From the NCBI RefSeq assembly GCF_025153525.1, contig NZ_JANZNR010000007.1:62001-126000 (forward strand): 64,000 nt of DNA, given 5' to 3'. Each line of letters starts with the position of its first letter. Positions within the stretch are counted from its first letter, which is position 1. Origin of the DNA: Psychroserpens sp. SPM9. GTDB taxonomy: Bacteria; Bacteroidota; Bacteroidia; Flavobacteriales; Flavobacteriaceae. A program made the translations under genes and the position numbers. A model generated the notes under the pieces. The model ran no database searches and had not been told where the DNA came from. It saw only the letters and a program-made list of their open reading frames with translations. Below are positions 1-64,000 of this stretch, piece after piece.

Positions 1-867
1 ATTGATTCTAAAATCTGACTGTTTGGCATCGTTTCTTGTAAACAAATAAGGAGCATTATTGCCATAGAAATGGCCTGCTATAAAATAATCGGTTTCTTTG
101 GCATAAGGCATAAAATTGCTCTCATAACCTGAAGGGTCTTTGTAAAACTCCCACTTATCACCTACTTTACCATCTTTACGTTTGGCGTATTCCATGACAT
201 CTGCCATGACATAAACAGGCTCGGTAAATTGCGATGTGAGATACAAGGCATCACTAACTTCTTTAATCTTTAAATGGTCTAAAATTTCTTTAGCACCATA
301 GGCCACTTTTCCTGTTCCGGTGAGAAGTATTTTGATATTTGGTAATTTGATTTTATCTAATTCGGCCTTAACAGCGTCTAAATCGGCGAGCGTTTCTACC
401 TTAGGCAATTCAAACAATTGGTCTCTTAAACCCAAAGCTCTAAATCCGTTATAAGCACCAACCAAACCAGCGTAGCGTCCAAAACCTATCAATCTTGCTC
501 CGCTTTGCTTAACTATGGTTTCGTGATCGTACATTTCGATATGCTTATCAAGCATGTCTAGTAACAACTTCCGGTTATAAGGTTGTTTTTTTATGGTATG
601 TGAAAAGAAAAAATATTTTTTATTCGGAATTAAATGGTCCAAAGGCACTTCTTTTACACCAATCATCACCTCGCAATCTGACACATCGTTAGTTACTGTA
701 AAGCCTTGTGCTCTATAGGCATCGTCTGAAAACACGCGAATATCTGAAGACTCCACAACAAACTCGGCTTGTGGAAACAGAGCTCTTGCTTCGGCTAATT
801 TTTCGGGAGAAAAAACCACACGTCGATCTGGCGGATTTTTACGTTCTTTTATGATGGCGAATTTCAT
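1..867 (-). CDS. Saccharopine/alanine dehydrogenase-like NAD(P)-dependent oxidoreductase, C-terminus outside window
   Basis: The first 289 codons of a minus-strand gene are present; the frame is still open at base 1, so the C-terminal part lies outside. The N-terminus MKFAIIKERKNPPDRRVVFS, the later SHTIKKQPYN segment and the stretch ARLIGFGRYAGLVGAYNGFRALG resemble the alanine dehydrogenase/transhydrogenase N-terminal fold, especially LYS1-type saccharopine dehydrogenases, whose usual reaction is NAD-dependent oxidative cleavage of saccharopine to lysine. A nucleotide-binding segment ILLTGTGKVAYGAKEIL follows near residue 180. The ATG at 867 is the only reasonable start. Family assignment is fairly secure; the substrate is inferred and could differ. 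Confidence 0.75.
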   Translation of the reverse strand, partial: MKFAIIKERKNPPDRRVVFSPEKLAEARALFPQAEFVVESSDIRVFSDDAYRAQGFTVTNDVSDCEVMIGVKEVPLDHLIPNKKYFFFSHTIKKQPYNRKLLLDMLDKHIEMYDHETIVKQSGARLIGFGRYAGLVGAYNGFRALGLRDQLFELPKVETLADLDAVKAELDKIKLPNIKILLTGTGKVAYGAKEILDHLKIKEVSDALYLTSQFTEPVYVMADVMEYAKRKDGKVGDKWEFYKDPSGYESNFMPYAKETDYFIAGHFYGNNAPYLFTRNDAKQSDFRIN

Positions 868-893
868 ATATTTATAATCATCTATTATTAAAA

Positions 894-1091
894 ATGAAAA
901 AAGGTATTATACTTCTAATTTACGGAACAATTGCTTGTGTTTCGTCAATTTTATTTTTCGCTTTTTTATTTGAATTAATACTATCAGACGGTTACATCTC
1001 AAACGAAAATTGGATTAAAGTATTTATAATACTGGCTATTTCGGTTTGGTATATAAGCGCAACTATTCGAATAATAAACAAAATGAATTGA
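894..1091 (+). CDS. Small two-helix membrane protein, unknown
   Basis: A 65-residue ORF with two strongly hydrophobic stretches (about residues 4-30 and 40-58) separated by a short polar loop with SDGYISNENW, so probably a small integral membrane protein. It starts 27 bp from the divergent dehydrogenase start, leaving little room for separate promoters. I do not recognise the family and no function can be stated. Hydrophobicity in this AT-rich region could be partly chance, so it is kept only at moderate confidence. Confidence 0.4.
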   Translation: MKKGIILLIYGTIACVSSILFFAFLFELILSDGYISNENWIKVFIILAISVWYISATIRIINKMN

Positions 1092-1167
1092 AACTACTGT
1101 CAATTCAAGTATGGAATACTTTTTGCACGAAAATACTATGAAATGTAGGGTTATACAAACTTTTTGA

Positions 1168-1175
1168 TAACTTTG
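1168..1175 (+). promoter_or_regulatory. Possible Bacteroidota -7 element upstream of the tmRNA region
   Basis: TAACTTTG matches the Bacteroidota -7 consensus TAnnTTTG, but no TTG lies 19-21 bases upstream. Transcription would begin near 1181, run through the GCGTTA repeat and reach ssrA, so it could make a long tmRNA precursor or a separate transcript. Only half the promoter is visible. Confidence 0.3.
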
Positions 1176-1226
1176 CACTCCTTCATTAAAGCTACGAAGC
1201 ATATAAGCTTTAAGCGTTGGTGAAGT

Positions 1227-1302
1227 GCGTTAAGGATGGAACGGTTTGTTTGAGCTCCTCGTAGAGAGCGAGTAGTGAGAGCCTGACCTGAAAGGGAACG
1301 CT
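1227..1302 (+). repeat. GCGTTA...AACGC dispersed repeat, copy A
   Basis: About 76 bp beginning GCGTTAAGGATGG, with internal GAGCTCCTCGTAGAGAGCG and GAGAGCCTGACC, ending GGGAACGC. Three other copies occur at 16014-16090, 20628-20723 and 35807-35900. The outer ends form an inverted repeat (GCGTT/AACGC). This copy lies 95 bp upstream of tmRNA. Its function is unknown; the conserved inner blocks suggest a structured RNA or a non-autonomous repeat rather than a simple palindrome. Confidence 0.8.
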
Positions 1303-1332
1303 ATAATAAATTACTAACAGAGATACAGATGA

Positions 1333-1355
1333 CATCCTGAAATGTGTTTGGGATG
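1333..1355. repeat. Degenerate CCTGAAA-type hairpin before tmRNA
   Basis: CATCCTGAAA and GTTTGGGATG pair over nine positions including two wobble pairs. This resembles a worn copy of the CCTGAAAC..GTTCAGG palindromes found at 17851, 21365 and 45543. It lies between repeat copy A and the tmRNA 5' end. The relationship is tentative. Confidence 0.35.
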
Positions 1356-1396
1356 AAATCGAGGACGTAAATTAAAATTTACTATCTCATTAGAAT

Positions 1397-1789
1397 GGGG
1401 TCGACTGGTTTTGACAGCGAGACTCATTAAACGGTAAGCACGTCGTGTAATGACTTTGAAACACGTAAAAGGCTAGGTCAACTTTTTAAACGGCGAGAAT
1501 AACTACGCTTTAGCTGCCTAATCTGAATTACAGTAAGATTAAGCCACGTCCTACTAGGTAGGAAAGCTAAATGTCTCCAGAAAGCCTTGGTTAATGGCGT
1601 TCTTAATAGAGGCATCGTAAATATTAACTTAGATGGTGTAGCGCTTTGATGCACTTTCGAGATTAAAAAGCTAAGTGTTGAGTAGGTTGTCTTTTGCCAG
1701 CTTAACATCGAAAACCTAATAATAGAATAAACGTGTAGAAAGCTCTTTAATAGCTTGTTTGGACGAGAGTTCGATTCTCTCCGACTCCA
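1397..1789 (+). ncRNA. ssrA: Transfer-messenger RNA (tmRNA, ssrA)
   Basis: The 5' end GGGGTCG pairs with CGACTCC at 1782-1788 as a tRNA-like acceptor stem, and GAGAG-TTCGATT-CTCTC just before it forms the T arm. The mRNA-like part encodes GENNYALAA followed by TAA (1492-1521), the degradation tag added to proteins on stalled ribosomes. With SmpB, tmRNA rescues ribosomes and targets the products for proteolysis. The mature length, about 393 nt, is normal for one-piece tmRNA. CCA is not fully encoded: A1789 is followed by CAA, so the tail would be added. A strong terminator follows directly. Confidence 0.96.
1492..1521 (+). other. tmRNA tag-peptide reading frame
   Basis: Codons GGC GAG AAT AAC TAC GCT TTA GCT GCC then TAA give GENNYALAA and stop. 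The YALAA ending is the usual protease-recognition end of tmRNA tags and fixes the identity and frame of ssrA. GGC is probably the resume codon, by analogy with other Bacteroidota tags that begin with Gly. Confidence 0.92.
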
Positions 1790-1794
1790 CAATT

Positions 1795-1825
1795 AACCCT
1801 GTAAATTGATTATTTACAGGGTTTT
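1795..1825 (+). terminator. Terminator of ssrA
   Basis: A 12-bp perfect stem AACCCTGTAAAT / ATTTACAGGGTT with loop TGATT is followed by T residues and starts six bases after the tmRNA acceptor end. Confidence 0.85.
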
Positions 1826-1898
1826 ATGTTTTTAGGTGACAACTTTTAGTCTAGACTATTAAAAAAAGCGTCAATTTTAATAAAATAACGAAACACAA

Positions 1899-2468
1899 TC
1901 ACCGCTTAACCATGAAGTTTAATAGGAGTCCGATGAGAATTAATAAAATCCCGATTAAGCTAATCATTGAATAAATTTCATCCAACCAGATGACGCCAAT
2001 AATCATTGTAAAAATGACTTCAATATACTTTAAAGGCGCGACTTGATTAACTTCTCCAATCTGGAAGGCTTTAGTCATATAATATTGACCAAAGTAACCA
2101 AAAACACCTAAACTCAATAAAATTAGCCATTCTATACCTGAAGGGTTGGTCCATTCTGAAATGGCTAAAATCCCTCCAAAAAGCGCGGCAATTATCATAA
2201 AATAATTCACCACAACTACGGGATGATCGCTGTTGCCTATTTTTCTGATGATAATAAAAACCAGTCCTGTAAAAAATGCGGATAGCAGTGCATAGAGTAA
2301 TCCTAATCCGTTAAGATTTGAATCAAAACCTTTTAAAATAAGTACGCCTGAAAACGCTATGATAAAGCAAATCCACTGTAAGTATTTCACCTTTTCTTTA
2401 AGCAATATTAGAGCAAATAAAGCCGCAAAAATTGGTGAAATATACCGAATAGAAACTGCAGGCCCCAT
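1899..2468 (-). pseudogene. 5'-truncated EamA/DMT-family transporter remnant
   Basis: The 189 residues match the second part of an EamA (drug/metabolite) transporter: MGPAVSIRYISPIFAALFALILLKEK corresponds to the end of the first five-helix repeat, and a second repeat of five hydrophobic helices follows. Complete members are about 290-300 residues, so most of the first repeat is missing. Reading upstream of the ATG, the same frame still encodes TSLKHLS, the expected preceding residues, but reaches a stop after about 22 codons with no alternative start. I infer a gene that lost its 5' end; a short functional half-transporter cannot be excluded. Confidence 0.65.
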
Positions 2469-2632
2469 TGATAAGTGTTTTAAAGAAGTTAAATAATTTA
2501 AAAAACTTATTCTAAATTTATACCAGTTATCATTAACTTAGTAATTAGCCAATTCGTTAACCCACTCTTTACTTTTATTTAAAAGGTGATGGCATAATTA
2601 CCACGAACTTAGCTCAACCAAAACCACCAAAT

Positions 2633-3835
2633 ATGAAAGTTGTTTTTTACACTAGAGAATTTCCTCCTTACGTTTACGGAGGCGCAGGTGTACATGTCGA
2701 ATACTTAGCTAGTGAATTAGCAAACTTAATGGAAGTTGAAGTCCGATGCGTTGGCGATCAAGACCTCCAATCGGGACAACTAACTGTTAAAGGATTTTCG
2801 TCTGAACTTTTAGATGTATCTGATTCCAAAGAAAATTTAAAACCTATTTTTAAATTCATGGAGACCTGTATTAGAATGAATACAGGTTTATTCGATGCCG
2901 ATGTGGTTCACTGTCACACCTGGTATGCCCAATTTGCTGGAATCATTTCAAAACTCTGCTACGGCACACCTTTAGTAGTTACAACACATTCGCTAGAACC
3001 ACTACGTCCTTGGAAAAGAGAACAACTCGGAAAAGGTTACGATGCTTCATCATGGATTGAGAAAACAGCCATAGAAATGGCAGATGCGATTATTGCCGTT
3101 TCTGAAGAAACAAAAATTGATGTCTTAAAACATTTCAACGTTGAAAAAGACAAGATTAAAGTTATATACAATGGCATCAATCTGGACGAATACCAGGTAA
3201 CTTCAGAGACTTCAGCTTTAGAGCGTTATCATTTAGACACTAGTAAACCTTATGTGCTTTTTGTTGGACGAATCACAAGGCAAAAAGGTATTATTCATTT
3301 GATAAATGCTATTAAATATATAGATAAAGACACTCAAATTGTATTGTGTGCTGGTGCACCAGATACTAAAGACATAGAACTCGAAATGCAAGAGCGTGTA
3401 GCCGAAATTCAAAAAGATCGAGATAATGTGATCTGGATTTCAGAAATGCTCAATAAGAAAGACATTATTCAGTTTTATTCTCATGCCGATGTGTTTTGTT
3501 GCCCTTCCATCTATGAACCTTTCGGTATTATAAACATTGAAGCTATGGCATGCCACACAGCGGTTGTAGCCAGTGCTGTTGGTGGTATTAAAGAAGTAGT
3601 TGTACATAACGAAACAGGCTTACTCATTCCTGTTGAGCAACAACAACAAGCCCCTTTTGAACCAGTGGATCCCGAAAAATTCTCCAAAGACTTAGCCAAT
3701 GGTGTTAACAAATTAATTAGTAACTTAGACTTACGACAGTCTATGGCTAAAAAAGGACGCCAACGTGTTGAAGCCCATTTTGACTGGAAATCTATAGCGC
3801 TTCAAGTCAAAGAATTATACCAATCTGTAATATAA
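2633..3835 (+). CDS. glgA: Glycogen synthase, GT4-type
   Basis: A 400-residue two-domain (GT-B) glycosyltransferase. The N-terminus MKVVFYTREFPPYVYGGAGVHVEYLA is typical of the short glycogen synthase family related to the actinobacterial enzyme; the Gly-rich YGGAGVH segment binds the sugar nucleotide. HTWYAQ, RITRQKG and the EPFGIINIEAMA stretch (the E-x7-E retaining signature) follow in order. It should extend alpha-1,4-glucan from ADP-glucose in the cytoplasm. The next gene, five bases downstream, makes ADP-glucose, which supports the call and indicates an operon. Substrate choice (ADP-glucose or a maltose-1-phosphate role) is inferred. Confidence 0.88.
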   Translation: MKVVFYTREFPPYVYGGAGVHVEYLASELANLMEVEVRCVGDQDLQSGQLTVKGFSSELLDVSDSKENLKPIFKFMETCIRMNTGLFDADVVHCHTWYAQFAGIISKLCYGTPLVVTTHSLEPLRPWKREQLGKGYDASSWIEKTAIEMADAIIAVSEETKIDVLKHFNVEKDKIKVIYNGINLDEYQVTSETSALERYHLDTSKPYVLFVGRITRQKGIIHLINAIKYIDKDTQIVLCAGAPDTKDIELEMQERVAEIQKDRDNVIWISEMLNKKDIIQFYSHADVFCCPSIYEPFGIINIEAMACHTAVVASAVGGIKEVVVHNETGLLIPVEQQQQAPFEPVDPEKFSKDLANGVNKLISNLDLRQSMAKKGRQRVEAHFDWKSIALQVKELYQSVI

Positions 3836-3840
3836 AAACT

Positions 3841-5106
3841 ATGATAAATAACGATGTTTTAGCAATAATTTTAGGTGGCGGACAAGGGTCTAGGTTATAT
3901 CCTTTAACAGCCGAGCGTTCGAAACCAGCAGTTCCAATTGCTGGAAAGTATAGATTGGTGGATATTCCAATTTCCAACTGTATCAATTCAGACATCAAAC
4001 GCATGTTTGTTTTGACACAATTTAATTCGGCATCATTAAATCGCCACATTAAAAACACCTATCACTTTAGTTTCTTTAGTTCAGCTTTTGTCGACGTCTT
4101 AGCTGCCGAACAAACACCTGGCAATAAGACTTGGTTTCAAGGAACCGCCGATGCTGTACGACAAAGCATGCATCACTTTTTAAGACATGATTTTAAATAT
4201 TTTTTAATTCTTTCTGGAGACCAATTATACCAGATGGATTATGATAAAATGATTGAGGCTCATGAAGCAAATAATGCTGAAATTTCTATTGCTACAATTC
4301 CAGTGACTGCTAAAGAAGCCACATCGTTTGGCATCTTAAAATCGGATGATGCCAATACCATTACCTCATTTATTGAAAAACCAGATAAGAGTTTACTTCC
4401 AGAATGGACTTCGGAAGTTAGTGACGATATGAAAAAACAAGGGCGTCATTATCTGGCTTCGATGGGTATTTATATTTTTAATAGGGATTTACTTACTCAA
4501 CTCATGGAAAATCCTGATACGAATGACTTCGGAAAGGAAATCATTCCGCAAAGTATTGAAAAACATAAAACCTTAAGCTATCAATATGAAGGGTATTGGA
4601 CAGACATTGGAAACATAGATTCCTTTTTTGAAGCGAATCTTGGGCTCACAGATGACATTCCTAAATTTGATTTATACGATAAGAAAAAGCGTATTTATAC
4701 CAGAGCAAGAATGCTGCCAACGACCAAAATAGCTGGAACCACCTTAGTAAGATCAGTTATTGCTGAAGGCTGTATTGTTAGTGCTGCGAAAATCGAAAAA
4801 TCGGTTATCGGGATTCGTTCACGAATAGGTAAAGAATCTACAGTTATCAATACCTATATGATGGGTTGTGATCATTACGAAACTCTCGAGGAAATTGATA
4901 AAAACAAAATTGAAGTCTTACTAGGAATAGGTGAACGCTGCTTTATAAAAAATGCCATTATTGATAAAAACTGTAGAATTGCTGATGATGTGCGAATAAA
5001 TGGCGGCAAGCATTTAGAAAATACTGAAACCGATCAATATTTGATAAAAGACGGTATTGTAGTCATTAAAAAAGGGGTTACCATTCCAAAAGGATTTGTA
5101 ATCTAA
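3841..5106 (+). CDS. glgC: Glucose-1-phosphate adenylyltransferase (ADP-glucose pyrophosphorylase)
   Basis: A 421-residue nucleotidyltransferase followed by a left-handed beta-helix. The signature GGGQGSRLYPLTAERSKPAVP lies at about residues 13-33, followed by FQGTADAVRQ, SGDQLYQMDY and GYWTDIGNIDSFFEAN, all typical of GlgC. It makes ADP-glucose from ATP and glucose-1-phosphate, normally the committed and allosterically controlled step of glycogen synthesis. It lies five bases after glgA and ends seven bases before the stop of the convergent penicillin-binding protein gene. No branching enzyme or phosphorylase gene is in the window. Confidence 0.94.
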   Translation: MINNDVLAIILGGGQGSRLYPLTAERSKPAVPIAGKYRLVDIPISNCINSDIKRMFVLTQFNSASLNRHIKNTYHFSFFSSAFVDVLAAEQTPGNKTWFQGTADAVRQSMHHFLRHDFKYFLILSGDQLYQMDYDKMIEAHEANNAEISIATIPVTAKEATSFGILKSDDANTITSFIEKPDKSLLPEWTSEVSDDMKKQGRHYLASMGIYIFNRDLLTQLMENPDTNDFGKEIIPQSIEKHKTLSYQYEGYWTDIGNIDSFFEANLGLTDDIPKFDLYDKKKRIYTRARMLPTTKIAGTTLVRSVIAEGCIVSAAKIEKSVIGIRSRIGKESTVINTYMMGCDHYETLEEIDKNKIEVLLGIGERCFIKNAIIDKNCRIADDVRINGGKHLENTETDQYLIKDGIVVIKKGVTIPKGFVI

Positions 5107-5112
5107 AATCGC

Positions 5113-7422
5113 TTAATTCTTTTTCTTCTTTTTTAAGAAGCTAAACAAGCCTTTTTTCTTTGTCTTTTCGTCATCTTCGGATGCCGTATCAAACTCGCGC
5201 TCTTTACGGTCTTTTTTGAAGATGCGTTTTAAAAATCCGTCGCGCTTTTCAGCCTCACAAGCCAGTGCCTTTTTAACCGCTTCTGAAGGCGCTTCAAATT
5301 TTGCCGTCGTGATGCTATTAAATTGTTTATCCTGATTTAGTTGTTTTAAAAATAAAGCCGTAATTGGCAAAGCCGAATTCGCGCCTTGACCAATTGAGGT
5401 ATGACTAAATCCAATCCTATGGTCGTCATTACCAACCCAGGATAGCATAACCAGTTTTGGGCTAATTCCAACAAACCAGCCATCTTTATTATTTTGCGTC
5501 GTCCCTGTTTTTCCTGCCAAATCGTTTTGAAGTCCGTAACGTGAACGCATACGTTGAGCCGTTCCCGAATTGATTGTCGTTTTCATCATCTCAATCATGG
5601 CTTGTCGTGTTGCTTCTGAAAAAGCTTCAGGCATCGGCTTCGTTTCTGGACGCTCATAAATGACACGTCCCGATTTGTCTTCTATTTTAGTGATATAGAA
5701 TGGTTTTGAAACACGTCCTTCATTAGCAAAACTTGTATAAGCGCTAATGAGTTCTAACATCGATAGTTCGGCTGTCCCAAGCGCTAATGATGGCACTTTA
5801 GGTAATTCAGAAGAAATTCCCATCTTTTGAGCTTGGTTAATTACGGTTGCAATTCCTACATCTTCAAGTACTTTAACCGCAATGGTATTAACCGATTCAC
5901 TTATCGCTTTTTCAATAGAATAATTGAGATGTCTGTCGGTTTCTTCAACGCCACCATTAGTTGGTGTCCAACCGCTTTGATTGGTATAAGTAATCGCTTT
6001 AACCGGATAATAAGAGCAAGGTTCAATTCCATTTTCTAAAGCAGCGGTATACACAAAAGGCTTAAAGGTTGAGCCAACTTGTCGTTTGGAAGCGGAGACA
6101 TGATCATACTTAAAATGCTCAAAATCGATACCACCAACATAAGCTTTAATGGCGCCCGAACCTGGATCGACAGCAACAAATCCAGCGTTTAAAAACTTCA
6201 TCATATGCTTTAAGCTATCAATAACAGAAGCAGTTTTCACAACATCGCCTTCCCATGAAAATAACCTGAATTTCCCTTCAGTATTTAAACTATCAAGGAT
6301 TTGATTATCGGTCCATTTTTTTTGTTTTAAAGTTTTGTAGAGCTCTAAATTTTTGATTCTGTTTTCAATTAAAGATGTTTGTTTTAACCAAGGTGCATTG
6401 GTGCCATAAGCCTTTTCAAATTGCTTTTGCAAAGTGGCCATATGTTCTCGCATCCCGTTTTCGGCATAGCGTTGCATAGCAATGTCGATAGTGGTATATA
6501 TTTTTAAACCGTCTTTATATAAATCATAATCAAAGTCATTGCTTTTATTCAAACTATCGAGTAAATGTTTGACTTCTAAGCGTACTTTTTCACGGAAATA
6601 TGGGGCAACACCTTCATTATGGTTAAATTTTCTGTAATCGGTTTCTAAAGGAATGTCACTGGTTGTTTTTCGAATATCAGCAGTGATATATCCGTTTTTT
6701 TCCATTTGTTGCAATACCACATCACGTCTTAACTGACTGCGTTCTGGGAATAATCTCGGATTGTAACCATGAGTCGCTTTTAATGTCCCTACGAGTGTTG
6801 CCGATTGCGCTAAGTCTAAATCTTTGGTTTGTATGTTGAAAAAACGTTGAGAGGCGCTTTCAATTCCGAAGACATTTTCACTAAAAGGAACCGTATTTAA
6901 ATACAAAGTGATGATATCTTCTTTAGAATACAAACGCTCAAAACGCTTGGCAACAATCATCTCTTTGACTTTATTAACAGGCATAGAAAACCAGCCATAA
7001 TCTTGTCTTCCATAGATGTTTTTAACCAATTGCTGACTGATGGTACTTCCGCCTCCAGAGGAATTATCCTGCATTAAAATCGATTTAAAAAACACGCGAA
7101 ACAAACTGGTATAATCCACACCACTATGTTCATAAAACCGAGCATCTTCGGTGGCAACTAAAGCATCAACCAAATGTTTAGGCAAGTCTTGATACGCAAC
7201 AATTTGTCTGTCGAAAATAAAATATTTGCCTAATAATTCACGATTCGCATCTAATAAAACAGTCGCTTCAGCCTGTTTGATATCTTTTAGGTCATCTTCT
7301 GAAGGTAAAGCACCCCAGAGTCCGATATACACCGAAAACCAAAATAATACAAGTGTTGCTATTCCAGCCAATATGGCTTTAAAAAGACGTTTTAGCCAAA
7401 CGGACTTTAAGTTAAATGACAT
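5113..7422 (-). CDS. Class A penicillin-binding protein (PBP1A-like transglycosylase/transpeptidase)
   Basis: A 769-residue bifunctional murein synthase. A membrane anchor occupies about residues 14-35. The GT51 glycosyltransferase has TEDARFYEHSGVD at 91-103 and STISQQLVKN at 126-135. The transpeptidase has STFK with catalytic Ser451, SVN at 510-512 and KTGTT at 638-642. It polymerises lipid II and crosslinks the stem peptides at the outer face of the inner membrane. The C-terminus is a Lys-rich tail (KKKGLFSFLKKKKKN). It is a single-gene unit, divergent from msrB and convergent with glgC. Confidence 0.95.
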   Translation of the reverse strand: MSFNLKSVWLKRLFKAILAGIATLVLFWFSVYIGLWGALPSEDDLKDIKQAEATVLLDANRELLGKYFIFDRQIVAYQDLPKHLVDALVATEDARFYEHSGVDYTSLFRVFFKSILMQDNSSGGGSTISQQLVKNIYGRQDYGWFSMPVNKVKEMIVAKRFERLYSKEDIITLYLNTVPFSENVFGIESASQRFFNIQTKDLDLAQSATLVGTLKATHGYNPRLFPERSQLRRDVVLQQMEKNGYITADIRKTTSDIPLETDYRKFNHNEGVAPYFREKVRLEVKHLLDSLNKSNDFDYDLYKDGLKIYTTIDIAMQRYAENGMREHMATLQKQFEKAYGTNAPWLKQTSLIENRIKNLELYKTLKQKKWTDNQILDSLNTEGKFRLFSWEGDVVKTASVIDSLKHMMKFLNAGFVAVDPGSGAIKAYVGGIDFEHFKYDHVSASKRQVGSTFKPFVYTAALENGIEPCSYYPVKAITYTNQSGWTPTNGGVEETDRHLNYSIEKAISESVNTIAVKVLEDVGIATVINQAQKMGISSELPKVPSLALGTAELSMLELISAYTSFANEGRVSKPFYITKIEDKSGRVIYERPETKPMPEAFSEATRQAMIEMMKTTINSGTAQRMRSRYGLQNDLAGKTGTTQNNKDGWFVGISPKLVMLSWVGNDDHRIGFSHTSIGQGANSALPITALFLKQLNQDKQFNSITTAKFEAPSEAVKKALACEAEKRDGFLKRIFKKDRKEREFDTASEDDEKTKKKGLFSFLKKKKKN

Positions 7423-7573
7423 AAATAGATTTTAATGGTTGGTCGTATGTTATATACGAGTTAATATATTAAACGGACGTTATTTTAAGAAATTATTCCA
7501 AGGCCCTATTAATTTAACTTGTAACTTTATAGAGAATCTCTAAAAGCAGTTCAAATCTGTAAGAATACTGTTT

Positions 7574-7602
7574 TTGATACGACTAAAACAAAGTTAACTT
7601 TA
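7574..7602 (+). promoter_or_regulatory. Possible promoter for msrB-msrA
   Basis: TTG at 7574-7576 and TAACTTTA at 7595-7602 are separated by 18 bases, one base short of the usual spacing and with one mismatch in the -7 element. It lies about 38 bases before the msrB start in the divergent PBP-msrB gap. Confidence 0.35.
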
Positions 7603-7639
7603 TAAGATTACTAATTAAAAAAAGAAAGGATCCACAGCT

Positions 7640-8101
7640 ATGTTAACATGGAAAGACCTCATCAACTTTGCCGTTAATGGCAATCCTACTCCAGATCGTA
7701 GAGTTGAAAAAACGGATGCCGAATGGCGTCAGCAACTAACTCCAGAACAATTCAGAATCACACGCCAAAAAGGCACCGAACGTCCACATAGTGGCGCGTT
7801 GTGCAGCATTTATGACGAAGGCCAATACAATTGTATTTGTTGTGATACACCATTGTTTGATTCGACTATAAAATTTGAATCTGGATCAGGCTGGCCTAGT
7901 TTTACTCAGCCTATCAAACCCAATGCGATTAAATATGAAAAAGACAGTTCGTTTGGTATGGTTCGCGTAGAAGTTATGTGCAACACCTGTGATGCGCATT
8001 TAGGACATGTATTTCCAGACGGACCAGAGCCAAGTGGCTTACGTTATTGTATTAATTCTGAATCTATGCAATTAGATTCTAAAGTAGAGGAGCACAAATA
8101 A
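7640..8101 (+). CDS. msrB: Peptide-methionine (R)-S-oxide reductase
   Basis: A 153-residue MsrB. Two zinc-binding CxxC pairs are visible (Cys65/Cys68 in CICC, Cys114/Cys117 in CNTC) and the catalytic Cys137 sits in RYCINS. GWPSFTQP and HLGHVFPDGP are also family signatures. It reduces the R diastereomer of methionine sulfoxide in proteins, with thioredoxin as usual electron donor. No signal peptide, so cytoplasmic. Its TAA overlaps the msrA ATG by one base, so the two reductases for the two diastereomers are probably made together. Confidence 0.96.
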   Translation: MLTWKDLINFAVNGNPTPDRRVEKTDAEWRQQLTPEQFRITRQKGTERPHSGALCSIYDEGQYNCICCDTPLFDSTIKFESGSGWPSFTQPIKPNAIKYEKDSSFGMVRVEVMCNTCDAHLGHVFPDGPEPSGLRYCINSESMQLDSKVEEHK

Positions 8102-8646
8102 TGACACATAAAACATTAGAACAATTAACCGTTGGAGCTGGATGTTTCTGGTGTATTGAAGCGGTTTACAACGAAGTGAAAGGTGTAGAAAAAGTAGTCT
8201 CAGGCTACAGTGGCGGAACCGTTCCTGGCAGACCTACTTATCGTGAAGTCTGTTCAGGTTTAACAGGACATGCCGAAGTGGTTCAAGTAACCTTTGACCC
8301 AGACATTATCTCTTACCAAGATTTACTGGTTATTTTTATGACGAGTCATGATCCTACAACATTAAACCGTCAAGGTGCTGATGTTGGAACCCAATATCGT
8401 TCGGTGATTTTTTATCATGACGATAGCCAAAAGAAAGTGGCAGATTTGGTTTTAAAGGAAATGGCTTCCTATTATGATGCTCCTATTGTTACTGAAATAA
8501 GTGAGCTAGGACCATTCTTTGAAGCTGAAGCTGCACATCAAAATTACTATGCCAATAACCAAAACCAAGGCTATTGTAGTTTTGTCATTACACCAAAATT
8601 GGCAAAACTGAGACAATTACATGCTGATAAATTAAAATCGGCTTAG
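8101..8646 (+). CDS. msrA: Peptide-methionine (S)-S-oxide reductase
   Basis: A 181-residue MsrA with the active-site GCFWCIE (Cys15, Cys18) near the N-terminus, followed by VVSGYSGG, GHAEVVQVTFDP and AEAAHQNYY. It reduces methionine-S-sulfoxide, completing the pair begun by msrB. Translational coupling is likely from the one-base overlap. A bidirectional terminator separates it from the convergent dsbD-like gene. Confidence 0.96.
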   Translation: MTHKTLEQLTVGAGCFWCIEAVYNEVKGVEKVVSGYSGGTVPGRPTYREVCSGLTGHAEVVQVTFDPDIISYQDLLVIFMTSHDPTTLNRQGADVGTQYRSVIFYHDDSQKKVADLVLKEMASYYDAPIVTEISELGPFFEAEAAHQNYYANNQNQGYCSFVITPKLAKLRQLHADKLKSA

Positions 8647-8657
8647 TATAGAGTAAA

Positions 8658-8687
8658 AAAAAGGGCAAGTTTAGACTTGCCCTTTTT
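8658..8687. terminator. Bidirectional terminator between msrA and the dsbD-like gene
   Basis: A perfect 13-bp stem AAAAAGGGCAAGT / ACTTGCCCTTTTT with loop TTAG has an A run on one side and a T run on the other, so it can end transcripts from both convergent genes. Confidence 0.88.
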
Positions 8688-8701
8688 GTACATTTAGGTT
8701 G

Positions 8702-11083
8702 TTATTTCTCAAAATTATTAATGCCTTTGGTAAGCCATTCTGTATACTCTACAGCATCTGGTGTATAACCAACAGGTTCAATCAGATTATTTTCATCGTG
8801 ATCCATAAGCACATAATAAGGCTGTGTATTGGTCTTGTATTTTATGGTTTGCATTTCACTCCATTTTTGACCTGTATTTCTGAGTTTTTTACCAGGTCTT
8901 AATTTAGAATCTGGAGCTTCACCTTCCGGAAATTTAATTTGCTCATCTACATAGAGAGAAATTAAAACCACATCATTTTTCAGCTTCGATAAGACTTCTG
9001 GTTTCACCCATACATTCTGTTCCATCTTACGGCAATTTACACAAGCCCAACCTGTAAAATCAATCATGACAGGTTTCCCTATTTTTTTAGCATAGGCCAG
9101 ACCTTTATCATAATCATTAAAAGCTAAAATATCATGAGGTGCTAATAAATGACCACCATCTGGCAAATCGGAATGACTGGCTGCTCCTCCGCCTTTAGAA
9201 TTCCCGACACCATATGGCGATTCACTATAATCTAATGGAGGCGGAAAGGCGCTTATTAAATTTAACGGCGCACCCCAAAGTCCGGGAATCATATAGATGG
9301 TAAACGTTAAAGTTAAGAGTCCAAATAACAATCTACCCACCGAAATATGTTTCAGTGGAGAATCATGCGGTAGTTGAATCTTTCCGAAGAGATATAAAGA
9401 CAAGGTTCCAAAAATTGCAATCCAAATCGCAATAAATACTTCTCGTTCTAGGAAATGTAATTGCAATACTAAATCGGCTTGCGATAAAAATTTAAAGGCC
9501 AGGGCTAATTCTAAAAAGCCTAAAACAACTTTGACGGTATTGAGCCATCCTCCAGATTTTGGTAAAGAATTTAACCATCCTGGAAAGGCTGCAAATAAGG
9601 CAAAAGGTAAAGCAATAGCCGTTGAAAAACCGAGCATTCCAATAACTGGAGCGATACCACCTTTGGAAGCAGCTTCTACTAAGATAGTACCAACGATTGG
9701 TCCTGTACAAGAAAACGACACAATGGCTAATGCAAGTGCCATAAAAAATATACCTATGAGTCCGCCACGATCTGCTTGTCGATCGGCTTTGTTTGCCCAA
9801 GAATTAGGCAATACAATTTCGAAAGCACCTAAAAAGGAGATTGCAAATACGACTAATAAAGCAAAAAATATCAAGTTAAACCAAACGTTTGTAGCTAAAG
9901 CATTTAATGCATCGGCTCCAAAAATGGCCGTTATAATAGTACCTAACAATACATAAATGACGATGATGGATAAGCCATAAATAACCGCATTTCGAATACC
10001 TTTTGCTTTAGACTGACTTTGTTTAATGAAGAAACTAACCGTCATAGGAATCATTGGAAACACGCAAGGTGTTAACAAGGCTACAAAACCAGACAAAAAG
10101 GCGACAAAGAAAATAGACCATAGGCCACGAGTATCGCCTTCATCTTCAGGAACCCCTTTATCTGTAACCTGAACCGCTTTAGTTAAATCGTATTCTAGGT
10201 CTAAAAAACTAGGTGACAAACATTGCTTATCATCACAAGCCATAAATCCAACTTCAGAAGTAATGCTTTTAATATCTGGATTAGAACGCTTGATTTTTTG
10301 TCTAAATTCAGCTGAATTCTCAAAATATTTGACTTTCATTTTGAAGACTTTATCATCAACCGTGACCCCTTTTTCTTCTGCTGTTTTTCCGACGAGTGTT
10401 ATACCTTCAGGGAGCTCATATTCAAAAGTGGTTGGTATAGGTCCTCCATCTGGAACGTTTTGAGAATACAGATGCCATTTGTTATCAACAGTCGCTTTTG
10501 AAACTAAATAAAATTCGGTATCTGAAATTTTTTCTACAGAAGTACTCCATTTTACGGGTTCAAGTATTTGCGACATGCCTTCGGGTGAACCAAAAGGAGA
10601 CAAGCTTGAGTTTTCATCTGAAGCTTCCGTTTTTTTAAGTTGAAATACCAAATCGATATAATCTGGAGGCAGACACTTTTCATCATCACAAACCATGAAT
10701 TCAACTTCGCCTTCAACGATGGATAATTCCTGATTTAAAACTTTAATACGCTGTTTAAATTGGGCTTTGTCCTCAAAGAACTTTATCACCATATCAAAAA
10801 CAGGATCGTCTACTGTGTGTCCTTCATCTTCTGAAGTCTTACCGTTTAACTCATAGTCATTATTAGCTTTGTATGTAAAAGTTGTAGGAATTGGACCATT
10901 TTCAGGTACATTTTGAGAATACAAATGCCAGCCACTATCTATGGTTGCTGTTGAAATTAAATCATATTCGGTATCTGAAATTTTTTCTACGGAAGTTTCC
11001 CACTTAACCGGTTTAAAAACTTGAGCTGTTGTCGTTATAGAAAACGCTAATATACTTAGTAGCGTAATAATTAAATTCTTCAT
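8702..11083 (-). CDS. DsbD-like thiol:disulfide interchange protein with duplicated N-terminal domain
   Basis: A 793-residue protein: signal peptide, two tandem DsbD N-terminal-type domains (about residues 20-150 and 175-300), a multi-helix DsbD/CcdA membrane domain with TPCVFPMIP and FSCTGPIVG supplying the two membrane cysteines, then a thioredoxin domain with CVNC (Cys681, Cys684). It should carry electrons from cytoplasmic thioredoxin to periplasmic acceptors. The two N-terminal domains are clearly homologous: [20 protein letters not shown] against [20 protein letters not shown], and CDDEKCLPP against CDDKQCLSP. Most DsbD proteins have one such domain. Rhodanese and TlpA-like genes follow on the same strand. 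Confidence 0.9.
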
Positions 11084-11183
11084 GAGAATAATTAGGTTTT
11101 GGAAGACGCTAATTTATGAAAAACTATAAGATTTATCGACAGTATTAAGATATCATTAATACCCTTAAATGGTGTGCATAAAA

Positions 11184-11205
11184 AAACCGAACATAGGTTC
11201 GGTTT
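11184..11205 (-). terminator. Terminator after the rhodanese lipoprotein gene
   Basis: The stem AAACCGAAC / GTTCGGTTT with a four-base loop is preceded on the plus strand by an A run, which reads as a T run on the minus strand just past the stop at 11213. Confidence 0.75.
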
Positions 11206-11212
11206 AATATTA

Positions 11213-11611
11213 TTATTCGAAAGTTTTAACTTCGAGACCTTTAAATTTCCATTTTTCGAGTCCGCCTTCTAAGTCATAAATCTTAACAAAGCCAGCTTCC
11301 TTGAGTTTCTTTGAGCATTTACCGCTTCGTCCTCCAGATCTACAGTAGACGACGACAGGTTTTGTTTTGTCTAGTTTTACGATGTCTTCTTCAAACGTTG
11401 GCGATTTAAAATCTATGTTTTGAGAGTGTTCGATATAGCCCTCTTTATACTCTTCTTCTGTTCTAACATCTACTAATTGAACATCTTCTAGTTCTAAAAG
11501 CGATTGCATTTCTTCAGGAGAAACCATTTTAATTTCACTTTGCTGTTGTTCGGTGCAACTAAATGCCAGGGCAAATAGTGCAAAACAATAAATAAGTACG
11601 TTGTTTTTCAT
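11213..11611 (-). CDS. Rhodanese-domain lipoprotein
   Basis: A 132-residue protein with a lipoprotein signal (FALAFSCTEQ; Cys19 as lipidation site), then one rhodanese domain with active-site loop CRSGGRSGK. Rhodaneses move or bind sulfane sulfur through the loop cysteine. The lipobox puts it on the periplasmic side of a membrane. It starts 12 bases after the stop of a second, soluble rhodanese gene, so the two are probably co-transcribed. Physiological substrate unknown. Confidence 0.85.
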   Translation of the reverse strand: MKNNVLIYCFALFALAFSCTEQQQSEIKMVSPEEMQSLLELEDVQLVDVRTEEEYKEGYIEHSQNIDFKSPTFEEDIVKLDKTKPVVVYCRSGGRSGKCSKKLKEAGFVKIYDLEGGLEKWKFKGLEVKTFE

Positions 11612-11623
11612 TTTGATTGATTT

Positions 11624-11953
11624 TTAGATTGAAGCTACTTCACCTAACCATTCGTTAAAGCCTCCAATAAGATTATATGTGTTTTTAAAACCTAACTGAT
11701 TCATTACACTACAAGCTTGAGCACTTCGGCCTCCAGACCTACAATATACATAATAAGATTTTGAAGTATCTAATGCTTTAATCGCATCGAGAAACTCCTG
11801 ACCCTTATAAATATCGATCGCAATAGCATTAGGAATAATTCCTCCTGCCAGCTCTTCATCTGTTCTAACATCTAAAATAACTGCATTTGAATCTGCAACT
11901 AATTGTGATGTCCATTCTTGTTGTGTTAAATCAGCCATATTTTTATACATCAA
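11624..11953 (-). CDS. Rhodanese-like protein, cytoplasmic
   Basis: A 109-residue single rhodanese domain with active loop YCRSGGRSAQ and no signal peptide. The second codon region MMYKNMADL leaves two possible starts; M6 (ATG at 11938) matches the usual length better. It is a sulfurtransferase-fold protein that may handle sulfur for thiol metabolism. It directly precedes the lipoprotein rhodanese, whose loop is nearly identical, suggesting a duplicated pair working in two compartments. Confidence 0.85.
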   Translation of the reverse strand: MMYKNMADLTQQEWTSQLVADSNAVILDVRTDEELAGGIIPNAIAIDIYKGQEFLDAIKALDTSKSYYVYCRSGGRSAQACSVMNQLGFKNTYNLIGGFNEWLGEVASI

Positions 11954-12007
11954 TAATCATGCAAATTTAACTTTTCGTTAGGATATTTTAAATAAAGACG
12001 AAAAAAA

Positions 12008-12030
12008 ATCCGAAGTGTTACACTTCGGAT
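12008..12030 (-). terminator. Terminator after the redoxin-family gene
   Basis: A ten-base stem ATCCGAAGTG / CACTTCGGAT around TTA, with eight A residues on the plus-strand left side that read as a T run for the minus-strand transcript ending after 12056. Confidence 0.85.
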
Positions 12031-12055
12031 TCATAAAATTTAAATTATTTAACAT

Positions 12056-12664
12056 TTATACCTTTATAGAACAACCTATAGCTCTTGTTTTTGTTTCTGG
12101 TACTGCTTTGCCGTCAAGTAAGGCATCCACCGCATCTTCAACATAGGTTTTTGTAACCGCACTGGCATCTTGGTAATTATCATCAATGGCGCCAATATAC
12201 TTAACCTGTGGTCCTTTTTTAGTTTTCTCTAACACATAAACATGAGGTGTTTTTGTAGCCCCGTATTGCGGATAAATTTTTTGACCTTTATCCATCAAAT
12301 AAGGAAATGTAAAGCCTTTAGCTTTTGCTCTAGCTTTCATAGCCTCCATATTGTCTCCAGGTTTAACATCGGTGTTATTTGGCATGATAGCAATAACCGG
12401 ATAACCTTTGTCTGCATATTTTTTGTTTAAGGCTTCAACACGATCTTCGTAGGCTACTGCGTACGGACAAGTGTTACATGTAAAAATGACGATAAATCCT
12501 TTGGCATCTTTATAATCGGCCATCGATACCATTTTACCATCAATATTCTCTAATTTAAAATCGGTTGCAATATCTCCAATATCATAACCTGTTCCAACAG
12601 TTGTAAATGCCGATGTTGCCACCACTACAACTAATGCTAATATCATTTTTAGTGTGTTCTTCAT
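12056..12664 (-). CDS. Thioredoxin-like/redoxin protein, exported
   Basis: A 202-residue protein with a signal peptide (ILALVVVVATSAF) and a redoxin/AhpC-TSA-type thioredoxin fold. The active region FTCNTCPYAVAYEDRV has Cys-Asn-Thr-Cys, followed by YGATKTPHVYVLEK with the cis-proline loop. It probably reduces or senses oxidised substrates in the periplasm. It follows the TlpA-like gene by six bases, so the two form an operon transcribed away from the MarR gene. It may receive electrons from the DsbD-like protein nearby (inference). Confidence 0.82.
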   Translation of the reverse strand: MKNTLKMILALVVVVATSAFTTVGTGYDIGDIATDFKLENIDGKMVSMADYKDAKGFIVIFTCNTCPYAVAYEDRVEALNKKYADKGYPVIAIMPNNTDVKPGDNMEAMKARAKAKGFTFPYLMDKGQKIYPQYGATKTPHVYVLEKTKKGPQVKYIGAIDDNYQDASAVTKTYVEDAVDALLDGKAVPETKTRAIGCSIKV

Positions 12665-12670
12665 AATGTG

Positions 12671-13195
12671 TTATTTAATAAATTGTTGTAATTCGGTTTC
12701 TAATTCTTTATAATCAAATGAGCGTTCGTAAAACGCTTTCTTGTTTTTATTGTAAATAAGTGTTGCTGGAATGGCGCCAGACCAATCCTTATTAACTTTT
12801 GGGATCCATGTATTAGAATCTACATCGTTTAATACTAAGACTTCACTTTTTAAGCCTTTGGTTTTAAGAAACGGTTTTAGCTTTGTTTCTATTTGCTTCG
12901 GAAAGTCTAAACTTACCAAAATAACTTCAACATTTTTTCCTGAATAATTAGCATTTAACTGTTCAAAATAAGGCAATTCTTTAACACAAGGCGCGCACCA
13001 TGTTGCCCAGAAATTAACCACATAGGTTTTATTCGCATCTTTTTTACTGAGATAGGATTCGAGTTCATTAAAATTAAGCACCTTCAAATCCTCTGAAGAC
13101 AATTCAGTAACAAAGGCTTGAGATGTTTTAGTTTCTTTTATCTCGCTTTTAAAGCAAAACAGTACTAAGGATATAATGAGTACAGCATATTTCAT
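12671..13195 (-). CDS. TlpA-like periplasmic thioredoxin
   Basis: A 174-residue protein with a short hydrophobic N-terminus (YAVLIISLVLFCF) and a thioredoxin domain with NFWATWCAPCVKELP, the classical WCxPC motif of TlpA/ResA proteins. These reduce disulfides outside the cytoplasm. It is first gene of a two-gene unit with the redoxin protein and diverges from marR across 108 bp. Either secretion or membrane anchoring is possible for the N-terminus. Confidence 0.85.
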   Translation of the reverse strand: MKYAVLIISLVLFCFKSEIKETKTSQAFVTELSSEDLKVLNFNELESYLSKKDANKTYVVNFWATWCAPCVKELPYFEQLNANYSGKNVEVILVSLDFPKQIETKLKPFLKTKGLKSEVLVLNDVDSNTWIPKVNKDWSGAIPATLIYNKNKKAFYERSFDYKELETELQQFIK

Positions 13196-13271
13196 GTTAT
13201 AAATTTAAGCATCAAACAACGGACTTCCATAAATTTAACAAAACATTAAAAAATTAAAGGATTTTGTGTTA

Positions 13272-13279
13272 TACATTTG
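13272..13279 (+). promoter_or_regulatory. -7 promoter element of the marR-yceI unit
   Basis: TACATTTG fits TAnnTTTG exactly, although no TTG is found at the -33 spacing. It puts transcription start near 13285, downstream of the first possible ATG at 13277, and so supports the ATG at 13304 as the real start of the MarR protein. Confidence 0.5.
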
Positions 13280-13282
13280 TAC

Positions 13283-13297
13283 ATACAACAATTGTAT
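13283..13297. promoter_or_regulatory. Putative MarR operator
   Basis: ATACAA-CAA-TTGTAT is a perfect six-base inverted repeat with three-base spacer. It covers the predicted start of transcription just before the MarR gene, the usual place for autorepression by this family. Confidence 0.55.
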
Positions 13298-13303
13298 ATA
13301 CAT

Positions 13304-13756
13304 ATGTCTATAGAATCAGATATTAAAAGTACCGTAAAGCTCAATGAAAATGACAAAGCAGTTATTAATTTAATCTATACAAATAATTGGTTAAAAGAAA
13401 AGGCATTAACAGACTTTAAAGCTTACGATTTATCATCTGAACAATACAATGTATTGAGAATTTTAAGAGGTCAAAAAGGACAGCCCGCAAATTTGAGCAC
13501 CATTCAAGAGCGCATGCTAAATAAGATGAGTAATACAACCCGCTTGATCGATAAATTATTAAAGAAAAACCTTGTTACCCGTCAAACTTGTCCGACAAAC
13601 AGAAGAAAAATAGAAATTTTAATCACAGCTAAAGGCTTAGAACTTTTAAGTGAATTAGACGAAAAAGTAAAACAAAGCAACATCAATATTACAAAAAATT
13701 TAAACCCATCAGAGCTAACAACTTTGAATTTATTATTAGACAAATTAAGATCATAA
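13304..13756 (+). CDS. MarR-family transcriptional regulator
   Basis: A winged-helix regulator of 150 residues when started at ATG 13304 (MSIESDIKSTVKL). The frame is open to an earlier ATG at 13277, but that lies at the likely promoter. The DNA-binding part contains LSSEQYNVLRILRGQKGQPANLSTIQERMLNKMSNTTRLIDKLLKKNLVTRQTCPTNRRKIEI, in pieces typical of MarR recognition helix and wing. MarR dimers usually repress neighbours until a ligand or oxidation releases them. One cysteine is present in the wing. The next gene, yceI, starts 17 bases on and is its most likely target along with itself. Confidence 0.88.
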   Translation: MSIESDIKSTVKLNENDKAVINLIYTNNWLKEKALTDFKAYDLSSEQYNVLRILRGQKGQPANLSTIQERMLNKMSNTTRLIDKLLKKNLVTRQTCPTNRRKIEILITAKGLELLSELDEKVKQSNINITKNLNPSELTTLNLLLDKLRS

Positions 13757-13772
13757 ACAAAAATTAAAATCA

Positions 13773-14345
13773 ATGAAAACAAACATTTTAAAACCAGCAT
13801 TTATCATCATTTTAGCAATGTCATTTGCGTCATTTACAACCATCTTCAGTAAAGATGTTAAGGTTAAAGATTCAACAATTACCTGGAAAGGTCATAAAGT
13901 AACGGGATCACATGAAGGCACAATTTCATTAAGCGATGGAACACTTAAATTCGAAGATCAAAAACTTGTTGGAGGCCACTTCACAATGGACATGACAAGT
14001 ATTAATGTTACCGATTTAAAAGCTGGAAAAGGAAAAGAAAAATTAGAAGGTCACTTAAAATCAGATGACTTTTTTGGGTCTGCAAATTATCCTGAAGCCA
14101 CATTTGAAATCACCAAAGTTGATGGTAAAAAAGAAACGTATACGGTTACTGGTGACTTAACAATCAAAGGTAAAACACACCCGACAACCTTCACCATGAC
14201 GGTTAAAAACAATACGGCAACAGCCAACTTTAAAGTGGATAGAACAAAATACGATATCAAGTATGGATCGGCTAGCTTCTTTGACGGACTTAAAGACAAA
14301 GCTATTTATGATGAATTTGATTTAAATGTCATTTTAAAATTCTAA
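13773..14345 (+). CDS. YceI-family periplasmic lipid-binding protein
   Basis: A 190-residue protein with signal peptide (ILKPAFIIILAMSFASFTTIF) and a YceI lipocalin-like barrel: STITWKGHKVTGSHEG near the start, then VTDLKAGKGKEKLEGHLKSDDFF, YPEATFEIT and GDLTIKGKTHP. YceI proteins bind isoprenoid or amphiphilic molecules in the periplasm; the native ligand here is unknown. It is co-directional with marR at short distance. A strong terminator closes the unit. Confidence 0.9.
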   Translation: MKTNILKPAFIIILAMSFASFTTIFSKDVKVKDSTITWKGHKVTGSHEGTISLSDGTLKFEDQKLVGGHFTMDMTSINVTDLKAGKGKEKLEGHLKSDDFFGSANYPEATFEITKVDGKKETYTVTGDLTIKGKTHPTTFTMTVKNNTATANFKVDRTKYDIKYGSASFFDGLKDKAIYDEFDLNVILKF

Positions 14346-14375
14346 TAAACCCTAGATTAATAGCAATTATTGACG

Positions 14376-14406
14376 AAAAAGATTCCTAAACATTGGGAAT
14401 CTTTTT
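14376..14406 (+). terminator. Terminator after yceI
   Basis: The stem AAAAAGATTCC / GGAATCTTTTT is perfect over 11 bp with a nine-base loop and ends in a T run. It separates the marR-yceI unit from the trp promoter 20 bases later. Confidence 0.85.
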
Positions 14407-14425
14407 CATTTTTATGCAATTAAAT

Positions 14426-14455
14426 TTGAAAACTAAAATTTGATGGCTATATTTG
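14426..14455 (+). promoter_or_regulatory. trp operon promoter
   Basis: TTG at 14426-14428, 19 bases, then TATATTTG at 14448-14455: a full match to the Bacteroidota housekeeping promoter (TTG-N19-TAnnTTTG). Transcription would start near 14461, about ten bases before the leader-peptide ATG, so the leader RNA has almost no untranslated 5' end. Confidence 0.75.
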
Positions 14456-14470
14456 AACTTTATAATTACA

Positions 14471-14533
14471 ATGAATACAAATTTAAATCATACTTGGTGG
14501 TGGAACTCTCGAAACAACAACTTCGTGAACTAA
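14471..14533 (+). CDS. trpL: trp operon leader peptide with three tandem Trp codons
   Basis: A 20-codon frame, MNTNLNHTWWWNSRNNNFVN then TAA, with three consecutive TGG codons at 14495-14503. It lies between the trp promoter and a strong terminator upstream of trpE. Three tandem Trp in so short a frame, in this place, is the hallmark of a transcription-attenuation leader: with scarce Trp-tRNA the ribosome stalls there and changes RNA folding downstream. Residues after the Trp run are Asn-rich and probably serve only as RNA structure. Confidence 0.85.
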   Translation: MNTNLNHTWWWNSRNNNFVN

Positions 14534-14563
14534 CCCTATAGGTATATTTTAAAATAACATATC

Positions 14564-14596
14564 AAAAAGGCTTGTCATTCACGACAAGCCTTTTTT
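14564..14596 (+). terminator. trp attenuator (intrinsic terminator)
   Basis: A perfect 13-bp stem AAAAAGGCTTGTC / GACAAGCCTTTTT with loop ATTCAC ends in a T run 12 bases before trpE. Its loop and first stem bases TTCACGA (14578-14584) are complementary to TCGTGAA at 14523-14529 inside the leader frame, a possible antiterminator pairing free only while the ribosome stalls at the Trp codons. Confidence 0.85.
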
Positions 14597-14607
14597 AATA
14601 CAATCAA

Positions 14608-16008
14608 ATGAAAACATTTAGTTTATATACACATTACAAAAAAATATTAGCAGACACCATAACACCGGTGAGCATTTATTTAAAAGTTAGAGATAAATTT
14701 CCAAACAGTATTCTTTTAGAAAGTAGTGATTACCATGCCAATGATAACAGTTTTTCATACATCTGCTTCAATCCTATTGCTTCTATAAAAGTTAAAGACA
14801 ATTGTATTGAACAAAACTATCCTGACGGCAGTTCTAAAACTAATAATGCCTTAAACATTTCAGTAACCGAAGAAATACACAAATTCACAAAGCGATTTAA
14901 AGTGAATTCTGAAGAAGACTTTAAATTTATAAACAATGGTATTTTTGGTTATACGGCCTATGATGCAGTAAAATATTTTGAAGATGTTGAGATAAGCAAA
15001 AAACCTAATTCTCTTGATATTCCTGATATTTATTATGCAGTTTATCAAAACATAATCGCCATTAATCACTTTAAAAATGAAGCCTATATTTTTGCACATT
15101 GTTTTGAAGCTGAAAATAATATAGACGAGGTTTTACAATTAATCCGTTCTAAAAACTTTGCATCTTATACCTTTAAAACCGATTCTGATATTTCATCCAA
15201 TCTTACCGATGACGAGTATAAAGACCACGTAGAACTCGCTAAAAAGCATTGTGCTCGAGGCGATGTTTTCCAACTCGTGCTCTCAAAAAAATTCGCTCAG
15301 GCCTTTAAAGGTGATGAGTTTAATGTATATCGTGCCTTAAGAAGTATCAACCCTTCTCCTTACCTCTTTTATTTTGACTACGGGAATTTTAAAATCTTCG
15401 GAAGCTCACCAGAAGCCCAATTGGTCGTCAACAATGGCCAGGCCGAAATTCATCCCATCGCAGGCACATTTAAAAGAACGGGAAATGATGAAGACGATCA
15501 AAAATTAGCCAAGCAACTCGCTGCAGACGATAAAGAAAATGCCGAACATGTCATGCTCGTCGATCTCGCTAGAAACGATTTGAGCCGTCATGGCAGCCAG
15601 GTTAAAGTTGAAACCTATCGCGAAGCACAATTCTTCTCTCATGTGATCCATCTGGTAAGCAAAGTCACAGGAAGAATTCATGATAAAACGCCAACCATGC
15701 AAGTCGTTGCCGATACATTTCCTGCCGGAACATTGAGTGGTGCGCCTAAACATCGTGCGATGCAGTTGATAGAACAATACGAAAAAACAAGTCGCGCTTT
15801 TTATGGTGGCGCTATTGGTTTTATGGACTTTAACGGCAACTATAATCACGCCATTATGATTAGAACGTTTATGAGTAAAAATCATAAACTGCATTGGCAA
15901 GCTGGTGCTGGATTGGTTTCAAAATCAAATCCAGAAAGCGAGTTACAAGAGGTCTATAACAAATTAGGTGCCTTAACAAAAGCGATTGAAATGGCTGAAG
16001 ATATTTAA
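14608..16008 (+). CDS. trpE: Anthranilate synthase component I
   Basis: A 466-residue chorismate-binding enzyme. N-terminal LLESSDY carries the LLES motif associated with tryptophan feedback binding; the catalytic part includes DVFQLVLSKKF, PSPYLFYFDYGNFKIFGSSPE, HPIAGTFKRTG and TFPAGTLSGAPKHRAMQLIEQYE. With the amidotransferase TrpG it makes anthranilate from chorismate, the first committed step. It is first structural gene after the attenuator. The 145-bp gap to trpG holds a GCGTTA repeat and a small hairpin. Confidence 0.95.
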   Translation: MKTFSLYTHYKKILADTITPVSIYLKVRDKFPNSILLESSDYHANDNSFSYICFNPIASIKVKDNCIEQNYPDGSSKTNNALNISVTEEIHKFTKRFKVNSEEDFKFINNGIFGYTAYDAVKYFEDVEISKKPNSLDIPDIYYAVYQNIIAINHFKNEAYIFAHCFEAENNIDEVLQLIRSKNFASYTFKTDSDISSNLTDDEYKDHVELAKKHCARGDVFQLVLSKKFAQAFKGDEFNVYRALRSINPSPYLFYFDYGNFKIFGSSPEAQLVVNNGQAEIHPIAGTFKRTGNDEDDQKLAKQLAADDKENAEHVMLVDLARNDLSRHGSQVKVETYREAQFFSHVIHLVSKVTGRIHDKTPTMQVVADTFPAGTLSGAPKHRAMQLIEQYEKTSRAFYGGAIGFMDFNGNYNHAIMIRTFMSKNHKLHWQAGAGLVSKSNPESELQEVYNKLGALTKAIEMAEDI

Positions 16009-16013
16009 AATTA

Positions 16014-16090
16014 GGGCGTTACCACAAGGGTCAGGCTTTCGGCAGTCGCTCTCTTTTGAGGAGCTCCAACAAAGCCTCAATCCTTAACGC
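16014..16090 (-). repeat. GCGTTA...TAACGC dispersed repeat, copy B
   Basis: Read on the minus strand: GCGTTAAGGATTGAGGC, then GGAGCTCCTC, GAGAGCGACTGCCGAAAGCC, TGACCCTTGTGGTAACGCCC. Same blocks and order as copies at 1227, 20628 and 35807. It lies in the trpE-trpG gap in the orientation opposite to transcription. Confidence 0.85.
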
Positions 16091-16129
16091 AACGCAACAC
16101 TAAAACAAACACAAGTTTAATTAATAAAA

Positions 16130-16147
16130 TTCCCACTTTCATGGGAA
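16130..16147. repeat. TTCCCA...TGGGAA hairpin upstream of trpG
   Basis: TTCCCA / TGGGAA stem with loop CTTTCA, ending six bases before the trpG ATG. A closely related hairpin with the same AGTTTAATTAA lead-in lies before trpD at 16789. Confidence 0.75.
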
Positions 16148-16153
16148 CTGAAC

Positions 16154-16717
16154 ATGAAAATATTAGTAATAGATAACTACGACAGCTTCACCTATAATTT
16201 AGTCCACTATTTAGAGGACCTAAATTGCGAAGTTACCGTAAAACGAAATGATAAACTCACGCTTAAAGACGTTGAGGCTTTTCAAAAAATTGTACTATCT
16301 CCAGGACCAGGCATTCCTGACGAAGCCGGATTATTAAAAGCTATTATCAAAACCTATGCACCTACCAAAAGCATTTTAGGTGTTTGCTTAGGGCAACAAG
16401 CCATTGGTGAAGTTTTTGGTGGCTCCCTTGTTAATCTCGATGATGTTTATCATGGTGTTGCCACTCAGGTTGATATTACTGTAGACGACGAAGTCCTATT
16501 CAAAAACATGGAAAAGACTATTGAAGTTGGTCGCTACCATTCCTGGGTCGTACATACCAATTTACCTGAGGTCTTAGAAGCGACTTCTTTTGATAGTAAC
16601 GGACAAATTATGTCGTTAAGACACAAGGTTTACGATGTTAAAGGCGTTCAATACCATCCCGAATCGGTATTGACACCAAACGGCAAACAAATTTTAGAAA
16701 ACTGGGTCAATAGTTAA
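16154..16717 (+). CDS. trpG: Anthranilate synthase component II (glutamine amidotransferase)
   Basis: A 187-residue class I glutamine amidotransferase. It opens with NYDSFTYNLVHYLEDL; catalytic Cys is in GVCLGQQAIGE, and the His-Glu pair in GVQYHPESVLTP. It supplies ammonia to TrpE for anthranilate synthesis and may be shared with folate synthesis in some bacteria. No fusion to trpE or trpD is seen. Confidence 0.95.
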   Translation: MKILVIDNYDSFTYNLVHYLEDLNCEVTVKRNDKLTLKDVEAFQKIVLSPGPGIPDEAGLLKAIIKTYAPTKSILGVCLGQQAIGEVFGGSLVNLDDVYHGVATQVDITVDDEVLFKNMEKTIEVGRYHSWVVHTNLPEVLEATSFDSNGQIMSLRHKVYDVKGVQYHPESVLTPNGKQILENWVNS

Positions 16718-16788
16718 CGGTTGTAAAAACCTATGATGCTAGGTCATAAAATATATTGAGACATAAAAATTAAAGTTTAATTAAAAGA

Positions 16789-16806
16789 TTCCCGCTTTCT
16801 CGGGAA
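16789..16806. repeat. TTCCCG...CGGGAA hairpin upstream of trpD
   Basis: A six-base stem TTCCCG / CGGGAA around CTTTCT, five bases before the trpD ATG, preceded by AAGTTTAATTAAAAGA, which nearly repeats the sequence before the trpG hairpin. Confidence 0.75.
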
Positions 16807-16811
16807 ATACT

Positions 16812-17804
16812 ATGAGGCAAATACTAAACAGACTAATCAACCACGAAAGCATTTCTCGCGAGGAGGCAAAAACGGTATTGGTAAATATTTCAGAAGGCAA
16901 ATACAATCAAAGTCAAATTGCATCTTTTCTTACAATTTACATGATGCGAAGTATAACTCTTGAAGAATTGCAAGGCTTTAGAGATGCCTTATTAGAACTT
17001 TGTATTCCTATAGATTTATCCGACTTTAACGCAATTGATTTATGTGGAACAGGTGGCGACGGAAAAGACACGTTCAACATCTCTACAATCGCATCTTTTA
17101 TCACGGCTGGCGCTGGAGTAAAAGTAGCTAAACATGGTAATTATGGCGTCTCATCTGCTTCTGGATCATCTAATGTCATGGAAGCCTTAGGGATTCATTT
17201 TTCGAATAAATCAGACTTTTTAAAATACGCCATAGACCAAGCAAATATATGTGTTCTCCATGCGCCTTTATTTCATCCAGCTATGAAAAATGTGGCACCA
17301 ATCCGCAAAGAATTAGGTGTGAAGACCTTTTTTAACATGTTAGGTCCAATGGTAAATCCGTCTTTTCCAAAACATCAAATGGTTGGTGTATTCAATTTAG
17401 AATTGCAGCGTATTTATGGCTATCTCTACCAAAATACCGACAAAAACTATAGCATTGTTCACGCTTTAGATGGTTATGATGAAATCTCATTAACCGGAAA
17501 TGCAAAAATCATTTCCAATACTACAGAAACCATGTTAAGTCCAGCAGATTTAGGATTAAAACAAATCGAACAAAGTGAAATATTTGGAGGGTCTTCAGTA
17601 AAACAAGCCGCTAAAATCTTTAAAAACATCATGAATTGTAAAGGTACCGATGCTCAAAACAATGTGGTTTGCGCTAATGCAGGATTAGCCATAGCTACCG
17701 TAAAAGGCATTTCGCATCAAGAAGGGTTTTATTTAGCTCAGGATAGTTTAGGAAGTGGAAGAGCAAAAGCAAGTTTAGAGCGCTTAATAGAATTGAGTAA
17801 ATAA
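16812..17804 (+). CDS. trpD: Anthranilate phosphoribosyltransferase
   Basis: A 330-residue enzyme with the PRPP/anthranilate motifs DLCGTGGDGKDTFNIST and VAKHGNYGVSSASGSSNVMEALG, and NMLGPMVNP further on. It joins anthranilate to PRPP, step two of the pathway. Length is normal. It follows trpG after 94 bp with the TTCCCG hairpin at its start. Confidence 0.95.
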   Translation: MRQILNRLINHESISREEAKTVLVNISEGKYNQSQIASFLTIYMMRSITLEELQGFRDALLELCIPIDLSDFNAIDLCGTGGDGKDTFNISTIASFITAGAGVKVAKHGNYGVSSASGSSNVMEALGIHFSNKSDFLKYAIDQANICVLHAPLFHPAMKNVAPIRKELGVKTFFNMLGPMVNPSFPKHQMVGVFNLELQRIYGYLYQNTDKNYSIVHALDGYDEISLTGNAKIISNTTETMLSPADLGLKQIEQSEIFGGSSVKQAAKIFKNIMNCKGTDAQNNVVCANAGLAIATVKGISHQEGFYLAQDSLGSGRAKASLERLIELSK

Positions 17805-17850
17805 TAACTTTAAGCAGTCATGAAGCTTAGGTTATAATAATATAAAAATA

Positions 17851-17882
17851 ATGAGAACCTGAAACCTGTTCAGGTTAACAAC
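17851..17882. repeat. CCTGAAAC-type palindrome upstream of trpC
   Basis: ATGAGAACCTGAAACC then TGTTCAGGTTAACAAC: stem AACCTGAA / TTCAGGTT. It ends three bases before the trpC ATG. Relatives are at 21365-21392 and 45543-45570. Confidence 0.75.
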
Positions 17883-17885
17883 AAA

Positions 17886-18671
17886 ATGAACATATTAGAT
17901 AAAATAGTAAACGATAAACGCATCGAAGTTGACCTTCGAAAGCAACTTATTCCTGTAAAACAACTGGAAGCTTCCGTTTTGTTTGAAAGAGAAACTGTAT
18001 CACTATCTGATAAACTAAGACACAGCAATACAGGAATTATTGCCGAACATAAACGTCGTTCCCCTTCAAAGCAAGTCATTAATCACAATTTAAATGTTTT
18101 TGATGTTGCCAGAGGGTATCAAAATGCTGGTGTTTGTGGTATGTCTGTTTTAACCGATGGCAAGTATTTTGGTGGTAGCTTAGACGATTTACTCACCGCA
18201 CGAGCCAGTTGCAATTTACCGCTTCTTCGGAAAGAATTCATTATAGACAGTTATCAAATTATTGAAGCTAAAGCTTATGGTGCAGACGTAATTTTACTCA
18301 TTGCTGCCATTTTAACTAAAGCCGAAATTAAAGCATTTTCAGAATTGGCCAAACAGCTTAAACTTGATGTATTACTAGAAGTTCACAACGAAGAAGAACT
18401 CCATAAATCTTTAATGCCAAGCCTTGATATGTTAGGCGTAAACAATCGAAATCTAAAAACCTTTGAGGTTAGCTTAGAAACCAGCAAGCAACTAAGCAAA
18501 ATGATTCCAAACGATTTTGTAAAAGTTTCTGAAAGTGGCATTAGTAATGTTGAAGCTATTAAAACCCTACAACCTTATGGTTATAAAGGCTTTTTAATAG
18601 GAGAAAACTTTATGAAAACTAATGATCCTGGCGACAGTGCTACTCAATTTATAAAAGACTTACAATCATGA
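17886..18671 (+). CDS. trpC: Indole-3-glycerol-phosphate synthase
   Basis: A 261-residue TIM-barrel enzyme with IIAEHKRRSPSK, LPLLRKEFIIDSYQI, LLEVHNEEEL, LGVNNRNLKTFEV and KVSESGIS, all IGPS signatures including catalytic Lys and Glu. It closes the indole ring from carboxyphenylamino-deoxyribulose phosphate. Its end overlaps trpF by four bases, the only tight junction in this operon. Confidence 0.95.
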   Translation: MNILDKIVNDKRIEVDLRKQLIPVKQLEASVLFERETVSLSDKLRHSNTGIIAEHKRRSPSKQVINHNLNVFDVARGYQNAGVCGMSVLTDGKYFGGSLDDLLTARASCNLPLLRKEFIIDSYQIIEAKAYGADVILLIAAILTKAEIKAFSELAKQLKLDVLLEVHNEEELHKSLMPSLDMLGVNNRNLKTFEVSLETSKQLSKMIPNDFVKVSESGISNVEAIKTLQPYGYKGFLIGENFMKTNDPGDSATQFIKDLQS

Positions 18672-19288
18672 AATTAAAAGTCTGCGGAATGAAAACTAAA
18701 GACAACATTTTAAATGTTGCGAAATTAAATCCAGATTACATGGGTTTTATTTTCTACAAAAATTCACCACGTTATTTTAATAACGTTATTCCAGAATTAC
18801 CCGAACATATTAAAAAGATTGGCGTATTTGTCGATGCCACTTATGATTACATAAAAGGCATTATACAGAAACATCAATTACATGGTGTCCAATTACATGG
18901 TAACGAATCGCCAGAACTATGCAAACAATTACAAGATCTAAACTGTACTGTAATAAAAGTGTTTTCTATAAAAGATAGCTTCGACTTTAATACTTTAGAA
19001 CCTTATGAAGACGTTTGTGATTTCTATCTATTCGATACCAAAGGAAAACAACCAGGAGGAAACGGTTTCACTTTTGATTGGAGTGTTTTAAAAAATTACT
19101 CATCAATAAAACCCTTCTTTTTAAGTGGTGGCATTGGTCTTAATGAATTAAATAAATTGTTATCATTTTTAAAAAGACCTGAGGCCGTTTTTTGCCATTC
19201 ATTAGATGTAAACAGTAAGTTCGAAACGAATTTAGGCTTAAAAAACATAGAAAAACTAAAAGAATTTAAAACATTAATTCAAACCTAA
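18668..19288 (+). CDS. trpF: Phosphoribosylanthranilate isomerase
   Basis: A 206-residue TIM barrel opening KLKVCGMK with catalytic Cys, then GFIFYKNSPRY, GVQLHGNESPE, FLFDTKGKQPGGNGFTFDW (in parts) and FFLSGGIGLNEL. It isomerises phosphoribosylanthranilate before the TrpC step. Overlap ATGA with trpC suggests coupled translation. It is separate from trpC, unlike the fused enterobacterial enzyme. Confidence 0.94.
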   Translation: MKLKVCGMKTKDNILNVAKLNPDYMGFIFYKNSPRYFNNVIPELPEHIKKIGVFVDATYDYIKGIIQKHQLHGVQLHGNESPELCKQLQDLNCTVIKVFSIKDSFDFNTLEPYEDVCDFYLFDTKGKQPGGNGFTFDWSVLKNYSSIKPFFLSGGIGLNELNKLLSFLKRPEAVFCHSLDVNSKFETNLGLKNIEKLKEFKTLIQT

Positions 19289-19294
19289 TGCAAG

Positions 19295-19369
19295 GTCATG
19301 CTAAACTTATTTATTCGTAAATATCTTTCCCTATTAAGATATTCTTGAATCTTTGATTTTAGCATCTCA
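19295..19369. repeat. Long-form GTCATGCT...AGCATCTCA palindromic repeat before trpB
   Basis: Outer arms GTCATGCT and AGCATCTCA enclose an inner inverted repeat (ATTCGTAAATATC and GATATTCTTGAAT). The same long form occurs at 20837-20918; short forms lack the inner part. It lies in the trpF-trpB gap, which otherwise shows no gene. Confidence 0.75.
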
Positions 19370-19439
19370 TGAAAATAAATGTATTATAACTATTGAATGT
19401 GACTCTTAAAGAAGTTATGAGTGACAAAAAACGAAATAA

Positions 19440-20621
19440 ATGACATACAACATCAACGACAAAGGCTATTACGGTGAATTTGGAGGCGCATATATTCCAG
19501 AAATGCTCTATCCAAACGTCGAAGAATTACGCCAGAACTATCTCAAAATAATGGCCGAACCTTCTTTTAAAAAAGAATTTGATCAACTCTTAAAAGATTA
19601 TGTAGGACGTCCTTCGCCTCTCTATTTCGCCAAACGATTAAGCAACAAATACAACACCAAAATTTATTTGAAGCGTGAAGATTTAAACCATACAGGTGCG
19701 CATAAGGTCAATAATACGATCGGACAAATTTTAATGGCAAAACGTTTAGGAAAAACCCGAATCATAGCCGAAACTGGCGCTGGACAACACGGCGTAGCAA
19801 CTGCAACAGTCTGTGCGCTAATGGGCATGCAATGTATTGTATATATGGGAGAAATTGATATTGCGCGTCAGGCACCCAATGTGGCTCGCATGAAAATGCT
19901 GGGCACTGAAGTCCGACCAGCACTTTCAGGTAGTCGGACATTAAAAGATGCTACCAATGAAGCCATTCGCGACTGGATTAATAATCCTGTTGATACCCAT
20001 TATATTATTGGAAGCGTTGTTGGACCGCATCCTTATCCTGATATGGTTGCGAGGTTTCAATCGGTGGTTTCCGAAGAAATTCAGTGGCAACTCAAAGACA
20101 AAGAAGGCACTACAAAACCTAATTATGTCATAGCCTGTGTTGGTGGTGGCAGCAATGCCGCAGGTGCGTTTTATCATTATCTGGACGATACAGAGGTGAA
20201 TCTTATAGCAGTGGAAGCAGCTGGTAAAGGGATTGATTCTGGTGAAAGCGCTGCTACCTCAGCCTTAGGTCGTGAAGGTATTATTCACGGAAGTAAAACA
20301 CTGTTGATGCAGACCAACGACGGACAAATTACAGAGCCCTACTCTATTTCGGCGGGCTTAGATTATCCTGGAGTTGGCCCAATGCATGCACACTTATATA
20401 CATCTGGTCGTGCCGAATTCATCTCAATTACCGATGATGAAGCGATGACTGCTGGTTTAGAGTTGAGTCAGCTAGAAGGGATTATTCCTGCGATAGAAAG
20501 TTCTCATGCCTTTGCGGTTTTGGCTCAAAAAAAGTTTCAACCTGAAGATATTGTAATTATGAATCTTTCAGGTCGTGGTGATAAAGATTTACAAAACTAT
20601 ATCGATTATTTTAAACTGTAG
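19440..20621 (+). CDS. trpB: Tryptophan synthase beta chain
   Basis: A 393-residue PLP enzyme. The PLP lysine is in HTGAHKVNNTIGQ (Lys near residue 87); the catalytic AETGAGQHGVA loop and the phosphate-binding GGGSNAAG are present. It condenses indole with serine to tryptophan in complex with TrpA. It is separated from trpA by 890 bp holding repeats and a GIY-YIG gene, which is unusual, since these two genes usually adjoin and products form one complex. Confidence 0.96.
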   Translation: MTYNINDKGYYGEFGGAYIPEMLYPNVEELRQNYLKIMAEPSFKKEFDQLLKDYVGRPSPLYFAKRLSNKYNTKIYLKREDLNHTGAHKVNNTIGQILMAKRLGKTRIIAETGAGQHGVATATVCALMGMQCIVYMGEIDIARQAPNVARMKMLGTEVRPALSGSRTLKDATNEAIRDWINNPVDTHYIIGSVVGPHPYPDMVARFQSVVSEEIQWQLKDKEGTTKPNYVIACVGGGSNAAGAFYHYLDDTEVNLIAVEAAGKGIDSGESAATSALGREGIIHGSKTLLMQTNDGQITEPYSISAGLDYPGVGPMHAHLYTSGRAEFISITDDEAMTAGLELSQLEGIIPAIESSHAFAVLAQKKFQPEDIVIMNLSGRGDKDLQNYIDYFKL

Positions 20622-20627
20622 CAGGAT

Positions 20628-20723
20628 GGCGTTACCACAAGGGCCAGGCCTGCCTGTCGGCAGACAGGCTTTCAAGGCTCGCTATCAAAGATGAGCTCAA
20701 ATAAACCTTTCAATCCTTAACGC
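20628..20723 (-). repeat. GCGTTA...TAACGC dispersed repeat, copy C, with a nested palindrome
   Basis: Ends GGCGTTACCACAAGGG and CAATCCTTAACGC match copy B in the same orientation. Inside lies an extra perfect palindromic run around CCTGTCGGCAGACAGG (about 20649-20669) absent from the other three copies, so one repeat seems to have been inserted into or expanded within another. It starts seven bases after the trpB stop. Confidence 0.82.
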
Positions 20724-20785
20724 AAAAAAAATACTAATCTAAACCTCAAACAAACTCAGAATAACAAATAATAAAAATCAATTAC

Positions 20786-21077
20786 GTCATGCTGGACCTT
20801 GAACCAATTCAAAATAACAAAAAAACCAACCAAGCACGTCATGCTGAATTTATTTATTCATAAATATCCATTTTAGCTTAAGGTATTCATGAATCTTTGA
20901 TTTCAGCATCTCACTAGAAATAAAAAAACAATCAATTGCGTCATGCTGAACTCGTTTCAGCATCTCACTAGAAAAAGAACAACAATAAGTACTAATCTTA
21001 ACCTTAAAAAAATCAAGAATAGTAAATAGAAACCAACCAAACGCGTCATGCTGAATTTATTTCAGCATCTCACTAGA
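20786..21077. repeat. Array of GTCATGCTGAA...TTCAGCATCTCACTAGA palindromes
   Basis: A partial copy at 20786, a long form at 20837-20918, and two short 33-bp forms at 20940-20972 and 21045-21077. Short forms are GTCATGCTGAA, six to seven bases, TTCAGCATCTCACTAGA. Linkers are AT-rich and partly repeated (ACTCAGAATAAC, AACCAACCAA). The array fills the gap between copy C and the GIY-YIG gene; no other gene is seen there. Confidence 0.85.
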
Positions 21078-21084
21078 AAAGAAA

Positions 21085-21363
21085 ATGAAAAGCAGTTACA
21101 TTTATATCATGACCAATACCTACAGAACAACATTCTATGTTGGTGTAACATCTGATTTAACCAAAAGAGTAACTGAACATCAAAACGGAACTGGCTCTGA
21201 ATTCACAAAAAAGTACAATCTAAAAGATTTAATATATTTTGAAGAATTCAGTGCTATTGAACAAGCTATAGCTAGAGAAAAACAAATTAAAAACTGGAAG
21301 AAAGAATGGAAACTAAATTTAATAAAAGAGAAAAATCCGAATCTTAAGACTTTAATCATCTAA
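21085..21363 (+). CDS. Small GIY-YIG-domain nuclease
   Basis: A 92-residue single-domain protein. The motif pair is YIYIMTN and YVGVTS (positions about 5-24), followed by catalytic Arg in LTKRVTEH and Glu in QAIAREKQIKNWKK, as in the UvrC-type/YhbQ-like GIY-YIG family. It should cut DNA, but target is unknown. It starts eight bases after one palindrome and ends two bases before another, and lies between trpB and trpA although unrelated to tryptophan. The setting suggests a cassette that arrived with its repeats. Confidence 0.88.
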   Translation: MKSSYIYIMTNTYRTTFYVGVTSDLTKRVTEHQNGTGSEFTKKYNLKDLIYFEEFSAIEQAIAREKQIKNWKKEWKLNLIKEKNPNLKTLII

Positions 21364-21364
21364 T

Positions 21365-21392
21365 GAGACCCTGAAACAAGTTCAGGGTGACG
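21365..21392. repeat. CCCTGAAACAAGTTCAGGG palindrome after the GIY-YIG gene
   Basis: GAGACCCTGAAACAAG then TTCAGGGTGACG: stem CCCTGAA / TTCAGGG. It begins two bases after the nuclease stop and may act as its terminator-like end as well as being a repeat. Confidence 0.78.
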
Positions 21393-21436
21393 ACTCGTTG
21401 TATCCAATCGTCATACTGAACCTTAAACAAACTCAG

Positions 21437-21494
21437 AATAACAAAAAAACCAACCAAGCACGTCATGCTGAATTTATTTCAGCATCTCACTAGA
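21437..21494. repeat. Direct repeat plus short palindrome before trpA
   Basis: 21437-21479 repeats 20813-20854 almost exactly (AATAAC, A run, CCAACCAAGCACGTCATGCT, GAATTTATTT; one A more). Its right part is a short-form palindrome at 21462-21494 ending TTCAGCATCTCACTAGA. Together the two copies bracket the GIY-YIG gene at about 620 bp spacing. Confidence 0.8.
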
Positions 21495-21511
21495 GAAGAA
21501 AACGAAAAACC

Positions 21512-22282
21512 ATGAACAGAATAAATAAAAAACTACAAGAAGACAAAAAGCTACTCTCCATATACTTTTCAGCGGGATATCCAACCCTAAACGATACCGT
21601 TAGCATTATCCAAAATCTTGAAAAAAGCGGAGTCGATATGATAGAAATCGGCCTGCCATTTAGCGATCCATTAGCCGATGGCCCAACCATTCAGGCGAGT
21701 TCTACGCAAGCCTTAAAAAACGGCATGACCACCGAAATACTTTTCAATCAGTTAAAAGACATTCGCAAAACCGTTTCAATTCCGTTGATTATTATGGGCT
21801 ATTTTAATCCGATCCTCCAATATGGTGTGGAAGCTTTTTGTAAAACCTGTAAGGAGATTGGTATTGACGGACTCATCATACCCGATTTGCCTATCGATGT
21901 CTACAACGAGCAGTATAAATCCACTTTTGAAACCTATGGTTTGATTAATGTTTTTTTAATCACACCTCAAACCTCAGTAGAGCGCATAAACTTTATTGAT
22001 TCTATTTCTAACGGATTTATTTACATGGTAAGCTCAGCAAGTGTCACAGGAAGCAGTAGTGGTTTTGGAGAAACCCAAACTTCATATTTCAAACGTATTG
22101 CCGGTATGAATCTAAAGAACCCTCAAATTGTTGGCTTCGGAATTTCAAATCACGAGACCTTTTCGCAAGCCACGCAATACGCAAAAGGCGCCATTATTGG
22201 CAGTGCCTTCATTACATTTTTATCAAACCATGGTATTAAAGATATTAGTAAATTTACCCAGGCTATTTTAAACAACATCTAA
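21512..22282 (+). CDS. trpA: Tryptophan synthase alpha chain
   Basis: A 256-residue TIM barrel with GYPTLNDTVSII, the catalytic Glu in MIEIGLPFSDPLADGPTIQ (in parts), GLIIPDLPID with the catalytic Asp, and GFGISNHET. It splits indole-glycerol phosphate and channels indole to TrpB. Last trp gene; its stop overlaps the next ATG by one base. Confidence 0.95.
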   Translation: MNRINKKLQEDKKLLSIYFSAGYPTLNDTVSIIQNLEKSGVDMIEIGLPFSDPLADGPTIQASSTQALKNGMTTEILFNQLKDIRKTVSIPLIIMGYFNPILQYGVEAFCKTCKEIGIDGLIIPDLPIDVYNEQYKSTFETYGLINVFLITPQTSVERINFIDSISNGFIYMVSSASVTGSSSGFGETQTSYFKRIAGMNLKNPQIVGFGISNHETFSQATQYAKGAIIGSAFITFLSNHGIKDISKFTQAILNNI

Positions 22283-22689
22283 TGTATTGGTACTTAAAGG
22301 TAATTCGTGATAATTATGCCAATTTTTCTGGTAGAGCCAGACGTAAAGAATATTGGATGTTTGTCTTAGTACAATTGATTATTGTTATTTTAGTCATGCT
22401 TTATGCCTCACTGGTTGATGATTTTTTTGGAACTCCAGTAGTAGGTTCAATTTTAGGTTTTTATTTTCTTGGAACCCTAATTCCTTGGTTGGCACTTAAT
22501 GTAAGACGCTTACACGATATTGGAAAAAGTGGCGGCTATTTATTTGTCAATTTCATTCCTATCATTGGTCGTATTTGGTATATTGTACTTGTCGCTACTG
22601 AAGGCACCTACGGTCCAAACAAATTCGGTCCAGACCCAAAAGACGACTACGAAGACGATATTGATGATATTGGCGCAATCGAAGAGTAA
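22282..22689 (+). CDS. DUF805-family membrane protein
   Basis: A 135-residue protein. It opens WYLKVIRDNYANFSGRARRKEYWMF, the typical DUF805 entry, followed by three to four membrane helices (VLVQLIIVILVMLYA; ILGFYFLGTLIPWLAL; a third after NVRRLHDIGKSG) and an acidic tail DDYEDDIDDIG. Function is unknown. It overlaps trpA by one base, so it is transcribed with the trp operon; any link to tryptophan is unproven. Confidence 0.85.
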   Translation: MYWYLKVIRDNYANFSGRARRKEYWMFVLVQLIIVILVMLYASLVDDFFGTPVVGSILGFYFLGTLIPWLALNVRRLHDIGKSGGYLFVNFIPIIGRIWYIVLVATEGTYGPNKFGPDPKDDYEDDIDDIGAIEE

Positions 22690-22791
22690 TTCTACTCGCT
22701 TTAACAAAATTTGAACAGAATCTTAAGATAGTTTTAATACAATTTCGTAAGCTATTTCTTATATTAAAGTGAATCACAAAAACTAAAAAAC

Positions 22792-22938
22792 ATGGGAATT
22801 ATTAAAGATAATAAGAAATTTAAAAGAAAAACAGAACAAAATCATCCGACTAATCCAGAAGGAATAGCAAGAAAAACAGAAACAAACACTTTCAATATTG
22901 ATAGTGAAACTATAAAAAAGCAGCAGAATAAAAAATAG
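22792..22938 (+). CDS. Short hydrophilic protein, 48 residues, unknown
   Basis: A frame MGIIKDNKKFKRKTEQNHPT and on to KKQQNKK, with no hydrophobic stretch and many Lys/Asn/Thr. It has an independent ATG, 102 bp after the DUF805 stop, and a very strong terminator 21 bases after its stop, which is how a real small gene would be arranged. No family recognised. Confidence 0.45.
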   Translation: MGIIKDNKKFKRKTEQNHPTNPEGIARKTETNTFNIDSETIKKQQNKK

Positions 22939-22959
22939 ACTTTTTTAATGCTGTATCCA

Positions 22960-22996
22960 GTAAAAGCCTAAATTATTACTTAATTTAGGCTTTTAC
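22960..22996. terminator. Strong hairpin between the 48-aa ORF and trmL
   Basis: GTAAAAGCCTAAATTA / TAATTTAGGCTTTTAC is a perfect 16-bp stem with loop TTACT. It ends seven bases before the trmL ATG, so it terminates upstream transcripts and, if read through, would sit at the trmL start. Confidence 0.75.
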
Positions 22997-23002
22997 TATT
23001 TT

Positions 23003-23455
23003 ATGGCACTTAACATTGTTTTATTTGAACCCGAAATCCCAAACAACACTGGTAATATTGGCCGTTTGGCTTTGGCTTCCGGATCCAAACTACACCTTGT
23101 AAAACCTTTTGGTTTTGAATTAACTGATAGCCGCTTAAAGCGTGCAGGACTCGATTATTGGCAACATCTCGATGTCACCATCTATGAGTCGACAGAAGCC
23201 TTTTTCAAAATGCATCAACATAAAGAATTTGCCTTATTCTCAAGTCATGCTACAACATCACATTGGGAAATCCCTTTTCAAAAGGATATGTTTCTTATCT
23301 TCGGAAAAGAATCGATTGGCTTACCAAAATCATTAATTAAAAAGTACAATACACAGCTTTATAAAATACCATTGTATAGCAAACACATTAGAAGTTTAAA
23401 TCTTGCGAATGCAGTAGCTATTGTGGTTTACGAAGGATTAAAAAAGATAAATTAA
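23003..23455 (+). CDS. trmL: tRNA (cytidine(34)-2'-O)-methyltransferase
   Basis: A 150-residue SPOUT methyltransferase with the three family motifs: EIPNNTGNIGRLALASG, LIFGKESIGLPKSL and IPLYSKHIRSLNLANAVAIVVYEGL (given in parts). TrmL methylates the wobble-base ribose of tRNA-Leu isoacceptors using S-adenosylmethionine. No separate RNA-binding domain, which is normal. It ends seven bases from the stop of the convergent 589-aa gene. Confidence 0.92.
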   Translation: MALNIVLFEPEIPNNTGNIGRLALASGSKLHLVKPFGFELTDSRLKRAGLDYWQHLDVTIYESTEAFFKMHQHKEFALFSSHATTSHWEIPFQKDMFLIFGKESIGLPKSLIKKYNTQLYKIPLYSKHIRSLNLANAVAIVVYEGLKKIN

Positions 23456-23461
23456 TTCCGT

Positions 23462-25231
23462 TTATTTTTTTCGATTTCCTGCAGGGACTTCAACGACTTC
23501 TTTTTGAGTTTCGCTTGCGTTTTTTGAAAAATCCAAAACCGTTGTTTCATCAATTGAATCAAAATCAAAAACAACCTCATCGACTTCTTCTATTTTTTTC
23601 TTTTTGTAACCTAATTCCTGTCTTATGATGCTTATTGTAGAGTAATGTTTTTGACTGAACTGAACTATGGAGTCTACATCATTTAAATTACCAAATTTCA
23701 CTAAATCTACATCAGCAAATATGGATTCATCGAGATTACGTATGAGCTCTAAAAAATGCATGTTCTCATTTGGAATTGTAAAACTTAAATTATGATTATT
23801 GGCTGCTAAAAACGGATACTCTTTTTGTCGCTGGAAATGATCTAGTTGCAATGTATCCCATTTATTTTTTCCAGTTCTTACCCGTATAACATAACCTTTA
23901 CCCGTTTTTGCTAAACGCACAGAATACACTGACAAAAACACATTAACTAAGTTTAAATTTTTAATATTTTTATTGTTCCAAAACTTGCTGACATTTTCTT
24001 TTTTGCTAAAATAATTTTTCAACAATTTAATTGCTGTACCTCTATCCACCCATTTCTTTTTAAGAAACCCTCTTTGCATGGCTTTAAGAAAAGAATCCTG
24101 ATGAAAAGCTAAAGAATTAACTATTAAAACTTTACCCATATCGGCATCATTTAATAACCTACTCCAAATTCTGTTTCTTAAACTAGTATACATACTAGCT
24201 CCTAATTTTTTTGCTTCCTCTAGATTGGTAACAAGTTTTATTAATTCAGTATCTGTTTCAGGTATTTTCCCTTTCGGGTATCTTTGCTTAAGTATATTTA
24301 CAAGGCGTAGCACTTTTTTTTGTAATACATCCATTTTTTTTATTTTGGCCTTCCAAGCTGTACGATCTCTTTTTTTTGCATGTTTGAGAGCCTTGGCAGT
24401 GGCCGAACTTTTAAGCCAAAAATTTAAGCGTTCTTGCATAACTTTAAACGCTACAGGGTTAACAATACCTGTCAGATTTTTTCGCTTTTTTCGTCTTTCT
24501 AGACCCGTATGTTTGTCAATTAAATTAGAATCAGGAACACTATTACTTCCCACGTTACTTGGCTTTAATTTCGTTCCAATAGTTTTAGCCAAACCTTTAA
24601 AGATACTAGCAACACCTTTAAAAAAGAAAAACTCAAACATTGCTATTCCAAAAAGCACACCTGCTTCATAAACAATTGCTGAATGACCTTTAGCTATTAT
24701 ATTTTCAATTTTGTTGGCATTCTCCAACCCTATTTTCTTTCCAAAATCTCTAAATTTATTCGCATTAGAATGTTGTAATAGCATTAAAAATAGTTCCACT
24801 TGCTCTTTAAGTGTACCATCCAAAATAGCAATTATTAATTTGGTTGTCTCTGTCGCACCACTTTTAAACCCTTTAATATAGCCTTTTGAAAAAGGAACTA
24901 AATTAAATACTATAGCAGTACCAACAAAGGCAGGATTTACACTTCCGGCAACACCAACTAAAGTCCATTTATCATCAGCATCAATTTCAAATGTAGAATT
25001 GGTAGCACCTTCCATAATTCCTTGAAGGAAATTCACCATATTCTTACGAGCTATTTCACTAGTCTTTAAGTTATTTAAAATCGATTGTATAGCATCATCT
25101 ATATAACTATGTATTTCTTCTTTAGTTAATTCTAGCTTTTGACCTACTTTATCTAATACTTTAGTAGTATCTCCTTTTAGCTTATCGGCTTCATTTGTTA
25201 ATCTGTCTAAAAAATCAAAGGGCTGTCCCAT
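23462..25231 (-). CDS. Unrecognised 589-residue protein with C-terminal H-N-H-like segment
   Basis: No family is recognised. Visible features: an amphipathic helical N-terminus (about residues 1-70), a glycine/alanine-rich hydrophobic segment (VGVAGSVNPAFVGTAIVFNLV, about 90-112), another (AGVLFGIAMFEFFFFKGVASIF, about 195-215), a long basic helical middle (KKRKN, KHAKKRDRTAWKAKIKKM), and near residue 480 LQLDHFQRQ, then NNHNLSFTIPNENMHFLEL. The last part has the His-Asn-His order of HNH-type nucleases but is not a confident match. It starts nine bases after the 1236-residue gene and is probably co-expressed. An effector or toxin role is speculation; no immunity-like gene is adjacent. Confidence 0.8.
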   Translation of the reverse strand: MGQPFDFLDRLTNEADKLKGDTTKVLDKVGQKLELTKEEIHSYIDDAIQSILNNLKTSEIARKNMVNFLQGIMEGATNSTFEIDADDKWTLVGVAGSVNPAFVGTAIVFNLVPFSKGYIKGFKSGATETTKLIIAILDGTLKEQVELFLMLLQHSNANKFRDFGKKIGLENANKIENIIAKGHSAIVYEAGVLFGIAMFEFFFFKGVASIFKGLAKTIGTKLKPSNVGSNSVPDSNLIDKHTGLERRKKRKNLTGIVNPVAFKVMQERLNFWLKSSATAKALKHAKKRDRTAWKAKIKKMDVLQKKVLRLVNILKQRYPKGKIPETDTELIKLVTNLEEAKKLGASMYTSLRNRIWSRLLNDADMGKVLIVNSLAFHQDSFLKAMQRGFLKKKWVDRGTAIKLLKNYFSKKENVSKFWNNKNIKNLNLVNVFLSVYSVRLAKTGKGYVIRVRTGKNKWDTLQLDHFQRQKEYPFLAANNHNLSFTIPNENMHFLELIRNLDESIFADVDLVKFGNLNDVDSIVQFSQKHYSTISIIRQELGYKKKKIEEVDEVVFDFDSIDETTVLDFSKNASETQKEVVEVPAGNRKK

Positions 25232-25240
25232 CCTACTAAA

Positions 25241-28200
25241 TTAATTTACATCAACATCAATATCAGTTTCATTATTAGAGTCTATAACCACTGTTTTCTC
25301 TGTATCTGGATCATCATATTGACCATCAATTATTCGTGATGCTTTACGTATGTTTTCTAATTCAATACCTCTAATTTCACTATGCGCTTTAATCACATCT
25401 GCAGCTCTATGTCTTAATTTAAAATCTTCTAAAACCGTGTGAGTTCCCGGTAAAGCCTCTATATAGAGCTGACCTGATGGCACTACAATTTCTTCGCTTC
25501 TAAATCGACCATCTGCTATAGCGTCCTTTAATAATCCTTTGACAGCCTCAGGATTAACTCTATTTATAGGGTTGTTTGGATTGAGATGTGTAGCGTCTAT
25601 GCATTTATTGAAATCCATTAAATCTTCAACAGAGTTATCAGATGCTTTAGGATCTGGGTCAACAAGACCATAATGGTCATGCACGTAATCTTGCATCATA
25701 AAATGTGTAATTCCATTAGATTCAGTAAGTGGAAAAATAGCATAATTCCCTTTAAAACCTATGAGTCGAGACAAGTCTGCAATTTCTTGTAATTCTTTTG
25801 GTGTTCCTTGTTGTGGAGGAGGACATTGGACAGACACATATTCTTCTTCTTTCGTATTTCCAAACCCATCAAACAATATTGATGGTTTTAAAGTGTCTTT
25901 TAGCACTTTACATTCCCCTCCTGTTAAAGGTGCTTTCACTGGTAAATCATAAATACGGAAATAACGCTGATCAGCTGGTTCATGTGCCCAAATAGCTTGC
26001 ATATAGTATAAAATATTTTGCTTAACATGAATTTTAAGTTGATCAATAGAGACTCTACGATTTAACCTTTGTCTTAAAGCTTCAATATAAGCACTGGTCG
26101 TACTTTGCAAGCCTTGTAAAGCGTCCCTTAATTTATCATCAACCAGAGCTAAATCACTTTCAGCCCATTGAAGTAATCGATCTGCAGCTTCACTCTTAGA
26201 CTTAGCCTGTGCTTCTTCTATATTATCACCAAAAAATGACTCCCATAAACCATCTATTGCACCTTCTCTGTGCGCTTCTACCGAAGCAGATGCAGTGGCG
26301 CTGTTAAATCCTTGTCTCAATGTATTTCTTAAATTTGTGTGAGTAGAGAAGTCCGATTTTAAATCTTTGACCAAACTCATTTGAGTTTCCCATTGTGCTC
26401 TTAAAATCTCTACACCTAATTCGTCACCAGCAAACGAATCTGTCAAGTAATCTAAAGCATCATCTAAACTATCGTCAAGTAGAACTCTTCGTAAAATCCA
26501 ATCGTGTTCTAACAACCAGGTTTCAGTAATTTGATTAGGTTTTGGAACATCCATAGCAACAAGGATAACTGGAGTTATTTTATACAACTCTTCACTGACC
26601 TTAAAACGTCTTTGTAGTTCATAAAAAAGATACGTCACTGTTATTTCATTATTAGGATTAGAGATTTCACCTGTTTCTGTTACTTCCGAACTAAATGTAT
26701 CTTCTGTAGACACTTCGAGTTTATGTTCATTTTTATATTCTGAAGATGCTTTTCGTACCGCTTCTCTAAAATTCCTTTTTGTACTTGCGGATTCTTGTGA
26801 TTGGTTATTGGAAAACTGAGTGCCATAAGAAAACTCTCCCGTAAACCCTTCAAATGATGCTGATATACTTCCATTGGTTGTCATCGAAAAATTAGTAGAA
26901 TGTTGAGCTTTGTTTACAATTTCAGCATCTGCTCGATTGGTTTGATTGGATTCAAAACGACGAGTAGAAATAGAATTCTCTATCTCTTTTTGCATCCTTT
27001 TAGTCACTTTTGATTGTTTCTTTTGGAATGTACGTTTCTCACCTGGAGCTAATGGTATAGTGGCAACAAGATCACCTACTTGATAGGACAATGGTTCCCA
27101 TTTTTGTCTGTAAGTCGCTAATATTCCAAAGTTATAAGTGTCTGGTTTAAATATGTCAAAACGATAACCTTGAGCTAATTTATTTTTAATACCAATGAGC
27201 AGCTCCTCAGTTCTACCTATAGATGGTGCATCGCTTTTTACTCTTAGTAGTTTTAAAGCTTCTTCTCTTAAATAGTCTGGTTTTTCACTAGGGTGCCAAA
27301 TAAACGCTTTATCATGATTTATATAAATTGGCACATTTGCAAAAACTTTTCTTCTAGGGATATCTCCTTGCTTGATTACCTCAACCACAACTTTTCTTAG
27401 TGGTCTATTTGTTATTATAACTGTAACTGCTAAGTGTAAAGGATCACTAACAGTCTTCCCTTCTATTGTAATGTTATAGATCCAAAACAGTGTTTTTATT
27501 TTGTTCCGTTGTTCTTCAGACAAATACCTCCATTTAGTTATAGATTCTCCCAACCAAGATGCCAAGTTACTGGGAATGGCTGATACTGTTTTAATTTCAG
27601 CAACCTTATCGTTTAAAACAGATATTAAGTTTTCTAAATCTTCAATTTCTGTAAAGTCTGCCTGTGCATCTACGCCATATTCTTCTGCTACAATAACAGT
27701 TTCAAGATAAATATCTTGTAAAGTTTTAGAAAACTCTCTATCTACAGAAGATGTCCATACATTTTTAAATGCTATTTTAAGCGAATGAAAATCATGAAAG
27801 GCAACCGTATCGGCTGGACCGACTTTAATATCTTTATTTAAATTACCATTAATATCTTGATCATTTGGTCGTGAAGGTATCTCTGTACTATTTGAATTTA
27901 TTGGTCTGTTAATCTCATTGATTAACCATTCGTTAATTTTACTTTTTGGATCAGTTGGATCAACATTTGGTGAAACAGTAGGGTCAGTATTTGTATCACT
28001 ATCTATCGATTCATCTAATTCTAAATTTGAATGTTCTTCAGAACCACCATCTTCTATAGATTCAATACTTTGAAGCATAGAGACTTTCTTACATGTTGAT
28101 TTAAAGTCATTTTCTTTATAAAGACCAATACTAGCGCCTTCTGTTAGAATTTGATTTTTTATTGAACCCGAATTTATTGTATCAGGAAGAGCATCTGGAT

Positions 28201-28951
28201 TTTCTGAAATATTTATACCGCTGAGGTCTGGAAAAACTTTACTTAGGGAACTTACTGATATTTGCATGCCTTTCATTGATGGAGTCATTTTTTCCATCTT
28301 TTGAAGTCCTTCTTCTATCACTGAGTCCATTATTGGAGCTGAATCCTCTGATGGCAAAACAAATCGTTCTCTTTGTCCATTTTTAAATCTTGATACCTGT
28401 AAAATTTTATCAACTAAATTTTTTGCATCAGTTTTAATCTGGCTTCTTTTTTTGAGTATTGGCTTAAAAACCTTATTTAACTCAACACGTTGTATTTCTA
28501 GAGTTTCAAAAGTATTCTTTAATATTTGAGCCTCAGTTAGACTTTCTATTTCCTTTGGTGAGTCTAAAGCCTTTTTTTCTTCTGAAATCGATAATTGTTC
28601 TGGCTTAATTAATATGATACTTGTATCTGTATTGCCAGATTTGCTGACTTCAAATTGAGCTATATGAATTAAACGCTGTTGGCTTGTTTGACCAATTTTA
28701 CTTTTACTTTTACCTATATCTGGCGTAAAAACACAGAGCGCAAAATCTGAAGATTTATACTTATCATATAATCCGTTTTCAAACTCAAAACGAAATTCAC
28801 CTTTATTATTTGTAAAAGTAGAACCCAATCGGAATGATTGCGAGGTGTCCTCGTTCCATTTTTGAAAGTGGATATTGTAAAATGCAACTATTAGATTTGA
28901 TAATCCCTTTTGTGTTTCTTGGTGTAATATTTTCCCATTTACTGAATACAT
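25241..28951 (-). CDS. Unrecognised 1236-residue multi-domain protein
   Basis: No family is recognised beyond the first about 120 residues, which look like a carboxypeptidase-regulatory-like beta sandwich (VNGKILHQETQKGLSNLIV ... FTNNKGEFRFEFE). Then come a helical segment, an acidic Asp/Pro/Ser linker (about 300-345, SDTNTDPTVSPNVDPTD), a central domain with YQVGDLVATIPLAPGEKRTF near residue 640, a Ser/Thr/Gly-rich alternating stretch (SMTTNGSISASFEGFTGEF), the segment ITVTYLFYELQRRFKV, and a helical C-terminus rich in Arg/Glu ending in an acidic tail. No signal peptide is seen. It leads a two-gene operon; a structural or delivery role for its partner is only inference. Confidence 0.85.
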   Translation of the reverse strand: MYSVNGKILHQETQKGLSNLIVAFYNIHFQKWNEDTSQSFRLGSTFTNNKGEFRFEFENGLYDKYKSSDFALCVFTPDIGKSKSKIGQTSQQRLIHIAQFEVSKSGNTDTSIILIKPEQLSISEEKKALDSPKEIESLTEAQILKNTFETLEIQRVELNKVFKPILKKRSQIKTDAKNLVDKILQVSRFKNGQRERFVLPSEDSAPIMDSVIEEGLQKMEKMTPSMKGMQISVSSLSKVFPDLSGINISENPDALPDTINSGSIKNQILTEGASIGLYKENDFKSTCKKVSMLQSIESIEDGGSEEHSNLELDESIDSDTNTDPTVSPNVDPTDPKSKINEWLINEINRPINSNSTEIPSRPNDQDINGNLNKDIKVGPADTVAFHDFHSLKIAFKNVWTSSVDREFSKTLQDIYLETVIVAEEYGVDAQADFTEIEDLENLISVLNDKVAEIKTVSAIPSNLASWLGESITKWRYLSEEQRNKIKTLFWIYNITIEGKTVSDPLHLAVTVIITNRPLRKVVVEVIKQGDIPRRKVFANVPIYINHDKAFIWHPSEKPDYLREEALKLLRVKSDAPSIGRTEELLIGIKNKLAQGYRFDIFKPDTYNFGILATYRQKWEPLSYQVGDLVATIPLAPGEKRTFQKKQSKVTKRMQKEIENSISTRRFESNQTNRADAEIVNKAQHSTNFSMTTNGSISASFEGFTGEFSYGTQFSNNQSQESASTKRNFREAVRKASSEYKNEHKLEVSTEDTFSSEVTETGEISNPNNEITVTYLFYELQRRFKVSEELYKITPVILVAMDVPKPNQITETWLLEHDWILRRVLLDDSLDDALDYLTDSFAGDELGVEILRAQWETQMSLVKDLKSDFSTHTNLRNTLRQGFNSATASASVEAHREGAIDGLWESFFGDNIEEAQAKSKSEAADRLLQWAESDLALVDDKLRDALQGLQSTTSAYIEALRQRLNRRVSIDQLKIHVKQNILYYMQAIWAHEPADQRYFRIYDLPVKAPLTGGECKVLKDTLKPSILFDGFGNTKEEEYVSVQCPPPQQGTPKELQEIADLSRLIGFKGNYAIFPLTESNGITHFMMQDYVHDHYGLVDPDPKASDNSVEDLMDFNKCIDATHLNPNNPINRVNPEAVKGLLKDAIADGRFRSEEIVVPSGQLYIEALPGTHTVLEDFKLRHRAADVIKAHSEIRGIELENIRKASRIIDGQYDDPDTEKTVVIDSNNETDIDVDVN

Positions 28952-29302
28952 AACTAAAACTTTTTTTATTGAATAACTTCATTAAAGAGATAGCGTAGCT
29001 TATCATTGTCAGAGAATGAGATACAATGTTTTAGCCTTTTGGGAAATGGTATTTTGATTTAAAGCTATTAGAGTTTAAATATACAAAATAATTTGGTTAA
29101 TTTTTCATTTTATAAAACTGATTACGAATCATTTAAAACAAATTAATCTATTTATTGTAAACCATCATAAAATTAAGTTTGTTCGTCTTTCTGTAATTGT
29201 TAATCCTACCGCTACTAAAACAATTTAACTATCTTAGTCCATGAAAATCTTGTCTCAAAACTAGAACATACAAATTAAGACAACTCCAATAACCCATACC
29301 TT
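28952..29302. other. 350-bp divergent intergenic region
   Basis: AT-rich, without an ORF I would support. The only structure noted is a dyad CATTGT (29004-29009) / ACAATG (29023-29028), 50-80 bp before the start of the 1236-residue gene. No clear TTG/TAnnTTTG promoter pair was found in either direction, though both genes must be read from here. Confidence 0.5.
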
Positions 29303-30217
29303 ATGCTAACAAAACGTGCTAAATACTTTCAACTTACTTCAGAATATTTCCAAATTGCTTTAGGCATTATTTTGGCTAGCATTGGTTTAAAAGCGTTTTT
29401 ATTACCTAACGGATTTTTAGATGGTGGTGTTACTGGTGTCGCACTTTTGATTAAAACTCAGGTTGATATTAATTTATCATATTTACTGATTCTTTTTAGT
29501 ATTCCGTTTTTAATTCTAGGCTATTATACAGTCTCCAAACGAATTGTCATCAAATCCATAATAAGCATCTTAGGTTTGGCATTATTTATTCATTTTGAAA
29601 ACTTCATGACCATAACCGATGACAAATTTCTTATCTCCATTTTTGGCGGCTTATTTCTTGGTGCAGGTATCGGAATTGCGATTAGAAATGGTTCAGTTTT
29701 AGACGGCTCCGAAATTTTAGGAGTCTTTATTAATGACCGCTTCGGAATTAGTATTGGTAAAGTAATCCTCCTATTTAATGTCATATTGTTTACCATTACT
29801 GCCTTTGTGGTTTCTACTGAAGTCGCCATGTACTCCATTCTTACTTATATTGTGACAGCAAAAGTGACCGACTTGGTTATTGAGGGGTTTGAAGATTTTA
29901 TCGGAATTACCATCGTATCTAAAGAATACGAAAAAATAAAAGCTGCTATTATTACTGAGCTTGGCGCAGGAATGACTTTATATAAAGGCAAAAAAGGCTT
30001 CGGAAGCACAGGTGAAATTGAGGATTTTGATATTATTCACACCATTATAAATCGTATTGACATCAAAAAAATGTATCGTATAGTTATCGATATTGATGAA
30101 CAGGCTTTTATTGTTGAGTTTGATGTTAATAATGTTAAAGGTGGTGTGCTACGTCGTTATCTCAATAAAAAGAAAGGAAAGACATTAGCATTTCCAATTA
30201 CTGAAAATCAATTCTAA
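29303..30217 (+). CDS. YitT-family membrane protein
   Basis: A 304-residue protein with five to six membrane helices in the first about 190 residues (DUF161/YitT part: GIILASIGLKAFLLPNGFLDGGVTGVALL; FGGLFLGAGIGIAIRNGSVLDGSEILG in pieces) and a soluble C-terminal DUF2179 domain (GITIVSKEYEKIKAAI; GMTLYKGKKGFGS). The family is widespread; a transport function is suspected but substrate unknown. A gene for a small exported protein follows 44 bp later. Confidence 0.9.
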   Translation: MLTKRAKYFQLTSEYFQIALGIILASIGLKAFLLPNGFLDGGVTGVALLIKTQVDINLSYLLILFSIPFLILGYYTVSKRIVIKSIISILGLALFIHFENFMTITDDKFLISIFGGLFLGAGIGIAIRNGSVLDGSEILGVFINDRFGISIGKVILLFNVILFTITAFVVSTEVAMYSILTYIVTAKVTDLVIEGFEDFIGITIVSKEYEKIKAAIITELGAGMTLYKGKKGFGSTGEIEDFDIIHTIINRIDIKKMYRIVIDIDEQAFIVEFDVNNVKGGVLRRYLNKKKGKTLAFPITENQF

Positions 30218-30261
30218 TTACTTAATTTTTATTACTTTTAAGAACACTTAACTATATAGCC

Positions 30262-30675
30262 ATGAAAAAATTAGTCGTCCTATTTGTTATTATTCCTCTT
30301 CTATCGTTTCAATCTGTGGAAACTGAAATCAGTATCATTGGCAAATGGAAAGGTGAAGACAAAGGCGATATTGGCTATGTGTCTTTTGATGAAGAAGGCT
30401 ATGCGCTTTTTGAAAGTAACGGTCAAAAAATGGGAGGAAAAGAATTTTTCATGAAAGGTCAAAAGGCAAAATTAACTTACAAACTGAATAGAAAAGTTAC
30501 ACCTATAGAATTGGATCTTATCATTACTATACTAGAATCAGGTGAATCACAAAGTTTACTTGGCATCCTAGAATTTGAAACTAATGACAAAATGCACTTA
30601 GCTATCGGGTTTGACGGTTCGGCGCGCCCAACAGAATTCACAGATAGTAATTCTATATACTTTTTCAGGGAATAA
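30262..30675 (+). CDS. Secreted small protein, lipocalin-like, unknown
   Basis: A 137-residue protein with signal peptide (MKKLVVLFVIIPLLSFQS) and a beta-rich remainder starting ISIIGKWKGEDKGDIGYVSF, similar in style to small lipocalin-like domains (IIGKWKG near the start is typical). No cysteine, so not a lipoprotein. Function unknown. It follows the YitT gene in the same direction. Confidence 0.7.
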   Translation: MKKLVVLFVIIPLLSFQSVETEISIIGKWKGEDKGDIGYVSFDEEGYALFESNGQKMGGKEFFMKGQKAKLTYKLNRKVTPIELDLIITILESGESQSLLGILEFETNDKMHLAIGFDGSARPTEFTDSNSIYFFRE

Positions 30676-30715
30676 TGACACTTATTATTTTCCTATAACT
30701 AATATGCTAAAGATT

Positions 30716-30940
30716 TTAAGGTCTTTTACGCAGCATTTCCAAATACATGGCTTCTACCTTAGTCCGCGCCCAAGGAGTTCGTCTTAAAAATTTTAAACTC
30801 GATTTTATTGATGGATCGTGAGTAAAACAGCGTATCTTAATTTGATAACCCATATATTCCCAACCGTAATGAGCTTGTAATTCGGTAAGTATCTGCTCTA
30901 GTTTTACACCGTGTAACGGATTGTTTTTTTGAGTCTCCAT
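30716..30940 (-). CDS. VF530-family small protein
   Basis: A 74-residue protein with [50 protein letters not shown] and KVEAMYL, which matches the VF530 (DUF2132) family, a small helical fold reported to bind DNA. Cellular role unknown. It overlaps the preceding DUF6500-like gene by one base (TAATG-type junction on the minus strand), so the two are translated together. Confidence 0.88.
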
Positions 30941-31155
30941 TAGCTATGTTCAACAAGCATTTTAATTTTAACTGCTTTTTCAAAATGATCTAATTGCTGT
31001 GTTTTAATCCACCAAGTAGCTGCTTCCATCAATAATTCTGGAGTATCGTTTTTATTTTTAAAAAAGGCATAAAAAGAAACGCCTACATCGGCTCCTTTTT
31101 GAGCAATTTTTGTATCGCAAACGCCTATTATCTTTTGCTTTAAAACTTCTGTCAT
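30940..31155 (-). CDS. DUF6500-like small protein
   Basis: A 71-residue protein, [21 protein letters not shown] then [14 protein letters not shown] and [20 protein letters not shown] place it in DUF6500 from memory of these segments; function unknown. It is first gene of a pair with the VF530 protein. Confidence 0.7.
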
Positions 31156-31211
31156 TGTAGTATCAATTAAAGATTGTCACGTCACAGCGAACAACTATAG
31201 TCCGTATTTAA

Positions 31212-32498
31212 TTAATTTCTTCGGTCGTTGCGTCGTCTGGAATTATTACTTTTTCGTTTACTAGCATGGTTTTTATTCCTTGAAGACTGTCTTGGATTTG
31301 AATTTCGGTTACCGCGTCCTTGCTGCCTGTTTTGACCTGGTTTGATAGGTTCGGTTGATGCATTAGGATCGGGTTCAAAGCCTTCAACAATTTCTACTTC
31401 AATACGTTCGTCGATAAGCTTTTCAATACTTTTTAAATACGAGGTCTCATCTGCACTTACCAACGATAAGGCTTGCCCATTAGCTCCTGCTCTACCTGTT
31501 CTACCAATACGGTGTACATAATCTTCAGATATATTAGGCAATTCAAAATTCACCACATGTGGTAACAACGGAATATCCAATCCGCGTGCAGCAATATCGG
31601 TAGCAACCATCACACGAACACTTCCGTTTTTAAATCCTGCTAATGCTTTGGTTCTTGCTCCCTGACTTTTATTTCCGTGAATGGCCGCAGCACTTATGCC
31701 CGCAGAAACCATCTTTTTTGTGAGTCGGTTAGCTCCATGCTTTGTTCTGGTAAATACCAAAACTTGTTTCCAGTTGCCTTCAGAAATAAGCTTAATAATT
31801 AAGCCCGTCTTTTTGTTTTTAGCTACCCGGTAGACCTTTTGAGAAATAGCATCAACTGTAGAATTTTCAGGAGTAGCTTCAACTTGAACCGGATTGTTCA
31901 GAATACTATTAGCTAGTTTTCTTATGTCTTTAGAAAAGGTGGCCGAAAACATCAAGTTCTGACGTTTGTCTGGCATCAATTTCATAACCCGTTCTATGTC
32001 TCTTAAAAAACCCATGTCTAACATACGATCGGCTTCATCTAAAACAAATACTTCAACGCGTTTTATGGATAATAGATTTTGATTTTGCAAGTCTAATAAA
32101 CGACCAGGAGTCGCCACTAAAACATCAACACCTCGTCGTAAGGTTGCCACCTGAGGTTTTTGATTGACACCTCCAAAAATCACAGCACTTTTAATATTTA
32201 AAAACGTGCTATAATCTTTAACACTCTCATAAACCTGAGCGGCCAATTCGCGTGTTGGAGTTAAAATTAAGGCGCGAATAGGTCTGAATTTTTCTTTCGG
32301 ATTTTCAGACAAATAATGTAATAAAGGCAAGGTAAAACCTGCTGTTTTTCCTGTTCCTGTTTGCGCCGAAGCTAAAACATCTCTTCCTTGTAATACAGGA
32401 GGAATGGCTTTTTCTTGAATTGGACTTGGAGTTTCGTATCCTTTTTTACTAATTGCTTTTAGTAAAGGCTCAGATAAGCCTAAAGATTGAAATGACAT
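31212..32498 (-). CDS. DEAD-box RNA helicase, RhlE-like
   Basis: About 428 residues from ATG 32498 ([16 protein letters not shown]), where the Q-motif region begins; the frame is open to an ATG 24 bases earlier that adds only MVICQIIF. Motifs in order: [44 protein letters not shown]. The tail is Arg/Asn/Ser-rich ([16 protein letters not shown]) and would bind RNA. It unwinds RNA using ATP, typically in ribosome assembly or mRNA decay at low temperature. Confidence 0.93.
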
Positions 32499-32705
32499 AA
32501 AAATTATTTGGCAAATGACCATCTAATTTATAGCGTCATTCTTTTATTAAGTGCAAAGGTACAGCTAATTTATTCGTTAAACTGAATTTGTACAACTTTC
32601 TCAAATATTAATAACCTATAGGCATAAATACCCGTTTAGAAATGTCAGTGAATTTGCTTTATAAAATCCGTTAAAATAAATAGAACTTGAACAAAAGTTA
32701 CAATC

Positions 32706-33353
32706 ATGTTTAAACAAACCATTGCAGCTAAGCACACAACATTAGACAAAGATCCTCTCGCAAAAGAAAATATGCTTCCTAGAGGCTCAGCACTTGTGAC
32801 ATCATCTGGTGATCTCTCCAAACAAGGTATCGATGCAATCATCCATGCGGCAACTGGAGCTATGACCAAAAGTGGTGGGATTTACGAGCCTACACAAGAC
32901 TCGATAAAACACTCTGTTCTTAATTCTTTTGAATTATTGAACGCTAACAACTTTAATAAACTTGCAGTTACATTTATTGGAGGTAGCATTTTTGCCGGAC
33001 GCATTGGCATTACCAATGAAGCCTTAGCCAAAATTATTGTAGATGCTTGCTTTGCTTCAAACCCTGAGGCATCTCAATTTGTTATTGTGATTTACAAGAG
33101 TGTTGATGTGGCGACTTTTACTAAAGTGATTACTGAAAATTACCCGAAAGCAGATTTAAAGTCTGTTTTAAAACAAGGCAGTGTTCTCGATTTTAGTCTT
33201 CATCAATGTGATACCATTATGAATGCCGCTAATATGGAAGTGAGATTTGGCGGGAATCTTTCAGGGAAAATCGCAACCGCAACGGGTGAACGCACACATA
33301 TTGATGCAGAAGCATTAGCCGATATAAAAGCATTTTGGGCCTCTAAAAGCTGA
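32706..33353 (+). CDS. Macro-domain-like protein with a second partial macro segment
   Basis: A 215-residue protein. The first about 145 residues have macro-domain character: SSGDLSKQGIDAIIHAATGAM followed by SGGIYEP and KLAVTFIGGSIFAG. A second start-like segment follows at about 160: GSVLDFSLHQCDTIMNAANMEVRFGGNLSG, close to the canonical DxIvNAAN..l..GGG pattern, but the chain ends 45 residues later. Macro domains bind ADP-ribose or related nucleotides. Whether the second segment is functional, or completes the first fold by circular arrangement, cannot be told here. Confidence 0.65.
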   Translation: MFKQTIAAKHTTLDKDPLAKENMLPRGSALVTSSGDLSKQGIDAIIHAATGAMTKSGGIYEPTQDSIKHSVLNSFELLNANNFNKLAVTFIGGSIFAGRIGITNEALAKIIVDACFASNPEASQFVIVIYKSVDVATFTKVITENYPKADLKSVLKQGSVLDFSLHQCDTIMNAANMEVRFGGNLSGKIATATGERTHIDAEALADIKAFWASKS

Positions 33354-33355
33354 AT

Positions 33356-34009
33356 TTAAAGAAACTCGCGATACTGCATGACCCGAAAATCGAAGGTATT
33401 AAATTCTGGATTTTTGGCTTTTAAATGTTTGTAAAGCGGAAGTCGGCTGATTGATATATTTGCAGCTCCTGAACCTGAGGTAAGCGATACCGTTTTAATG
33501 ATGCGTTGCTGTAGTTTAAACTGATGAATTCTAGGCACTTCATTTGACAGTAATTCCAGCTTTTTATCATAGGTTTTTAAATGTCTTCGGAAGAAATATT
33601 CGGGGCCATTTTTACTGTTTCCTCCAGTAAATAAAATAGTATCAATATTAGGATAACGCTTGATATAGCCTATCACATCTCTGAGCTTTATATTTTTCAT
33701 CCCCAAATCGGAAGCATCAATTTTAGCACGTTCGGCACTTTCAACAATATCACAAACTCCTATTTTATGTTGTATTAAAAAAGCTTTGCGCTCATCAATA
33801 GCGGCTTGAGAATTATCATATCTTAAATTCAACTGGTGAATTTTGTCAATAAAAAGCCATAAGGAATTGTAATAACTTCCGTAGCAAAAATCCACATCCT
33901 TTTCGAGTAAGTCTCCTGTACTAAACCTAGGAGGCGGCAAAGTTCCAACGATGAGTTTAGTAGTATCTTCTTTTATAAATGGCTTATATGGATGCTGGTG
34001 TAGAAACAA
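33356..34009 (-). CDS. Uracil-DNA glycosylase-superfamily protein
   Basis: A 217-residue protein with LIVGTLPPPRFS near residue 20 and YGSYYNSLWLFIDKI soon after, the arrangement of the Mug/UDG-like fold (GTLP...YY...N.LW), and VSLTSGSGAANIS near residue 180 as the second active-site loop. The family removes mismatched or damaged uracil in several members, but substrate is unknown for this branch. It runs convergently into the macro-like gene (two bases between stops) and lies one base after the TPR gene. Confidence 0.78.
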   Translation of the reverse strand: MFLHQHPYKPFIKEDTTKLIVGTLPPPRFSTGDLLEKDVDFCYGSYYNSLWLFIDKIHQLNLRYDNSQAAIDERKAFLIQHKIGVCDIVESAERAKIDASDLGMKNIKLRDVIGYIKRYPNIDTILFTGGNSKNGPEYFFRRHLKTYDKKLELLSNEVPRIHQFKLQQRIIKTVSLTSGSGAANISISRLPLYKHLKAKNPEFNTFDFRVMQYREFL

Positions 34010-34732
34010 CTACATGGTTTTTAAAAGCTGTTCGACCTCTCTGATTGTTGAACGGTATTTTCGCTTATTTGGAGCTGTCATATGCTGGGATTCATTAAAA
34101 ATATCGTTGAGCAGTTCTTTGGCCGCTTCTGTTTTATTCTGATCTAATAAATACTGGGCTAAAATCAAGCGTTCTTTATAATTGGAATAACGCTGATCGA
34201 TGGCTTTTAGATTGGCTTCGGCTGCATCTGTTTGTCCAAGTTTAGCCAAGGCCATACCATAATAAAATTGTGTTCGGCTGCCTTTAAACTCTGAGTGCTC
34301 ATTGACTTTTTTAGCATAGTATACCACTTGTTCGTAATCTTCTATTAAAAAATAACATTGAATCAGTCTAAAAATGACATGCTTATCGTTATGAAAGTCG
34401 TTTTGGATAGCCGTTTCATAGTGTTTGATTGCATTGTGATAATCTTTGATTTCGAGATAGGCATCGGCAAGGTTAACACGATTCTGAAAGGTTTCAGAAA
34501 ACTCTAACGTTTTTTCTAAATCTCTGACTTTTTTTGTCGGATTAATAATGGTGGTAAGCTCTTCCTGAATTTTATTAACATCACGCTTATTATATACTTG
34601 CGTTATCAAATAAATAAGGCAACCTACAGCTGGTAAAAAAATGATGAGGAAAATCCAATACAAATCATTTTTATGTTTGTACATATGATAGACACAAAAT
34701 ACTTGCAAGGCAATGACTAAGTAGTAAAGCAT
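34010..34732 (-). CDS. TPR protein with N-terminal membrane helices
   Basis: A 240-residue protein. Two hydrophobic stretches (about residues 2-16 and 25-45) resemble the PLD-nuclease N-terminal membrane domain; tetratricopeptide repeats follow (AYLEIKDYHNAIKHYETAIQ; MALAKLGQTDAAEANLKAI). It would sit in the inner membrane with the repeats in the cytoplasm as a binding scaffold. The UDG-like gene starts directly at its stop. Partner unknown. Confidence 0.78.
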   Translation of the reverse strand: MLYYLVIALQVFCVYHMYKHKNDLYWIFLIIFLPAVGCLIYLITQVYNKRDVNKIQEELTTIINPTKKVRDLEKTLEFSETFQNRVNLADAYLEIKDYHNAIKHYETAIQNDFHNDKHVIFRLIQCYFLIEDYEQVVYYAKKVNEHSEFKGSRTQFYYGMALAKLGQTDAAEANLKAIDQRYSNYKERLILAQYLLDQNKTEAAKELLNDIFNESQHMTAPNKRKYRSTIREVEQLLKTM

Positions 34733-34821
34733 GTGTTAAATTAAGATTAAAGCCTAAAAATACTAAAGTATAGTCTTAAATTTTAATTAACTTAAAGGAT
34801 ATTCATTAAAACCGACACATT

Positions 34822-34947
34822 ATGGGAAAAGGCGATAAAAAATCAAAACGCGGAAAAATAAACCGAGGCACTTTTGGTGTGCGACGCCCTCGTATAAAGA
34901 AGCGTCCCAAAACCGAAGATAAAATCAACCCGAATAAAAAAGCCTAA
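34822..34947 (+). CDS. 30S ribosomal protein THX
   Basis: A 41-residue, extremely basic frame: MGKGDKKSKRGKINRGTFG, then VRRPRIKKRPK. The opening GDKKSKRGKI..GTFG and Arg/Lys composition match the THX family, which binds a pocket of 16S rRNA in the small-subunit head. The 41 residues fit the family's length. It lies alone on the plus strand, and its stop abuts the stop of the convergent yaaA. Confidence 0.9.
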   Translation: MGKGDKKSKRGKINRGTFGVRRPRIKKRPKTEDKINPNKKA

Positions 34948-35706
34948 TTATCTAGTAAACACCAATTCTGTGTCGCTTGACAAGTCTTCGGAATAACGGT
35001 AATTATCATAATCAAACCCTTTGACATCAGCGAGAGTCTTAGCATTGGTATCAATCACATATCTTGCCATCAACCCTCTGGCTAACTTTGAAAAGATAGC
35101 AATCGTTTTATACTTTCCATCTTTAAACTCTTGAAATTTAATATTGATTACAGGGACTTTTAACGCTTTGGTATCAATGGCTTTAAAATATTCATTACTT
35201 GCCAGATTAAGTAATAACTCGTCATCTTCTAACTCATCGTTTAAAGCTTGTGTAACTTGTTTTTTCCAGAAATCATATAGGTTTTTATGTTTTCCAACCG
35301 GGAATTTGGTCCCCATTTCTAATCGGTAAGGTTGGATCAAATCTAAAGGTTTAAGCAAACCGTAAAGTCCTGAAATTATACGCACTGTATCTTGAAGCTT
35401 GTCTAACTTTTTAGTGCTAATCGTATAAGCATCTAAACCTCTATACACATCGCCATTAAAAGCATACACAGCAGGCCTTGCATTGGTTTTTGTAAATGGT
35501 AAAGACCAGTCTTGATTACGTTCGTAATTTAACTGTCCCAAATTATCTGAAATATGCATGAGTTTAGATAAGCTTTTTGCCGATTTCTTTTTGAGAAGTT
35601 TATTTAAACGTTCGGCCTGATTCAAAAAACAAGCTTCGGTAGCTTTAGCCGTTGGTAATTTACTATCGTAGTCTAATGATTTTGCAGGTGACAATACAAG
35701 TTTCAT
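34948..35706 (-). CDS. yaaA: Peroxide-stress protein YaaA
   Basis: A 252-residue UPF0246/YaaA protein: KLVLSPAKSLDYDS at the start, SDNLGQLNYER, FNGDVYRGLDAYT, LQDTVRIISGLYGLLKPLDLIQPYRLEM (in parts) and NIKFQEFKDGKYKTIAIFSKLARGLMARY. In E. coli YaaA lowers free iron and protects DNA during peroxide stress. Full length, no signal. Confidence 0.93.
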   Translation of the reverse strand: MKLVLSPAKSLDYDSKLPTAKATEACFLNQAERLNKLLKKKSAKSLSKLMHISDNLGQLNYERNQDWSLPFTKTNARPAVYAFNGDVYRGLDAYTISTKKLDKLQDTVRIISGLYGLLKPLDLIQPYRLEMGTKFPVGKHKNLYDFWKKQVTQALNDELEDDELLLNLASNEYFKAIDTKALKVPVINIKFQEFKDGKYKTIAIFSKLARGLMARYVIDTNAKTLADVKGFDYDNYRYSEDLSSDTELVFTR

Positions 35707-35806
35707 AAATCTGAAAATTTTATTTCAAATTTACAATACTGTTAGCGACTTATCAACTAAACGATTTTAAAATTTACGATACTGCAATAATTAAAACTTA
35801 TCGCCT

Positions 35807-35900
35807 GCGTTAAGGATGGAGCACTTGTGGAGCTCCTCGAAGAGAGCGACGTGTGAGAGCCTGACCATGACCGAGCCTGAGCACGTGCATGGTAACGCCC
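35807..35900 (+). repeat. GCGTTA...TAACGC dispersed repeat, copy D
   Basis: GCGTTAAGGATGGAGC, GTGGAGCTCCTCGAAGAG, AGCGACGTGTGAGAGCCTGACC, then an extra GAGCCTGAGCACGTGCATG before GGTAACGCCC. The extra part makes this copy longer than A and B. It sits between yaaA and the RluD-type gene; the gap shows nothing else. Confidence 0.85.
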
Positions 35901-35934
35901 AAAGTAGTAACATACTCATTACCTAAAAAAAATG

Positions 35935-36969
35935 CTATTGCATATGTGTAGCATAATGACGCCACTTCTCTATACATTGCTGCATATCGTCTGGAATTGG
36001 CGAATCAAAACTTAATTGTGCTCCTGTTTTAGGGTGTTTAAATCCTAGGGTTTTGGCATGTAAAGCCTGACGTGGTAAGATTTTAAAACAATTCTCTACA
36101 AATTGTTTGTATTTGGAAAACGTAGTACCTTTTAAAATACGTTCACCTCCATAGCGTTCATCATTAAATAGTGTATGGCCAATATGTTTCATATGAACGC
36201 GGATTTGGTGTGTACGTCCTGTTTCTAATTTGCAAGATACCAGAGTGACATACCCTAAACGTTCAATGACTTTATAATGGGTTACGGCAGGTTTTCCTTT
36301 ATCGGCATCATCACCTTCAAATACGGTGTTTTGTAATCTGTTTTTGGGATGACGTCCTATATGACCTTCGATGGTTCCTTCATCTGCTTCTACATTTCCC
36401 CAGACCAAGGCTACATATTCGCGCTCGCTCGTTTTATTAAAGAATTGCTTTGACAAATGAGTCATTGCCTGTTCGGTTTTAGCAACGACCAGTAAGCCGC
36501 TGGTATCCTTATCTATACGATGTACGAGTCCGGGACGCTCACTTGAATTATTAGGTAAGTTTTCAAAATGAAATACCAGGGCATTGATTAAAGTTCCTGA
36601 GTAATTACCATGCCCAGGATGAACCACCATGCCTGCAGGTTTGTTAATGACCAGGAGTTCGTCATCTTCATAGACGATATCTAATGGAATGTCTTCGGGA
36701 GTTAGTAAATATTCGTAAGGCGGATGCTCAAACAACACTCTAATGTTATCAAAAGGCTTGACCTTATAATTTTGTTTAACCTGAACATCATTAACGTAAA
36801 TACTTCCGTCTTTGGCGGCTGCTTGAATCTTATTTCGAGTGGCATTCTCAATGCGATTCATTAAATATTTATCGATACGAAGTGGTGTCTGGCCTTTATC
36901 TACGGTAAATGCGTGATGCTCGAACAACTCATCGTTATCCTGATCGTTTGATGTATTTATTGTGGTCAT
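35935..36969 (-). CDS. RluD-family 23S rRNA pseudouridine synthase
   Basis: A 344-residue protein with an S4 RNA-binding domain (about residues 20-85, LRIDKYLMNRIENATRNKIQ) and an RluA/RluD catalytic domain. The catalytic Asp lies in GLVHRIDKDTSGLLVVAKT, and ETGRTHQIRVHMKHIGHTLFND follows. It isomerises specific uridines in large-subunit rRNA. It comes four bases after the PASTA gene, so both form an operon. Confidence 0.92.
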   Translation of the reverse strand: MTTINTSNDQDNDELFEHHAFTVDKGQTPLRIDKYLMNRIENATRNKIQAAAKDGSIYVNDVQVKQNYKVKPFDNIRVLFEHPPYEYLLTPEDIPLDIVYEDDELLVINKPAGMVVHPGHGNYSGTLINALVFHFENLPNNSSERPGLVHRIDKDTSGLLVVAKTEQAMTHLSKQFFNKTSEREYVALVWGNVEADEGTIEGHIGRHPKNRLQNTVFEGDDADKGKPAVTHYKVIERLGYVTLVSCKLETGRTHQIRVHMKHIGHTLFNDERYGGERILKGTTFSKYKQFVENCFKILPRQALHAKTLGFKHPKTGAQLSFDSPIPDDMQQCIEKWRHYATHMQ

Positions 36970-36972
36970 TTT

Positions 36973-37533
36973 TTAGTTAGATCCTCGTTTGCCATTACCT
37001 AAAACGACATCGATTTTGGAAGTTAGTGGCAGTAATTCTCCAGCTTTAATCGTTTCACCTTTATATTTTATCGCAATCACTTCCTCTTTTCCAATATCAT
37101 CAACATAAGTGATTTTTCCAACTTCAAAACCTAAAGTTTCTAAGGTAGGTTTCGCTTGACGGAACGTGCGACGCACAATGTTTGGAACGGCAACTTTACG
37201 ATAGCCTGACGGATTTAAAGTGAGGTAAATTTTTCTGTTTTCTTTAACCTGAGTTCCTGCTGTTGGATATTGTTCTATAACAGAAAACTTAGGATACTTA
37301 GGATTGTAATTTGCAGAATCCTGAATCTCCATCGCCAAATCGTTATCTTCCAGTTCTATTTGAACGGTTTCTAGAGTTTTCCCTTTTAAATCAGGCACCT
37401 CAACAAACTCTCCATGATTGGTTGTGCTCTTTAACCATTGCATCGTTATAAACAAAATGACACACAATGTAATAATTGCTAGTCCTAAATGCTTAAAAAA
37501 TGTTTTACTCTTAAGAAACTGTATTAAACTCAT
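36973..37533 (-). CDS. PASTA-domain membrane protein
   Basis: A 186-residue protein with one N-terminal membrane helix (about residues 15-32) and two PASTA domains outside: FVEVPDLKGKTLETVQIELEDN and VAVPNIVRRTFRQAKPTLETLGF. PASTA domains bind peptidoglycan fragments or beta-lactams. There is no kinase or transpeptidase part, so it may act as an envelope sensor. ddl lies divergently upstream, consistent with a cell-wall neighbourhood. Confidence 0.87.
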   Translation of the reverse strand: MSLIQFLKSKTFFKHLGLAIITLCVILFITMQWLKSTTNHGEFVEVPDLKGKTLETVQIELEDNDLAMEIQDSANYNPKYPKFSVIEQYPTAGTQVKENRKIYLTLNPSGYRKVAVPNIVRRTFRQAKPTLETLGFEVGKITYVDDIGKEEVIAIKYKGETIKAGELLPLTSKIDVVLGNGKRGSN

Positions 37534-37670
37534 GAACTTAATTTACCTGTTGACAAATATATAAAAACGAAAGCGTTTTTATTATGCGTTTATTTGGTAT
37601 TTTAGCTTAACTGATACATTTGTGTATTATTGCTCAATAATTTAAATAAACTGTTTAACTGAAAAGCGGT

Positions 37671-37686
37671 TCCTGGCATTACAGGA
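37671..37686. promoter_or_regulatory. Small hairpin before ddl
   Basis: TCCTG / CAGGA around GCATTA ends six bases before the ddl ATG, in the same place as the TTCCC hairpins before trpG and trpD, but with different sequence. Role unknown. Confidence 0.35.
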
Positions 37687-37692
37687 GATAGT

Positions 37693-38667
37693 ATGAAAAA
37701 AAATATTGCCATCATCATGGGAGGGTTTTCTAGTGAATATGAGATCTCTCTTAAAAGCGGTCAAGTTGTTTATGACACACTGGATACTTCAAAATACAAT
37801 GCGTATCGCATTCATATTTTTAAAACTAAATGGGTATTTGTTAATGACCTTGATGAAGAATTTCCTGTCGATAAAAATGATTTTTCGGTACTGGTCAATG
37901 AGACAAAAATTAGTTTTGACTGTGTTTTTAATGCCATTCATGGTTCTCCTGGAGAAGATGGTTTTATGCAAGGCTATTTTGAATTATTAGGCATTCCGCA
38001 TACGAGTTGTGATATGTATCAAGCTGCCTTAACTTTTAACAAACGTGATTGTTTAAGTGCCTTAAAGCCTTACGGTATTAAAACAGCTGCATCATATTAT
38101 GTCAATCAAGGCGATGTGATTGATGAAGATGCTATTGTAAGCAAAGTTGGCTTGCCTTGTTTTGTAAAAGCCAACAAAGCTGGAAGTAGTTTTGGAATAA
38201 CGAAAGTTTATAAAAAAAGTGAACTTCAGAAAGCTTTAGATGTGGCTTTTAAAGAAGATGACGAAGTGATTATAGAATCGTTTTTAGATGGCACCGAAGT
38301 TTCTGTAGGCGTCATTGACTACCAAGGTGAAATTAAAGTTCTTCCGATTACCGAAATTGTCTCAGACAACGACTTTTTTGATTATAAGGCGAAATACCTA
38401 GGCGAGTCTCAAGAAATTACACCTGCACGAATCGATGATGAACTTGCTGAAAAAGTAAGAGCTGTTGCCAAGAAAGTGTATAAAGTGTTAAAGCTTAAAG
38501 GATTTAGCCGAAGTGAATATATTTTTAAAGATGGTGAGCCGCATCTCTTAGAAGTTAATACGGTACCTGGTTTAACTGCGGCAAGTATTTTACCACAACA
38601 AGCTGCAAAAGCGGGAATTAGTATGAGTGCCTTGTTTGAAAATGCTATTGAAACTAGCTTAAAATAA
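37693..38667 (+). CDS. ddl: D-alanine--D-alanine ligase
   Basis: A 324-residue ATP-grasp ligase. It opens NIAIIMGGFSSEYEISLKSG (serine and glycine-rich start), then FNAIHGSPGEDGFMQGYFELLGIP, LPCFVKANKAGSSFGITKV, VIIESFLDGTEVSVG and LEVNTVPGLTAASILPQQA. It joins two D-Ala for the peptidoglycan stem. In front of coaD and divergent from the PASTA/rluD-like pair. Confidence 0.95.
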   Translation: MKKNIAIIMGGFSSEYEISLKSGQVVYDTLDTSKYNAYRIHIFKTKWVFVNDLDEEFPVDKNDFSVLVNETKISFDCVFNAIHGSPGEDGFMQGYFELLGIPHTSCDMYQAALTFNKRDCLSALKPYGIKTAASYYVNQGDVIDEDAIVSKVGLPCFVKANKAGSSFGITKVYKKSELQKALDVAFKEDDEVIIESFLDGTEVSVGVIDYQGEIKVLPITEIVSDNDFFDYKAKYLGESQEITPARIDDELAEKVRAVAKKVYKVLKLKGFSRSEYIFKDGEPHLLEVNTVPGLTAASILPQQAAKAGISMSALFENAIETSLK

Positions 38668-38720
38668 ATAATAATTACCTTTGAGTCTGTAATAAGCCAC
38701 ACTGCTTTTATGATGTAACT

Positions 38721-39176
38721 ATGAAAAGAGCTGTTTTTCCTGGATCATTTGATCCCATTACTCTAGGTCACTACGATATTATTAAACGTAGTGTTAAACT
38801 TTTTGATGAAGTTATTGTTGCCATTGGTATCAATGCCGACAAAAACTATATGTTTTCATTAGAAGAGCGTCAACAATTTATTGAAGCAGCTTTTAAAGAC
38901 GAACCTAAAGTGACTGTGGTAACCTATAAAGGCTTAACCGTTGATTTCTGCATAAAAAACAATGTTGAATTCATTTTAAGAGGCTTACGAAATCCTGCCG
39001 ATTTTGAATTTGAAAAAGCCATCGCTCATACCAATAGAGATTTGGCTCCCATTGAAACGGTGTTTCTATTAACTGCGGCAAGCACTTCTTATATTTCGTC
39101 ATCTATCGTAAGAGACGTGATACGAAACCAAGGCGATTACACCAAGTTAGTTCCTAAAAGCGTACGGATTAAATAA
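38721..39176 (+). CDS. coaD: Phosphopantetheine adenylyltransferase
   Basis: A 151-residue nucleotidyltransferase with AVFPGSFDPITLGHYDII (TxGH), FILRGLRNPADFEFEKAIAHTNRDL and STSYISSSIVRDVI. It adenylates 4'-phosphopantetheine in coenzyme A synthesis. Its final eight bases overlap the end of the convergent response-regulator gene. Confidence 0.95.
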   Translation: MKRAVFPGSFDPITLGHYDIIKRSVKLFDEVIVAIGINADKNYMFSLEERQQFIEAAFKDEPKVTVVTYKGLTVDFCIKNNVEFILRGLRNPADFEFEKAIAHTNRDLAPIETVFLLTAASTSYISSSIVRDVIRNQGDYTKLVPKSVRIK

Positions 39177-39819
39177 GATTATTGCGTTTGGCTTTTTGAA
39201 CAGCCTCCAGTTTGTTATGCACTTGTAGTTTGCGATAAATATTTTCAATGTGTTTTCTAACAGTTCCTGAAGACAGGATTAAATTGGAAGCTATTTGCGT
39301 ATAATTAAGTCCTTTACTTAGGTGTTCTAAAACTTCGGTTTCGCGATTTGATAACTTAATATCTTCCTTATCTTTTTCATTGTCAATACTTAAAGGATTC
39401 CGAAGAAGTTTTAAGGTCTTTAAAGCTATCGACGGATTCATAGCAGCACCTCCATTTAATGTGTCGATAATACCATCATGAAGATCTTTGGCATTAATTT
39501 CCTTTAGTAAATAACCATCTGCTCCTGCTTTGATCGCATTAAATATATTTTCGTCGTTATCAAAAACCGTCAGCATAATAATCTTTATATGCGGATATTT
39601 TTGTTTGACAATTGCCGTTGACTCAATACCGTTGAGCACAGGCATTTCGATATCCATTAAAATCAAATCAATATGGTGATTGTCTTCTAATTGTGTTATC
39701 AAATCAGACCCATGAATAGCCGAGAATTTCACATTAAAATCATCAAAAAAAGACAATTTTTCTTTCACTGTATTTATCAGAAATGTGTTATCGTCTACTA
39801 TGGCTATTTTGATATTCAT
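39169..39819 (-). CDS. LuxR/NarL-type response regulator
   Basis: A 216-residue regulator: receiver domain (about residues 1-120) with AIVDDN acidic pocket, phospho-acceptor Asp in DLILMDIEMPVLNG and Lys in LKEINAKDL region; then a C-terminal LuxR helix-turn-helix (SNRETEVLEHLSKGLNYTQIASNLILSSGTVRKHIENIYRKL, in parts). The histidine kinase gene precedes it by 69 bp in the same direction, so it is the cognate partner. A TACG-N8-CGTA dyad in that gap may be its own binding site. Confidence 0.92.
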   Translation of the reverse strand: MNIKIAIVDDNTFLINTVKEKLSFFDDFNVKFSAIHGSDLITQLEDNHHIDLILMDIEMPVLNGIESTAIVKQKYPHIKIIMLTVFDNDENIFNAIKAGADGYLLKEINAKDLHDGIIDTLNGGAAMNPSIALKTLKLLRNPLSIDNEKDKEDIKLSNRETEVLEHLSKGLNYTQIASNLILSSGTVRKHIENIYRKLQVHNKLEAVQKAKRNNLI

Positions 39820-39870
39820 AAGTATGTATTTTTCAACTAAAAAGGTACAATAACAAATCGTACGAACCTA

Positions 39871-39886
39871 TACGCTATTTGTCGTA
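39871..39886. promoter_or_regulatory. Putative response-regulator binding site, copy 2
   Basis: TACGCTATTTGTCGTA agrees at 13 of 16 positions with TACGACATATGTCGTA at 44565-44580, including both TACG/CGTA ends with the same spacing. It lies 52 bp before the response-regulator start, just beyond the kinase stop. Confidence 0.45.
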
Positions 39887-39888
39887 TT

Positions 39889-41838
39889 CTATGTATGCTG
39901 AATTTTCAATAGTATAGATGTGCCGTTACCAACTTGAGAATCGATATTAATACTGGCACCAATATCATGTGCTCTTTTTTTCATATTGTTAATACCATTC
40001 CCCATTGGAGTGGTTGCCATATCGAAGCCTTTTCCGTTGTCTGAAATTTTAAAAATAAAAGTGTTTTCAGCAAACGACACATCAACAGTAATGGCTTTAG
40101 CTTCTGAATATTTTAAGGCATTATTAATGCTCTCCTGAATAATCCGATAGATATTCATGCCTTGAACCGAATTAAATTTTATGACATCTAACTGAGAGGC
40201 TGCCGAATTAAATTCAAAATGAACACCTTCTGAAACCGTATTGGCTTTATCTATAAAATTTGAAATTCTGGACTGCAAATCTTCTATTGAAATTTCAGTC
40301 TTATTCATTGCCCAAATCGTATCGCGCAATTCGTAAATGGTGGATGATGCAAATTGACTGATGGTATCTAATTTCGTGTTTAATTTTTCATCTTTAATAT
40401 CAAAGCCATATTTAAGATTATCAATAGACGAAATAATAAAGGTTAACTGTGCGCCAATATTATCGTGCAAATCTCTACTGATTCTCAAACGTTGTTCCTG
40501 CAAACGGTTTTGGGTTTCAATTTTTAACAGGGCGTCTTTCAACTGACTTTCCTTTTGAAGCTGCTTATTTTTTAATTTTTGCTGATTGTAAAACAAATAC
40601 CCAATAAGCCCAAGAATTAGGGCAATAGCTATAAGTCCATAGACTTGCATATCCTTTTTTTGAATAGTTAGGTTTTTTTCGGCAATTTCGGCTCTTTGGA
40701 TAAGCAATTCGCGTTCTTTTTTAGCCGTTTCATACTTAACTTCTAAATCGGCAATAGCCTGAGCATTGTTTTCTGAAAAAATAGAATCCTTAAGTGAGAT
40801 ATATTTCGCTTTGTTTTCTCGCGCCTTTTTAAAATCGCCAAGCATATAATAACTTTCAGCAGAAGTTAAATGTAAGTCGGCAGACATCAACTCAATTTCA
40901 GGATATTTTTTCACCAAATCAAAACCTCTATCTGTATAATTCAATGCAACTTTAGGCTTGTTCATTTCATTGTAAAGCGTAGCGATATTGTTTAAACAAG
41001 ACAATTCACTTCGTTCTTCAGCATCATAATCTTCAGGTTTATCCAATGCCTTTAAATAGGTTTGCAAAGCTAAATCAGTAGCGCCATTCATATTATAGGC
41101 ATTGGCTAGGTTATCTAAAAGCTTGTAATAATCAATTTTGTTATTTTTTTGCTTAGCTAAGGCTATCCCTTTTTTGTAAGTACTGATCGCTTCATCAACA
41201 CGACCCAAATCTTTGAGGTTAATTCCAATATTATTCAAAGAGGCTATTTGCTCATTTTCGAGATTGTATTTCTCACGAACTTTTAGTGCTTTTTGATGAT
41301 AAGCTAAGGCTTTTTCGCTTAGGTTCATTTCCTGATAAATCAAACCTATATTGTTTAATGATGATGCTGTAGATTCTTCATCATCTACAATTTCGTTCAT
41401 TTTTAATGATTCGAAAAAATAATCTAAAGCTTGATCATAGGCGCCTCTGTTCCAGTTGTACATACCTAAATTATTGACACACATAGATTCTATACTTTCG
41501 AATCCATACGTGCGGCTCATTTGTAATGCTTTTTCAAAATAGTAAGCTGCTGAATCTGATTTACCGGTCACATCCATATAGATGCCATGCGTATTGGTAA
41601 GTTCGGTGAGGTTAAAGTTGAGACCTAGGTTTTCTGCCAAGTCTTTGCCTTCGGTAATAACTTCTAAAGCCTTTTTGGTGTCATTAAAAATATAGCTAAA
41701 CCCGATTTTGTTATACATTCTAAGTTTAGAAGAATCATTTTTGATGTGTTTTGCGACCACAAGTAAACTATCCAAATTTTGAGAATAGCCAATAGAAGTA
41801 ATAAGACAGAGCAGAATGTATATGTGTCTTTTCTTCAT
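39889..41838 (-). CDS. TPR-containing sensor histidine kinase
   Basis: About 649 residues from ATG 41838 (MKKRHIYILLCLITSIGYSQ, a signal peptide); the frame is open 90 bases further but that part looks non-coding. Seven or so tetratricopeptide repeats (for example NNIGLIYQEMNLSEKALAYHQKAL) would lie outside the cytoplasm; a membrane helix (VYGLIAIALILGLIGYLFY) follows, then a HisKA_3 dimerisation segment with phospho-acceptor His in ISRDLHDNIGAQLTFI and a HATPase domain (ISDNGKGFDM; NGINNMKKRAHDIGA). Typical Bacteroidota NarX/DesK-like kinase with TPR sensor. Confidence 0.9.
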   Translation of the reverse strand: MKKRHIYILLCLITSIGYSQNLDSLLVVAKHIKNDSSKLRMYNKIGFSYIFNDTKKALEVITEGKDLAENLGLNFNLTELTNTHGIYMDVTGKSDSAAYYFEKALQMSRTYGFESIESMCVNNLGMYNWNRGAYDQALDYFFESLKMNEIVDDEESTASSLNNIGLIYQEMNLSEKALAYHQKALKVREKYNLENEQIASLNNIGINLKDLGRVDEAISTYKKGIALAKQKNNKIDYYKLLDNLANAYNMNGATDLALQTYLKALDKPEDYDAEERSELSCLNNIATLYNEMNKPKVALNYTDRGFDLVKKYPEIELMSADLHLTSAESYYMLGDFKKARENKAKYISLKDSIFSENNAQAIADLEVKYETAKKERELLIQRAEIAEKNLTIQKKDMQVYGLIAIALILGLIGYLFYNQQKLKNKQLQKESQLKDALLKIETQNRLQEQRLRISRDLHDNIGAQLTFIISSIDNLKYGFDIKDEKLNTKLDTISQFASSTIYELRDTIWAMNKTEISIEDLQSRISNFIDKANTVSEGVHFEFNSAASQLDVIKFNSVQGMNIYRIIQESINNALKYSEAKAITVDVSFAENTFIFKISDNGKGFDMATTPMGNGINNMKKRAHDIGASINIDSQVGNGTSILLKIQHT

Positions 41839-41984
41839 TATAAGGTATAAAAAAAGCATCAGATTTGATAGGCCTTTTGGGACAACAAAATGAACTGACG
41901 CTCTTTTATAAAAATTGATTAATAGCATGGCTAATATATAACTAAATGATATGTTGGTAGGATTTTTTCGACAAGTGGCAATTA

Positions 41985-42023
41985 AAAAAGATTAAGCGTA
42001 ATCCTTAAAAATCACGCCTAATC
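41985..42023 (-). terminator. Terminator after the beta-propeller gene
   Basis: On the minus strand GATTAGGCGTGAT / ATTACGCTTAATC form an imperfect 13-bp stem followed by a T run; it comes 20 bases after the stop at 42043. Confidence 0.65.
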
Positions 42024-42042
42024 ATAATCTCAACAACAAGAT

Positions 42043-43953
42043 TTAATTATTAAGATTGTATGCATATATGGTTTTATCATTGGCTTTGTAATAGAGATAC
42101 CCTCCAAACTCATCTACCTGATACTCTGGCTTTTTATCTTTTAAAATAATTTCTTTATCAACGTTTCCAGTATCTTTATTTACCTTAACTAATCCTACAC
42201 CTCCATCTAATTTTGTTAAAATAAACTGTGCGTTTTCGGTTGCAGATGAAGCTTTAAAACGGGTTGATAAATAATCAAATGATGCGCCTGCAATTCCTGC
42301 AAACATATCGGCAGCTCTTTTGGCTTCTTTACCATAATCGTTATAACTACCTAAATCATTTACACTTCCATAAGCACTTCTATTGGCTCCAGCTCTGGCG
42401 CTCATAGAGACTGTCAATGCCGTAGAAGCTACAGCTGTTATACCTCCTACTATTTTTCCAAAAGTACTTCTACCTGGAGATTTATAATAGGTGTGGTAAT
42501 TTTCGTTTCCGTCATAACTTAATGCGGTCATATTTTGACTGGAAGATAAAAATATACTGCCATTTCTAATTTCCATGTGGTTAGGATCTTCTTTTTCTTC
42601 AAAATCGCATTTTGCTAAATCACTTACTTCACCACTATTGGCATCGACTGCCATTATTTTACCATCTGCAGCAATTAAATACCTATTGTTTTCATTATCA
42701 AAAGTCGAAGCCACTGAGGTTGCATTTTTATATTTTAATGGTTTATTCCATACTTCCTCTCCGGTTTCTAAATTTACAATATTGGCATCTTCACTTGTAA
42801 TATAGATTAAACCTTGAGGTGAATGTGCCATCACCATAATATTTTCTCCTGTTTTAAGGGGCTTTTTAAAAAGGGTTTTTCCATCAAATGATATCTTATT
42901 AATACCACCTTCATAAATCCCGAAGAGAATCCCGTCTTCCATCACATAAAAATGTTGCACATAACCTTTGGTTTTGGGTGCTTTATCCCATAAATCTTCT
43001 CCTGTAGCCGCACTAAACATAGTGATTTTTGATTCTGATTTAGCAGCTAACGCACCACTTCCTCCAGCAACATCACTCACAACAGCTAAGCCTTGTGGCA
43101 AAATTTCAAAATTTGAAACGATTCCTTTTACTTTTCTGTCATCTTGCCATAATTCAGCTCCATTGCTTCCTATTTTATGTATTCTAGTATTCTTACCATT
43201 TGAAGTAGTTTCAAAGCCATAGATTTCTTTTTCGGTTTTATCAGCAACCATCCAATTAACCCCTTTAATTTTAGTTTGCCATAAATCTTCACCTGAATGT
43301 GATTTTGCAATTAGACCTTGTGCTGTTGGAATGATCAAAAAGTCTTTTAGTAACAGAGGTGTACCCGTGACACTAAAATCTTTGGCAATACCAACTCTAC
43401 CTGGGTTATCTAAAAAAAAGCTATAGTCTAATTTTGAAGTATTTAAATCATAAACAGCCACCTTAGGTGTCATCTTTTCAAACTTATCTCCTTCTTTTTG
43501 AATACCACTCACCACCAATTTATTTTGTGGTAATATAACATTGCAAGTGTATATTTGATTCCAGTTATCATTTTCAGAATTGAAAATAACTTTACCCTGA
43601 ACATAATCTATAACCGCTCGCTTGGTTTTAGCAAGTCCAGCAAACTTAGATCCCGCGCCTTGTGAGACTACGATATATGGTGAGTTAGGAATAAAATCTG
43701 TTTCTTCTGGTTTTAATTTACCAAAATTAGTGAATGTAAAAACCGGTTGGCTTTCGGTGGGTTTAATTCCCACTAAACCATCGTTAGTTGCCACAACTAA
43801 AATACCACCTACAGTAAGTGTCATTTCGTTAATTTTTGAACCTAAATCATAATTTTGATTAGGTGTTTCAGCTTTTTGAGCACTAAGTGAAGTTACACTC
43901 ACAAAGAATGCAACCATCACTAAGTTCTTTAGTTGAATTAATAGCGTTTTCAT
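42043..43953 (-). CDS. Secreted PQQ-like beta-propeller protein
   Basis: A 636-residue protein with signal peptide (VMVAFFVSVTSLSAQ). Repeated units of about 40-50 residues with GEDLWQTKIKG, AELWQDDRKV, GEDLWDKAPKT, GEEVWNKPLKY have the GxxxW pattern of quinoprotein-type propeller blades. No enzyme residues are evident. It could be a scaffold or ligand-binding protein outside the inner membrane. It follows the lipoprotein gene by 11 bp and both face the TPR kinase operon, with which it may share control. Confidence 0.8.
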   Translation of the reverse strand: MKTLLIQLKNLVMVAFFVSVTSLSAQKAETPNQNYDLGSKINEMTLTVGGILVVATNDGLVGIKPTESQPVFTFTNFGKLKPEETDFIPNSPYIVVSQGAGSKFAGLAKTKRAVIDYVQGKVIFNSENDNWNQIYTCNVILPQNKLVVSGIQKEGDKFEKMTPKVAVYDLNTSKLDYSFFLDNPGRVGIAKDFSVTGTPLLLKDFLIIPTAQGLIAKSHSGEDLWQTKIKGVNWMVADKTEKEIYGFETTSNGKNTRIHKIGSNGAELWQDDRKVKGIVSNFEILPQGLAVVSDVAGGSGALAAKSESKITMFSAATGEDLWDKAPKTKGYVQHFYVMEDGILFGIYEGGINKISFDGKTLFKKPLKTGENIMVMAHSPQGLIYITSEDANIVNLETGEEVWNKPLKYKNATSVASTFDNENNRYLIAADGKIMAVDANSGEVSDLAKCDFEEKEDPNHMEIRNGSIFLSSSQNMTALSYDGNENYHTYYKSPGRSTFGKIVGGITAVASTALTVSMSARAGANRSAYGSVNDLGSYNDYGKEAKRAADMFAGIAGASFDYLSTRFKASSATENAQFILTKLDGGVGLVKVNKDTGNVDKEIILKDKKPEYQVDEFGGYLYYKANDKTIYAYNLNN

Positions 43954-43964
43954 ATCAACTTGTT

Positions 43965-44504
43965 TTAATCTAAAATTTGTTTACCTAAGTTAAAAGAGCC
44001 CTCTGTAATTGTTTTCACAGACTGGTCGCCATTTAAGTTTTTGCAAGTAAACTGGAAAGTTCCAACAAGTTTCGTATCGGTTTCTTCAGATACTTTTAAA
44101 AACCCAACAGCACTATTATCATAAGGTGCTTGCCAAATTTCGGTTGTAGAATTTTGCGGATTATTTAAATCGACATCTGTTTCTGTATAGGATGCGACAT
44201 TAACATTTGAAATCACAGAACCATCAATATCATAAGTTCCCACGCCTTCATAACCCCAAATTGTAAATGAAAATGCATTCCCATCGCTATTAGAAGCTAT
44301 TATAACTAAGTTTTGTCCACCATTAGCAATTGTTGCCGATGACGATATTTCCATAGACTGGTACGATGTTCCGTCTACTTTTGCCACTAATACTCCTGAA
44401 GGTGCATTTCCTGGTCCGCCACCATCATCATCACTAGAGCACGATGTTAGTGTTACCAATGAAGCAGTCATTATTAATACCATAAATTGTCTTAAATTTC
44501 TCAT
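43965..44504 (-). CDS. Lipoprotein, unknown (DUF6252-like)
   Basis: A 179-residue protein with a lipoprotein signal, VTLTSCSSDDDGG (lipid Cys about residue 22; the SDDDGG after it is usual for flavobacterial surface lipoproteins). The rest is beta-rich and resembles the DUF6252 type (VAKVDGTSYQS start; EGSFNL end). Function unknown. It is first gene of an operon with the propeller protein and has a promoter with an upstream palindrome. Confidence 0.78.
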   Translation of the reverse strand: MRNLRQFMVLIMTASLVTLTSCSSDDDGGGPGNAPSGVLVAKVDGTSYQSMEISSSATIANGGQNLVIIASNSDGNAFSFTIWGYEGVGTYDIDGSVISNVNVASYTETDVDLNNPQNSTTEIWQAPYDNSAVGFLKVSEETDTKLVGTFQFTCKNLNGDQSVKTITEGSFNLGKQILD

Positions 44505-44533
44505 TGTTGAATAGTTTTTGGTTCATAATGAGA

Positions 44534-44564
44534 CAAAGTTGCGATTTAACACAAGGCAAGACAA
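44534..44564 (-). promoter_or_regulatory. Promoter of the lipoprotein-propeller operon
   Basis: On the minus strand TTG (44562-44564), 20 bases, then CAACTTTG (44534-44541), one mismatch from TAnnTTTG. The TTG adjoins the palindrome at 44563-44582. Confidence 0.55.
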
Positions 44565-44582
44565 TACGACATATGTCGTATT
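44563..44582. promoter_or_regulatory. Perfect 20-bp palindrome, putative activator site
   Basis: AATACGACATATGTCGTATT is its own reverse complement. It lies at about -33 to -55 of the lipoprotein operon, where activators bind, and contains TACG-N8-CGTA as does the site before the LuxR-type regulator gene. Confidence 0.6.
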
Positions 44583-44584
44583 TT

Positions 44585-45535
44585 TTAGAAGGTAATGTGA
44601 GAAAACCTAGTATTTACAAGGCTTTTTTTATGTTCTAATTGTTGAAGGAAGTTAAGATGCGCTTCCGATTTGGAATTAAAAGGACGATGCGCAAGGCCTT
44701 TTTGAATTTCATCTACGGCCATCATAGTTTGTTCTGCATCTTGATCAATCCAGACCTTTTTAAAAGAGCTCCAAATATAATTTACTGCGAGAGTATTAGG
44801 ATGCACTAGGTCATCTTTATAAAATCTATAATCGCGTAATTCGTCCATCATAATTTCATAAGACGGAAAGTAATGGCGGCCATTTCTAGGCGCAACCAGT
44901 TGATGTATAGCAGCAATTAAATGTGATTTACTCAAGGTGTTTTCTACAAAACCATCTTTAATATGACGAACAGGAGACACTGTAAATATAAATGAGGCTT
45001 CAGGATTTACGCTTCTAATTAAACTAATGATAGCTTCTAAAGACTCGGTAATTTGCGTTACAGAAAGTAATTCTTTTAAAAACTTTTTCTGCGGCATTTT
45101 ATGACAATTCGCCACTAGCCTGTCATTTTCGATGAAACGGTAAGCCCAAGCAGTTCCCAGAGTGATAATAATGTGAGAAGCCTCCTTTAAAAACTGATGC
45201 GTGGTCGCTATTTCTGTATTTAAATTGTTAAGTAATTGATCTTCGGAAACATGACTCAAACGAGAATGTGCTTCAAAACAATGCCATTGTTCATTGTGAA
45301 AAAAGAGTTCGTTTTTATTATATCTTTTTTCATTAACAGCATGGGTAATCAAGGTTTCAATCGCTAAAGGATGAAATAAAATACCAAAAGGATTTTGGTA
45401 CTGCTGAAACTTATAATATGCGAATTTTTCACCAATATTTTCTGAAAAACAAGATCCTAACAATAACACTTTCGAGTTGTAATCTATTGGATTAAACTGC
45501 TGCGGTTGTAATGGTATTTTGGTTTGAAAATTCAT
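44585..45535 (-). CDS. GSCFA-domain protein
   Basis: A 316-residue protein of the GSCFA family, found in Bacteroidota: VLLLGSCFSENIGEKF (the namesake GSCFS), NPFGILFHPLAIE, ITLGTAWAYRF, FTVSPVRHIKDG and HPNTLAVNYIWSSFKKVW. The fold is SGNH-hydrolase-like; substrate is unknown. It follows alaS at 38 bp with a CCTGAAAC palindrome between. Confidence 0.88.
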   Translation of the reverse strand: MNFQTKIPLQPQQFNPIDYNSKVLLLGSCFSENIGEKFAYYKFQQYQNPFGILFHPLAIETLITHAVNEKRYNKNELFFHNEQWHCFEAHSRLSHVSEDQLLNNLNTEIATTHQFLKEASHIIITLGTAWAYRFIENDRLVANCHKMPQKKFLKELLSVTQITESLEAIISLIRSVNPEASFIFTVSPVRHIKDGFVENTLSKSHLIAAIHQLVAPRNGRHYFPSYEIMMDELRDYRFYKDDLVHPNTLAVNYIWSSFKKVWIDQDAEQTMMAVDEIQKGLAHRPFNSKSEAHLNFLQQLEHKKSLVNTRFSHITF

Positions 45536-45542
45536 TAATTAT

Positions 45543-45570
45543 GAGATCCTGAAACAAGTTCAGGTTGACG
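45543..45570. repeat. CCTGAAACAAGTTCAGG palindrome between alaS and the GSCFA gene
   Basis: GAGATCCTGAAACAAG then TTCAGGTTGACG, differing from the 21365 copy at only two positions in 28. Confidence 0.8.
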
Positions 45571-45573
45571 ACA

Positions 45574-48189
45574 TTAGTTTAAATATGCCTTAGCTGCCTT
45601 TAAAGCTTCATCAATTCCTTGCGGATGTTTTCCTCCTGCAGTAGCAAAAAATGGTTGTCCGCCACCACCACCTTGGATGTAACTTCCTAATTCCCTAACA
45701 ATAGTCCCAGCATTTAAATTTTTACTAGCAACTAATTCCTTAGAAATATAGCAAGACAAAATAGCTTTTCCTTCGTTTTCTGCGCCAAATAATAAAAACA
45801 AATTATCAAATTGGCTTCCTAATTCGAAGCACACATCTTTAATTCCGGCAGCATCTAGATCTATTTTTTTAGCTAGAAACTTAACATCATTAATCTCTAT
45901 TATTTCCTTTTTAAGATCGCCTTTAATAGACTTAGCTTTTTCTTTGAGTAAACTATCTATTTGTTTTTTAAGACTTGTGTTTTCCTCTTGTAAACTTTGT
46001 AGTGCTTTTACAGGTTCTTTTGCATTATTGAGTAGATCTCTCATTTCGAAATACACTCTGTTATTCTCAAAATAAAAATCTTTAACGGCATCACTTGTAA
46101 TGGCCTCAATACGCCGAATACCGGCAGCAACAGCACCTTCTGATACTATTTTAAAATGCCAAATATCACCTGTGTTTTTAACGTGTGTACCACCACATAA
46201 TTCGATAGATTGACCAAAGCGAACCGTACGAACAGTATCTCCATACTTTTCGCCAAACAACGCCATTGCACCTTCATCTATAGCTTTTTGCATAGGAATA
46301 TTACGTTGCTCGTTTAGCGGCAGTTTTCCTTCGATACGTCTGTTGACAAAATTTTCAACATCACGTAATTCTTCAACGGTCAGTTTTGAAAAATGTGAAA
46401 AATCAAAACGTAAATATTTAGAATGTACAGCAGATCCTTTTTGTTCAACATGAGTTCCTAAAACCTCGCGAAGTGCCTGATGTAATAAATGCGTTGCTGT
46501 GTGATTACACTCAGTTCTATAACGTTGTTTCTCGTCTACAGAGGCTCTTAATGTTGCATTGATATCTTTTGGTAAATTTTTAGCAAAATGGACAACAATA
46601 TTATTCTCACGTTTGGTATCGATTATGTAAACAATATCACCATGAGCATCTTCTAAATAACCCTTATCACCAACTTGCCCGCCACCTTCAGCATAAAAAG
46701 GTGTGATATTAAATACCAATTGGTACTGTTCACCATCTTTCTTTGAGGTTACTTTTCTGTATTTCGTAATTTTAACCTGCGCTTCTAAGGTATCATAACC
46801 AATAAATTCTTGTTCTTCATCATCGATAAGAATTGTCCAGTCATCAGATTTTAGTGCTGACGCTTTTTTGCCTCTTTCCTGTTGTTCTTTAAGTTTTTTG
46901 TTGAATTCGTCATGATTATAAGTAAAGCCATTCTCACGAAGAATCAAATCGGTTAAATCTTCAGGAAAACCGTAGGTATCTTTAAGCTCAAAAACTTTAT
47001 TTCCTGAAATTTCTTTAGAATTAGAATGAGTTATAATTCGGTCGAGTAACATTAAACCTTGATCTAAGGTTCTCAAGAACGAACTTTCTTCTTCCTTAAT
47101 CACATTTTCAATGATTTGGCGTTGTACTTTAAGTTCAGGAAATGCAGTCCCCATTTTATTCACCAAAACATCTACCAATCTGTAAATAAACGGTTCTTTT
47201 TTATCGAGAAATGTAAATCCGTAACGAATAGCACGACGTAAAATTCTACGAATCACATAACCTGCTCCTGTATTACTTGGTAGTTGACCATCGGCAATCG
47301 AAAAAGCGACTGCACGCACATGATCTGAAATCACACGAATAGCGACATCGACCTTTTCATTTTTCCCATAGTCTTTATCTGCAATTGTCTCAATCTCGCG
47401 AATAATAGGCGTAAATACATCGGTATCATAATTAGACTGAACACCTTGTAACACCATACACAAACGTTCAAAGCCCATACCTGTATCGATATGTTTATCG
47501 GGAAGATTCTCTAAGCTTCCGTTGGCTTTACGATTGTATTGCATAAATACCAGATTCCAGATTTCGACCACCTGGGGATGATCCATATTGACTAATGACT
47601 TGCCATCTACTTTTGCTTTTTCTTCAGCTGAACGAATATCTACATGAATTTCACTACAAGGACCACAAGGACCTTGGTCTCCCATTTCCCAAAAATTATC
47701 CTTTTTGTTTCCCATAAGGATACGATCTTCAGAAATGTAATTTTTCCAGAAATCATAAGCCTCTTGGTCCATTGGCAACTTATCAGCATCTTCACTACCT
47801 TCAAAGACAGTTACATATAAAATATCTTTATCTATACCGAATTTTTCAGTTAACAATTCCCAAGCCCAAGCGATAGCTTCCTTTTTAAAATAATCTCCAA
47901 AACTCCAGTTTCCGAGCATTTCAAAAAGCGTGTGATGATAGGTATCATATCCTACTTCTTCTAAATCATTATGCTTTCCTGAAACACGGAGGCATTTTTG
48001 AGAATCTGCAATACGATTGTTCTTAGGTTGTGCATTTCCGAGGAAAAACTCTTTGAAAGGTGCCATCCCTGAATTGACAAACATTAAGGTTGGATCATCT
48101 TTTAAAACCATAGGTGCAGAGGGCACAATGCTATGTTTTTTTTCTTCAAAGAAGTTTAAAAAGGTATTTCGGATGTCTTGAGACTTCAT
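45574..48189 (-). CDS. alaS: Alanyl-tRNA synthetase
   Basis: An 871-residue class II synthetase: N-terminal [19 protein letters not shown] and [14 protein letters not shown], class II core with [13 protein letters not shown], editing domain with [11 protein letters not shown] and the [12 protein letters not shown] zinc site, and a C-terminal domain with [15 protein letters not shown]. It charges tRNA-Ala and edits mischarged Ser/Gly. Full length. Confidence 0.97.
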
Positions 48190-48244
48190 ATTCAGCAGTT
48201 AACACGTTACTTCTTATAAATTACTTTAAATAAGAAACTATTTA

Positions 48245-48252
48245 TATATTTG
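48245..48252 (+). promoter_or_regulatory. -7 element for the M23 peptidase-MerR unit
   Basis: TATATTTG, a full match to TAnnTTTG, 44 bases before the ATG at 48296. No TTG at the expected spacing, so the -33 part is weak. Confidence 0.45.
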
Positions 48253-48295
48253 TAATTCGTTCTATTATTCTTGCAAAAATAGAACTTTTTAAGAT

Positions 48296-49267
48296 ATGTC
48301 TAAAGTAAAATATTATTACGATCCAGAAACGCTTTCTTACCGCAAAATTGAGCGTAAGAAAGGAAAGACGATTAAGTTCGGTTTCATCTTTTTATTGGCC
48401 TCAGCACTTTTTGGCTTTTTATTCGTTTTTATTGCTAGCCAGTATATCGAATCTCCCAGAGAACGTGCTTTAAAACGTGAACTATCGAACATGGAATTGC
48501 AATATGAATTATTAAACAAACGTGTTAATAATGCATTTGCTGCTTTAGAAAGTGTTGAAGAGCGCGATAATTCTATTTACAGATTGTATTTTGAAGCCAA
48601 TCCCATTCCTGAAGAACAACGACGTGCTGGATTTGGAGGTGTAAACCGCTATAAAAAATACGAAGGTTACGATAATTCTAAACTTATCATAGAGAGTAAT
48701 AAACGTATCGATTTATTACAAAAAGCAATTGTTGTACAATCGCGATCATTAGATGAAATTGCTGTATTGGCCGAAGACAAAGAAAAATTCTTAGCTTCAA
48801 TTCCAGCCATACAACCCGTACGTAACAAAGACTTAAAGCATATGGCGTCTGGATATGGTTATAGAACAGATCCGTTTACAAAGGTGCGAAAGTTTCACTT
48901 TGGCATGGATTTCACAGCACCACGTGGCACACCTATTTATGCTACTGGTGATGGTGTTGTTAAACGTGCCGATGCCAACTCTTCGGGCTATGGAAAACAC
49001 ATTAGAATAGACCATGGTTATGGTTATGTTTCACTGTATGCGCATCTCTATCAATACAAAGTACGTGCAAATCAAAAAGTGAAACGTGGCGACTTGATAG
49101 GCTATGTTGGCAGCACTGGAAGATCTGAAGCGCCACATTTACATTATGAAGTGTTTAAGGATGGCGAACGTATCAACCCTATAAATTTCTACTATGGAAA
49201 TTTATCTGCGGAAGAATATGCACGACTATTAGAAAAAGCATCATTAGAAAATCAATCTTTAGACTAA
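48296..49267 (+). CDS. M23-family peptidoglycan peptidase, membrane-anchored
   Basis: A 323-residue protein with one membrane helix (about residues 27-50), a coiled coil (NMELQYELLNKRVNNAFAALE), and a LytM/M23 domain: zinc site HFGMDFTAPRGTPIYA, then HIRIDHGYGYVSLYAHL and SEAPHLHYEVFKDGERINP. It cleaves peptide bonds in peptidoglycan or regulates amidases. The MerR-like gene begins five bases after. Confidence 0.9.
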   Translation: MSKVKYYYDPETLSYRKIERKKGKTIKFGFIFLLASALFGFLFVFIASQYIESPRERALKRELSNMELQYELLNKRVNNAFAALESVEERDNSIYRLYFEANPIPEEQRRAGFGGVNRYKKYEGYDNSKLIIESNKRIDLLQKAIVVQSRSLDEIAVLAEDKEKFLASIPAIQPVRNKDLKHMASGYGYRTDPFTKVRKFHFGMDFTAPRGTPIYATGDGVVKRADANSSGYGKHIRIDHGYGYVSLYAHLYQYKVRANQKVKRGDLIGYVGSTGRSEAPHLHYEVFKDGERINPINFYYGNLSAEEYARLLEKASLENQSLD

Positions 49268-49271
49268 GGCT

Positions 49272-49601
49272 ATGCACATCAATCTTCCTGAAAAACGTTA
49301 TTATGGTATTGGCGAAGTCGCTAAGGCCTTTGGTGTTAATACGTCATTAATACGATTTTGGGAAAAAGAATTTGACGTCTTAAAACCAAAAAAAAATGCG
49401 AAGGGCAACCGAAAGTTTACACCTGAAGACATTAAGAATCTAAAGTTTATTTACCATTTAGTAAAAGAACGTGGATTCACTCTTGAAGGTGCGAAAACGC
49501 ATCTTAAGGAAGACAAAAAACAATCGCTTGATAAATTCCAAATTATTGATAAACTCGAAGGCATTAAAGCCCAACTTATCAAAATAAAATCACAGTTGTA
49601 A
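49272..49601 (+). CDS. MerR-family regulator
   Basis: A 109-residue protein with a MerR helix-turn-helix (YYGIGEVAKAFGVNTSLIRFWEKEF), wing (KKNAKGNRKFTPEDI) and a short C-terminal helix. No metal-binding cysteines. Such short MerR proteins downstream of M23 genes are common in Bacteroidota; target unknown. Confidence 0.88.
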   Translation: MHINLPEKRYYGIGEVAKAFGVNTSLIRFWEKEFDVLKPKKNAKGNRKFTPEDIKNLKFIYHLVKERGFTLEGAKTHLKEDKKQSLDKFQIIDKLEGIKAQLIKIKSQL

Positions 49602-49654
49602 CATAATCTAATTTATTTCAACTAACTAAAACACAACTTTAAAACTATAACATT

Positions 49655-50266
49655 ATGAAAAAATGGCTTATTCCAGTAATTATCATAGCTATTTTAGCTA
49701 TTGGTGGCTATTCTTGGGGAAAAGGATTTAACAACACGGCGGTACAACTTAACGAAAACGTAAGTGAAGCCTGGGGAAATGTACAAACCTCCTACCAACG
49801 TCGAAACGACCTTATTGGAAATCTGGTAAAAACAGTACAAGGTGCTGCCGATTTTGAAAGAGGGACTTTAGAAGCGGTTGTAAAAGCAAGAGCCGAAGCA
49901 ACTAAACCTGAAATCAATATCAATAACGCCGAAGATTTAAGTCCGGAAAAACTAGAACAATTCAATCAGGCTCAGAGTGGTTTAAGCAGTGCGCTTTCTA
50001 GATTATTGTTAGTGGTAGAACGTTATCCTGATTTAAAAACCAATCAGAATTTCTTAAAACTTCAGGACGAATTAGTAAGTACTGAAAACACTATTAATAC
50101 AGCAAGAACACGTTATAATGAAGCTATAAAACCTTATAACATTCATGTTAAAGAATTTCCAAACACCATACTAGCAGGTATGTTTGGTTTTGATGACAAA
50201 CCTTATTTTGATGCTGAAGTTGGTGCTGAAAAACCTGTAGATGTCGACTTTGATTTCAATAAATAA
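49655..50266 (+). CDS. lemA: LemA-family protein
   Basis: A 203-residue protein: membrane helix at residues 4-20 (LIPVIIIAILAIGGYS), then a LemA helical bundle with WGNVQTSYQRRNDLIGNLVKTVQG and VVKARAEATKPE. Its role is unsettled; it usually accompanies TPM-domain proteins, as here (two bases to the next gene). Confidence 0.92.
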   Translation: MKKWLIPVIIIAILAIGGYSWGKGFNNTAVQLNENVSEAWGNVQTSYQRRNDLIGNLVKTVQGAADFERGTLEAVVKARAEATKPEININNAEDLSPEKLEQFNQAQSGLSSALSRLLLVVERYPDLKTNQNFLKLQDELVSTENTINTARTRYNEAIKPYNIHVKEFPNTILAGMFGFDDKPYFDAEVGAEKPVDVDFDFNK

Positions 50267-50268
50267 AC

Positions 50269-50706
50269 ATGTCGAAAGTTGAAGATTTTTTAACCGAAGC
50301 CGAAGAACAGGAGATTATTGATGCCATTCGAAAAGCTGAAAACAGAACCTCTGGAGAAATTAGGATTCATATTGAACATGGAACTGATGCCGATGCCTTC
50401 GAGCGTGCTATGGAAGTTTTTCATTACCTTAAAATGGATAATACCAAACTCCAAAATGCTGTCTTGATTTATGTTGCTGTAGCTGCAAAAACCTTTGTGA
50501 TTTATGGTGACAGAGGTATTAATGATGTGGTTCCTACTGGGTTTTGGGACAGTACCAAGGACATCATGCAATCGCATTTTAAAGCTCAAAGATTTAAACA
50601 AGGCCTTATTGAAGGCGTATTAAAAGCTGGAGCGCAGTTAGAAAAACACTTCCCGTGGCTCCATGGCGATGTTAATGAATTACCTAACGATATATCAAAA
50701 GGATAA
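50269..50706 (+). CDS. TPM-domain protein, cytoplasmic
   Basis: A 145-residue single TPM domain (DFLTEAEEQEIIDAIRKAENRTSGEIRIHIE; VLIYVAVAAKTFVIYGDRGIN). No signal peptide, so unlike the two TPM proteins downstream it should stay in the cytoplasm. TPM domains are linked to phosphatase or photosystem II repair activity in plants; bacterial role unknown. Confidence 0.88.
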   Translation: MSKVEDFLTEAEEQEIIDAIRKAENRTSGEIRIHIEHGTDADAFERAMEVFHYLKMDNTKLQNAVLIYVAVAAKTFVIYGDRGINDVVPTGFWDSTKDIMQSHFKAQRFKQGLIEGVLKAGAQLEKHFPWLHGDVNELPNDISKG

Positions 50707-50751
50707 TTTTAAACTACAAAGTTGAGCCATCCGTAGAATATAAAAAACAGT

Positions 50752-51615
50752 ATGTCACATACAACAAATACACTTCCATTTTTGAATATGAATCAGGTAA
50801 AATATTGGTGCTTGTTGGCATTGTTTTCATTGAGTTTTCAGACTATTTCTGCACAGTTTGACATTCCGCCTATCCCAGATGAGGAAACGAGTGTTTATGA
50901 TTATGTTGACCTTTTATCTGCCACCGAAAAAAACAATTTAGAACAAAAGTTAATTCGGTATTCTGATACAACCTCAACACAAATTGTGGTGGCCATTATA
51001 GCAACTACTAAAGGGGAAAACATTGGACTTCTAACTCCTAAATGGGCACACAAATGGGGTATTGGGCAAGCCAAAGAAGACAATGGTGTTTTTATACTTC
51101 TGGCCAGAGACGATCGTAAAATCTGGATTTCTCCAGGATATGGTGTGGAAGACCGACTTACTGCCGGAATTACAGGAGAACTTACCAGGAACGTTATAAT
51201 TCCTCAATTTAAACGTGGTGATTATTATCAAGGACTCAATCAAGGTGCTGATGCTATTTTTGAAGTGTTAAACGGAAAGTATCAAGGTACACGACAAGGT
51301 GATTCTTCAGACAGTGTGTTTCCTGTATTGTTTATCATATTTATGATTTTCTTCTTTATCATTTTTATTATTGCTATCACGAAAAACAGACGTGGTGGCG
51401 GCAACAATGGAAGTGGTGGAAACCGAACCAACGGAACCAGTATTTTAGACGCAATCATTTTAAGTAATATGGGACGCGGAAGCTATGGTAGCGGAAGTAG
51501 TTCTGGAGGCATCTTTGGAGGCGGTTCTTCTGGTGGTAGTTTTGGCGGAGGCGGTTTTGGTGGTGGCTTTGGAGGCGGTGGTTTCTCTGGAGGTGGTGCT
51601 GGAGGTAGCTGGTAA
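50752..51615 (+). CDS. TPM-domain membrane protein with glycine-rich tail
   Basis: A 287-residue protein. The signal peptide MNQVKYWCLLALFSLSFQT begins at M13, so the real start may be 50788. A TPM domain follows (VYDYVDLLSATEKNNLEQKL; WGIGQAKEDNGVFILLARDDRKIWISPGYGVEDRLT), then a membrane helix (FPVLFIIFMIFFFIIFIIAIT) and about 70 residues of Gly/Ser repeats (GGGFGGGFGGGGFSGGG). This architecture is the usual YgcG type. It should face the periplasm. Confidence 0.9.
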   Translation: MSHTTNTLPFLNMNQVKYWCLLALFSLSFQTISAQFDIPPIPDEETSVYDYVDLLSATEKNNLEQKLIRYSDTTSTQIVVAIIATTKGENIGLLTPKWAHKWGIGQAKEDNGVFILLARDDRKIWISPGYGVEDRLTAGITGELTRNVIIPQFKRGDYYQGLNQGADAIFEVLNGKYQGTRQGDSSDSVFPVLFIIFMIFFFIIFIIAITKNRRGGGNNGSGGNRTNGTSILDAIILSNMGRGSYGSGSSSGGIFGGGSSGGSFGGGGFGGGFGGGGFSGGGAGGSW

Positions 51616-51659
51616 CCTTTTTTGCCTTATTCAAAATTTAAATTCGAAACACATTACTG

Positions 51660-52157
51660 ATGAAAAAAATTGCGATTTATCTTATTCTGATATGTTGTTT
51701 TTCTTGTAAAACAGATCGAGGTATAGGCGTTGATTATAGCTTGCTTCCCGAAAACAAACAACAAAAGGTTGTTCTTGATTTATCTCATGTATTTTCAGCC
51801 AAACAAATCGCATCGTTGTCTCAGAAAATAATTGATTATGAGAAACGAACCAGCAATGAAATTGCAGTCTTAACGGTCGATTCTATTGCACCTTTTGAAG
51901 ACATTCAAGTTTATAGTAGTGCCATTGGAGATTATTGGGGTGTTGGAAAAAAAGACATCAATAATGGTTTAGTAATTGTGTTGAGAAAAAACCAAAAACA
52001 CGTATGGCTTTCAACAGGAGATGGTACCACCAAGGTTTTAACAGATGCTATTTGTCAAACTATCATAGACGATTTTATGATTCCCTATTTTAAAGAAGGC
52101 AACTATTACTTAGGCATAGATAAAGGCTTGGATGTAATCATGTCCAAATGGAATTAG
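51660..52157 (+). CDS. TPM-domain lipoprotein
   Basis: A 165-residue protein with a lipoprotein signal (IYLILICCFSCKTDRG) and a TPM domain (VLDLSHVFSAKQIASLSQKIIDYEKRTSNEIAVLTV; WGVGKKDINNGLVIVLRKNQKHVWLSTGDGTTKVL). Third TPM gene in a row; it lacks the glycine tail. Its last four bases overlap the end of the convergent outer-membrane gene. Confidence 0.87.
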   Translation: MKKIAIYLILICCFSCKTDRGIGVDYSLLPENKQQKVVLDLSHVFSAKQIASLSQKIIDYEKRTSNEIAVLTVDSIAPFEDIQVYSSAIGDYWGVGKKDINNGLVIVLRKNQKHVWLSTGDGTTKVLTDAICQTIIDDFMIPYFKEGNYYLGIDKGLDVIMSKWN

Positions 52158-54934
52158 TCCATAATAAAAAAGCTATCAGAATCAGTATTTCCTTTTGAAC
52201 CAAGGCTATTAAATTTCCAGCTAAAGCTTAACATCACGAATTGCTGAAGCACTGTACTTTGTCTGTCTTCGATATAATTTTCTGTAGCACGTCGTCTAGC
52301 ATTAGTGTTTTGGTTGAGCAAATCATAAACCTTTAAAGTCAATACTGCTTTATCTTTCATAAAAGAATATGCTAAGGTAGAATTCCAAAACCAAGCGCTT
52401 TTTTGAAATCCAGGTGCCACATTAGGGTTGTATGAAAAATCAACGTTATTGGTCCATTCAAAATGTTTAGGCAAATAGGTTGTGAAGTTTAAATCCAAAT
52501 CATGTCTGAGAAAATCTACATCCTCAAAAGTGCTAATATCATAGGTGTTTTTAGTAAAAGCCAATCGGTATCTCGGTCTGAATTCCATTACTTTAGGCCA
52601 TGTAAAACGCAGTCCTAAACTAGGTGTTAAAGCCGTTACATTACTCTTGTATTGCACTTCATTATTAAAGTTAATATTGCGTCGCAAACTCACCGACATA
52701 CCCACATCATACTTGATTGTTTTTAAAGAATCGGCTTTAATGGTTTTACTGTAATTAATGTTTCCGAAGGCATTGTAATTACCATTAACATTAGCATAAG
52801 TCGTAGTACGTTTTAAAGTTTCTGGATCAACAATGGTTCTAGAAACCACTTGATTATTATTAAAATTGATACTAGCATAACTGTAAATACCTGTTTTTTT
52901 CTGAAAATCGAAAGCATTATAACCCATATACAAACGATGATTGTTTGTTGGTTCAAGATTAGGATTACCTGTTACTGTATTCAAGGGATTTGAAACATTT
53001 TGAAACGGTTGTAACTGCGTTAAACTTGGAGGCGAATTGTTTAAAGAATAACCACTATACATTGACGCTTTAGGGCTGAACCTATAATTAAAATTAGCAC
53101 GTAATTCTACGGCCTGAAAGTTTCTTTTTAAATTAAGTTCTGGTCTAAGAAAATCTTTATTTTCTAAAGTTCTAAACACATAACTAGTGGTCACACTGGT
53201 TGACCATTTATCTTTTCGGTAGCTTAATTTTACTGAAGGCGTGTTTTCTTGATTATCGTATTCAAAATCGGTACTTAAATCAAAGTTGAAATCATCATAG
53301 AGGTTGGTACTGGTATCTCTATCAAAAGTACTTCGCAAATTAGTTCGTTTTTCATCTCTGAAACTATAAGAAAAATCTAAAAAAAGCTCTTTAGCTTTTA
53401 TTGGTAATCTGTAGGTTGTTGAGAGCCTAACCGTCCGATTTCTCGTATCGGAATCGGTGTATTGATCTCTAATGATATCGTCTTCTTCAGCATTAAAAAA
53501 ATTGGTTTCAGAAGTTAAAAAATCATCAGAATTAGACGTATTAAATTCGTTATCCATTTCAAATTTCAGAAAAGCGCCTTTATCACCAAAGCGTTTTGTA
53601 AGATCAAATTCGGTTCCAAAATTTTTCGCATCTCTTTCAGCAAATGAAGCTGTTGTAGATTGGTTGGTAAGGGCGTTATCTTCATCACGAGTTTCCTCAT
53701 TTTCAGTAAAGGATGTATTTGATGTAGACCATCTAAACGACGGATTCACATTAATTAAAAACGTGGAATCAATTTCGATATCAAACCCAAGATTTGCACT
53801 GTGATTTTGGCCGTCATTAATGGATTTCGATCGCGAATCTGAAAAGAATCGTGAATCGGGCAGAATATTTTCACGTTGAGTAATGGTTTCATTTTCTGAA
53901 TCACTTCCGGAGTAAAAATAATCGGCATTAACTTCTACATTATCCCCAACAGTATCAGCAAAATTAGCACCAATATTTTGTGACGTTGTAATTCCTTGTC
54001 CGCCACCAAACGAACGACCATCAATAGTAAAAGCACCCGAACTATTAATACTCATACTATAGCCGCCACCAAACATTTTTTGAATTTCACCGAAGCTAAA
54101 TCCGGGTGAATTGGTATTATTTCCTCCAGCAAGCACACTTATACGTCTGTCATTGTCAAACACATTTACCATTCCAGCATATTCGTAGCGTTCTTCGGTC
54201 CCAGCTCCAGCCGCCAATCTTCCAAAAACACCTTTATTATTTTCTTCTTTTATAGTAAGATTGATGGTTTTGTTTTCGGTATCGCCTTCTTCTCCTGCAA
54301 AGGCTTCAGATTTAGATTTGGTATCTGTAATTTGAACTTTCTCGATAATATCCTTAGTTAAATTTCGGGTGGTAATGGTTGGATCATCTCCAAAAAACGG
54401 CTTTCCGTTGACGAGAATTTTACTGACATCTTTTCCGTTGACGGTTATTTTCCCAGCTTCGTCAACCTCAACACCTGGAAGCTGTTTGAGCAAATCTTCG
54501 ACATTAGCATCCTTTTTAGTTTTAAAAGATTTGACATTAAACTCCAAAGTATCTTTTTTAATGGTAATTGGTGATCTCGATTTAATGACCACTTCATCTA
54601 AGGCATTGCTAATTTTGAGTTCGATTATTTCTAAATCGATTACATCTTTATCTATGGTAATTTGTTTGTAATAGGTTTGATAGCCTACATAATCGATAAA
54701 TAAATTAAGTTTATCATCATAGGTATCGTTAATAATTTCAAATTTTCCGTCTTTATCAGAAATGGTATAGGTCACCAAACTACTGTCTTTGACGCGTTCT
54801 AAATAAATGGTTGCCGATTCTAAAGGAGACTTGTCGTCTTGTGCTAGAATCGTTCCTGAAATTTTAAAAGATGTACTTTGAGAAAATGAAAAGCAGGCAC
54901 TTAAGAGTGCAATGAAAAGCAGTAACTTCTTCAT
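52154..54934 (-). CDS. Outer-membrane beta-barrel protein (TonB-receptor-like, OMP_b-brl_3 type)
   Basis: A 926-residue protein: signal peptide (LLLFIALLSACFSFS), carboxypeptidase-regulatory-like domain (FKISGTILAQDDKSPLESATIYLERV), plug-like part (LEFNVKSFKTKKDANVEDLLKQLPGVEVDEAGKITVNGKDVSKILVNGKPFFGDD) and a long barrel with alternating beta strands ending in an aromatic/hydrophobic strand. It resembles TonB-dependent receptors without a known ligand. Single-gene unit. Confidence 0.9.
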   Translation of the reverse strand: MKKLLLFIALLSACFSFSQSTSFKISGTILAQDDKSPLESATIYLERVKDSSLVTYTISDKDGKFEIINDTYDDKLNLFIDYVGYQTYYKQITIDKDVIDLEIIELKISNALDEVVIKSRSPITIKKDTLEFNVKSFKTKKDANVEDLLKQLPGVEVDEAGKITVNGKDVSKILVNGKPFFGDDPTITTRNLTKDIIEKVQITDTKSKSEAFAGEEGDTENKTINLTIKEENNKGVFGRLAAGAGTEERYEYAGMVNVFDNDRRISVLAGGNNTNSPGFSFGEIQKMFGGGYSMSINSSGAFTIDGRSFGGGQGITTSQNIGANFADTVGDNVEVNADYFYSGSDSENETITQRENILPDSRFFSDSRSKSINDGQNHSANLGFDIEIDSTFLINVNPSFRWSTSNTSFTENEETRDEDNALTNQSTTASFAERDAKNFGTEFDLTKRFGDKGAFLKFEMDNEFNTSNSDDFLTSETNFFNAEEDDIIRDQYTDSDTRNRTVRLSTTYRLPIKAKELFLDFSYSFRDEKRTNLRSTFDRDTSTNLYDDFNFDLSTDFEYDNQENTPSVKLSYRKDKWSTSVTTSYVFRTLENKDFLRPELNLKRNFQAVELRANFNYRFSPKASMYSGYSLNNSPPSLTQLQPFQNVSNPLNTVTGNPNLEPTNNHRLYMGYNAFDFQKKTGIYSYASINFNNNQVVSRTIVDPETLKRTTTYANVNGNYNAFGNINYSKTIKADSLKTIKYDVGMSVSLRRNINFNNEVQYKSNVTALTPSLGLRFTWPKVMEFRPRYRLAFTKNTYDISTFEDVDFLRHDLDLNFTTYLPKHFEWTNNVDFSYNPNVAPGFQKSAWFWNSTLAYSFMKDKAVLTLKVYDLLNQNTNARRRATENYIEDRQSTVLQQFVMLSFSWKFNSLGSKGNTDSDSFFIMD

Positions 54935-55078
54935 TTGGTTGATTGATTGATGGTTTAAAACTACAATTATAACTATTTTTATAGTTACGAAACTAAAAAC
55001 TTAGTTAAAATTAACTTACATAGCTAAAAACGACTATTTTATTAATTTCGTATGAATTTTCTTAATATTTATTTATAA

Positions 55079-55279
55079 TTATTCGCCTTCTTCTAAAAAG
55101 AAAAGTTCTTCGACAGGCAGTTTAAATAATTGTGCAATTTTAATTGCCAGTAATGCAGATGGCACATACTTTCCTTTTTCAATTGCATTTATAGATTGCC
55201 TGCTTACTCCTATCTTTTCGGCTAAATCGCCTTGAGTCATATCATGTCTGGCACGTTCTATTTTAATATTATTTTTCAT
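55079..55279 (-). CDS. XRE-family helix-turn-helix regulator
   Basis: A 66-residue protein made only of a Cro/CI-type helix-turn-helix: IKIERARHDMTQGDLAEKIGVSRQSINAIEKGKYVPSALLAIKIAQLFKLPVEELF (in parts). Pairs of this kind with a small membrane protein are common in Bacteroidota and Firmicutes. It is second gene after a membrane protein, two bases apart. Confidence 0.92.
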   Translation of the reverse strand: MKNNIKIERARHDMTQGDLAEKIGVSRQSINAIEKGKYVPSALLAIKIAQLFKLPVEELFFLEEGE

Positions 55280-55281
55280 AA

Positions 55282-55752
55282 TTAGGCTCTAGCTTTTAAA
55301 AAGTTAAATCTGAAAATGAAAAACAGTAAAGGCGTAAACATGTTATAGACCAAAATATTGAAAAATGAAAGATCATACACAAAGATTACTGCAAAGATTA
55401 AAACGGTATAATTAACGATAATTGCCCATAGCAAAGAATCATTTCTCAGTTTATAAATAAATTCATCCTCCTGCTTTTCTTTAGAAAATCCAACAAATAA
55501 ACCACCAACAATAATGGCAATGGCGATTAGCTCGTCAACAATACTGTTTTCAATGATGTTGAAAAATTGACCGCTACTATCTAAAGATGTTCCAATAGAA
55601 ATAGGATCACTCCACAATGCTAAAACACGAACTTCTAACCAATTTGATTCAAATTCTGAAAGCATCAAAAAGACACCAGCGATTAATCCTGTAATTAATA
55701 ATATCCAACCTGGAATTTTAAACTTGTTAGGTAATAAAAAACTTGATTTCAT
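55282..55752 (-). CDS. Four- to five-helix membrane protein paired with XRE regulator
   Basis: A 156-residue protein with hydrophobic segments at about 17-32, 68-90, 105-125 and 130-150. No known domain. Its gene precedes that of the XRE regulator in one unit led by a -7 element and two dyads, so the pair is probably self-regulated. Function unknown. Confidence 0.75.
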   Translation of the reverse strand: MKSSFLLPNKFKIPGWILLITGLIAGVFLMLSEFESNWLEVRVLALWSDPISIGTSLDSSGQFFNIIENSIVDELIAIAIIVGGLFVGFSKEKQEDEFIYKLRNDSLLWAIIVNYTVLIFAVIFVYDLSFFNILVYNMFTPLLFFIFRFNFLKARA

Positions 55753-55778
55753 AAGACATAAATTTTATAATGACTTCA

Positions 55779-55786
55779 CAAAGGTA
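55779..55786 (-). promoter_or_regulatory. -7 element of the membrane protein-XRE unit
   Basis: Minus-strand TACCTTTG fits TAnnTTTG; predicted start is near 55773, about 20 bases before the ATG. No TTG at the right spacing. Confidence 0.5.
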
Positions 55787-55794
55787 AACAAAAA

Positions 55795-55830
55795 TTTACA
55801 AAATGTAAACTTTACTTTACTTTTTGTAAA
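55795..55830. promoter_or_regulatory. Two TTTAC-N5-GTAAA operators
   Basis: TTTAC-AAAAT-GTAAA (55795-55809) and TTTAC-TTTTT-GTAAA (55816-55830) have centres 21 bp apart, two DNA turns, just upstream of the -7 element. This is the arrangement expected of a small XRE regulator binding cooperatively. Confidence 0.65.
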
Positions 55831-55889
55831 AAATAATGTCATATCAACCATGTCATATTAGTAATTAGTATCGGTATCGACTAAAAAAA

Positions 55890-58328
55890 TTAGCGTTTTA
55901 AAGTGAAGTGATTTTTAAAGACTCTTCCATCTTCTAAGGTCACAGAAAACCAGTAATCACTTGTAGGAAGTGCTTTCCCGTTGAAGGTGCCATCCCAGGC
56001 ATCAGATGGCGAATTGAGTGTATATATTAATTTTCCGAAGCGATCAAAAATATAGACTTTACTATGCGGCTGAAATTGTTCTGAAATGCCTTTTAATTTC
56101 CATGTGTCGTGATAGCCATCTCCATTTGGCGTAAAAAATTTAGGATAACCAATCACCGATACATCTTGAACAACACTACCACAATCATTTTTTATATCTC
56201 TAATGTAAACGGTATAAATGCCCGCTTCTAAGAATTCAAAAGTATTAGAAGATTGAAAAGGTCCTGTTATGGAATTTAAGGCATATTCATAATCTCCTTC
56301 GCCAGAAACTAAAATGCTAATAGAATTATTTGAAGACAAATCTTGAACGACTACAGATTCAATAGTTGCGATATTTGAAGGCAAAACCTGTATCGTACGT
56401 AGATTAGAACAACCATCTGGTTCAGTAACCTCAACGGTATAAGTACCTGTTTCATTGACCTCGATACTCATAGTGGTTTCACCAGTAGACCAATTGTAAT
56501 AGTAATTATTTGGAATGGCATTTACAATACCACCACTCAATGTTATAGTTTCTGGATAGGTATTTAAACAATAGTAAATGGTTTCAAAGGTATCGCTCAG
56601 TTGCGGCAATTCTTTTACAACAAGTGTTACTTCGTTGATACCATAGCAATCGGTATTATTGTTGACTCTGGCGTAAATGGTTTGCACATGCGCCACAGTA
56701 TTAAAAAACATCAGCGGCAAACTATTGACTTCAAGCGAGGCATCTTCATAGGTTTCATAGTAATTTACAGTGGCATCAATTGGAGCTCCTAAAAGGATTT
56801 GATCACTGGCCATGGACAAATCAAAAGTCACAAATCCGTCTTCAACAAGATCATCACATACTTCAAGAAGGGCAGAATTCTCGTTGGAAGAAACCACAAC
56901 TTCAAGAACAACTTCTGCACTATTAGAACAGCCTGTTTCGGTATTTACAACCAAAGCATAAAGTGTTTGTGGATTGGAGGTGTTAGAAAAGTTACTTCCG
57001 TTTATCTCTGTGAGTAAACTAGCATCTTCAAAAAAGTTAACCGTTCTGTTTTCGGTAATATTCCCGGTGATTTCTTCAAAATAATTATCCAGATTAAAAA
57101 CGGAAATACCATCTTGAATTGTATCATCACATTGCCTAATACTAATAGCATTCGCTTGAGGTAAATCTGGAACAGACACCGTAATTGGTGTACGTGGTCC
57201 TGACGTACATCCGTCAAACAAAGGCAAAACCCAGAATGTGGTTGTCGTCTCTAAAAAAGTACTGTATGTTAGTCCGCTATTCAATAAAACCGAAGACGAC
57301 GGTGTTTCATACCATAATACGGTATTGGTATTAGAGGTTACAGCAATGGTCACATCGCCTTGATCGCAAACAAGAAGATCTTCATAGACGAGTTTAGGAG
57401 TTATAATAATTGTACTGGCTGATAAATTCACATCAGGATCGTCAGGCATACCGCCAAACTCAACAAAAAACCCACGTGGATAATACGGACTGGATGGTCC
57501 GCCAGGATCACCAGCATTTGGAAGGTCATTCCAAGAGCCAATATTTCCAATACTTGGATCGGTTATATGTGCATAATCCTCATTATTAAAGTTGTTAGGT
57601 TCGCCAGTATTCCAAAAGGAATATTCATCATTTACAGGTTGTCCATTTACTGCTCCGGTCCAAAAAAGCGTATTAGCTTCTGGACCAGTTACCCAAGTCC
57701 AGTCGCCTTCGGAAGCCGCATCACTTGCGCCAATCCATCCTGTGCCGAGACTTTGTTCGCCAGCAAATTGTGATTCTTCTTCGGTTGTTAAAGTCGCTAA
57801 ATAGCCTTGCAGACCAAAATAATTTAAATCTTCTGCCGCATCGCGCGCTGCCGTCCAGGTGACACCATCACTAGTGACATACAAATAATAATGACCTGTT
57901 GATGGTAAAAAATTAGCATCACCTAAGTTTATTGAAAACAATTTGTCTTCGGTAAAATTGGTTTGCGTTGTTTGAAAAGTAACATTACTAATAGCATCAA
58001 CAAACGCTGTAAAACTGGCTGGACCTTCTAAGGTTAATTTTCCTTCAACAGCCGACCAGCTTGAAGTGATATTGGGATAGGTTCCGTTTAAAACTAAAAG
58101 ATCTTGATTAAGGGTATAGCCTTCCGAAATTTGAATAAATACATTATCGAGCGTATCATCACCTGCATCGGGATCAGATATAGAAACACTAGTCACAATG
58201 GGCATTGGTGCGTTTCCGCAGAACTCCTGAACACCTTCTGCTGTAATGGTTGGAGGTACGTTTTGTGTGTTGCCTTTTTCAGTAAAACTGAAGATAAAGA
58301 CTAACATAAATACGTACTTAAATTTCAT
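55890..58328 (-). CDS. Type IX-secreted surface protein with C-type lectin domain
   Basis: An 812-residue protein: signal peptide (YVFMLVFIFSFTEKGNTQ), an N-terminal Ig-like part, a C-type lectin domain at about 140-285 (LYVTSDGVTWTAARDAAED; WIGASDAASEGDWTWVTG; WNTGEPNNFNNEDYAHI with the EPN sugar-binding motif), several Ig-like/HYR-like beta modules (CDDTIQDGISVFNLDNY and similar repeats), and a C-terminal T9SS type B sorting domain (FFTPNGDGYHDTWKLKG; IFDRFGKLIYTL; GKALPTSDYWFSVTLEDGRV). It should be exported to the cell surface, likely binding glycans. Confidence 0.9.
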   Translation of the reverse strand: MKFKYVFMLVFIFSFTEKGNTQNVPPTITAEGVQEFCGNAPMPIVTSVSISDPDAGDDTLDNVFIQISEGYTLNQDLLVLNGTYPNITSSWSAVEGKLTLEGPASFTAFVDAISNVTFQTTQTNFTEDKLFSINLGDANFLPSTGHYYLYVTSDGVTWTAARDAAEDLNYFGLQGYLATLTTEEESQFAGEQSLGTGWIGASDAASEGDWTWVTGPEANTLFWTGAVNGQPVNDEYSFWNTGEPNNFNNEDYAHITDPSIGNIGSWNDLPNAGDPGGPSSPYYPRGFFVEFGGMPDDPDVNLSASTIIITPKLVYEDLLVCDQGDVTIAVTSNTNTVLWYETPSSSVLLNSGLTYSTFLETTTTFWVLPLFDGCTSGPRTPITVSVPDLPQANAISIRQCDDTIQDGISVFNLDNYFEEITGNITENRTVNFFEDASLLTEINGSNFSNTSNPQTLYALVVNTETGCSNSAEVVLEVVVSSNENSALLEVCDDLVEDGFVTFDLSMASDQILLGAPIDATVNYYETYEDASLEVNSLPLMFFNTVAHVQTIYARVNNNTDCYGINEVTLVVKELPQLSDTFETIYYCLNTYPETITLSGGIVNAIPNNYYYNWSTGETTMSIEVNETGTYTVEVTEPDGCSNLRTIQVLPSNIATIESVVVQDLSSNNSISILVSGEGDYEYALNSITGPFQSSNTFEFLEAGIYTVYIRDIKNDCGSVVQDVSVIGYPKFFTPNGDGYHDTWKLKGISEQFQPHSKVYIFDRFGKLIYTLNSPSDAWDGTFNGKALPTSDYWFSVTLEDGRVFKNHFTLKR

Positions 58329-58337
58329 AATAGGTTT

Positions 58338-59645
58338 CTATTTTTTACGCATATAAACACTCACAGGAACGCCATTAAAATCAAAATGTTCCCTTAAATT
58401 ATTTTCTAAAAAGCGTTTATAAGGTTCTCTTACATATTGAGGCAAATTACAAAAAAATGCAAACTGAGGCTGTGGTGTTGGCAATTGCATGATGTATTTA
58501 ATTTTCACAAATTTACCTTTGTAAGCTGGTGGCGGATAGTTTTCTATGATTGGCAATAACACCTCGTTAAGCTTACTCGTTTTTATTTTCTTGGTTCTGT
58601 TTTGATAGACTTCGACAGCAGTTTCAATAGCCTTATAAATTCGCTGTTTATTCAATACAGAAATAAATACAATCGGCACATCGGTAAATGGTTCGATTTC
58701 TTTGCGAATCATCTTCTCAAATTCTCGAGTAGATTTTGTGTCTTTTTCAATCAAGTCCCATTTATTGACAAGAATCACGATGCCTTTGCGGTTACGTTCT
58801 GCCAGCCAAAATATATTTTGAACTTGTCCATCAAATCCGCGGGTAGCATCTAAAACCAGTAAACATACATCACAATGCTCAATCGCTCTAACACTTCGCA
58901 TTACAGAATAAAACTCTAAATCTTCCTTAACTTTAGATTTACGTCTAATGCCTGCTGTATCTACAAGATTAAATTCAAATCCGAAACGGTTATATTTAGT
59001 ATCAATAGCATCTCGTGTTGTACCAGCGATATCTGTAACGATATAGCGTTCTTCACCAATAAGTGCATTAATAAAAGACGACTTTCCGGCGTTAGGACGA
59101 CCAACAACAGCGAACCTTGGGAGTTCATCTACCTCTTCTTCCTCCTCTTTTTCGGGAAGTGCTTCTACAAGGGCATCTAGCAAATCACCGGTACCACTTC
59201 CGTTGATACTGGCTATGGTGAAGTATTCTCCTAAGCCTAATGCATAAAATTCCACAGCATCTTCGGCGCGCTTATTATTATCAACTTTGTTGACGGCTAA
59301 AAATACAGGTTTATCTACTTTACGAAGTAATCGTGCTACATCTTCATCCATTCCGGTCACGCCAGTTTCGACATCGACCATAAAAATGATAGCATCTGCC
59401 TCCTCGATTGCCAATTCTACTTGTTTATCAATTTCGGCTTCAAAAACATCATCACTACCTTTCACATAGCCACCAGTATCGATTAGTGAAAATTCTTTTC
59501 CGTTCCAATCACTTTTTCCGTAGTGACGATCTCGTGTAACACCACTTACAGCATCAACAATGGCTTCCCGACGTTGAATCAAGCGATTAAAAAACGTAGA
59601 CTTTCCTACATTTGGTCTTCCTACAATAGCAACTATATTACTCAT
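58338..59645 (-). CDS. der: Ribosome-associated GTPase Der (EngA)
   Basis: A 435-residue protein with two GTPase domains in tandem: [13 protein letters not shown] (residue 8) with DTGG and NKVD, then [13 protein letters not shown] (about residue 180) with [19 protein letters not shown] and NKWD, and a C-terminal KH-like domain. The two G domains in one chain are unique to Der, which is needed for 50S subunit assembly. Confidence 0.96.
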
Positions 59646-59719
59646 AATTCAATATTTTATCTGCATTACATATCCTGTAAGCGGCTGCAAAGATACTCTT
59701 TTTTAAGCGTTTAAAGTGC

Positions 59720-60604
59720 TTACTTTTGATTATATCCAAAACGCTTGAGTTGGCGTTGGTTGCTTCTCCAGTTTTTGTTCACTTTTACGTATAATTCGAG
59801 ATGCACTTGCTTTCCAAAAAACTGCTCTAAATCTTTTCTAGCTTCCATACCAACACGCTTGAGTGCGCTTCCTTTATGGCCAATGATGATTCCTTTTTGC
59901 GTCTCGCGTTCAACCATAATTACCGATCGCATTCTAATAATTTTTTCTTCTTCGAAAAACTCTTCGGTATCAATTTCTACTGCGTAAGGAATTTCCTTTT
60001 TATAATGCATCAGTATTTTTTCCCGTATCGTTTCGTTTACAAAAAAGCGCTCAGGCCTATCGGTTAGCTGGTCTTTTGGATAAAATGCAGGTGACATTGG
60101 GAGCAATTCAATAATGCGATTAAACACTTCTTTCACATTAAATCCTTCCAGAGCTGAAATTGGAAAAATCTCAGCATTGGGTACTTTCCCAGACCATAAA
60201 GCTACTTGTGATTCTAACTGTTCTTGATCAGATTTATCGATTTTATTTAAAAGCAGTAATACCGGAATTTTAGAATTGGTAATTTTCTTAAAAAAGGCTT
60301 CATCTTTCAATTCTTGCTCACCAATTTCAACCATATAAATCAAGACATCGGCATCTTCAAAAGCAGATTTTACAAAATCCATCATCGACTCTTGTAATTC
60401 GTAAGCGGGTTTAATAATCCCAGGAGTATCACTCAAAATCACCTGAAATTCATCACCATTAACAATCCCTAAAATACGATGTCTCGTTGTTTGCGCTTTA
60501 GACGTAATAATTGACAACTTCTCACCAATAAAGGCATTCATTAAGGTGGATTTCCCAACATTAGGATTTCCAATAATATTTACAAAACCTGCTTTATGAC
60601 TCAT
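59720..60604 (-). CDS. era: GTPase Era
   Basis: A 294-residue protein: GTPase domain with IGNPNVGKSTLMN, the switch SKAQTTRHRILG, DTPGI and NKID, then a KH domain (IIGHKGSALKRVGMEARKDLEQFFGKQVHLELYVKV in parts). Era binds the 16S rRNA 3' end and assists 30S assembly. It lies before der in the same direction with a 74-bp gap. Confidence 0.96.
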   Translation of the reverse strand: MSHKAGFVNIIGNPNVGKSTLMNAFIGEKLSIITSKAQTTRHRILGIVNGDEFQVILSDTPGIIKPAYELQESMMDFVKSAFEDADVLIYMVEIGEQELKDEAFFKKITNSKIPVLLLLNKIDKSDQEQLESQVALWSGKVPNAEIFPISALEGFNVKEVFNRIIELLPMSPAFYPKDQLTDRPERFFVNETIREKILMHYKKEIPYAVEIDTEEFFEEEKIIRMRSVIMVERETQKGIIIGHKGSALKRVGMEARKDLEQFFGKQVHLELYVKVNKNWRSNQRQLKRFGYNQK

Positions 60605-60631
60605 GATACTGAAATTAAATAGGTCACAAAG

Positions 60632-61090
60632 TTACGACCTTGGTTTGTTTATTCCTCTATCATACATCACAATACTTCCGGCAACAGCTACATTTAAGCT
60701 CAGTTGTGATTTAAATTTAACCAAAAAATGACTCTTTTCGATAGCTTTATGTGACAAGCCATGATCTTCGGCACCCAGCAAATACACACAACGTCTCGGA
60801 TGGTGAAAGGTTTCTAAATCTTGAGCTTTATCTGTTAGTTCAACACCTACAACTCGGGCACCTTTGGGAAGATTTTTATAAAACGCATCAAATGTATCAT
60901 AATGAAAATAGGGCATCGACTTGACCGCATTGTGAGTATCGCTTGATTGTTTTGCATAGCGATTGCCGATGGTAAAAATAAAACTTGCACCAAGATTTTG
61001 TGCAGAACGCCAAAGTGCCCCTAAGTTTTCTGGTGTTTTTCCATTTTGGATACCGATTCCGAAGTATTCATTTTCGAAGTTATCTATCAT
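60632..61090 (-). CDS. SpoU/TrmH-family RNA 2'-O-methyltransferase
   Basis: About 152 residues from ATG 61090 (MIDNFENEYFGIGIQNGKT); an ATG 33 bases earlier is open but less likely. SPOUT motifs: GKTPENLGALWRSAQNLGAS, VYLLGAEDHGLSHKAIE and QLSLNVAVAGSIVMYDRG. It methylates a ribose in tRNA or rRNA; substrate unknown. It is a second SPOUT protein in this window besides trmL. Confidence 0.87.
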   Translation of the reverse strand: MIDNFENEYFGIGIQNGKTPENLGALWRSAQNLGASFIFTIGNRYAKQSSDTHNAVKSMPYFHYDTFDAFYKNLPKGARVVGVELTDKAQDLETFHHPRRCVYLLGAEDHGLSHKAIEKSHFLVKFKSQLSLNVAVAGSIVMYDRGINKPRS

Positions 61091-61171
61091 ACTACAAAAA
61101 TAAAAAACCTCTTGAGTTTTCAAATGGTTTTCCAGCAGACAAATACATCGAGACCAGAAGTGCCTTCCCTT

Positions 61172-62590
61172 TTAAAATTCTCCTCGATAATACTCCAGCA
61201 CTTTAACCCTCAAAATGTATTCGTATTTGGCATTGTTAAGATTGAGTTTGGCATTATCGAGATTGTTTTTACTGGTGACGAAATTCAAAAAATTTGAAAC
61301 ACCACTATTGAATCTGATTTCATTAATTCTGTAGGATTCTTCAAAGGCTTCCACTTGCTTTTGAAGACTTTCATACCTCAGATAACTGGCGTTCATATCA
61401 AAATGCACTTGTTTTATAGTGTTTTTGATATCCAAATGTGTGCGTTCCAATTCTAGAAGTGATTCTTCAACTTTGATCTTCTCTCGTGCAACATTATACT
61501 TCGCTCTAAATCCATTAAACAACGGCACACTTACCGAAAAACCTACAACTGTACTTAAATTATTATCTAATTGATCTCTAAAATCAATTGATTGCGAGTT
61601 AAATGTGGTTTGCTCTGTAAAAACTGGTAAATCCTGATTATCAACCGTTACAAAATCGCCCGTTTCAACAATAGAGGATCCTGCTTCTGAAAACGTTTGG
61701 GCAGCACTTGAATAATTAGTGTTAAGTCCGGCGAAAATAGATATGTCTGGTGTAAATTGTGCTTTAGCAACATGAACTCCTTTTTTTGCCGCATCAATTC
61801 TCAAGGCTCTGGCTTTAAAGGTTGCCAGATTTTCGAGCGCATCTGTATAGACTTCATCAGCAGACCATTGGTACAGTGTCATATCAAGCATTAAATCTTT
61901 AGCTTCTAAATGCAATTCGTCATTTAAATTTAATAGTCTAACGAGGTTAAGTTTTGCGTTATTTAAAGCGCTTTCAGCCACAATGATACTGGTTTCATCG
62001 ATTGTTTTCTGTGCGACAATATCGGTGTAATCTGCTGGATTTCCCGATTCATTTTCGTAAAATTCTTTTTGAATGCTGAGTTGTTTATTGGTCGTTTCTA
62101 AACGTTGTTTTGCCAATTGCAAATTATCACGACTATTTAAAACCTGAAGGTAAGCCAGTGTAACATTGAGGATTAAATCTTGTTGTGCGGCTTCCCTTTC
62201 CATTTCGGCAGCTAAAGTATTCAACCTGTTTTGCTTCGCGGTATTAATCAATCTGAAACCATTAAAAATAGTCGCGTCTAAATTTAGTCCTGCGTTTGAA
62301 AAGGTGAACTCCTGATTTACAAAATCGTTTGTAAAAGGATCAATGCTTCGACCTGTGTTTACACCTAAATTAAAATTACCATTAATACTTGGCAAAAGAT
62401 TTGCCTTAGATTGCTGAAAGTTGATTTTTTCAGTATGGGCGTTTAATCCTGAAGATTTAAAATCCAGATTATTAGCTAAAGCGATAGTAATACAATCATC
62501 TAAAGAATAACTGTCTTTAGACTCTGTTTGTGAATAGCCCGTGCAGACGATTACTAAAAAGAAGAATTGTATCAAGTGTTTCTGAATCAT
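61172..62590 (-). CDS. TolC-family outer-membrane efflux protein
   Basis: About 472 residues from ATG 62590 (MIQKHLIQFFFLVIVCTGYSQ, a signal peptide). The open frame extends 180 bases further, but that part overlaps the ATPase gene and is rejected. Two OEP repeats: YSLDDCITIALANNLDFKS and later SVPLFNGFRAKYNVAREKIKVEESLLELERTHLDIKN (in parts), with RFNSGVSNFLNFVTSKNNLDNAKLNLNNA at the end. It forms the outer-membrane channel for the ABC exporter encoded just before it (10 bp gap). Confidence 0.9.
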   Translation of the reverse strand: MIQKHLIQFFFLVIVCTGYSQTESKDSYSLDDCITIALANNLDFKSSGLNAHTEKINFQQSKANLLPSINGNFNLGVNTGRSIDPFTNDFVNQEFTFSNAGLNLDATIFNGFRLINTAKQNRLNTLAAEMEREAAQQDLILNVTLAYLQVLNSRDNLQLAKQRLETTNKQLSIQKEFYENESGNPADYTDIVAQKTIDETSIIVAESALNNAKLNLVRLLNLNDELHLEAKDLMLDMTLYQWSADEVYTDALENLATFKARALRIDAAKKGVHVAKAQFTPDISIFAGLNTNYSSAAQTFSEAGSSIVETGDFVTVDNQDLPVFTEQTTFNSQSIDFRDQLDNNLSTVVGFSVSVPLFNGFRAKYNVAREKIKVEESLLELERTHLDIKNTIKQVHFDMNASYLRYESLQKQVEAFEESYRINEIRFNSGVSNFLNFVTSKNNLDNAKLNLNNAKYEYILRVKVLEYYRGEF

Positions 62591-62600
62591 AATTTTAATG

Positions 62601-63278
62601 TTAGTCTTCGACAATCTTTCCGTCGAGTAGATTAATAATCCGCGAGCCATAAGCTGCATTAGCTTCTGAGTGTGTGGCTTGAATGATAGTGACTCCTTCA
62701 CTGTTAAGTTTAGCAAACAAATCCATAATCTCAGTACTTTGCTTCGAATTGAGATTTCCAGTTGGCTCATCGGCTAATATTAGTTTTGGCTTTCCTATTA
62801 ATGCCCTTGCTATACCTACTAATTGCTGTTGACCTCCACTCAATTGTATTGGAAATAAATCTTTTTTTCCGACGATATTAAAACGGTCCAGCATATCGCC
62901 AACAAGTGCTTTACGTTCTGAAGACTTTACATTTTTATACAGCAATGGAGTTTCTATATTTTCCTGAACCGTCAATTCATCAATAAGATGATAAGCCTGA
63001 AATACAAAACCGATGTACTCTTTATAGAGTTTAGATCTGCTTTTTTCTTTCATGCTATGAACGGGCTCACCTAAAAAGGTATAACCACCATCGGTAAAAC
63101 TATCTAACATCCCAATACAATTGAGTAAGGTAGACTTTCCTGATCCAGACGGTCCCATTAAAGAAATAAACTCGCCTTCTTTAACTGTAAGATTTATGCT
63201 ATCTAAGAGTGCTACTTTTTTACTTCCAGATTGAACCTCGCGAGTTGCCTGACTTAATTTTAATAATGTGTTTGCCAT
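62601..63278 (-). CDS. ABC transporter ATP-binding protein, MacB/LolD-like
   Basis: A 225-residue ATPase: Walker A MGPSGSGKSTLLN, Q-loop AYHLIDELTVQEN, signature LSGGQQQLVGIARALIG, Walker B LILADEPTGNL, H-loop ATHSE. The signature has QLVGIARAL where most have QRVAIARAL. It energises the FtsX-like permease encoded upstream; with TolC this makes a tripartite-type efflux set. Confidence 0.93.
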   Translation of the reverse strand: MANTLLKLSQATREVQSGSKKVALLDSINLTVKEGEFISLMGPSGSGKSTLLNCIGMLDSFTDGGYTFLGEPVHSMKEKSRSKLYKEYIGFVFQAYHLIDELTVQENIETPLLYKNVKSSERKALVGDMLDRFNIVGKKDLFPIQLSGGQQQLVGIARALIGKPKLILADEPTGNLNSKQSTEIMDLFAKLNSEGVTIIQATHSEANAAYGSRIINLLDGKIVED

Positions 63279-63287
63279 GATTGTTTT

Positions 63288-63310
63288 ATAGATCCTGAAA
63301 TAGGTTCTAC
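63288..63310. repeat. Degenerate CCTGAAA palindrome between permease and ATPase genes
   Basis: AGATCCTGAAATAGGTTC matches the left half of the 45543 palindrome, but the right arm has decayed. Confidence 0.4.
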
Positions 63311-63322
63311 ATAAATTTTAAA

Positions 63323-64000
63323 TTATTCTGATCTTAATGAGTTTACCGGATTAGCATTTGCCGCTTGAAGTGTTTTAACACTAATCACCAGTAAAGCAAA
63401 GAAAATCATAGCAACACCACTGATTAAAAACACCCAAAAACTGATGCTTGTTTTATAAGCAAAATCTTGCAGCCAGCTATTAATACCATACCAGGCTATT
63501 GGAGACGCTATAATAAAAGCAATCGCAACTAAGACTAAAAACTCTTTACAAAGCAATGTGTTTATTTGCAATAGCGAAGCGCCTAATACTTTTCGAACAC
63601 CAATCTCTTTGACACGTCGGTTTGTAGTGTAAATCACCAAACCTAATAATCCTAAACAACTTATAAGGATAGATAAACCTGTAGACCAATTTAACAGTTT
63701 AGACACTTTCTTTTCGCGATTATAAAAACGCTGAATGGTTTCATCTAAGAACTCTAATCTATAATCATCGCCATCAACATAGACCTTTTTATAGGCCTTT
63801 TCTATTTTTGAAAGTGTTGCTTTTAAGTGTTCAGGGGATTCATTTTGAAAGGCGACATGTACGGCTTGAAACTGGGTAAATTCACTTTGATACCAATCGC
63901 CACGAAAAGCCATTGGTTTGATTTCAGTTTTTAAAGAACGTTGATGAAAATCGGCCATCACTCCAACGATAGGAATATATTCATCATTCATTAAAACTGA
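63323..64000 (-). CDS. FtsX-like ABC permease, N-terminus outside window
   Basis: The visible 220-odd residues are the C-terminal part of an MacB/FtsX-like permease: a periplasmic segment (EYIPIVGVMADFHQRSLKTEIKP), then four hydrophobic stretches with the family motif TNRRVKEIGVRKVLGAS between the first and second. The frame is open at base 64000, and full members are about 400-800 residues. It stands 45 bp before the ATPase gene; the gap holds a worn CCTGAAA palindrome. Confidence 0.88.
   Translation of the reverse strand, partial: SVLMNDEYIPIVGVMADFHQRSLKTEIKPMAFRGDWYQSEFTQFQAVHVAFQNESPEHLKATLSKIEKAYKKVYVDGDDYRLEFLDETIQRFYNREKKVSKLLNWSTGLSILISCLGLLGLVIYTTNRRVKEIGVRKVLGASLLQINTLLCKEFLVLVAIAFIIASPIAWYGINSWLQDFAYKTSISFWVFLISGVAMIFFALLVISVKTLQAANANPVNSLRSE

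Follow-up and report, generated by a model that had tools for sequence, protein, structure and literature searches.

A small GIY-YIG nuclease gene at the trpB–trpA junction of Psychroserpens sp. SPM9 and its proposed cognate CGTC-type palindromic repeats

Between trpB and trpA of Psychroserpens sp. SPM9 (genome G000) lies a small nuclease gene surrounded by palindromic repeats. In the window, by which we mean the whole stretch of 64,000 nucleotides that was analysed, the upstream neighbour is an open reading frame of 393 amino acids (19440–20621, +), presumably trpB as judged from its sequence and the operon order, and the downstream neighbour is trpA, an open reading frame of 256 amino acids (21512–22282, +). 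Orthologues of trpB adjoin trpA in congeners, and trpA orthologues are present in 11 of 11 congeners. The gene in the gap (21085–21363, +) encodes a GIY-YIG protein of 92 amino acids (PF01541, E = 1.3e-15), in agreement with the first-pass annotation of this DNA. The pattern GTCATNCTGAAYTTRTTTCAGNATCT, allowing up to three mismatches, matches five times in the window, where 100 dinucleotide shuffles give an expectation of 0. Three of these palindromes, recognized by pattern match and by folding, are an intact copy with its GTC end on the left (20940–20965, +), a copy immediately 5' of the nuclease gene (21045–21070, +) and a copy immediately 3' of it with the GTC end outward (21366–21391, −). 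Pattern matching further places an intact copy ahead of trpA (21462–21487, +) and a dispersed one elsewhere in the window (45544–45569, −). The downstream palindrome begins two bases past the stop codon, as annotated before. The upstream one is present too, but the distance of eight bases given for it was loose: its last base, 21070, lies 14 bases ahead of the ATG, or about ten when its conserved tail is counted. A direct repeat flanking the whole, previously described as 42 bp long, is real but comprises 71 nt, with a left copy at 20785–20855 (+) that contains partial palindromes and a right copy at 21409–21479 (+) that matches it at 92%. The gene-less copy formerly reported at 19295 is indeed a palindrome (19295–19369, +; repeat comparison and folding), but a degenerate version with a long loop, and comparison within the repeat family relates it to a palindrome of the same form at 20838–20913 (+).

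Two further repeats were seen in this region. A second repeat family, which starts with GGCGTTACC and ends with CCTTAACGC, occurs in the window at 16015–16095, 20628–20723 and 35891–35899 and also in the trpB–trpA gaps of G045, G249, G250 and G256. A small hairpin, TTCCCACTTTCATGGGAA, is found in the trp operon at 16131–16150 of the window and resembles the flank of a nuclease gene at another locus (L124).

The palindrome is an oriented element present in about 50 copies in the genome of strain SPM9 (52–53; 52 with up to three mismatches), where the reversed control pattern gives 0 matches. A set of 222 contexts, selected with a stem filter and including 15 that were read on both strands, yields the consensus cGTCA[T/C]n-CTGAAC-TTG-TTTCAG-n[A/G]TCtCAt, outside of which conservation ends sharply. 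A GTC tag marks one side and a TCTCA tail the other. At the three tag positions before the stem the frequencies in these contexts are 0.82 for G, 0.85 for T and 0.79 for C, and the preceding base is C (0.52) or T (0.28). Folded as single-stranded DNA, the intact palindromes of the window form an 8-bp stem with a 5-nt loop, a stability that was equalled in 0, 1 and 0 of 200 shuffles. The first stem pair is A-T; the second is T-A in 196, C-G in 60 and A-T in 14 of 274 contexts. Complementarity at the two variable stem pairs is kept in 256 and 271 of the 274 contexts, whereas shuffling gives 96 and 157 on average and 121 and 173 at most, and this covariation indicates that the hairpin is under selection. 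Palindromes at most 90 bp apart form 21 pairs in +− and 20 in −+ arrangement (non-zero distance), and 10 pairs have the same orientation. The CGTC repeats defined by Di Nocera et al. 2013 (PMC3733652) have a CGTC or TGTC tag, a stem of 8–9 bp with A-T first pairs, a loop of 4–5 and a short unpaired tail that is mostly CCA. In tag, stem, loop, opposite-orientation dimers and dispersal the palindromes described here agree with this super-family of REPs, and they fit into it.

The protein scores 57.9 bits against PF01541, whose gathering cut-off is 22.6, and thus belongs to the GIY-YIG superfamily. Across 27 sequences, residues Y7, Y18, G20, R28, H32, E65 and N84 are invariant, among them what we take to be the GIY-YIG catalytic set of tyrosines, glycine, arginine, glutamate and asparagine. 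An AlphaFold2 model built from the 27 sequences has a pLDDT of 91.3, and the folds closest to it are those of UPF0213 (1zg2, Foldseek E = 3.6e-4), Slx1 (6seh, TM 0.62, rmsd 2.3) and the N-domain of UvrC; by sequence, the nuclease matches 1ywl (E = 2.3e-6). Slx1 itself requires Slx4 and cuts branched DNA with no known sequence preference, unlike what is proposed here for the nuclease. An Slx1-like fold would suit an enzyme acting on hairpins or branched DNA. Strain SPM9 has one close copy of the nuclease and, in addition, one weak match of 30%. Libraries of defence and phage proteins returned weak matches only, and none of 32 viral-contig stretches that match a pattern encodes a relative (tblastn).

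Nuclease and palindrome go together in related genomes. In a survey of 249 genomes of the family (nuclease at E ≤ 1e-10, palindrome with at most two mismatches, control hits zero), 140 genomes have a nuclease match and 107 have the palindrome. The palindrome is present in 90 of the 140 genomes with a nuclease match and in 17 of the 109 without one (Fisher 3e-15, kinship uncorrected), so that it is by no means equally common in genomes lacking the gene. Where the nuclease is at least 57% identical to the one studied here (the A clade), 28 of 29 genomes carry the palindrome. The flanks of 110 genes of the family, 30 loci and 80 further places among the matches listed, were read for hairpins with a GTCA end. 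Among these matches, such a hairpin lies within 220 bp of the gene at 65 of the 110 loci and on both sides at 49, while shuffled flanks give 0–5 (both sides 0) and flanks 600–820 bp away give 8 (both sides 0). A similar test on named relatives, the best 80 of 460 and including seven loci that repeat ones among the 110, found hairpins at 66 of 80 loci and on both sides at 44; controls 500–1400 bp away gave 8/75, 5/74, 7/72 and 5/69. Within these best 80 of 460, each of the 12 named phyla has at least one palindrome-flanked locus, with 7 of 11 in Pseudomonadota and 43 of 53 in Bacteroidota. The arrangement is also oriented, with the tags outward: upstream of the gene the closest element has + orientation at 52 of 69 loci, and downstream of it the closest one has − orientation at 54 of 72.

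Beyond adjacency, the type of palindrome follows the lineage of the nuclease. According to their stems, the palindromes were sorted into classes A (CTGAA), B (TTCCTGC), C (CCGCA/CTGCG), D (TGCGCA) and E (TTTCCGC/TTCCCTC), and rarer classes exist. The nuclease tree comprises 104 of the 110 proteins, six short pieces being excluded; it rests on few columns, and 47 of its 101 inner branches are open. On this tree the palindrome class changes 13 times, the minimum possible being 8, while shuffled labels change 53.5 times on average and in none of 200 shuffles as rarely as 13 times. The tree was built without the palindromes, but the classes were drawn up after the flanks had been viewed, which weakens the test. 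For 22 of the 104 genes no class was assigned; most of them turned out by eye to have palindromes of the form GTCAT...ATC with a bulge or a long loop, which escape the class search, and these genes were kept unclassed. One genome can contain several nucleases that each stand next to a different class, as with A, B, C and G in G141, and the matching is therefore not merely a matter of genome-wide abundance. Together with the flanking data, the class-tree matching bears out the earlier suggestion that nuclease and palindromes belong together. At the level of whole genomes the specificity is imperfect. In the 23 genomes with only A-clade nucleases the medians are 13 A and 0 B palindromes; in the 13 with only B-clade nucleases they are 7 A and 9 B palindromes, and 11 of these 13 contain A palindromes. 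This comparison of two clades for two types of palindrome is only partly clean, since most genomes hold several nucleases. In window-type elements the tail is CTCA, and in the B and C types it is CCA.

The 110 loci of the family, among the matches listed, fall into 60 neighbourhoods, the largest being bioD–bioA with 15 loci, trpB–trpA with 10 and hisC–hisB with 8. The bioD–bioA assignment (cluster L039–L057) was checked in two members, with a family scan in one, and the hisC–hisB assignment (cluster L059) in one member. A GIY-YIG gene stands between trpB and trpA in 12 distinct loci, of which eight belong to A-type relatives and four (L118, L125, L129 and L134) to an unrelated nuclease lineage of the E type. 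Two lineages have thus taken the same junction, and the trpB–trpA junction is a recurrent landing place. Retention at one junction, in the 12 trp loci and in other lineages at bioD–bioA and hisC–hisB, suggests that the gene itself rarely moves. The idea of a mobile gene cassette, raised in the first-pass annotation, therefore finds no support or is at least weakened: the gene mostly stays at fixed operon junctions, and it is the palindromes that scatter.

In the trp loci the gene is co-directional with the operon. Of the 110 loci, 90 were classified and 20 left unclassified; at 85 of the 90 the upstream neighbour runs in the same direction as the gene, and at none of them do both neighbours point away from it. 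Promoter and terminator scans of 20600–21530 found no promoter-like and no terminator-like site. The nuclease is probably transcribed from the host operon. Co-directional upstream genes would also allow the hairpins to act in transcripts, and the association could then be a coincidence in which the palindromes are RNA or DNA hairpins of operon gaps, such as terminators or mRNA ends, among which a small gene has lodged. We regard this as very improbable, given the lack of a terminator-like site in the scanned interval, the scarcity of elements in the far flanks and the correspondence of palindrome class and nuclease clade, which holds even inside one genome.

The trpB–trpA junction was read in 11 congeners, and gene-free junctions exist among them. 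In G254 trpB and trpA are 4 bp apart, and in G251 a gap of 71 bp has no palindrome. The gap of G252 contains one palindrome, those of G253 and G256 a gene-less inverted pair, and those of G249 and G250 one degenerate palindrome together with another repeat. Orthologous junctions do not always hold the gene, and neither of the two refuting outcomes named in the first-pass annotation occurred. The gene is present at this junction in strain SPM9 and in G045, whose nuclease is 95% identical and where the intact upstream palindromes are lost. In G255 and G257 (L188 and L190) the order of the trp genes has changed: another gene precedes trpA, and trpB is not beside it. At another site of the SPM9 genome, a gene-less inverted pair is part of an extra segment of about 205 bp that is absent in 8 of 8 readable congeners, G045 included, where the gap is 3–8 bp or the matches overlap; readable means that both flanks were matched, and two further congeners were unreadable. 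From both sites we conclude that palindrome pairs come and go. Two GIY-YIG genes in G257 (G257:C1:1404877 and 1405288; L174 and L178) are 411 bp apart and have the same flanking palindromes, apparently the result of tandem copying of an entire cassette. In G250, a GIY-YIG match (G250:C1:411964-412203) falls within an open frame of 598 amino acids near GTCAGGTCGAGCGCAGTCGAGACC-like hairpins, a possible GIY-YIG fusion.

An insertion sequence or MITE that duplicates its target site was considered and rejected, as duplications at the ends of 42 inverted pairs are not in excess: five pairs have at least four matching bases, and about 4.3 are expected from shuffling. For the same reason, a 6-base repeat seen by eye beside the trp pair of G253 was not counted as evidence. 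Palindromes also persist in congeners without a nuclease above 49% identity, with 40 copies in G253, 14 in G250, 10 in G256, 8 in G249, 7 each in G252 and G255 and 1 in G254, compared with 53 in strain SPM9 and 58 in G045. The GIY-YIG genes that are present in G252 and G253 carry other flanking hairpins. Repeats left over after loss of the enzyme are known for REPs, and we interpret the palindromes of these congeners as such leftovers, although another agent could also suffice for them.

A junction that carries the gene in strain SPM9 and G045 but an inverted pair without it in G253 and G256 also brings to mind a free-standing homing endonuclease, which spreads by cutting gene-less alleles and for which the palindromes would be the targets. 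I-TevI is among the weak fold matches, and a group I intron endonuclease model matches weakly (23 bits, where the cut-off is 56). However, the palindromes on both sides of the window's gene are intact, so that a gene-bearing allele would probably not be immune, and the targets would be dozens of dispersed palindromes instead of one allele. We therefore consider homing improbable.

We propose that the locus is made up of a small endonuclease of the GIY-YIG type together with cognate palindromes of the CGTC-tagged REP kind, and we give this reading a probability of roughly three in four. Every lineage of the nuclease would recognize a stem-loop of its own, tagged with GTC on the outer side. The substrate is most likely the palindrome folded from single-stranded DNA, as it arises in replication, repair or transformation, and the enzyme would nick it near the tag. 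Repair or recombination of the ends could then cause palindromes, single or as inverted pairs, to be lost, copied and spread to intergenic sites, while the gene would remain inside an outward-tagged pair at an operon junction and be transcribed with the host operon. Adjacency, orientation, lineage-specific matching, covariation, dispersal and the differences in presence between species are observed; that the enzyme binds and cleaves the palindromes and that they are copied is inferred.

An alternative role without mobilisation is that of a genome guard. Here the enzyme would cleave single-stranded DNA where the repeats lie and so limit or shape natural transformation and recombination, while the repeats would owe their spread to selection or to some other process. 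A GIY-YIG nuclease of this kind, Ssn, was reportedly described in Neisseria meningitidis in 2025. Long retention of the gene at operon junctions, as at bioD–bioA with its 15 loci, is what would be expected of a useful gene, and the absence of target-site duplications points in the same direction. Taken alone, however, guarding leaves unexplained why gene-less pairs appear at new sites and why one genome has several nuclease–palindrome pairs. The guard reading seems rather unlikely to us, but it is compatible with the cognate endonuclease reading that we prefer.

Among known systems, the closest in principle is that of REPs or REPINs and RAYT proteins, as was suspected when the locus was first annotated; the likeness in principle and the difference in nuclease fold are both supported. 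In both systems one nuclease gene accompanies many dispersed palindromes with a conserved unpaired tag, inverted pairs occur, the nuclease gene is flanked by its own repeats and there is no target-site duplication. RAYT genes are, moreover, largely immobile, much like the GIY-YIG gene here. In contrast to RAYTs, which are Y1 HUH proteins similar to IS200/IS605 transposases, the present enzyme has the hydrolytic GIY-YIG fold and is no HUH or catalytic tyrosine transposase, and the tag is GTC, not GTAG. The resemblance in build and dispersal to RAYT-type REPs might suggest that a Y1 or other transposase moves the palindromes, with the GIY-YIG gene as a passenger. This is highly improbable, since the RAYT profile PF01797 found no match in strain SPM9 or G253 in spite of about 50 and 40 palindrome copies, the tag is GTC instead of GTAG, and repeats of the CGTC type show no association with transposase genes according to PMC3733652.

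A second comparison concerns the Ssn nucleases. A 2025 study in Nature Communications is said to have found that these GIY-YIG enzymes of Neisseria cut single-stranded DNA at repeated NTS sequences and modulate transformation, and to have named many relatives, reportedly widespread and with matching specificities. A small GIY-YIG protein and a repeated cognate sequence are common to both systems; our data on operon junctions, outward-tagged pairs and presence or absence, in contrast, come from Bacteroidota, and there are 0 Neisseria loci among the named ones (the best 80 of 460). A literature search for GIY-YIG in connection with these repeats, or for the sequence, returned nothing relevant. 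The earlier remark that such a system had not been worked out for GIY-YIG genes in flavobacteria thus stands as far as that search goes, but the Neisseria work reportedly rests on the same principle. In view of that work, the association of nuclease and repeat as such is probably already known in principle; the present analysis adds its link with CGTC repeats, the operon cassette with outward-facing tags, the correspondence of nuclease lineage and palindrome in Bacteroidota and the empty sites.

The third comparison is with the CGTC repeats themselves. PMC3733652 divides REPs into two large classes of bacterial palindromic repeats: the GTAG class, served by RAYT transposases, and the CGTC class, for which a dedicated transposase is apparently lacking and which is not tied to transposase genes; dRS3 of Neisseria is listed there as CGTC-1. 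The enzyme that makes or moves the CGTC repeats is left open and, as that paper suggests, may have died out; the term GIY-YIG has 0 occurrences in the paper. Our palindromes resemble these repeats in the end tag, the stem and the loop, and likewise in opposite-orientation dimers, many heterodimers, dispersed intergenic copies and several families per genome. The short unpaired tail agrees in part, being CCA in the B and C types and CTCA in the window's type. A difference is that no enzyme is given there whereas here each type accompanies a GIY-YIG lineage. A candidate enzyme for the CGTC REPs thus still adjoins the repeats in many phyla, in lineage-matched pairs, and the GIY-YIG family is the best candidate for their partner. 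More tentatively, and at odds that we would put somewhat short of even, small GIY-YIG nucleases may supply the dedicated enzyme that the CGTC super-family as a whole has seemed to lack and form a second, independently evolved REP-mobilising machinery in 12 or more phyla, with nuclease and palindrome co-diversifying, the gene kept at biosynthetic operon junctions and the gene-less inverted pairs as non-autonomous offspring. If this is true, the REP lifestyle would have arisen twice, on unrelated nuclease folds, and the CGTC side of it would offer a large natural set of nucleases whose targets can be read from the flanking DNA.
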